A DNA stretch of 32,744 bases. Origin: Rhodocyclaceae bacterium (GTDB taxonomy: Bacteria > Pseudomonadota > Gammaproteobacteria > Burkholderiales > Rhodocyclaceae). Numbering within the stretch: position 1 is the stretch's first letter; every line of letters starts with the position of its first letter. A program made the translations under genes and the position numbers. The notes beneath the pieces are model-generated. The model made no database searches and was not told the origin of the DNA. It saw only the letters and a list, made by a program, of their open reading frames with translations. This document shows positions 1-32,744 of the stretch, piece by piece. The DNA lies in the NCBI GenBank assembly GCA_019750575.1, contig JAIEOJ010000024.1, forward strand, positions 1-32,744. Direction: 5' to 3'.

Positions 1-621
1 GTCGAGTACCTGGAAATGCAGGGGCATCAGGTCGATGTTGCCTACGATGGCACGGCGGCGATGACGCGCCTGTCGGCACAGACCTACGATGTGCTGGTGC
101 TCGATCTGGGTTTGCCGCGCGCCGACGGCCAGCATGTACTGCATCATCTGCGTCATGTACTGGGCCTGGCAACACCGGTGCTGGTGCTGACCGCGCGTGA
201 TGCACTGGCAAGCAAGCTGGAAACCCTGGCCGCCGGTGCCGATGATTACCTGAGCAAACCCTTCTCGCTGGCCGAGGTGGCCATGCGCGTGGCGGTGCTG
301 CACCGCCGTGCCAGCGGCGCCGTGGTGGCCGATGTGGTGCGCGCCGGCGCGCTGCGCATGGACCGGCGCACGCGCGCCGTCAGCGTGGGTGAAACCCCGG
401 TGCACCTGATGCCGCGCAGCATGCAGATCCTCGAAGCGCTGCTGCGCGATCCCGGCCGCGTGGTGTCGCGCCAGGCGCTGGAAGACCTGCTCTGGCCCGA
501 CGACGCGCCGGGCGCGGATGCACTGCGCAGCCAGATTCACCTGCTGCGCAAGGCCCTGACGCAGGCCGGCTACGATGGCCTGGAAACCGTGCATGGCGTG
601 GGTTACCGCCTGATCTGCTGA
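1..621 (+). CDS. OmpR/PmrA-family two-component response regulator (5' truncated by window edge)
   Basis: Frame is open from base 1 (VEYLEMQGHQVDVAYDG...). Receiver motifs LDLGLPRADG, TARD and SKPF, plus a C-terminal winged helix ending VHGVGYRLIC. Confidence 0.93.
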   Translation, partial: VEYLEMQGHQVDVAYDGTAAMTRLSAQTYDVLVLDLGLPRADGQHVLHHLRHVLGLATPVLVLTARDALASKLETLAAGADDYLSKPFSLAEVAMRVAVLHRRASGAVVADVVRAGALRMDRRTRAVSVGETPVHLMPRSMQILEALLRDPGRVVSRQALEDLLWPDDAPGADALRSQIHLLRKALTQAGYDGLETVHGVGYRLIC

Positions 622-1919
622 TGCGACTGATCCCGTCCCGCCTCAATCTCAAGCAGCGCGTGATCCTCGCGCTGACCGCGCTGGTCGCCCTGTTTGTAAT
701 CATGCAGGGCAGCCTGGCCTATCTGTCCATGGTCGAACAGGAGGATGAGCTGGTCGATGAACTGGTGCTGGCGGAAGCGCGTCGCCTCGCCACTCGCGTC
801 GGCCATGACGAGTTCACGGGCGTGCAGGCGACCGCGCTGCTCACGCTGAGTCCGCACTTTTCCGGCTGGCTGGCGGGCAATGACGGCAAGGTGTCGCCGG
901 GCCCATTGCCCGTCGCGCTGCGTGGCCTGCCGGTCGGACCGCACCTGATCAAGGACAGCGATGCCGAGTTGCACGCCTATGTGATGCCCACCGCCGACGG
1001 CCTGCTGTACGTGCAGTACAACGCCGAACAGCACGAGGAGAAGGTGCGTCAGTTCGGCTTCTACCTGATCGGCCTGGGCGCGCTCTGCATTGTGCTGGCG
1101 GCACTGATGGCGCGGCAGATCGCCAGCATCGTGGTGGCACCGCTGGAGCGGCTGGCGCGCCTGCTTGGCGAGTGGGCGCCGGGCACCATGCCGGCCGACG
1201 AGCGCGACGAGGAAGCGCGCCTGCTGACCGCCTTCCGCCGCGTGCAGGAGCGTTTCGAGGAGGGCATTGCGCATGAGCGCGAATTCGTCGCCAATGCGCG
1301 CCACGAGATACGCACCCCGCTGACCGCCCTGCGCACCGATCTGGAGATGCTGGCCCTGAATGCCGGCGCAGAGCTGCAGCAGCGCCTGCAGCGCGCGATC
1401 ACCAGCGTGGACGAGATTGCCGGCGCGCTGGATCTGGCCCACACCCTGGCGCAGCAGCGTGCGCAGAATGCCGAGCCGGTTGATCTCGGCCTTTGCATTG
1501 ATGCCGCATGGGCCAGCCTGGCCGGGGTTGCCGGCACGGAAGGGCTGGGCTTCAGCAACCGGGTCGCTCCCGGCGTGAGTGTCGTGGCCGACCGCCACGC
1601 CCTGCTGACCATTCTGCGCAACCTGATCCGCAATGCCGCCGAGCATGCGGCGGCCACGAATTGCACGGTGACGCATACGGCACGCGGCATCGAGGTTGCG
1701 GATGACGGCGTGGGCATCGCGGCCGCAGACCTGCCGCTGGTGTTCGACCGCTATCACCGTGGTCGCCGCGTCGATGCGCCGGATCAGGCGCTGCATGGCG
1801 AACGTGGTCTGGGGCTGGCCATCGCGCGCCAGATCGCCGACCTGAATGGCTGGCAGCTGACGGTCGAGTCATCCGCCGGCCGCGGTACCTGCTTCATCCT
1901 CGGCCTCAATTCGGCCTAG
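621..1919 (+). CDS. Sensor histidine kinase
   Basis: N-terminal TM segment, second TM near 1060-1140, H-box REFVANARHEIRTPLTAL, N-box NLIRNAAEHA, G-box DDGVGI and GERGLGLAIA. Start overlaps the response regulator stop (TGATG). Confidence 0.94.
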   Translation: MRLIPSRLNLKQRVILALTALVALFVIMQGSLAYLSMVEQEDELVDELVLAEARRLATRVGHDEFTGVQATALLTLSPHFSGWLAGNDGKVSPGPLPVALRGLPVGPHLIKDSDAELHAYVMPTADGLLYVQYNAEQHEEKVRQFGFYLIGLGALCIVLAALMARQIASIVVAPLERLARLLGEWAPGTMPADERDEEARLLTAFRRVQERFEEGIAHEREFVANARHEIRTPLTALRTDLEMLALNAGAELQQRLQRAITSVDEIAGALDLAHTLAQQRAQNAEPVDLGLCIDAAWASLAGVAGTEGLGFSNRVAPGVSVVADRHALLTILRNLIRNAAEHAAATNCTVTHTARGIEVADDGVGIAAADLPLVFDRYHRGRRVDAPDQALHGERGLGLAIARQIADLNGWQLTVESSAGRGTCFILGLNSA

Positions 1920-1941
1920 GTCGAATTGTGCTTGTGTCATC

Positions 1942-2168
1942 CGTGCTTCGACAGGCTCAGCACGAACGGTAGGGGCACTGGCCGTTCGCTGGGCGTGAGG
2001 ATGTGCAAGGCGTTGGTGGGCGTGCTTCGACAGGCTCAGCATGAACGGTAAGGGGCGCTGGGCGTTGGCTCTGGGTGCGAGGGTGAGCAGGGTGTTTGCG
2101 AGCGTGCTGCGACAGGCTCAGCACGAACAGTAGGGGCACTGGCCGTTCGCCCTGAGCTTGTCGAAGGG
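1942..2168. repeat. Three tandem imperfect units of about 80 bp carrying the dispersed palindromic motif gcttcgacaggctcagcacgaacgg, ending in an inverted copy
   Basis: cgtgcttcgacaggctcagcacgaacggtaggggcactggccgttcgc at 1942; related copies at 2021 and 2103; inverted copy gttcgccctgagcttgtcgaagggc near 2145-2168. Confidence 0.85.
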
Positions 2169-2188
2169 CAAGTGCCGCCTTTGATCCG

Positions 2189-2228
2189 CTTTCACGAAAC
2201 TTCAACGCCGCTTCGACGCGGCTTCAAC
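2189..2228 (+). promoter_or_regulatory. Putative response-regulator binding array (PmrA/OmpR-type direct repeats) upstream of the PAP2-eptA genes
   Basis: CTTTCAC (2189), CTTCAAC (2200), CTTCGAC (2211) and CTTCAAC (2222) start exactly 11 bp apart. A possible -10 TAGACT lies at 2240-2245 and the start codon at 2272. Confidence 0.55.
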
Positions 2229-2271
2229 AGACGGCTCCCTAGACTGCATGGCTTCTCCCTGAGGCCGTGCC

Positions 2272-2997
2272 ATGCCGCTATCTACTCCCTTCTACCGCAT
2301 CCACCTGCTGCTGGTGCCGGGCGCGCTTGCGCTGGCGGGCTGGCTGGCGCAGCACAGCGGCCTTGACCAGGCTCTGACCGCGCTCTTCTACGATGCCGCG
2401 CAGGCGCGCTTCCCCGCGCATGAATCGCCGCTGCTCGAGCTGTTCGGTCATCGTCTGGCCAAGGATGCGGTGACCTTCGTCTGGCTCGGCCTGCTTGCAG
2501 CCGTGCTCAGCACCTACGCCTGGCCGCAGTGGCGGCCGGCCCTGACTGCGCGTCGTAGCTCGCTGTGGGCGGCGGTCAGCGGCATGGCGCTGGGACCGAT
2601 GATCGTGGTCGGCCTCAAGGGCCTGAATTCGCACCACTGTCCCTGGAGCCTGGCCGACTATGGCGGCGCTGCCGAATTCAGCAACAACTGGTTTGTCGCT
2701 GCCAGCGAAGCCGGCCACTGCTTCCCCGGCGGCCATGCCGCCAGCGGCTTCTGCCTGGTGGCCCTGTATTTCATGGCGCATGCGCTGGACAAGCCGGACC
2801 TTGCACGCCGGATGCTGTGGCTCACCCTGCTGACCGGGCTTGTCTTCAGCACCATCCGCATGGCCCAGGGCGCGCACTTCCTCAGTCACAACCTGTGGGC
2901 TGCCGCAATCTGCTGGTTCATCGCTGCGCTGACCGCCTGGATTGCAGGCAGCCAGCGCCGTCAGCCGTTCAACCTCCCGCGTCTGGTGAAGCCATGA
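2272..2997 (+). CDS. PAP2-family membrane phosphatase (lipid A/undecaprenyl-phosphate type)
   Basis: Multi-TM protein with PAP2 signature elements KGLNSHHCPW, HCFPGGHAASGF and RMAQGAHFLSHNLWAA. Confidence 0.9.
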   Translation: MPLSTPFYRIHLLLVPGALALAGWLAQHSGLDQALTALFYDAAQARFPAHESPLLELFGHRLAKDAVTFVWLGLLAAVLSTYAWPQWRPALTARRSSLWAAVSGMALGPMIVVGLKGLNSHHCPWSLADYGGAAEFSNNWFVAASEAGHCFPGGHAASGFCLVALYFMAHALDKPDLARRMLWLTLLTGLVFSTIRMAQGAHFLSHNLWAAAICWFIAALTAWIAGSQRRQPFNLPRLVKP

Positions 2998-4712
2998 ACA
3001 ATCCGAGCACACAAACACTTGCCGCGCCGCTGCGTCTTCTGGTGCAGGACTGGCGTGCGCGTTTCGAACGCTTCACGCTGCACAGTGAAACCCTGCTCCT
3101 CGCCTGTGTCGTCTTCCTGCTGCTGGCGGCCAACGGGCCGTTCTGGTCGGCCCTGCTGGGTGACCGCTCCCTTGCCGAACTGCCGACCTGGCGTCTGGCC
3201 GTGGGCAGCTTCGTGGCGCTCACCGCACTGCACTACCTTGTGCTCGGCCTGTTCGCCACGCGCCGCCTGATCCGGCCGCTGCTCAGCGTGCTGGTGTTTG
3301 TCAGCGTGCTGGTCGGCTACTACATGAATCATTACGGCGTTGTCATCGATCCGCCCATGGTGCGCAATGTCCTGCAGACGGACTGGCGCGAGGCCAGCGA
3401 GCTGCTTACCCCTGATCTGTTTCTGCATGTCCTGCTGGCATTGCTGCCGGTGGCGGCCATCTGGCGGGTGCGCCTGCGTGTGCGTTCGCCGCGTGTCGCG
3501 CTGGCACGCCGCGCCGCCAGCCTCGGCGCGGCCCTGCTGATCGGCGTTGTTGCGCTGCTGGCCTGCTTCCAGGATTTCGGCTCGGCCATGCGTGAACACA
3601 AGGCTATGCGCTACCAGCTCACGCCGGGCAATGTGCTGTGGTCGGGTGGCCGCATTCTGGCCGGCCATGCCCGCAATGCGAACGTGCCGCGCGATCCGCC
3701 CGAAGCCGCGCATCGCGTGTTGCTGACCGCAGCGCGCAAGCCCACGCTGCTGGTGATGGTGGTCGGTGAAACCGCGCGCGCGGCCAATTTCGGCCTCAAC
3801 GGCTATGCGCGCATGAATACGCCCGAGCTGGCTGCGCTCGATGTGATCAATTTCCCGAACGTGACTTCCTGCGGTACCTCGACCGAAGTCTCGGTGCCCT
3901 GCATGTTCTCGCCCTTCGGCCGTGCCGACTACGATGAGGACCGCATCCGCAACCACGAGTCGCTGCTGCATCTGGTTGACCGCGCCGGTCTCCGGGTGAG
4001 CTGGCTGGACAACCAGAGCGGTTGCAAGGGCGTGTGCAGCGGGCTGGATGTGGTGGATCTGGGCGGTGTGCAGGTGGCCGGCCTGTGCGAGGGCGGTCAC
4101 TGCATGGACGAGATTCTCGTGCATGCGCTGCGCGACAAGGTGGCCGCAGGGCAGGGCGACCGCATGATCGTCATGCACCAGCTCGGCAATCACGGGCCGG
4201 CGTATTTCCGCCGCTATCCCCAGGCTTTTGAAAAGTATGCGCCGGCCTGCGCCAACAACGACCTCGGCAGCTGTTCGCAGCAGGAGATCGTGAATGCCTA
4301 TGACAACGCCATCGCCTACACCGATCATGTGCTGGGGCAGACCATTGCCTATCTGAAGACCCTGCAGGATCGCTACGACGTGGCCATGATCTATGTGTCG
4401 GACCACGGCGAGTCGCTTGGCGAGCACGGGCTCTACCTGCACGGCGTGCCGTATGCGATTGCGCCGAAGGAACAGACTTCGGTGCCCATGGTGTGGTGGC
4501 TGCCGCAGGAGACCGCCCGCAACCTGAATGTGGATCTGGCCTGCCTGCGCACGCAGTCGCAGCAGGCGGCCAGCCACGACAACCTGTTCTCCTCGGTGCT
4601 GGGCCTGCTCAGCATCGACACGCCGCGCTACAGGAAGGAACGCGACCTGTTTGCCGCATGCCGCCCAGATGCCCGGCACCTGGTACGGGGGGCTGCGCCG
4701 GCGCCGGTTTGA
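2994..4712 (+). CDS. eptA: Phosphoethanolamine--lipid A transferase (EptA/MCR-type sulfatase-fold enzyme)
   Basis: ATG at 2994, in frame with the ORF called from 2565. N-terminal TM helices, VVGETARAANFGLNGYARMNTP, NVTSCGTSTEVSVPCMFSPFGR, HQLGNHGPAYFRRYP, YVSDHGESLGEHGLYLHG. Confidence 0.93.
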   Translation: MNNPSTQTLAAPLRLLVQDWRARFERFTLHSETLLLACVVFLLLAANGPFWSALLGDRSLAELPTWRLAVGSFVALTALHYLVLGLFATRRLIRPLLSVLVFVSVLVGYYMNHYGVVIDPPMVRNVLQTDWREASELLTPDLFLHVLLALLPVAAIWRVRLRVRSPRVALARRAASLGAALLIGVVALLACFQDFGSAMREHKAMRYQLTPGNVLWSGGRILAGHARNANVPRDPPEAAHRVLLTAARKPTLLVMVVGETARAANFGLNGYARMNTPELAALDVINFPNVTSCGTSTEVSVPCMFSPFGRADYDEDRIRNHESLLHLVDRAGLRVSWLDNQSGCKGVCSGLDVVDLGGVQVAGLCEGGHCMDEILVHALRDKVAAGQGDRMIVMHQLGNHGPAYFRRYPQAFEKYAPACANNDLGSCSQQEIVNAYDNAIAYTDHVLGQTIAYLKTLQDRYDVAMIYVSDHGESLGEHGLYLHGVPYAIAPKEQTSVPMVWWLPQETARNLNVDLACLRTQSQQAASHDNLFSSVLGLLSIDTPRYRKERDLFAACRPDARHLVRGAAPAPV

Positions 4713-4748
4713 GTCCCTTGCGGCCATGCTCCCGTTATACTGGGGGCC

Positions 4749-5501
4749 ATGCCCAATGCCCCTGTCATTCCTCCCGTGATCCTGGTGACCGGCGCCGCGC
4801 GTCGCGTTGGTGCCGAGATCGCGCGCACCCTGCACAAGGCCGGCGCGCGCCTGATGCTGCACTACCGCCACTCGGCGGCCGAAGTGGCGGCATTGGCCGA
4901 GGCGCTGAACGCGACACGCCCCGATTCGGCGGCGATTGCCCAGGCCGAGCTCAATGATGTGGCGGCGCTGGACAGGCTGGTTGCGCACACCATCGAGGTG
5001 TATCAGCGCCTGGATGGCCTGGTGAACAACGCCTCTTCCTTTTTTCCCACCCCCGTCGGCCGCATCGACGAGGCCGACTGGGACAATCTGGTCGGCAGCA
5101 ACTTCAAGGGCCCGCTGTTCCTGTCGCAGGCGGCCGCACCCCACCTGCACCTGAGCCGCGGCAGCATCGTCAATATCACCGACATCCATGCCGAGCGGCC
5201 CCTGAAAAACTACCCGCTTTACTGTGCCGCCAAGGCTGGCTTGTTAGGGCTTACTCGCGCCCTGGCGCTTGAGCTTGGGCCTGAGGTCAGGGTGAACGCG
5301 GTGGCTCCCGGCCCGGTAGCCTGGCCCGAGGGCGAGAGTTTCTCGCTGGCCGAGAAGGACGCGGTGATCGCCCATACCCTGCTCAAGCGGAGCGGAAGCC
5401 CTGCGGACATCGCCGGCGCGGTAAAATTCCTGCTTCTGGACGCCCCCTACGTGACCGGCCAGGTCCTGAACGTGGATGGGGGGCGTACCGCACATCTGTA
5501 G
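4749..5501 (+). CDS. SDR-family pteridine reductase
   Basis: TGAARRVGAEIARTLH (pteridine-reductase-type TGxxxRxG), NNASSFFPTPVG, YCAAKAGLLGLTRALALEL, GQVLNVDGGRTAHL. Confidence 0.85.
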   Translation: MPNAPVIPPVILVTGAARRVGAEIARTLHKAGARLMLHYRHSAAEVAALAEALNATRPDSAAIAQAELNDVAALDRLVAHTIEVYQRLDGLVNNASSFFPTPVGRIDEADWDNLVGSNFKGPLFLSQAAAPHLHLSRGSIVNITDIHAERPLKNYPLYCAAKAGLLGLTRALALELGPEVRVNAVAPGPVAWPEGESFSLAEKDAVIAHTLLKRSGSPADIAGAVKFLLLDAPYVTGQVLNVDGGRTAHL

Positions 5502-5511
5502 TCGGGCGCCG

Positions 5512-5537
5512 CCCTTCGACAGGCTCAGGGCGAACGG
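5512..5537. repeat. Dispersed palindromic repeat copy (cccttcgacaggctcagggcgaacgg)
   Basis: Same core as the copies at 1942-2168 and 8755-8844. Confidence 0.8.
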
Positions 5538-5615
5538 ATCGGCGACGACCGTGCGTGGTGAGCGTGACTGCAGGACATCCCCGCCGGGATCGAACCATGA
5601 ACGGAACAGCTTCGC

Positions 5616-6554
5616 ATGAGTACCGCCGCACCCCTGACCGCAACGGTCAGCGCTGACACCACTGCCGCGCAGGACGCCGACAGCGGCCTCTCTGCGCGCC
5701 AGCGTCTCGAGACCAACAAGCTGGCCAAGCGCCTGCGCCGCGATGTCGGCCAGGCCATCGGCGACTTCAACATGATCAGCGAAGGCGACAAGGTCATGGT
5801 CTGCCTGTCGGGCGGCAAGGATTCCTACGCCATGCTCGACATCCTGCTGCACATGCGCGAGCACGCGCCGATCAACTTCGACATCGTTGCCGTCAATCTC
5901 GACCAGAAGCAGCCGGGCTTCCCGGCGGATGTGCTGCCCAACTACCTGAAGGGCATCGGTGTTCCGTATCACATCGAAACGCAGGACACCTATTCCATCG
6001 TCAAGCGCGTGGTGCCGGAAGGCAAGACCACCTGCGGCCTGTGCTCGCGCTTGCGCCGCGGCATTCTCTACCGCGTTGCCGACGAGCTGGGCGCAACCAG
6101 GATCGCGCTCGGCCACCATCGCGACGACATCCTGCAGACCCTGTTCCTCAACATGTTCTTCGGCTCCAAGATCAAGGCCATGCCGCCCAAGCTGGTCTCG
6201 GATGACGGCCGGCACGTGGTGATCCGCCCGCTCGCCTATTGCCGCGAGGACGACCTAGAGGCCTGGGCCGAACACAAGCAATTCCCCATCATTCCCTGCA
6301 ACCTGTGCGGCAGCCAGGAAAACCTGCAGCGCCAGAACATCAAGGCCATGCTGGTCGATTGGGAGAAGAAGTTCCCCGGCCGCATCAAGAACCTGTTCCG
6401 TTCGCTCGGCAACATCGTGCCTTCGCACCTGATGGATCACGACCTCTACGACTTCAAGAACCTTGAAGCCACCGGCGTGCCCGATCCGGAAGGCGATACC
6501 GCCTTCGACGCGCCGGAATTCCCCAAGGAACCGACTGCGGTCGAATGGCTCTGA
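5616..6554 (+). CDS. ttcA: tRNA 2-thiocytidine(32) synthetase TtcA
   Basis: PP-loop [67 protein letters not shown]. Confidence 0.96.
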
Positions 6555-6561
6555 GCAAGAT

Positions 6562-6906
6562 ATGAGCGACAAACCCGATACCCTGCGCACCATCGTCATT
6601 GCCGGCTACGCCCTGCAGGCAGCCGGCTTCATCACCGGCGGCCTGGGCAACCTGGTCGCCGTGGTCCTGGCCTACGTGAAGCGTGACGATGCCCGCGGCA
6701 CGCAGTACGAAGAGCATTTGCGCTGGCAGATCAATACCTTCTGGGGGGCGCTGGCTGGCGCCATCCTGGGCTGGGTGACCGCGATCATCCTGATCGGCTT
6801 TGCCATCTTCTTTGCCACCACCATCTGGCTGATCTACCGCATCATCAAGGGCTGGCTGGCGTTGCATGAAGGCAAGCCCGTTTACCCGATCACTTCCCGT
6901 TCCTGA
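6562..6906 (+). CDS. DUF4870-like small membrane protein
   Basis: ATG at 6562 (in frame with the ORF from 6463). MSDKPDTLRTIVIAGYALQAAGFITGGLGNLVAVVLAYVKRDDARGTQYEEHLRWQINTFW. Confidence 0.75.
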   Translation: MSDKPDTLRTIVIAGYALQAAGFITGGLGNLVAVVLAYVKRDDARGTQYEEHLRWQINTFWGALAGAILGWVTAIILIGFAIFFATTIWLIYRIIKGWLALHEGKPVYPITSRS

Positions 6907-7679
6907 TGCAAGCCCACCGACTCCCCATGCGCGCCGGCCGTGGCTGGCTTTTCAGCGCCTTTGCGCTCTATCGCAAGAACCCGCCGCTGATGCTGAGCGC
7001 CTCCATGGCCTACTGGCTGGTCGGCCTGGTGCTGGCGCTGCTCGGGCCGTTGGTGCTGCTGCTGCCCATCATCCAGCCGACGCTGATGGTGGTGCTGGCC
7101 AACGTGTACACGGTGGTGTGGCGCGGCATTCAGCCGCAGCAGTCGGATCTGCTGCACAGCGTTGTTGCGCGCCGCCCGGCTCTGATCCGTCTCGGCCTGC
7201 TCCAGTTCGCCGTGTCCGTGACCTTTGCCCTGGTCTCGATGCTGATCGAATGGCTGATCGATGCGCCGACCAACATGGCGGAACTGACCGTGCAGGACGT
7301 GCTGCTCAACCTGCTGCCCCTGCTCGTGATCATGGTGCCGGTGTTCATGGCCTTCTGCTTTGCGCCGGTGCTGACTGCCTGGCATGACATGCCGCCGGGC
7401 AAGGCCATGTTCTTCAGCTTCGTGGCGACCTGGCGCAACCTCGGCGCCTTCTTCATGCATTTCCTCAACTGTCTGATCGTCGTCATGGCGGCCGGCTTCG
7501 TGCGCGTGGCCTTCTCCAGCGTGCTGCCGGGCATGGGCGATGCCGTGGGCTACCTGTTGCAGCTCGTCATGCTGCTGGTTTTCGTGCCCACCATGATGGC
7601 CTCCATCTACATTGCCTACCGCGAGATTTTCGAGACCACCCCGGCGCCTGAAGCCGTGACCGCAGGAGAGGACGCATGA
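6906..7679 (+). CDS. BPSS1780-family membrane protein
   Basis: Multi-TM protein; GRGWLFSAFALYRKNPPLML and later segments match recalled members of this betaproteobacterial family. Overlaps the upstream stop. Confidence 0.75.
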   Translation: MQAHRLPMRAGRGWLFSAFALYRKNPPLMLSASMAYWLVGLVLALLGPLVLLLPIIQPTLMVVLANVYTVVWRGIQPQQSDLLHSVVARRPALIRLGLLQFAVSVTFALVSMLIEWLIDAPTNMAELTVQDVLLNLLPLLVIMVPVFMAFCFAPVLTAWHDMPPGKAMFFSFVATWRNLGAFFMHFLNCLIVVMAAGFVRVAFSSVLPGMGDAVGYLLQLVMLLVFVPTMMASIYIAYREIFETTPAPEAVTAGEDA

Positions 7680-8332
7680 GCGATCCGATCGGCGTCTTCG
7701 GCGGCACCTTCGACCCGGTGCACTACGGCCATCTGCGCCTGGCCGAGGAAGCCTGCGAAAAACTCGGCCTGGCCGGCGTGATCTGGAGCCCGGCCGGACT
7801 GACGCGTCACCGCAGCCAGCCGCAGACCGAGGCGCGCCATCGTGTCGCCATGGTCGAGCTGGCGATTGCCGGCAACGACGATTTCCGCATCGACAAGTTC
7901 GAAGCCGAGTCGGGCGAACCCAGCTATACCGTCAACCTGCTCGAACACCTGCGCGCCGAATACGAGGACACGCCGCTGGTGCTGCTGCTCGGCGCCGACG
8001 CCTTTCTCGGCCTGCCGACCTGGCACCGCTGGGAGGAGCTGTTCGAGCTTGCGCACATCGCCATCTTCACCCGCCCCGGCCATGAACTCAGCATCGACGC
8101 CATGTCGCCGCTGCTGGGCAAGCAGTTCGCCAAGCGTGCCGCCGTTGATCCGGCCCGCCTCGGCGCGGATGTGGACGACAAGGATGCCGGCGTGATCCTG
8201 CCTTCCCTGCTCACCCCACTGGACATTTCGGCGACGGCAATCCGCGCGCAGCTCGCCCACGGCGGCAGCCCGCGCTACCTTTTGCCCGAGTCCGTTCTGG
8301 ACTATATTCAGACTCACAACCTTTACCGCTGA
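7676..8332 (+). CDS. nadD: Nicotinate-nucleotide adenylyltransferase
   Basis: GVFGGTFDPVHYGHLRLAEEA, LLGADAFLGLPTWHRWEEL, DISATAIRAQLAHGGSPRYLLPESVLDYIQTHNLYR. ATGA overlap with the upstream gene. Confidence 0.96.
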   Translation: MSDPIGVFGGTFDPVHYGHLRLAEEACEKLGLAGVIWSPAGLTRHRSQPQTEARHRVAMVELAIAGNDDFRIDKFEAESGEPSYTVNLLEHLRAEYEDTPLVLLLGADAFLGLPTWHRWEELFELAHIAIFTRPGHELSIDAMSPLLGKQFAKRAAVDPARLGADVDDKDAGVILPSLLTPLDISATAIRAQLAHGGSPRYLLPESVLDYIQTHNLYR

Positions 8333-8344
8333 CACTTATCCCGC

Positions 8345-8713
8345 ATGGACGTAAAGAAGCTCCAGAAGATCGCCGTAGAAGCCCTTGAAGACATCAAGGG
8401 GCGCGACATCGAAGTCATCAACACCACCAAGCTCACCGCCATGTTCGACAGCATCATCGTGGCCAGCGGCGACTCCACCCGTCAGGTCAAGTCGCTCGCG
8501 CGCAGCGTGCACGACAAGGTCAAGGCTGCTGGCGGTGATGTCATCAGCATGGAAGGCGAGGATACCGGCGAGTGGGTGCTGGTCGACCTCGGCAGCATCG
8601 TCGTGCATGTGATGCAGCCGGCCGTGCGCGCCTACTACAACCTCGAAGAGCTCTGGCAGGCCAAGCCTTCGGCGCGCAAGAGCAAGGCCTCTGCTGACGA
8701 GGACGCCGACTGA
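8345..8713 (+). CDS. rsfS: Ribosome silencing factor RsfS
   Basis: LKIAVEALEDIKGRDI-like N-terminus, FDSIIVASGDSTRQVKSLA, GEWVLVDLGSIVVHVMQPAVRAYYNLEELW. Confidence 0.95.
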   Translation: MDVKKLQKIAVEALEDIKGRDIEVINTTKLTAMFDSIIVASGDSTRQVKSLARSVHDKVKAAGGDVISMEGEDTGEWVLVDLGSIVVHVMQPAVRAYYNLEELWQAKPSARKSKASADEDAD

Positions 8714-8720
8714 TTCGCGT

Positions 8721-8755
8721 CAGGACGGGCCGACAACATGCTCAAACCCGTCCTG
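8721..8755. repeat. 9-bp perfect inverted repeat just after rsfS (CAGGACGGG / CCCGTCCTG)
   Basis: Arms at 8721-8729 and 8747-8755. No T-run follows, so an intrinsic terminator is not claimed. Confidence 0.7.
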
Positions 8756-8844
8756 GCTGAGCTTGTCGAAGCCGCAATATCCCTTGTGTTCGCAAACCGA
8801 AGACTTTCAGGCTTGCTTTTCGTGCGGCTTCGACAAGCTCAGCC
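8755..8844. repeat. Pair of dispersed repeat cores in inverted orientation forming 22-bp perfect arms
   Basis: ggctgagcttgtcgaagccgca at 8755-8776 is the reverse complement of tgcggcttcgacaagctcagcc at 8823-8844. Confidence 0.85.
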
Positions 8845-8881
8845 CGAGCGGTTCCTGGTTCACTGAGCATTTTTTCAGGCC

Positions 8882-9352
8882 ATGAAACTGATCATTCTTG
8901 CCGTCGGTACCCGCATGCCTGGCTGGGTTGAGGAGGCGTACTCCGACTTTGCCAAGCGCATGCCGCGCGAATGCCCGATCGAGCTGCGCGAGATCAAGGC
9001 GGAACCCCGCACCACCGGCAAGACCGTCGAGGCCATGATGGCGGCGGAGGCGGCGCGCATCCGTGCCGCGCTGCCGCCGCGTTGCCGGCGCGTCATCCTG
9101 GATGAACGCGGCACCGAGGCGACCACGAAGCTGTGGGCGCAGAAGCTCGGCGAATGGATGGGCGGCGGCGAGGATGTGGTCTTCATCATCGGCGGGCCCG
9201 ATGGTCTCGATCCCGAACTCAGGGCCGAGGCCGACGAACGCTACCGCATCTCCGGCCTGACCCTGCCGCATGCCATGGTGCGGGTGCTGCTGGCCGAGGC
9301 GCTGTATCGGGCGCATAGCCTGCACAAGGGGCACCCCTACCACCGGGAATAG
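8882..9352 (+). CDS. rlmH: 23S rRNA (pseudouridine1915-N3)-methyltransferase RlmH
   Basis: [73 protein letters not shown]. Confidence 0.96.
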
Positions 9353-9434
9353 GAAACGCCGAATAGCCTGCGGCGCTTCAGCGTTTCCGGATGAACTGGT
9401 ATGCTTTGGCCCATCCCAAAAGCCAGAACACATC

Positions 9435-10043
9435 GTGGAATCCCGCATCTACCTCGCCTCCCGCAGCCCGCGCCGCCGTGAACTGCTGACGCAGATCGGG
9501 GTGCCTTTCAGCCTGCTGCTGTTCCGCGCCGAGCCGCGCCTTGACGACCAGGTAGACGAAACGCCGCTGCCCGACGAGGTCGTGGACGGCTACGTACTGC
9601 GCGTGGCGCGTGCCAAGGCGGAGTTCGGTACGCGGCTGCTGCAGTCGCGCCACCTGCGTCCGGCGCCGGTGCTGGCGGCCGACACCACGGTCGAGCTGGA
9701 TGGCGTCATCTACGGCAAGCCGGCCGATGCGACCGAGGCCACCACGATGCTGAAGGCCCTTTCCGGCCGTACCCATCGCGTGCTGACTGCCGTCGTTATC
9801 GCCTGGCAGGACAAAATACGGTACCGCCTCAATATCAACGAGGTGCGCTTTCGCGACCTGTCCGACGCCGAGATTCGTCGTTATGTGCAGAGCGGCGAGC
9901 CCATGGACAAGGCCGGTGCCTACGGTATCCAGGGCACCGCGGCGATGTTTGTGGCCGAGATGCGCGGCGAACATTCCGGCATCGTCGGCCTGCCTTTGTG
10001 CGAGACTACGCTGCTGCTCCGGGAGATTGGCTACCCGATCTGA
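9435..10043 (+). CDS. maf: Maf-family nucleoside triphosphate pyrophosphatase
   Basis: GTG start at 9435 in frame with the ORF from 9270. IYLASRSPRRRELLTQIGVPF, ADTTVELDGVIYGKP, GEPMDKAGAYGIQG. Confidence 0.93.
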   Translation: MESRIYLASRSPRRRELLTQIGVPFSLLLFRAEPRLDDQVDETPLPDEVVDGYVLRVARAKAEFGTRLLQSRHLRPAPVLAADTTVELDGVIYGKPADATEATTMLKALSGRTHRVLTAVVIAWQDKIRYRLNINEVRFRDLSDAEIRRYVQSGEPMDKAGAYGIQGTAAMFVAEMRGEHSGIVGLPLCETTLLLREIGYPI

Positions 10044-10110
10044 GAGTTGGTTCACGATAGGGCGCGCAGGCTGTCGTGTCTTGTGGTGAAAAATCTTTCG
10101 AGGTTCTGAA

Positions 10111-11562
10111 ATGGATGACTATCTGATCAACATCACCCCGATGGAAACGCGGGTGGCGCTGATGCAGCAGGGCGTGGTGCAGGAACTGCACATCGAGCGC
10201 TCTTCAAGTCGCGGCATCGTCGGCAATATCTACATGGGCAAGGTGGTGCGCGTGCTGCCCGGCATGCAGTCCGCCTTCGTCGAGATCGGCCTGGAACGCA
10301 CGGCCTTCCTGCACGTCGCCGACATCTGGGAAGAGCGTCAGGGCAATTCCGACGCGACGCGCCCGATCGAGCGCATCCTGTCCGAGGGCCAGTCCATCGT
10401 CGTGCAGACGCTCAAGGACCCCATCGGCACCAAGGGTGCGCGTCTATCGACCCAGGTCTCGATTGCGGGCCGCCTGCTGGTTTACCTGCCGCGCGAAAAG
10501 CATATCGGCATCTCGCAGCGCATCGACGAATCCGAACGCGAGGCGCTGCGCGCCCGCATCCAGGCACTGCTGCCGGAGGGCGAGGAGGGCGGCTACATCG
10601 CGCGCACCATGGCCGAGAACGCCAGCGACGAGGAGCTTGCCGCCGACATCGCCTACCTGCGCCGCCTCTGGGCCGAGATCCAGAATCGCGCCAGCACCGC
10701 CAAGCCGCCCAGCCTGCTGCACCGCGATCTGACCCTGGCGCAGCGCGTGCTGCGCGATCTGGTCACGCCGGACACCAGCCGCGTGGTGATCGACTCGCGC
10801 GAGAACTTCATCAAGCTGTCCGCCTTCGCCAAGGAATACATGCCGCAGGTGCTGGACCGCCTCGAGCACTACACCGGCGAACGTCCGCTGTTCGACATGT
10901 ACGGCGTCGAGGATGAAATTCAAAAAGCCCTGGCAAGACGCGTCGATCTCAAGAGCGGCGGCTACCTGATCATCGACCAGACCGAGGCGATGACGACCAT
11001 CGACGTGAATACCGGCGGCTATGTCGGCTCGCGCAACTTCGATGACACCATCTTCAAGACCAATCTCGAAGCCGCACAGACCATTGCGCGCCAGCTGCGC
11101 GTGCGCAATCTGGGCGGCATCATCATCATCGACTTCATCGACATGGACAGCGAGGAGCATCGCACCGCCGTGCTGGCCGAGCTCAACAAGGCGCTGGCGC
11201 GCGACCACACGCGCATCACCGTGTCCGGCTTTACCCAGCTTGGCCTGGTCGAGATGACCCGCAAGCGCACGCGCGAATCGCTGGCCCACGTGCTGTGCGA
11301 AACCTGCCCCACCTGCGGCGGCCGCGGTGAGGTCAAGACCGCCCATACCGTCTGCTACGAAGTCCTGCGCGAACTGCTGCGCGAGTCGCGCCAGTTCTCG
11401 GCGCGCGAGTTCCGCATCCTCGCCACCCAGGATGTGATCGACCTCTTCCTCGATGACGAGTCGCAGTCGCTGGCGCAGCTGTCCGCCTTCATCCAGCGGC
11501 CGGTCTCGCTGCAGGCGGAAGTCGGTTACACGCAGGAACAGTTCGATATCGTCCTCATGTAA
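10111..11562 (+). CDS. rng: Ribonuclease G
   Basis: MDDYLINITPMETRVALMQQGVVQELHIER, S1-like GNIYMGKVVRVLPGMQSAFVEIGLERTAFLH, CETCPTCGGRG zinc link. Confidence 0.96.
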   Translation: MDDYLINITPMETRVALMQQGVVQELHIERSSSRGIVGNIYMGKVVRVLPGMQSAFVEIGLERTAFLHVADIWEERQGNSDATRPIERILSEGQSIVVQTLKDPIGTKGARLSTQVSIAGRLLVYLPREKHIGISQRIDESEREALRARIQALLPEGEEGGYIARTMAENASDEELAADIAYLRRLWAEIQNRASTAKPPSLLHRDLTLAQRVLRDLVTPDTSRVVIDSRENFIKLSAFAKEYMPQVLDRLEHYTGERPLFDMYGVEDEIQKALARRVDLKSGGYLIIDQTEAMTTIDVNTGGYVGSRNFDDTIFKTNLEAAQTIARQLRVRNLGGIIIIDFIDMDSEEHRTAVLAELNKALARDHTRITVSGFTQLGLVEMTRKRTRESLAHVLCETCPTCGGRGEVKTAHTVCYEVLRELLRESRQFSAREFRILATQDVIDLFLDDESQSLAQLSAFIQRPVSLQAEVGYTQEQFDIVLM

Positions 11563-11583
11563 GTTCAATACACGGAGCCCGCC

Positions 11584-12447
11584 ATGGATCAGCAGGATTT
11601 CGACAGCCTTTTGCCGCAACTCAGGCTCACGCGGCGTGACTTCATTGCCACCACGCTGGGCGGCGGTTTTGCGCTGGCGGTACAGCCCATCATGGCCCAG
11701 ACCGTGATCCAGACCGACAGCGAGGGGCTGAGCGCAGGCTTCATGCAGATCCCGGTTGCGGACGGCATGCTCGAGGTCTATCGGGCGGCACCGGCGCAAG
11801 GCAGGAAGCTGCCGACCGTGCTGGTGATCTCGGAAATCTTCGGCGTGCATGCCTACATCCAGGATGTGTGCCGCCGCCTCGCCAAGCTCGGCTATCTGGC
11901 GCTGGCGCCCAACCTGTTTGCACGCCAGGGTGACCCGGCGAAGTACGGCAGTGCGCCGGAAATCCACGCCAATGTCATTAGCAAGGTGCCGGATGCGCAG
12001 GTGAAGGCCGATCTTGATGCGCTCTCGGCATGGGCCGCGCACAACGGCGGCGACGCCGGCCGTCTGGCCATCACCGGCTTCTGCTGGGGCGGGCGCATTA
12101 CCTGGCTGTACGCCAATCACAATCCTGCGATCAAGGCCGGCGTGGCCTGGTACGGCCGTCTGCGCGGCGATGTCCGCGCCAACACGCCGCGCCATCCCCT
12201 CGATCAGGCCGACAATATGCAGGCGCCGGTGCTGGGCCTTTACGGCGGCCAGGACCAGGGCATTCCGAATGCCGATGTCGATGCCATGAATGCCATGCTC
12301 AAGGCCGCCGGCGGCAAGTCCTACATCCATGTGTATGCGGATGCGCCGCACGCCTTCCATGCCGATTACCGGCCCAACTATCGCGCCGCCGAAGCACGGG
12401 ATGGCTGGCAGCGCATGCTGGCCTGGCTCAAGCAGCACGGCGTTTAA
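11584..12447 (+). CDS. Dienelactone hydrolase family protein with Tat-like signal
   Basis: RRDFIATTLGGGFALAVQPIMA (twin-arginine-like leader), ISEIFGVHAYIQDVCRRLA, GFCWGGRITWLYA, HAFHADYRPNY. Confidence 0.88.
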   Translation: MDQQDFDSLLPQLRLTRRDFIATTLGGGFALAVQPIMAQTVIQTDSEGLSAGFMQIPVADGMLEVYRAAPAQGRKLPTVLVISEIFGVHAYIQDVCRRLAKLGYLALAPNLFARQGDPAKYGSAPEIHANVISKVPDAQVKADLDALSAWAAHNGGDAGRLAITGFCWGGRITWLYANHNPAIKAGVAWYGRLRGDVRANTPRHPLDQADNMQAPVLGLYGGQDQGIPNADVDAMNAMLKAAGGKSYIHVYADAPHAFHADYRPNYRAAEARDGWQRMLAWLKQHGV

Positions 12448-12475
12448 AACATGGCCCTTGCGGCTGACGAGATCA

Positions 12476-13132
12476 ATGAAACCTGACTGGAACACGATAG
12501 ACACCGTCCTGCTGGACATGGACGGTACCCTGCTCGATCTCAACTTCGACAACCACTTCTGGCAGTACCATCTGCCGCGCCGTTATGCCGAGCATCACGG
12601 CCGCGACCACGATGAGGTCCGCAGCGAACTGATGCGCCGCTTCAAGGCGCATGAGGGTACGTTGCCCTGGTATTCGGTGGATTTCTGGACCGATGAGCTG
12701 GCGCTGGACCTGATGGTGCTCAAGGAGGAAGTGGCGCACCTGATCGACATCCATCCGGGCGTGCCCGAGTTTCTTGCCGCCGCCCGCGCCGGCGGCAAGC
12801 GCGTGCTGCTGGTGACGAATGCGCATCACAAGAGCCTGACCCTCAAGATGGCGCGCACCGGGCTTGCCGCACACTTCGACGCCATGATCACTTCGCATGA
12901 GCTTGGACTGCCGAAGGAGGATGTGACTTTCTGGGACGCGCTGCGTGAAGTACACCCATTCGACCCGGCGCGCACGCTGCTGGTCGATGACACGATTGCC
13001 GTGCTGGATTCGGCGCATCGCTACGGCATTGCCGAGCTGCGCGCGATTGCCCGCCCCGACACGCAGCAGCCGGAACGTGCGCCGACGCGTTATGCGGCAC
13101 TGAGCAGCTTTCACGATCTTCTGCCGCTCTGA
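12476..13132 (+). CDS. HAD hydrolase, GMP/IMP nucleotidase (YrfG)-like
   Basis: ATG at 12476 in frame with the ORF from 12290. DTVLLDMDGTLLDLNFDNHFWQYHLPRRYAE, LLVTNAHHKSL, GLPKEDVTFWDAL, LLVDDTIAVL. Confidence 0.85.
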   Translation: MKPDWNTIDTVLLDMDGTLLDLNFDNHFWQYHLPRRYAEHHGRDHDEVRSELMRRFKAHEGTLPWYSVDFWTDELALDLMVLKEEVAHLIDIHPGVPEFLAAARAGGKRVLLVTNAHHKSLTLKMARTGLAAHFDAMITSHELGLPKEDVTFWDALREVHPFDPARTLLVDDTIAVLDSAHRYGIAELRAIARPDTQQPERAPTRYAALSSFHDLLPL

Positions 13133-13165
13133 GACTCAGCCCGCGCGGCAAAGCGCACGATACGC

Positions 13166-14674
13166 ATGAACCACAATCTCTACGCCGTTTTCGCGGCGCG
13201 CTTTCTGCGCCATCCCGAGCAGCCCTGCCTGATCCTGGCCGACGGCCGCGCCTGGACCTATGCCGATATCGAGCGTGCCAGCGCGAAGATGGCGAACCTG
13301 CTGGTCGCACTCGGCCTGCAGGTCGGCGACCGGGTTGCCGCGCAGGTGGACAAGTCGCCGGAGGCGCTGGTGCTCTATCTCGCCAGCCTGCGCGCCGGCA
13401 TGGTCTTCCTGCCGCTGAATCCCGCCTATCAGGCGCAGGAGATCGAGTACTTCCTCAATGATGCGCAGCCGGGCCTGTTCGTCTGTCGTCCGCAATTCCG
13501 CGAAGCGGCCCTGCTGCTGGCCGCGCAGAGCGGCGTGGCGCACACGCTGGTGCTGGATGAAAACGGTCGCGGTTCGCTGATCGATCTGGCGGCGGCGCAG
13601 CCGGACGTGTTTGCGACGGTGCACAGCCGCCCGCAGGATCTGGCCGCCATTCTGTACACCTCCGGTACCACCGGGCGCTCCAAGGGCGCCATGCTCACGC
13701 ACCGCAACCTGCTCAGCAATGCCGAGGCCCTGTGCCGCGAATGGCATTTCAGCGCGGATGACGTGCTGCTGCACATGCTGCCCATCTTCCATATCCACGG
13801 CCTCTTCGTCGCCTGCCACTGCACCCTACTGGCCGGCAGCGCCATGCTGTTCGAGCCGCGCTTCGATGCGCAGCGGGCGATCAAGCTGCTGCCGCAGGCG
13901 ACGGTGTTCATGGGCGTGCCGACTTTCTACACGCGCCTGCTAGCCGAGCCGTCCTTCACGCGCAAGTGCGCGCGCGGCGTGCGTCTCTTCATCTCCGGTT
14001 CGGCGCCGCTGCTGGCCGAAACCTTCACCGCCTTTGCCCAGCGCACGGGGCAGTTCATCCTCGAACGCTACGGCATGACCGAGGGCGGCATGTACACCTC
14101 CAACCCCTATACCGGCGAACGTCGCTGCGGCAGCGTGGGGCCCGCGCTGCCGGGTGTTGAGGTGCGTGTCGTCGATGCCGCCGGCCAGCCCTGCGCCGCC
14201 GGTGTGCCCGGCGACATCCAGGTGCGCGGCGAGAACATCTTTGCCGGCTACTGGCGCATGCCGGAGAAGACGGCCGAGGAGTTCACCGCGGATGGTTTTT
14301 TCCGCACCGGCGATATCGGCCATCTGGATGCCGACGGCTATCTCTTCATCAGCGGTCGCGCGCGCGACCTCATCATCAGCGGCGGGCTGAATGTCTATCC
14401 CAAGGAAGTCGAGGATGTGCTCGACCGCCTGCCCGGGGTGGCCGAGTCGGCGGTGATCGGCCTGCCGCATGCCGATTTCGGCGAGGCGGTGACGGCGGTG
14501 GTCGTGGCGAATCAGACCGCGCGTCTGAGCGAGGCGGACATCATTGCGGCGGTGCGCGATCAGCTGGCAGGCTTCAAGGTGCCCAAGCGCGTCTTTATCG
14601 TCAGCGAGCTGCCGCGCAATGCCATGGGCAAGGTGCAGAAGAACCTGCTGCGCAGGCAGTACGCAGCCGCCTAG
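13166..14674 (+). CDS. Class I adenylate-forming ligase, probably malonyl-CoA synthase (MatB-like)
   Basis: YTSGTTGRSKGAMLTHRNL, RYGMTEGGMYTSNPYTGERRCGSVG, GYWRMPEKTAEEFTADGFFRTGDIG, GGLNVYPKEVED, PRNAMGKVQKNLLR. Confidence 0.82.
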   Translation: MNHNLYAVFAARFLRHPEQPCLILADGRAWTYADIERASAKMANLLVALGLQVGDRVAAQVDKSPEALVLYLASLRAGMVFLPLNPAYQAQEIEYFLNDAQPGLFVCRPQFREAALLLAAQSGVAHTLVLDENGRGSLIDLAAAQPDVFATVHSRPQDLAAILYTSGTTGRSKGAMLTHRNLLSNAEALCREWHFSADDVLLHMLPIFHIHGLFVACHCTLLAGSAMLFEPRFDAQRAIKLLPQATVFMGVPTFYTRLLAEPSFTRKCARGVRLFISGSAPLLAETFTAFAQRTGQFILERYGMTEGGMYTSNPYTGERRCGSVGPALPGVEVRVVDAAGQPCAAGVPGDIQVRGENIFAGYWRMPEKTAEEFTADGFFRTGDIGHLDADGYLFISGRARDLIISGGLNVYPKEVEDVLDRLPGVAESAVIGLPHADFGEAVTAVVVANQTARLSEADIIAAVRDQLAGFKVPKRVFIVSELPRNAMGKVQKNLLRRQYAAA

Positions 14675-15456
14675 CGCGCGCGGTCGGCGGCGTCCAGAAA
14701 GGCTTCCAGCAGCGGGCCGCAGTCCAGCAGTTGCACGCCGGCCTGGAAGTGGAATTCCGGATGCCATTGCACGCCGCACAGGAAGGTGCGGCCCGTACCC
14801 TTGATGGCCTCGACCAGACCGTCGGCGCTGGTGGCCTCGACGCGCAGATCCTTGCCCAGCCGGTTCACCGCCTGGTGATGAATGGAGCTGACTAGCCCGC
14901 CTTCGACGCCACCGAACCACTTGCGGAATTCGCCGTCCTCGGCAAAGGTGATGGCATGCGAGTGGCGATCGTAGTCCGGCGTCTCGTGCTTGAGTTCGCT
15001 TTCGCGCTGCGTCGGCAAGTCCTGGTAGAGCGTGCCGCCGAGCGCCACATTCATCAGTTGCATGCCGCGGCAGATGCCGAGCACGGGCTTTCTTGCCTCG
15101 ATGAATTCGTGCAGCAATTCCAGTTCATAGGCGTCGCGCACCGGATCGCCGGCCCAGGCCGGATTCAGGGCCTGCTCGCCATAGGCTTGCGGGCAGACAT
15201 CGGAGCCGCCCTGCAGGATCAGGCCATCCAGATAGTCGGCATAGTCGCGCAGGCGGATATTGCTGCGCATCAGCTCGCCGTCGCGCACGGCCGAGGGCAC
15301 CATGAGCAGCATCACGTCGCGTGACATCACCCATTGCGCGACGGATTGTTCCAGTACCTGCAGCGTCTTGGTCTTGATGCCACGCGCATCTGGTTCCGGA
15401 TGGAAGATGCGCGCCGACAGCGCGATCTTGAGCGGTTTGCGACGACGTCCGATCAT
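14671..15456 (-). CDS. Gamma-glutamyl-gamma-aminobutyrate hydrolase / class I glutamine amidotransferase-like (peptidase C26)
   Basis: Start MIGRRRKPLKIALSARIF. ILQGGSDVCPQAYG, VLGICRGMQLMNVALGGTLYQDLP, SSIHHQAVNRLG, GVQWHPEFHF. Confidence 0.88.
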   Translation of the reverse strand: MIGRRRKPLKIALSARIFHPEPDARGIKTKTLQVLEQSVAQWVMSRDVMLLMVPSAVRDGELMRSNIRLRDYADYLDGLILQGGSDVCPQAYGEQALNPAWAGDPVRDAYELELLHEFIEARKPVLGICRGMQLMNVALGGTLYQDLPTQRESELKHETPDYDRHSHAITFAEDGEFRKWFGGVEGGLVSSIHHQAVNRLGKDLRVEATSADGLVEAIKGTGRTFLCGVQWHPEFHFQAGVQLLDCGPLLEAFLDAADRAR

Positions 15457-15467
15457 GGCTTTTCTCC

Positions 15468-16589
15468 TCAGTCCTTGCCGCGGAAGGCGTCGATGGCGGC
15501 ATCGACCACGCCCTTGACGTTGCGGCATTTCGCGTACTGGCGGCGCAGATCGCTGGCGTGATTGCCTTCTGCCAGTATGCGCCGGATTTCATCGAGTGCG
15601 GGCCGGCAGCCGAGGCGGCCGGCATGGATCTGCACCTTGTCCAGGGTTTGCAGGATGTCCTCGCGTATCGGCTGGCTCCTGTTGCTGCGCGGATCGACGA
15701 TCAGGCCGTCAAGACCGAAGCGACAGGCCTGGAAACGGTTGAAGTTGTAGACCAGATAATCGTCCTCGCTCGGCGCCGGGTCCGAGCAGGTGAGCAGGTA
15801 GCTGCACAGGGCCTGCAGGTAGCAGGCCAGTGCGGCGGCGCGCTCCACCGTCAGCGGCGTGTCGCAGACGCGCAGTTCGATGGTGCCGAATTCGGGCTTG
15901 GGACGGATGTCCCAGTAGAAGTCCTTCATGCTGCTGACCACGCCGGTCGCTTCCATCTTCCTGAAGTAGCCATCCTCGAAGCTGCCCCAGTCGAGCACGA
16001 AGGGCGCGCGGCCGCTGAGCGGAAAGGCGAATACGGAGTTCAGGCGCGAGGAATCGAAGAGCGTGTCCTCACCCTGCGAATACGGCGAGGAGGCCGACAG
16101 AGCGATGAAGTGCGGCAGGTAGCGGTTGAGCGAGTGCAGCAGGAAGAGCGCGCTGTTGGCCGATTCGCAGCCGATATGCACATGCTGGCCGAAGACCGTG
16201 AATTGCTTGGCCAGATAACCATAGAGCTCGGACAGCTGCTGGTAGCGCGGCTTGTCCACGATGGCCTGTTCCGACCAGTGCTGAAAGGCATGCGTGCCGC
16301 CACCGGCGAGGCGCACATTCAGCTTGTCGCCGGCGGCGACCAGGGTGTCGCGGCTCTCGCGCAGCTGCGCCAGCAGGCTGTCGTAATCGTTGTGCACATC
16401 GGTGGAGATCTCGATCATGCTCTGCGTCATCTCCGGCTTCACATCGCCGGGGAAGGGCTTGCGTTCGAGCAGGTGCAGCAGGTCGTCGGCAGCGCCGGTG
16501 AGATCGAGGCTGTGCGGGTCGATGAGCTGGAGTTCGAGTTCCACGCCCATGCTCAGTGGGCTGGATTTGCTGAAGGGCTGCAATGGCAT
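15468..16589 (-). CDS. ybdK: YbdK-family carboxylate-amine ligase (glutamate--cysteine ligase 2 type)
   Basis: [31 protein letters not shown]-like segment, [56 protein letters not shown]. Confidence 0.88.
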
Positions 16590-16590
16590 G

Positions 16591-17775
16591 TCAGTTTCCT
16601 TTGCTGGCTTCGCCGCCGATGATGAGGATGCGGCGCAGGATGATGGGGCCGACCAGATCGACGATCAGCAGCAGGCCGCACATCGAGGCCAGGGTGTCGG
16701 TGAAGGCGAGGCCGCGCTGCGCGGCGAGTTCAAGCAGCAGGATGCCGAAGCCGGCCATGGGCATCAGGGCGGCACCGCTGAGGGCTCCCTTCTTCAGCGA
16801 CAGGCCGCTGAGGCGGGCAAAGGCGAGCAGGCTCGCGCCCTTGACGACAAAGCGCACCAGCAGCACCGATGCCGCCAGCAGGGCCCCGGACAACAGCGTG
16901 TCGAACTGCAGGCGGCTGCCCAGATGCACGAACAGCACGATGATGAGGACACCGCCGAGCACGCCGAAATTGGGCTGGGCCTGGTGGCGCACATTGCGGT
17001 AGTGACGCGCGATCAGGCCGAACAGCAGGGTGGCGAGCACGGGCGAGAAGTGCAGCGAGTGAGTGACCAGGATCAGTCCGGTGACCGCGAGGGCAAAGGC
17101 AATCGTGCTCTGCTTCTCGTCGGCATCGGCGAGATCGAGCAGGCGCGGCAGGATCACGCCGAACAGTACGCCCAGGCCGGCGGAGACGAAGAGCACGATG
17201 AGGCTGTTCCAGGCCGCATTGAAGATGTCGCCGGCATTCGCCAGCACCCAGTAGCCGACCACGGCATTGAAGACGATGATGGCGATCACGCAGTTGATCG
17301 CGGAGTGGTGCAGAGTGCGTTCGGTGATCTGGCCGCTGCTCCTGAGTTCGTTGATCACCGGCAGCAGGGTCAGCGGCGAGGTCGCAGTCGCCAGCGCCGA
17401 CAGCAGCAGGGCCGGCACCGGCGCCAGCTCGAAGAAGCGGGCAACGCAGAACACCGCCGCAAAGGTGGCAGCCGATTCGACCAGGGCGCTCAGGGTCAGC
17501 CAGGGGTTGTGGCGCAGCCAGGCAAAGTTGATGCGATAACCGAGTTCGAACAGCAGCAGGCCGAAGGCAACCTGCGACAGCAGGGTCAGGCTCCACAAAT
17601 CGTCAACCTGGAACAGCGTCTTGCTGACGTGGGTGATGATGGCGATGGCAATGCCGACGATGCCGTAGCTGGTGATGCGCGGCAGCGAGAGATGACGCTG
17701 GCCGAGCTCGCCGAGCAGCCAGGCAACCAGCAGCGTGAAGGGAATGGCGAGATCGCCCCAGATCGGTTGCAGCAT
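16591..17775 (-). CDS. Cation:proton antiporter (CPA2/Kef-type membrane domain only)
   Basis: About 12 TM segments, [57 protein letters not shown]. 394 aa with no C-terminal RCK/KTN domain visible. Confidence 0.83.
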
Positions 17776-17942
17776 GATGTCTCCCTTGTTCTTGATTCGA
17801 AGCAGGACACGAGGGCCCTGTTGAACTTTCTTGTGTGCGGCGCGCGGGTCGGCGCCGGCCGGGTGAAAAATTGACCGCGAGTCCGGAAAAAGATTCCGGA
17901 AAGTTTTGAAAGGCCTTTTGAATCAGCAGCCTGGCGCTGATC

Positions 17943-18749
17943 TCAGCTGAAGCTGGAATGCAGCATCTTGAGCGCAATGATGAGTAGATAGACGCCATAG
18001 ACGCGTTTCAGCTTCGACACTTCGAGACTCGTCGCGACGCGTGCGCCAATCGGCGCAAACAGCATGGTGCAGGACACGATGCCGATCAGGGCGGGCAGGT
18101 TGATGTAGCCCACGCTGTACTGCGGCAGCTCGGCGGTGTGCATGCCGCTGCCAAGATAAGTGATTGCGCCGACGATGGCAATCGGCACGCCGATGCCGGA
18201 CGAGGTGCCGATGGCACGCTTCATCGGCACGTTGTGCCAGACCATGAAGGGGATGGACAGGAAACCGCCGCTGGCAGCAACCAGCGCGCCAACCGCGCCG
18301 ACGGCAATGCCGAACACGAATTGCACACTGCTGCCCGGCATCTGCCTGCTCGCATGCGGCTTGAAGCCGATGATCATCTGCCCGGCCGCATACAGCACGA
18401 TGGCGGTGAAGATCAGCACCAGCGGCCGTGTCGGCAACTGTGCGGCAAAGCCGGAGCCGAACGCGGCACCGATCACCAGCCCGGGTGCCATGATGCGCAC
18501 GATGGCCCAGTCGATGTTGCCCAGCTTGTGATGCTCGCGCATCGAGGTGATGGAGGTGAAGATGACGCTGGTCGCCGCCGTGCCGAGGGCGAGGTGCATC
18601 AGGTGCGCATGCGGAAAGTCCTGTGCCGCGAACACGATGTAGAGCAGCGGCACGATGGCAAGACCGCCGCCGACGCCGAACATGCCGGCGAGAAAGCCGG
18701 CCAGTGCACCGATGGCCGGGTAGGCCAGCCACCACAGAGAGAATTCCAT
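17943..18749 (-). CDS. Sulfite exporter TauE/SafE family permease
   Basis: GALAGFLAGMFGVGGGLAIVPLLYIVF, HLALGTAATSVIFTSITSMREHHK, VAASGGFLSIPFMVWHNVPMKRAIGTSSGIGVPIAIVGAITYL. Confidence 0.92.
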   Translation of the reverse strand: MEFSLWWLAYPAIGALAGFLAGMFGVGGGLAIVPLLYIVFAAQDFPHAHLMHLALGTAATSVIFTSITSMREHHKLGNIDWAIVRIMAPGLVIGAAFGSGFAAQLPTRPLVLIFTAIVLYAAGQMIIGFKPHASRQMPGSSVQFVFGIAVGAVGALVAASGGFLSIPFMVWHNVPMKRAIGTSSGIGVPIAIVGAITYLGSGMHTAELPQYSVGYINLPALIGIVSCTMLFAPIGARVATSLEVSKLKRVYGVYLLIIALKMLHSSFS

Positions 18750-18790
18750 GTCTTGATCCCGTTACGGCCTGCCCCGAGTGTAGCGGGACT

Positions 18791-19261
18791 TCAGGCCTTT
18801 GCGCCGATCAGCTTTTCACAGATGAAATTCCACTCGGCCGGATCGACCGGCGTGATCGAGAGGCGGTTGCCTTTCTGCAGCGTGCGCATATTGGCCAGCT
18901 GCGGATGCGCACGCAGTTCGTCGAGATGGATCAGGCGCGTCTTCTTCACGATCTGCACATCCACATTCATCCAGCGCGGATTTTCCGGCGTGGACTTCGG
19001 ATCGTAGTACTCGCTCTCGGGGTCGAACTGCAGACGGTCCGGATAGGCCTTCTTGGCCACGCGCGCGATGCCGGCAATGCCGGGCTCCGGGCATGACGAG
19101 TGATAGAAGAACACGCCGTCGCCGACGCTCATCTGGTCACGCATGAAATTACGCGCCTGGTAGTTGCGCACGCCCCACCAGTCTACGGTCTGGTCCGGCA
19201 TCTTGAGGACATCGTCGATGCCAACGACGGAAGGTTCGGACTTCATCAGCCAGTAACGCAT
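18791..19261 (-). CDS. EVE domain-containing protein
   Basis: MRYWLMKSEPSVVGIDDVLK, WWGVRNYQARNFMRDQMSVGDGVFFYHSSCPEPGIAGIA, WMNVDVQIVKK, NRLSITPVDPAEW. Start set at 19261 because the upstream extension runs into a terminator. Confidence 0.94.
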   Translation of the reverse strand: MRYWLMKSEPSVVGIDDVLKMPDQTVDWWGVRNYQARNFMRDQMSVGDGVFFYHSSCPEPGIAGIARVAKKAYPDRLQFDPESEYYDPKSTPENPRWMNVDVQIVKKTRLIHLDELRAHPQLANMRTLQKGNRLSITPVDPAEWNFICEKLIGAKA

Positions 19262-19280
19262 CTTGCAATCTGCTCCGTAC

Positions 19281-19323
19281 AAAAAGGAAACGCGGAGCCC
19301 ATGATAATTCATGAACTCCGCGT
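19281..19323 (-). terminator. Rho-independent-like terminator downstream of 6S RNA
   Basis: On the minus strand: ACGCGGAG (19323-19316), loop, CTCCGCGT (19297-19290), then TTCCTTTTT (19289-19281). 8-bp perfect stem. Confidence 0.72.
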
Positions 19324-19347
19324 CGGTTTCACTGCGGCTGCTGCATT

Positions 19348-19533
19348 GGATTCCCCCGCACGTGCCGCTAGGCCGGCATCCTGAACCTGAAGTTCAGAGT
19401 GGTTGCCTTCCGGCCGCATCAGGTGCACCCGACAAGGGGTGCTCACAACAGCAGCTTTAAAGGTCGGCAACCGGACGCCATGCGTATTGGCTCAAGGAAT
19501 ATATGGCCTTGGCGAACACAGCAGGGGAAACTC
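19348..19533 (-). ncRNA. ssrS: 6S RNA
   Basis: Minus strand GAGTTTCCCCTGC...CCTTGAGCCAATACGCATGG...CCGGTTG...TGTTGTGAGCACCCC...GAACTTCAGGTTCAGG...GGCACGTGCGGGGGAATCC. Termini pair (TTCCCC/GGGGAA, GGCC/GGCC); matches recalled E. coli 6S landmarks (CCTGAGCCGATA, GAACCAAGGGTTCAAGG). About 186 nt, placed between zapA and the EVE gene. Confidence 0.88.
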
Positions 19534-19589
19534 TGGGAGATGCGCAGGGAGGCGGGACTGTTTTTTGTGCCGCTGGGGACTTCGAAAGC

Positions 19590-19910
19590 TCAGCTGCCTG
19601 CGGCCAGTACTGCATCAATGCGCGTCTCGATGGATTCGATTTTACGCGCAAACGCATCGGAATCAAGCGCGCTTGTCGATCGGGTCGATGCATCCTGACT
19701 ATCATCGCTCCGGCTCAGCAGTTCGTGTGCCAGATTCAGCGCCACCATGGCGATCAGGCGCTCGCCGCTGAACTTGCCCTTGGCCGCCACTTCGCCGAGG
19801 CGGGCGTTGAGGAAGGTGGCGGCGTCCTGCAGGGCCTGCTGTTCGCCCGGGGGGCAGGCGACCTTGTAGTCCTTGCCCAGCAGTTGTATGTCCAGGGTGT
19901 GGGTGCTCAT
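19590..19910 (-). CDS. zapA: Cell division protein ZapA
   Basis: LDIQLLGKDYKVACPPGEQQALQDAATFLNARLGEV, GERLIAMVALNLAHELL. Confidence 0.93.
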   Translation of the reverse strand: MSTHTLDIQLLGKDYKVACPPGEQQALQDAATFLNARLGEVAAKGKFSGERLIAMVALNLAHELLSRSDDSQDASTRSTSALDSDAFARKIESIETRIDAVLAAGS

Positions 19911-20110
19911 TCTTCAGGCAGTCTTTCCATCAATGCCTCAAGCCGGGCACGCGATGCATCTATGGTGTTGGTCAGCGTCTGGTTCACTCCCTCAAGCGCG
20001 GAGAGCTGTGTGCGCAGGGCGCGGTTCTCCTCGCGCAGGCGTTCGCACAGCGCGAGTACGCTGTCGATCTTGTTTTCGAGTGAGTCCAGTGGGGTATTCA
20101 TTGGGGGCAA
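19907..20110 (-). CDS. ZapB-like / TIGR02449-type coiled-coil protein
   Basis: 67 aa, LENKIDSVLALCERLREENRALRTQLSALEGVNQTLTNTIDASRARLEALMERLP. Heptad coiled coil directly before zapA with a 4-nt overlap. Confidence 0.85.
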   Translation of the reverse strand: MPPMNTPLDSLENKIDSVLALCERLREENRALRTQLSALEGVNQTLTNTIDASRARLEALMERLPEE

Positions 20111-20199
20111 GTGTCATTTAAATACCCTTTCCGGTCAAGAGACAAGCGCCAACTTTGAAGGTTGTTTGACGCATTGTGTGGGGAAGCCGGCACCACGCG

Positions 20200-20205
20200 T
20201 ATAAT
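20200..20205 (+). promoter_or_regulatory. Possible -10 box (TATAAT) for the riboswitch-led transcript
   Basis: gcgTATAATccgcccg about 35 nt before the riboswitch. No convincing -35 at 17 bp spacing. Confidence 0.4.
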
Positions 20206-20239
20206 CCGCCCGTCCTTGCCGCCTTATGGGCGCAGGAAC

Positions 20240-20427
20240 AGGTTCGCGGTGCCTGCCAGAGCGAAAGCTCGAGCGGGTGAAACGGGAAGCCGGTGCTCCT
20301 TCGGGAAATTCCGGCGCTGCCCCCGCAACGGTAAGCAGGTGTGGATGCGCCATCAGGCCACTGGAGAGCTGTCTCCGGGAAGGCGGCGGATCAAGCCCTG
20401 CAAGCCCGGAGACCGGCCACGAATCCT
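20240..20427 (+). promoter_or_regulatory. Cobalamin (AdoCbl-class-like) riboswitch
   Basis: P1 aggttcg (20240-20246) / cgaatcct (20420-20427); GGGTGAAACGGGAAGCCGGTG; CTGCCCCCGCAACGGTAAGCAGG; GCCACTGG; CGGGAAGGCGG; B12 box AAGCCCGGAGACCGGCC (20402-20418). Confidence 0.96.
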
Positions 20428-20543
20428 GGAAAACCGACAGCCCGCCCCGGCGGTGCCTCGGCTTTCACGAGCGGAACCGCGCGGGGTGCGCCGGTCGAGT
20501 CCGGTCCCTGCTGCCTGTGCGCAGCCGTGGCCGGGTATCGCCC

Positions 20544-20606
20544 ATTCCCTGTGCGTTTCCAGAGAGAAATGCCGGCCTGCGGGGACGCTTGCCGGATACA
20601 GGGAGT
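20544..20606 (+). promoter_or_regulatory. Putative Shine-Dalgarno-sequestering helix of the riboswitch expression platform
   Basis: ATTCCCTGT (20544-20552) pairs with ACAGGGAGT (20598-20606), 9 bp including one G-U. The second arm contains GGGAG just before ATG at 20611. Confidence 0.55.
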
Positions 20607-20610
20607 CAAC

Positions 20611-22569
20611 ATGAAAAACCATCCGACCCAGATGACGGCGCTCGCCGTCATGCTCGCCGCCGCCTTTCCGGCCGTGGCACAAAACGCTGTCACCCCACCT
20701 GCCACGCCGACCCTTGCCCCGGTCATCGTCAGCGCCAACGGCACCCCGACCCGGGATTCCGACGCCACCTATGCCAGCGAAGTCCATGATCGCGCCGCGA
20801 TCGACGCCTCCGGTGCCGTGTCCCTCTACGACTATCTGGCCAAGCACACGACACTGAATGTGTTGTCGGGCGGCAACCAGAATGCGCCGCTCACCGATAT
20901 GCGCGGCTATGGCCTGGAAACCGGCTACCAGAACATGGTGATCGTGGTGGATGGTTATCGGCTCAACAATATCGACCAGACCAGCGCCTATCTCGGCGGC
21001 ATTGCCCTCGATTCGGTGGAGCGCATTGAAGTCAGCAAGGGCAGCGGCTCCGTCCTGTTCGGCGACGGCGCCATGTCCGGTGTGCTGAATATCCGTACGC
21101 GCAACCGTACCGGCGCAAGCTTCTCCGCCATGACCGGCAGCCGCGGCGCCCAGGCGCTGAATGTGAGCGCAGGTTATGCGCACGAGCTGTTCGATGTGTC
21201 GCTGGACGCAAGCAACACCCGCCAGGCCAGCCTGAGTGCGGTGGATACAAAGGGTGTCAACGACGGGAGCAACAACCGCTCCGAACGCGCCAACCTGACC
21301 CTGAAGCCCATGAGCGGACTCAAGCTGCTGCTGGGCGCCAGCGAGGCACGCGTGGATACCCGCTATCCGGCCGCGCTGACGCCGAGCCAGTTCAATACCG
21401 CGCCCGGCGCCAGCTGGGGCAAGACCTACAACCATCAGGTCTATGACAGCAGCCAGTGGCGCGCCGGCCTGGAATACGAGTTTGTGCCCGGCTGGACCGC
21501 GCGCTACATGCACAATGAGGAAGACAAGCGCTCCAGGTTCATCGCGCCTTCGCTCTACAGCTACGATTACAACCACAGCAGCGACGACGTGAGCCTGGCC
21601 TATCGCTCCGCCAGCTTCGATCTCACGGCCGGCTTGCAGCGTTTCAACGGCAAGCGCACCGCCAGCAACAATGTCACCAGCAAGGACAGTGACGCGGCCT
21701 ATGTGCAGGGCAATCTGCGCCTCGGCGCCTGGGCCTTCTCGGCCGGCCTGCGCCAGGACCGCGTCAAATATGTCTACATGCCCACCACCGGCGCCAGCAA
21801 TCGTGGCGCACATAATCTGAGCGCCCGCGATCTGGGTGCCAACTACCGCTTCAACGAGCAGTTGAGCGCATTCGTGAACTACAACCAGGCTTATCAGGCA
21901 CCGGATATCGACCGCTTCTTCGATTTTGGCGGCAGCTTCAACGGCCTGATCGATCCGGCCAAGGTCAAGACGGTGACCGCGGGCGTCAATCACGACCTGC
22001 CCAACAATCGCCTGCGCGTGGCCGTGTTCCGCAGCAATCTGGACAACGAGATCTACTACAACCCGGTCTCCGGTGCGAACACCAACCTCAAGAAGTCGCA
22101 CAAGTACGGCCTGGAGCTGAGCGAGCGCTGGCAGGCCAGCGACAGCCTGGCCCTGTCGGCGAAGTACACGTTCACCAAGGCCGTCATCGATACGCAAAGC
22201 GCAAGCGGCACCAGCTACAACGGCAAGGAAGTGCCGGGTGTGCCGCGCAATACCGTGGTCCTCGGCATCGACTACAAGCCCTGGGCCGGCGGTGCGCTGA
22301 ACGTGGCACATACCTGGCGTGATTCGGCCTATGCCATCAGCAACTTTGCCAATGACGATTCGCTGCATCGCCAGTCCATCTACAGTTCGACCAGCCTGGC
22401 CTTCCGCCAGCGCTGGAAGAATATCGAGGGCTTTGTGGGTATCGACAACCTGTTTGATCGGCAGAATGGTCAATGGGTTTATGCCAACTACACCACCGAG
22501 CCGGTCAATGTGTACCCGGTCGACTTCCGCCGCACCGCACGGGTCGGCATCAAGGTCGATCTGTTTTAA
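20611..22569 (+). CDS. btuB: TonB-dependent outer membrane receptor, cobalamin/corrinoid type
   Basis: Signal peptide MKNHPTQMTALAVMLAAAFPAVAQ, plug domain MRGYGLETGYQNMVIVVDGYRLNNIDQ, VERIEVSKGSGSVLFGDGAMSGVLNI, C-terminal aromatic (KVDLF). Directly behind the B12 riboswitch. Confidence 0.9.
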   Translation: MKNHPTQMTALAVMLAAAFPAVAQNAVTPPATPTLAPVIVSANGTPTRDSDATYASEVHDRAAIDASGAVSLYDYLAKHTTLNVLSGGNQNAPLTDMRGYGLETGYQNMVIVVDGYRLNNIDQTSAYLGGIALDSVERIEVSKGSGSVLFGDGAMSGVLNIRTRNRTGASFSAMTGSRGAQALNVSAGYAHELFDVSLDASNTRQASLSAVDTKGVNDGSNNRSERANLTLKPMSGLKLLLGASEARVDTRYPAALTPSQFNTAPGASWGKTYNHQVYDSSQWRAGLEYEFVPGWTARYMHNEEDKRSRFIAPSLYSYDYNHSSDDVSLAYRSASFDLTAGLQRFNGKRTASNNVTSKDSDAAYVQGNLRLGAWAFSAGLRQDRVKYVYMPTTGASNRGAHNLSARDLGANYRFNEQLSAFVNYNQAYQAPDIDRFFDFGGSFNGLIDPAKVKTVTAGVNHDLPNNRLRVAVFRSNLDNEIYYNPVSGANTNLKKSHKYGLELSERWQASDSLALSAKYTFTKAVIDTQSASGTSYNGKEVPGVPRNTVVLGIDYKPWAGGALNVAHTWRDSAYAISNFANDDSLHRQSIYSSTSLAFRQRWKNIEGFVGIDNLFDRQNGQWVYANYTTEPVNVYPVDFRRTARVGIKVDLF

Positions 22570-22578
22570 GCTGAGCGC

Positions 22579-23559
22579 ATGACCCATCGCCGCCACCTTG
22601 CCGTCCTACTGGTCCTGTTGCTGTGTGCCGCAGCCGGCCTGATGACGGCATTGGTGATGGGCAGCCTGCCGGTGCGTCCTGCCGATGTCTGGGCCGCGCT
22701 CACCGGCGGCAGCGGGGCGATGGCTGATGTGGTGTTGCAATTGCGCCTGCCGCGCGCCCTTGGCGCCTTTGCCTGCGGCGGTCTGCTCGCTCTGGCCGGC
22801 GCGCTGATGCAGGTGCTGCTGCGCAATCCGCTTGGTGATCCTTATGTACTTGGCATCAGCGGCGGGGCATCGGTCGGTGCGCTGTGCGCGCTGCTGTTCG
22901 GCTTGACCGCCCTGTGGATCAATCTCGCCGCTTTCTGCGGCGCCTTTCTTGTGCTGCTCTTGGTCTTCGGCCTTGCCCACGGCGAGGGCAGCTGGGTGCA
23001 ATCGCGCCTGCTGCTGACCGGCGTCATCGTGTCCGCCGGTTGCGGCGCGGCGGTGTCGCTGATTCTCTCCATCGCCCCCGACCAGTCGCTGCACGGCATG
23101 CTGTTCTGGATCATGGGCGACGCCGCCTATATCACTCAGCCTTTGCCGGCCCTGCTGGTGTTGCTGGCCGGCGTCCTGCTCGTGCTGCCGCTGGCGCGCG
23201 ACCTCAATGTGCTGGTGCGCGGCGACACGCAGGCCGCGGCGCTGGGCGTCTCCGTCAATGCGCTGCGCTGGTTTACCTATTTCCTGGCCGCCCTGCTGAC
23301 CTCGGTGGCGGTGGCAACCGCGGGCAGCATCGGCTTCATCGGCCTCGTGGTGCCGCACCTGATGCGTCTCGTGCTCGGCAATGATCAGCGCCTGCTGCTG
23401 CCCGCCAGCGCGCTGGGCGGGGGCACCCTGCTGGTGCTTGCCGATACCCTGGCGCGCACTGTGATCGCGCCGCAGCAGTTGCCGGTGGGCGTGCTGACGG
23501 CCCTGATCGGTGTGCCGCTGTTTCTCTATCTGCTGGCACGACAGGGGCGCTCGGCATGA
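22579..23559 (+). CDS. btuC: FecCD/BtuC-family ABC transporter permease
   Basis: LRLPRALGAFACGGLLALAGALMQVLLRNPLGDPYVLGISGGASVGAL, GFIGLVVPHLMRLVLGNDQRLLLPASALGGG, PVGVLTALIGVPLFLYLL. Confidence 0.94.
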   Translation: MTHRRHLAVLLVLLLCAAAGLMTALVMGSLPVRPADVWAALTGGSGAMADVVLQLRLPRALGAFACGGLLALAGALMQVLLRNPLGDPYVLGISGGASVGALCALLFGLTALWINLAAFCGAFLVLLLVFGLAHGEGSWVQSRLLLTGVIVSAGCGAAVSLILSIAPDQSLHGMLFWIMGDAAYITQPLPALLVLLAGVLLVLPLARDLNVLVRGDTQAAALGVSVNALRWFTYFLAALLTSVAVATAGSIGFIGLVVPHLMRLVLGNDQRLLLPASALGGGTLLVLADTLARTVIAPQQLPVGVLTALIGVPLFLYLLARQGRSA

Positions 23560-24314
23560 TCGAGGTGCGCAGCCTGGATGTGAGCATCGGCGGCCATCAG
23601 GTTTGCCGCGGCCTCGACTTTGCCGTGCCGGCGGGCAAGTCGCTGGCCATCCTCGGCCGCAATGGTGCCGGCAAGAGCACGCTGCTCGCCACGCTGGCCG
23701 GTTTGCGCGCAGCGGATGGCGGCCAGGTGCGCGTGGCGGGCAAGGCGCTGCATGAACACACGCCGCGCGAGCTCGCCCGTCTGCGCGGCTACTGTGCGCA
23801 ACAGCAGCATGATGCCTTTGCCGCGACCGTCCTCGACACCGCCCTGGTCGGTCGTCATCCGCATCTGGATCGCTGGGGCTGGGAGTCGGCCAGTGATACG
23901 GCCATGGCCATCGAGGCGCTGCAACGCACGGGGCTGGCCGGCTTCGAGACGCGCCAGGTCCAGACGCTCTCGGGTGGCGAGCGCCAGCGCCTGGCCGTGG
24001 CGACCCTGCTCACGCAGGGGGCGCAGTTGCTGATGCTGGACGAGCCGCTCAGTCATCTCGACCTCAATCACGGCATGGCCCTGCTGGCCCTGCTGCAAGG
24101 CGAGGCCGCGCTGGGCAGAACGGTGCTGGCCGTCATGCACGAGCCCAATTTCGCCTACCGGCATTTCGATTACACCCTGATGCTGTTCGGTGACGGGCAA
24201 TGGGCTTGCGGCGCTTCTGCCGAGGTCATTGATGCCCTCAGCCTGCAGCGTCTCTACGGCCATCCCCTGCGCACTTTGCAGGACAATGACAAACCTTGGT
24301 TCATCCCGGAGTAA
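23556..24314 (+). CDS. btuD: ABC transporter ATP-binding protein, B12 type
   Basis: Walker A GRNGAGKSTLL, signature LSGGERQRLAVATLL, Walker B LLMLDEPLSHLD. ATGA overlap with btuC. Confidence 0.94.
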   Translation: MIEVRSLDVSIGGHQVCRGLDFAVPAGKSLAILGRNGAGKSTLLATLAGLRAADGGQVRVAGKALHEHTPRELARLRGYCAQQQHDAFAATVLDTALVGRHPHLDRWGWESASDTAMAIEALQRTGLAGFETRQVQTLSGGERQRLAVATLLTQGAQLLMLDEPLSHLDLNHGMALLALLQGEAALGRTVLAVMHEPNFAYRHFDYTLMLFGDGQWACGASAEVIDALSLQRLYGHPLRTLQDNDKPWFIPE

Positions 24315-24318
24315 TTCA

Positions 24319-24933
24319 GTGAGCGATACTGGCAACACAGAAAAACAGGCCCGTCACGCCGCCCGCATGGCGCGCAAGAAGGCCATCATCGACAAGCACA
24401 TTGCCGAGGCCGATATCGAGCGCGGTGTTTTCGTCATTCATACAGGCAACGGCAAGGGCAAGTCGTCCTCGGCCTTCGGCGTGGTCGCCCGGGCGCTCGG
24501 CCACGGCCAGAAAGTCGCCGTGGTGCAGTTCATCAAGGGCCGTTCCGATACCGGCGAGGAAGCCTTCTTCCGCAGCCAGCCGCATGTGCAGTGGCACGTT
24601 GGCGGCGAAGGCTTCACCTGGGATACGCAGGACGATGCGCGTGATGCCAGGGCCGCGCGTGCCGCGTGGGAGATTGCCCGCGCGCATCTGCGCAACCCGG
24701 ACATCGATCTTGTCGTGCTCGACGAATTCACCTACGCTCTCAACTACAAGTGGCTGAGTGTCGAGGAAGTGGTCGATGCGATCGAATCGCGGCCGGCCAT
24801 GCAGCACCTCATCATCACCGGCCGCGCCGCTGCTGATGCACTGGTCGAGATCGCCGATACCGTCACCGATATGACCCTGGTCAAGCATGCCTACAACGAA
24901 GGCGTTAAGGCGATGCCGGGGCTGGAGTGGTGA
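24319..24933 (+). CDS. cobO: Cob(I)yrinic acid a,c-diamide adenosyltransferase
   Basis: FVIHTGNGKGKSSSAFGVVARALGHGQKVAVVQFIKG, LVVLDEFTYALNYKWL, HLIITGRAAADALVEIADTVTDMTLVKHAYNEGVKAMPGLEW. GTG start inferred. Confidence 0.94.
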   Translation: MSDTGNTEKQARHAARMARKKAIIDKHIAEADIERGVFVIHTGNGKGKSSSAFGVVARALGHGQKVAVVQFIKGRSDTGEEAFFRSQPHVQWHVGGEGFTWDTQDDARDARAARAAWEIARAHLRNPDIDLVVLDEFTYALNYKWLSVEEVVDAIESRPAMQHLIITGRAAADALVEIADTVTDMTLVKHAYNEGVKAMPGLEW

Positions 24934-25011
24934 GAGGTTTTTTCTCTTTCCCTGGATGGCGGGTGCTGTAGGTGCCCTAATCCACTCTTTGTCTAAACCG
25001 GCAAGGTTTGC

Positions 25012-25189
25012 GTCGGGAGTTCGTCCCGACAGCCGAGGTACTTTCTTTTGCTTCGCCAAAAGAAAGTACCCAAAGAAAAGGCGACCCCCTGTCTCGCCGG
25101 CTGCGCCGGTGCCTTCGCTCCAGTCAATTGGATCGGCCGGCTTTGAACTCGCTTCGCTCAGACAGCCAAGCCGGACTTCCCCGATCCAA
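25012..25189. repeat. Multi-hairpin intergenic element between convergent cobO and btuF
   Basis: gtcggga/tcccgac (25012-25018/25024-25030); GGTACTTTCTTTTG/CAAAAGAAAGTACC (25037-25050/25057-25070); CCGGC/GCCGG (25097-25101/25105-25109); TTGGATCGG/CCGATCCAA (25128-25136/25181-25189) enclosing CCGGCTT/AAGCCGG. Confidence 0.8.
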
Positions 25190-25239
25190 CTGCCTTCCAC
25201 TCAGCGAGCCAGAAGGGGAGTCGGCACACCGAAAGGTTG

Positions 25240-26106
25240 CTATCGTTTGCGAGATTCTTCCAGCTTTGCGCACAGCACTTCCGCGCCATCCAGTAACCGC
25301 GGCGTGTGCCGTTGCAGCAGGTTGGGGTCGATGAAGAAGAGCTTGCCCCTGGCCGTGGCTTTGAGGCGCGGCCATTTCTTCCATGGCTCCAGCCAGCTCG
25401 TATTGATTTCGCCCATGCCGCCGGCGATGATGACGTCGGGATCGGCCGCGAGCACCGACTCCACGCTGACGGTGGGCGCCAGTGCCGGCAGTTCGGCAAA
25501 GACATTCACGCCGCCGCAAAGGCGGATCACATCGCTGATGATCTGTCGACCGTTCACCGTCATCAGCGGCTCATCCCAGACCTGGTAGAACACCCGTACC
25601 GGCGGACGTGCTGCATGCTGCTGCTGCAGTGACGACAGGCGTTTGCGGTAAGCCTGCGCCGCGGTGTGGCCGGCACGGGTGCCGGCCAGCGTGCCGTAAC
25701 GTTCGAGATCGCGAGCCACATCATCCAGTGTCCGCGGCTCGGTCACAAAGACGGGAATTCCCAGCTTGCGTAGTTGCGTGATACCGGCCGAGGGATTGCC
25801 GCTGTCCCAGCCCAGCACGAGATCGGGCTTGAGGGCGACGATGGCTTCGACATTCACGCGCGCATAGCTGCCGATGCGTGGCAGCTGTCTTGCCGCAGCC
25901 GGATAGTCGCTGAACTCGACGGTGCCGACCAGCCGCTCACCGGCGCCGGCCGCATACACAAGCTCGGTGATATTGGGCGCCAGACTGACGATGCGCTGCG
26001 CCGGGGCGGCGAGCCGGACTTCGGTTTGCGTATCGTCGCGCAGGACGATGTCGGCATGCGCCTGCGAGCAGAGCAGCGCGAGGGCGAACAGCAGGCGTGT
26101 TTTCAT
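25240..26106 (-). CDS. btuF: Cobalamin ABC transporter substrate-binding protein
   Basis: Signal peptide MKTRLLFALALLCSQAHA, RIVSLAPNITELVYAAGAGERLVGTVEFSDYPAAARQLPRIGSYARVNVEAIVALKPDLVLGW. Confidence 0.92.
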   Translation of the reverse strand: MKTRLLFALALLCSQAHADIVLRDDTQTEVRLAAPAQRIVSLAPNITELVYAAGAGERLVGTVEFSDYPAAARQLPRIGSYARVNVEAIVALKPDLVLGWDSGNPSAGITQLRKLGIPVFVTEPRTLDDVARDLERYGTLAGTRAGHTAAQAYRKRLSSLQQQHAARPPVRVFYQVWDEPLMTVNGRQIISDVIRLCGGVNVFAELPALAPTVSVESVLAADPDVIIAGGMGEINTSWLEPWKKWPRLKATARGKLFFIDPNLLQRHTPRLLDGAEVLCAKLEESRKR

Positions 26107-26624
26107 GTCCGTGGCTTGAGCTGCAGCGGAATGCCGGCGGCGACAAAGGTGACGCAATCGGCGATGGCAGCGATCTGCTGGTGCAGGCGGCCGGCTTCAT
26201 CCACGTAGCGGCGCGTGAGCTCGCCCAGCGGCACAATGCCGAGCCCGACTTCGTTGCTGACCAGAATGATGTGGCCGGGCAGTGTCGGCAACACGTCGAG
26301 CAGCGCCTGGGTTTCCCGGGTCGTCTCGTCCCTGTGCAGCAGGTTGGACAGCCACAGGGTCAGGCAGTCGACCAGCAGCAGGCGCTCCGGCGCGGCGAGG
26401 GTCTTGAGCAGGGTGGCGAGATACAGCGGTTCCTCGACCAGCAGCCATTCGGCGGGGCGCTGCGCGCGGTGGTGGGCGATGCGCGCCAGCATCTCCTTGT
26501 CGTCGGCAAGGTCGGCCGCATCGGCAGTGGCAATATAGGTGACGGGAAGACCGCTGGCGAGGGCTTTCTGTTCGGCCAGCGCACTCTTGCCGGAGCGCGC
26601 GCCGCCGAGGATGAATTCGATCAT
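26103..26624 (-). CDS. cobU: Bifunctional adenosylcobinamide kinase/guanylyltransferase
   Basis: MIEFILGGARSGKSALAEQKAL, YIATADAADLADDKEMLARIAHHRAQRPAEWLLVEEP, LLVDCLTLWLSNLL, VSNEVGLGIVPLGELTRRYVDEAGRLHQ. Confidence 0.95.
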   Translation of the reverse strand: MIEFILGGARSGKSALAEQKALASGLPVTYIATADAADLADDKEMLARIAHHRAQRPAEWLLVEEPLYLATLLKTLAAPERLLLVDCLTLWLSNLLHRDETTRETQALLDVLPTLPGHIILVSNEVGLGIVPLGELTRRYVDEAGRLHQQIAAIADCVTFVAAGIPLQLKPRT

Positions 26625-26674
26625 GCCCTTGAGGTTAGCATGAGAAAATCCGCTTTTCCGTGCATGCATGAACC

Positions 26675-27691
26675 ATGAATCAGACACTGGCCGCCGAACT
26701 GCAGGCGAAGATAGACAACAAGACCAAACCGCAAGGCGCGCTGGGACAACTCGAAGCCCTGGCCCTGCAACTCGGCCTGATCCAGCAGACCCTGACCCCG
26801 CAGCTGCGCAATCCGCGCATCCTTGTCTGCGCCGGCGATCATGGCGCGGCGAAGGCCGGCCTCTCGGCTTACCCGCAGGAGGTGACCTGGCAGATGGTGC
26901 AGAACTTCCTCGCCGGTGGCGCTGCCATCAATGTGCTGGCGCGTCAGGCCGGCATGCAGCTGGTGGTCGCGGATGCCGGCGTCAATCACGACTTCGATGT
27001 CTGCAACGGCCTGCTCGATGCCAAGGTCGCCTATGGCACCGCCAGCTATCTCGACGGCGCGGCGATGACGGCGGCGCAGTGCGATGCCGCCATGCGCCAC
27101 GGCGCGAATGCGATTGAGGCTGCGCACGCGAACGGCTGCAATGTGATCGGCTTCGGCGAAATGGGCATAGGCAACACCTCCTCGGCTTCCCTGATCACGC
27201 ACTGCCTGACCGGCGTGCCGCTGGCCGATTGCGTGGGGCGCGGCACCGGTCTCGATGCGGTCGGTGTGGCGCGCAAGCTGTCGCTGCTGACGCAGGCGCT
27301 GAACGCATGGACGGAACGCAACGATGATCCGCGCGATGTCCTGGCCCGCTTCGGCGGCTTCGAGATTGCCATGCTTGCAGGCGCCATGCTGGCCGCGGCC
27401 GAGCGCCGCATGGTGCTGCTGATCGACGGCTTCATCGTCACGGCGGCACTGCTGGTAGCCTGCAAAACCAATCCCGCAGTGCGCGACTGCTGCGTGTTTG
27501 CCCACTGCTCCGATGAGGCCGGACATGCGCTGCAGCTGCAGCATCTGGCTGCCACACCGCTGCTGCAACTCGGCCTGCGTCTGGGCGAAGGGACTGGCGC
27601 CGCGCTCGCCTATCCGCTGCTAAAGGCCGCCTGCGCCTTCCTCGACGAAATGGCGAGCTTCGATACCGCAGGTGTGAGTTCAGCCGCGTGA
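26675..27691 (+). CDS. cobT: Nicotinate-nucleotide--dimethylbenzimidazole phosphoribosyltransferase
   Basis: [94 protein letters not shown]. Confidence 0.96.
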
Positions 27692-28443
27692 TACGCACCG
27701 AGCTTGAATACTTCTTCGCCGCGCTGCGCTTCTTCACGCGCCTGCCGGTGCCGGCCTGGGTCGGGCATAGCGAGGAGCAGCTGAATCATGCAACGCGTTA
27801 TTTCCCCCTCATAGGCTGGCTGGTCGGTGCCATCGGCGCCGGCGTCACCTGGCTGGCGGCGCAAGGATTGCCGCTGTCGCTGGCCGTGCTGCTCGGCATG
27901 GCGGCAACGCTGCTGGCCACCGGCGCTTTCCACGAGGATGGCTTTGCCGACAGTTGCGACGGCTTTGGCGGCGGCTGGGACAAGGCGCAGGTGATGCGCA
28001 TCATGAAGGACTCGCGCATCGGCAGTTACGGCGCCATCGGCATGGGCGTGCTGCTGCTGTGCAAGTGGACCGCCCTGGCCGAGCTGGGGCCGCAGTTGAT
28101 CGTGTCCGCCTTGCTGGCCGGGCATGCCATTTCACGCGCGGCGGCAGCGACGCTGATCTTCAGTCTCGACTATGTGCGTGACGAAGACGGCAAGTCCAAG
28201 CCCCTGGCAGTCCGCCTCGGCAAGGGCGAAATGCTGCTGGTGCTGGCCTTGGGTCTGCTGCCGCTGGCCCTGCTGCCCTGGCAGCAGGCGCTGCAGGGGG
28301 TGCTGGCGGTGCTGATAGCCACGCTGTGGATGGCGCGCTACACCCTGCGCCGCATCGGCGGCTACACCGGCGATGTACTCGGTGCGACCCAGCAACTCGC
28401 CGAAGTTGCCTTCTATCTCGGCCTCTTGTGCGCCTTTTCCTGA
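27688..28443 (+). CDS. cobS: Adenosylcobinamide-GDP ribazoletransferase
   Basis: [95 protein letters not shown]. Confidence 0.96.
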
Positions 28444-28979
28444 TCCGCCACCCGCAGCCGGAGATCGCCCCCGGGATTTGCTACGGGCGCAGCGATCTTC
28501 CCCTGCGCCAGCCCTGGTCGGCCGAGGCATTGCGGGCGCATCTTCCCGCAGGTGTTCCTGTCGTCAGCAGCCCGCTGCAGCGGTGCAGGGCACTGGCGGC
28601 GGCGCTGGCGTCCAATTACCGCATAGACGAGCGTCTGACCGAACTGGATTTCGGGGTCTGGGAAATGCAGGCCTGGGATGACATTCCACGCGCGCAGATC
28701 GATGCCTGGGCCGCCGATCCGCTCGGCTTCAGGGCGCATGGCGGCGAGAGCGTGGCGCAGATGCAGGCACGCGTCCGGCAGGCACTGGCCGGGCTGGATG
28801 GACGCGATTGCGTCTGGGTCACGCACGCCGGCGTGATGAAGCTGGTGCTGGCCGAATTGCTGGCGCTGGCGCAGGACGAATGGCTGTCGCTGCGCTTCGC
28901 GCATGCAGAACTTACTGTGCTCGAGCGGGCACCCGCGACACCTGCAGGAAGTAGATGGTCACTGCAATCCCTGCGATAG
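28428..28979 (+). CDS. cobC: Histidine phosphatase family protein, alpha-ribazole phosphatase (CobC-like)
   Basis: GTG start inferred inside the cobS 3' end: [79 protein letters not shown]. Confidence 0.88.
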   Translation: MRLFLIRHPQPEIAPGICYGRSDLPLRQPWSAEALRAHLPAGVPVVSSPLQRCRALAAALASNYRIDERLTELDFGVWEMQAWDDIPRAQIDAWAADPLGFRAHGGESVAQMQARVRQALAGLDGRDCVWVTHAGVMKLVLAELLALAQDEWLSLRFAHAELTVLERAPATPAGSRWSLQSLR

Positions 28980-30240
28980 CCAGGCTGGCCGTGCCGGCGT
29001 ACCAGAAGCCGGGCGCGCCGACTTCGCGCACGATACCCAGCCAATAGCCGCCGCCCAGACCGACGCCCCACAGCGCCAGCGCGTACACCACCATGGGCAC
29101 GGTGGTGCGCTTGAAGCCACGCAGCACATTGATGGTCGAGGCCTGCAGCGCATCGGCGATGTGATACAGGGCCACCAGCTTGATGAAGGTCACGGCGATC
29201 GGATAGACGCTGGCGTCGTTGGTGTAGGCATGGGCGATCAGCGGCGCGCCGAAGAAGAGCACTGCGCTCACCAGCAGCCCCAGCCCCATCGCGGCGATCA
29301 GGCAGACGCTGCCGACGCGGCGCGCCATGGCCGGGTCGCCGCCTCCGAGTGCGCGGCCTGCCAGCACCGAAGCACCAATACCCAGCGACATCGGCAGCAT
29401 GTAGGTGAAGGACGTCAGGTTGGCGGCAATCTGGTGCGCGCCGGAGGTTTCCGGGCCGAAGCGGGCGATGAATAGCGCCATGGCGGCGAAGGCGGAGATG
29501 TCGATCAGGAAGCTGGCACCGATGGGCAGGCCGAGCTTGAGGAATTCCTTGATCGCGGACCAGCGCGGCGGGCTGTAGCGCGCGAACACATGAAACTCCC
29601 GGTAGCTGCCGGAACGCATGGCCCATACCCAGGCCAGTACCGCATTGATGGCGTTCACGATGGCGGTGGCCCAGGCGCAACCCGCGCCGCCAAAGTAGGG
29701 CAGCAACAGCCAGTTCAGCGGCAGCTTGAGCACCAGGCCGAGAAGATAGAAGCGCATCGCCGCGCGCGGCTGTCCGATGCCGGTGGCCAGGCCGTTGAAG
29801 ACACGAAACAGCATCAGCCCCGGTGCCGCCCAGCTGCTGGCGATCAGGTATTCGCTGGCGTGATGCCTCACCTCCTCCGGCATGTCGACGAACTGGAGAA
29901 TGAGCTCGGGAAACTGCAGCAGCAGCATGGAAAAGACGGTGACACCCAATGCCACCCACAGGCTCTGGCGCACTTCCTCGCCGACTTCCTCGGGCTTGCC
30001 GGCGCCATGCAGGTGGGCGATCAGCGGCGTCAGCGCCAGCAGCACACCGCTGCAGGTGACCATGATGGTCAGGGTGACCACCGCGCCGATGCCGACCCCG
30101 GCCAGTTCGACCGCGCCGAGACGGCCGGCCATGACGGTATCGATCACGCCGTAACCGGTAAGGGCAAGTTGGGAAACAAGGACCGGCCAGGCGATCTGGA
30201 AGATCTTGCGGAAAAGGGGGAAGAAGTTGAGTGCTTGCAT
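28912..30240 (-). CDS. MATE family efflux transporter
   Basis: 12-TM protein; IAWPVLVSQLALTGYGVIDTVMAGRLGAVELAGVGIGAVV, GLPIGASFLIDISAFAAMALFIARFG, ANLTSFTYMLPMSLGIGASVLAGRALGGG. Confidence 0.93.
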   Translation of the reverse strand: MQALNFFPLFRKIFQIAWPVLVSQLALTGYGVIDTVMAGRLGAVELAGVGIGAVVTLTIMVTCSGVLLALTPLIAHLHGAGKPEEVGEEVRQSLWVALGVTVFSMLLLQFPELILQFVDMPEEVRHHASEYLIASSWAAPGLMLFRVFNGLATGIGQPRAAMRFYLLGLVLKLPLNWLLLPYFGGAGCAWATAIVNAINAVLAWVWAMRSGSYREFHVFARYSPPRWSAIKEFLKLGLPIGASFLIDISAFAAMALFIARFGPETSGAHQIAANLTSFTYMLPMSLGIGASVLAGRALGGGDPAMARRVGSVCLIAAMGLGLLVSAVLFFGAPLIAHAYTNDASVYPIAVTFIKLVALYHIADALQASTINVLRGFKRTTVPMVVYALALWGVGLGGGYWLGIVREVGAPGFWYAGTASLAIAGIAVTIYFLQVSRVPARAQ

Positions 30241-30444
30241 GAGGCGGCGGAGTGTACCTCAGGCGCCTCGGGCCTTTCCATTCAAAGCTTTAATGCCAGC
30301 GGCTCAGGTCCCGTAACGGATATGGCGGGTTTGGGGCTGGAATCATTCGGCGACGCTGGGCAGATACAAGACTTTGATGCTGTCAGGGTTTTGTGTTGCG
30401 GCGCAATCCCTTAGAATGCTTTCTTTGCAGGAACCCCTATAAAA

Positions 30445-32744
30445 ATGACGGCCCGGCTGCGCGAAATCCCCTATAACTACACCTCGTTCTCCGATCGGGA
30501 GATCGTGATCCGCCTGCTCGGCGAAGAGATGTGGAGCGTGCTCGAAGTGTTGCGTGATGAGCGTGTCACCGGGCGCTCCGCCCGCATGCTCTACGAGGTG
30601 CTCGGCGACATCTGGGTGGTGCAGCGCAACCCCTATCTCGAAGACGATCTGCTCGACAATCCGGACCGTCGTGCCGCGCTGATCGAAGCGCTGCGCCATC
30701 GTCTGCGCGAGGTCGACAAGCGTCGCGCCGGCAATGAGCGCGTCGGCCGCCTGGTCGAGGCTGCTTATGCTGCGGTCGACAACTTCGCCAAACATTTCTC
30801 CGACACCTGGGACCTGCGCAAGCAGACGATGAAAATCCTGTCGCGTCACACGCGCAAGGACAACATCGCCTTCGACGGCCTGGCCCGCGTCTCGCACGTC
30901 ACCGACGCCACCGACTGGCGCGTTGAATATCCCTTCGTCGTGCTCTACCCGGATACCGAGGAAGAGATCGGCCCGCTGGTGCGCGGCTGCATCGAGCTCG
31001 GTCTGACCATCATCCCGCGTGGCGGCGGCACCGGCTATACCGGCGGCGCGATTCCGCTGTCGGCCAACTCGGTTGTCATCAATACCGAAAAGCTGATTGA
31101 TCTGGGCAAGGTCGAGATCAAGACCCTGCCGGGTGCCGATCGCCCGTACGCGACTGTCTTCACCGGTGCCGGCGTGGTCACGCGCCGCGCCATGGAGGCG
31201 GCCGAAGCGGCCGACCTCGTCTTTGCCTGCGACCCGACCTCGGCCGATGCCTGCTGTATCGGCGGCAATATCGCCACCAATGCCGGCGGCAAGAAAGCCG
31301 TGTTGTGGGGCACCGCGCTCGACAACCTGGCTTCGTGGAAGATGGTTGATCCCGACGGCAACTGGAAGCTGATCGAGCGCCTCAACCACAACTTCGGCAA
31401 GATCCACGATCAGGCCGTGGTGCAGTTTCGCGTGCGCACCTATGCGCCGGATGACGCCGCCTGCAGCAAGCACATCAAAGAAGACGTTGTTGAACTGCCG
31501 GGCGCCAAGTTCCGCAAGGTTGGACTCGGCAAGGATGTCACCGACAAGTTCCTCGGCGGCCTGCCCGGCGTGCAGAAGGAAGGCACCGATGGCATCATCA
31601 CCTCGGCGACCTGGATCCTGCACCGCATGCCGACGCATACGCGCACCTTCTGCCTGGAATTCTTCGGCCAGGTGCGCGAAGCGGTGCCGTCCATCGTCGA
31701 GATCACCGATTATCTGAAGACCCAGCCGGGCGGCGCCATCCTTGCCGGCCTTGAGCATCTGGACGAGCGCTATGTGCGCGCCGTTGGCTATGCCACCAAG
31801 GCCAAGCGCCACGGCCGTCCCAAGATGGTGCTGATCGGCGACATCGTCGGTGACGACGAGACCGCCGTGATGGCGGCTGCCTCGGAAGTGGTGCGCATGA
31901 CCAATCTGCGCGGCGCCGAAGGCTTCATCGCCGTCACGCCCGACATGCGCAAGAAGTTCTGGCTGGACCGCGGCCGTACCGCCGCCATCGCCAAGCACAC
32001 CAATGCCTTCAAGATCAATGAAGACGTGGTGATTCCCTTGCCGCGCATGGGTGACTATTGCGATGGCATCGAGCGCTTCAACATCGAGCTGTCGATCACC
32101 AACAAGCTCGAACTCTGCGACACGCTGGCCGACTTCTTCAAGGGCGATATTCCGCTTGATGTCGCCGATACGGGCCTCGACAAGGACGTGCTGCTCGGCG
32201 ACCGCCGCGAGCGTGCGCTGGAGTTGCTCGCCGCCACGCGCCAACGCTGGCAGTGGCTGTACGACAACCTCGATACGCCGCTGGCGCAAGCTGAAGTGCA
32301 GTTCGCCGAATACGGCATCACGGCCGGCGAGCTGAGCAATCGCGCGTCCAACCCCACGCTGTTCCACCGCATGCAGGACTACTCGGTGCGCGTGTCCTGG
32401 GTGCGCGAGATCCGCGAGCCGCTGGACATCATGTTCTCTGGCGATCCCTATCGCTCGATCCGCGAGCGCATGCAGGCCATCCACAAGGCGGTGCTGCGCG
32501 GGCGTGTCTTCGTCGCGCTGCACATGCATGCCGGCGACGGCAATGTGCACACCAATATTCCGGTCAACTCCGATCACTACCAGATGCTCACGACCGCGAC
32601 GCACACGGTCGAGCGCATCATGAAGCTGGCCAAGTCGCTGGGTGGCGTCATCTCCGGCGAGCACGGTGTCGGCCTGACCAAGCTCGAGTTCCTCGACGAG
32701 GAAGAGATCGCGCCGTTCTGGGCCTACAAGGCCAAGGTCGATCC
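30445..32744 (+). CDS. Large FAD-binding oxidase/dehydrogenase (GlcD/Dld-type; DUF3683-like N-terminus), 3' truncated by window end
   Basis: ATG at 30445; frame open to the window end: [34 protein letters not shown]..., [27 protein letters not shown] (FAD_binding_4), [16 protein letters not shown] and [17 protein letters not shown] (FAD-oxidase C-terminal). Not in the supplied ORF track, presumably because no stop codon is reached. Confidence 0.92.

Follow-up and report, generated by a model that had tools for sequence, protein, structure and literature searches.

A tandem half-site array before PAP2-eptA, very probably a docking site for the neighbouring two-component regulator

Introduction

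In the pstS promoter of E. coli K-12, the repeats CTGTCAT, CTGTCAT, CTTACAT and CTGTCAC follow each other with a period of 11 bp and end 10 bp before TATTTT, and a canonical -35 element is lacking. We take these repeats to be Pho boxes, i.e., a double Pho box read by PhoB. The enterobacterial PmrA box is also built from tandem head-to-tail half-sites for an OmpR/PhoB-family regulator and governs lipid A modification genes, including eptA; it has two half-sites, CTTAAT/CCTAAG in K. pneumoniae (PMC3973317, PMC4660055). A docking model of class II activation by regulators bound head-to-tail has been described for both PmrA and PhoB (PMC4660055). The cre/blr tag of CreB/BlrA, TTCACN6TTCAC with creD as target, again has two half-sites at an 11-bp period (PMC4689548). 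M. tuberculosis PhoP reads repeats of the 7-bp motif TCACAGC with a strict 4-bp spacer; in vitro, a synthetic 4 x (7+4) array was bound tighter than a pair, a three-motif array too (PMC4832192).

Here we analysed a stretch of 32,744 nucleotides (the window) from a betaproteobacterial genome of 2.64 Mb in 325 contigs. Between a sensor kinase gene and a PAP2 gene it carries an array that resembles each of these systems in part. With pstS it shares four direct half-sites of period 11 and the lack of a canonical -35, but pstS has CTGTCAT-type half-sites, PhoB as regulator, phosphate genes as targets, and a -10 that follows after 10 instead of 11 bp. From the PmrA box it differs in half-site number and sequence, whereas regulator family, tandem arrangement and target class agree. 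The half-site is very similar to that of the cre/blr tag, yet the latter is a pair, and the window regulator is not CreB by the NCBIfam cut-off. The 7+4 layout is that of M. tuberculosis PhoP, where the motif differs and the four-copy array was an in vitro construct. A description of the operator itself was not found in an open-access literature library, and absence there is no proof.

Results and discussion

The gene order regulator, kinase, PAP2, eptA is followed by a pteridine reductase gene (Table 1). The PAP2 and eptA reading frames share 4 bp, and a single promoter would therefore serve both. A sequence-only reading of this DNA had pointed out four heptamers with an exact 11-bp period between kinase and PAP2, and these lie where it had placed them, far above chance. 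When the region 1920-2271 between the genes was dinucleotide-shuffled 5000 times, four CTTYVAC words at period 11 never occurred. The best four-unit array of the real sequence has five of seven columns invariant, and 1000 shuffles searched at periods 8-15 gave at most four. Three TTNNAC words at period 11 are found at a single site in the whole genome, namely in this array, and a relaxed genome-wide target search returned only the window site and one background-looking match on contig C314. The same reading had proposed TAGACT as a plausible -10 beyond the last copy; its position holds. In the -35 region (2216-2223), no more than two of six bases match TTGACA with spacers of 16-18 bp. A TTGAC inside a half-site was also considered as an ordinary -35 and rejected, because it lies 11 or 22 bp from the -10 and never 16-18 bp.

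Table 1. Window features with their positions, and half-site arrays of other genomes.
Feature	Position	Strand	Remarks
OmpR/PhoB-family response regulator, N-terminus cut by contig end	1..621	+	Pfam Response_reg + Trans_reg_C; candidate array ligand
Sensor histidine kinase	621..1919	+	HisKA + HATPase_c; orthologs at 65% and 61% identity, same gene order
Half-site 1, CTTTCAC	2189..2195	+	unit 1 kept in orthologs
Half-site 2, CTTCAAC	2200..2206	+	
Half-site 3, CTTCGAC	2211..2217	+	
Half-site 4, CTTCAAC, promoter-proximal	2222..2228	+	
-10-like element TAGACT	2240..2245	+	11 bp beyond half-site 4
PAP2-family membrane phosphatase, lipid A phosphatase-like	2272..2997	+	PF01569; NCBIfam PAP2_lipid_A 65.9 bits, below cut-off 275
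EptA/MCR-type phosphoethanolamine-lipid A transferase	2994..4712	+	NF028537 551.7 bits, above cut-off 500; PF00884 + PF08019
Array of G002			CTTTCAC CTTTGAC CTTCGAC CTTTCAC, 11 bp, CACACT
Array of G029			CGTTGAC TTTCGAC CGTCGAC GTTTCAC, 11 bp, TAGAGT
Array of G186			TTTTGAC CTTCGAC CGTTGAC TTTTCAC, 11 bp, TAGAGT
Array of G452 (further family)			GTTTCAC ATTTGAC CTTCGAC CTTCGAC, 11 bp, TAGTGT
Array of G500 (further family)			GTTTGAC CTTTGAC CAACGAC ACGTCAC, 11 bp, TAGGCT
Array of G625 (further family)			TCTTCAC GTTTCAC TCACCAC CCTTCAC, 11 bp, TACAGT
Arrays of G488 and G445			four units before GT2 gene

Phylogenetic footprinting, which had been proposed as a check, showed that array, 11-bp period and 11-bp distance to the -10 are kept in orthologous loci. 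Kinase orthologs were found in G002 of the same genus (65%), in G029 of another genus (61%) and in a third genome, G186, all with the same order of regulator, kinase, PAP2 and eptA and with the array in the same register. Spacer bases vary between these orthologs while the register stays constant, and the half-site consensus is nTTYVAC (nTTYVACr plus spacer). A scan by PAP2 alignment gave as nearest named relatives the MAG Betaproteobacteria bacterium Ga0074130 and a Sterolibacterium MAG; a scan of genome contigs with the single EptA protein gave no match. In the close orthologs, the surroundings of the regulator's own gene yielded no second array and hence no evidence of autoregulation; the window contig starts inside the regulator.

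By alignment search for the regulator, we collected 14 more loci from other families of the order and regulator-bearing genomes in one large family (71 of 201 genomes). In 22 of 22 further loci with PAP2 immediately after the kinase, a matrix built from the four nearest genomes only had its best match on a two- or four-unit 11-bp array; at most 10 of 300 shuffles per locus, and mostly none, reached the score. The score of locus L077 was not significant (41/300 shuffles) and that of L142 marginal (8/300). Among 77 loci, TANNNT followed a TTNNA[CT] pair after 11 bp in 25 and after 10 bp in a single one; the other distances from 4 to 19 bp were not represented. Period-11 pairs occurred in 28 loci as against none or one for periods 8-10 and 12-15. 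Many of these loci are related, with a single family supplying most two-unit cases, and the counts are therefore not independent events. The full pattern of pair and spacing was absent from 200 shuffled sets. The loci had been picked through orthology, and the eye had been the first to spot some of the arrays. About 30 regulator loci had no array after the kinase, and the distant kinases L041-L043 adjoin unrelated genes (MCP, rhodanese, FMN_dh). A -10 distance fixed in this way is what would be expected if proteins bound to the half-sites must contact RNA polymerase. Period-11 direct half-sites that end about 10-11 bp before the -10 and take the place of the -35 give the arrays the layout of tandem OmpR/PhoB-type operators at class II activated promoters.

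Because the array is conserved with a constant promoter distance across many related bacteria, the neighbouring two-component regulator very probably docks on it, which makes it a switch of a known kind. More specifically, we read 2189-2245 as an activator-dependent, sigma-70-type promoter of PAP2-eptA, at which the adjacent regulator would bind the tandem half-sites in class II fashion, and give this reading a probability of roughly 0.87. We infer direct binding by the adjacent regulator, activation, cooperativity of two dimers and an output in resistance or envelope stress. The missing -35, together with a last half-site in the position that PhoB takes at pstS, suggests class II activation through regulators bound in tandem, head to tail. 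The four half-sites would stand in for the missing usable -35. The phosphorylated regulator would bind them head-to-tail, with two dimers stacked along the same face of the DNA and the promoter-proximal dimer positioned to touch sigma region 4, as PhoB at pstS, and lipid A dephosphorylation together with phosphoethanolamine addition would be switched on. Cooperative filling of four tandem sites is possible, as in vitro work on M. tuberculosis PhoP has shown (PMC4832192). Control of the lipid A modification genes by the regulator/kinase pair through the array, as the sequence-only reading had suggested, thus gains support from conservation, geometry and the tracking of array with regulator described below.

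Half-site number varies between lineages. Some lineages have two, e.g., genera g134 and g151 with ATTTGACgaatTTTCGAC, 11 bp and TAAAGT or the like; four are found in at least six families. Within the large family, genus g253 has four units (L112, L113, L118, L119), and the arrays of G452, G500, G625 and of G488 with G445 come from four further families. Four half-sites, noted in the sequence-only reading as more than the usual two, are the rule in several families and not one coincidental copy, and they have precedents in E. coli pstS and the synthetic M. tuberculosis PhoP array. The two-unit lineages, with their pair in the same place, might also indicate that units 1 and 2 are non-functional relics and the promoter-proximal pair alone matters, or that the adjacent regulator represses. 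We consider this rather unlikely. The AC is kept at the expected positions of units 1 and 2 in every four-unit locus listed, a conservation that the selection of loci favours, and the last half-site takes the position of a class II activator, as in pstS, and does not cover the -10.

Array and regulator occur together. The strict pattern TTYVAC-N5-TTYVAC-N11-TANNNT had four matches in 10 regulator-bearing genomes, all four at kinase-PAP2 junctions. Within the 201 genomes of the large family, it was present in 40 of 71 with the regulator versus 9 of 130 without it (Fisher p 1.5e-14, a value that overstates independence because the genomes are related). The same pattern read backwards as a control, counted manually in this family, was not concentrated in this way and gave 8 matches in regulator-bearing genomes and 29 in genomes without the regulator. 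Several matches away from the kinase precede sulfatase-fold (EptA-like), GT2 or DedA/VTT envelope-lipid genes, and some sit far from the regulator gene; the motif therefore accompanies target genes and not the end of the kinase gene. In genus g220 (L185, L188-L191, L193), a GT2 glycosyltransferase gene, in most cases remote from the regulator gene, is preceded by a conserved TTTCACGCNGATTCAACG...TACACT site and is a candidate for a separate regulon member.

As to the identity of the regulator, PF00072 and PF00486 score above cut-off and place it in the OmpR/PhoB family. It scores 140.2 bits against the PmrA (BasR) equivalog NF007928 (cut-off 330), 138.7 bits against QseB (cut-off 345) and, lower still, 121.2 bits against CreB (cut-off 273). 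The roughly 25 first residues that the contig end removes are too few to account for the gap in the PmrA score. By these curated cut-offs the protein is PmrA/QseB-like, yet not PmrA, QseB or CreB. The residues that contact bases in PmrA are Asn188, Asn196 and Arg210 (PMC4660055); they align with Asp, Leu and His in the window regulator, the recognition helix of which, DALRSQxHLLR, is nearly invariant in the alignment of regulator loci. A helix that differs from PmrA at three base-reading residues fits a differing half-site, here nTTYVAC and not the enteric CTTAAT/CCTAAG. Membership in the OmpR/PhoB family and a PmrA/QseB-like character are supported, whereas PmrA or QseB proper and an enteric-type box are not.

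Could the array be a real operator that is bound mainly by another OmpR/PhoB-family regulator, e.g., a CreB- or PhoB-like one? Its half-site resembles the cre/blr tag (PMC4689548), about 20 further kinases are encoded in the genome, presumably with a similar number of regulators, and the GT2 array of g220 is remote from the regulator gene. We nevertheless regard such a binder as very unlikely, since matches concentrate in regulator-bearing genomes, the array directly adjoins the regulator/kinase pair in many families and the CreB score is the lowest of the three.

The dispersed repeat CTTCGACAGGCTCAGNNCGAACG lies at 1946-2166, 5514-5535 and 8828-8849, with several copies as inverted pairs 65-90 bp apart, and occupies most of the approximately 270 bp between kinase and array; in G002, the array begins a few bases past the kinase stop. 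The window's genome has 28 copies versus 0-2 in three relatives, a lineage-specific expansion. The array is independent of the repeat, because G002, in which no copy was found, has the array, and the window's genome has 28 copies. An earlier concern that one CTTCGAC might be coincidental through the repeat is thereby dispelled: the repeat's AGGCTCAG is missing after the copy at 2211, and unit 3 of G002 is likewise CTTCGAC. That the whole array is a coincidence or a by-product of the adjacent repeat (CTTCGACAGGCTCAG...), copies of which stop about 20 bp before it and have CTTCGAC in common with it, is practically negligible as a possibility, since the four-unit array of G002, where no repeat copy was found, refutes a by-product, shuffles yield no such array and other families conserve it.

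Under the preferred reading of an activator-dependent PAP2-eptA promoter, we may tentatively speculate, more in doubt than in confidence, that a distinct betaproteobacterial lipid A regulon exists under a PmrA/QseB-like regulator with the half-site nTTYVAC of its own, in which a lineage-dependent two or four half-sites, through one or two stacked dimers, set the threshold or steepness of envelope remodelling on a fixed promoter scaffold. For a large group of betaproteobacteria, the analysis provides a concrete, sequence-defined operator and a predicted lipid A modification regulon. Two- and four-site versions exist naturally at an unchanged -10 distance and would allow a clean test of how additional tandem sites serve a regulator of the OmpR/PhoB family.

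Some features of the target genes are recorded here in their own right. The third PAP2 motif of the window's phosphatase is R-X5-H-X3-H (RMAQGAHFLSH) instead of the usual R-X5-H-X3-D, as in three of three aligned orthologs. In G500, an 806-aa open frame (L066 604-3021, minus strand) covers both the PAP2 and the EptA matches, and in G029 one open frame (L005 2969-4360) holds PAP2 and the start of EptA; both appear to be PAP2-EptA fusions. DgkA recycles the diacylglycerol released by EptA, and a dgkA-like gene that reads as diacylglycerol kinase (L005 327-746) adjoins the G029 regulator divergently.
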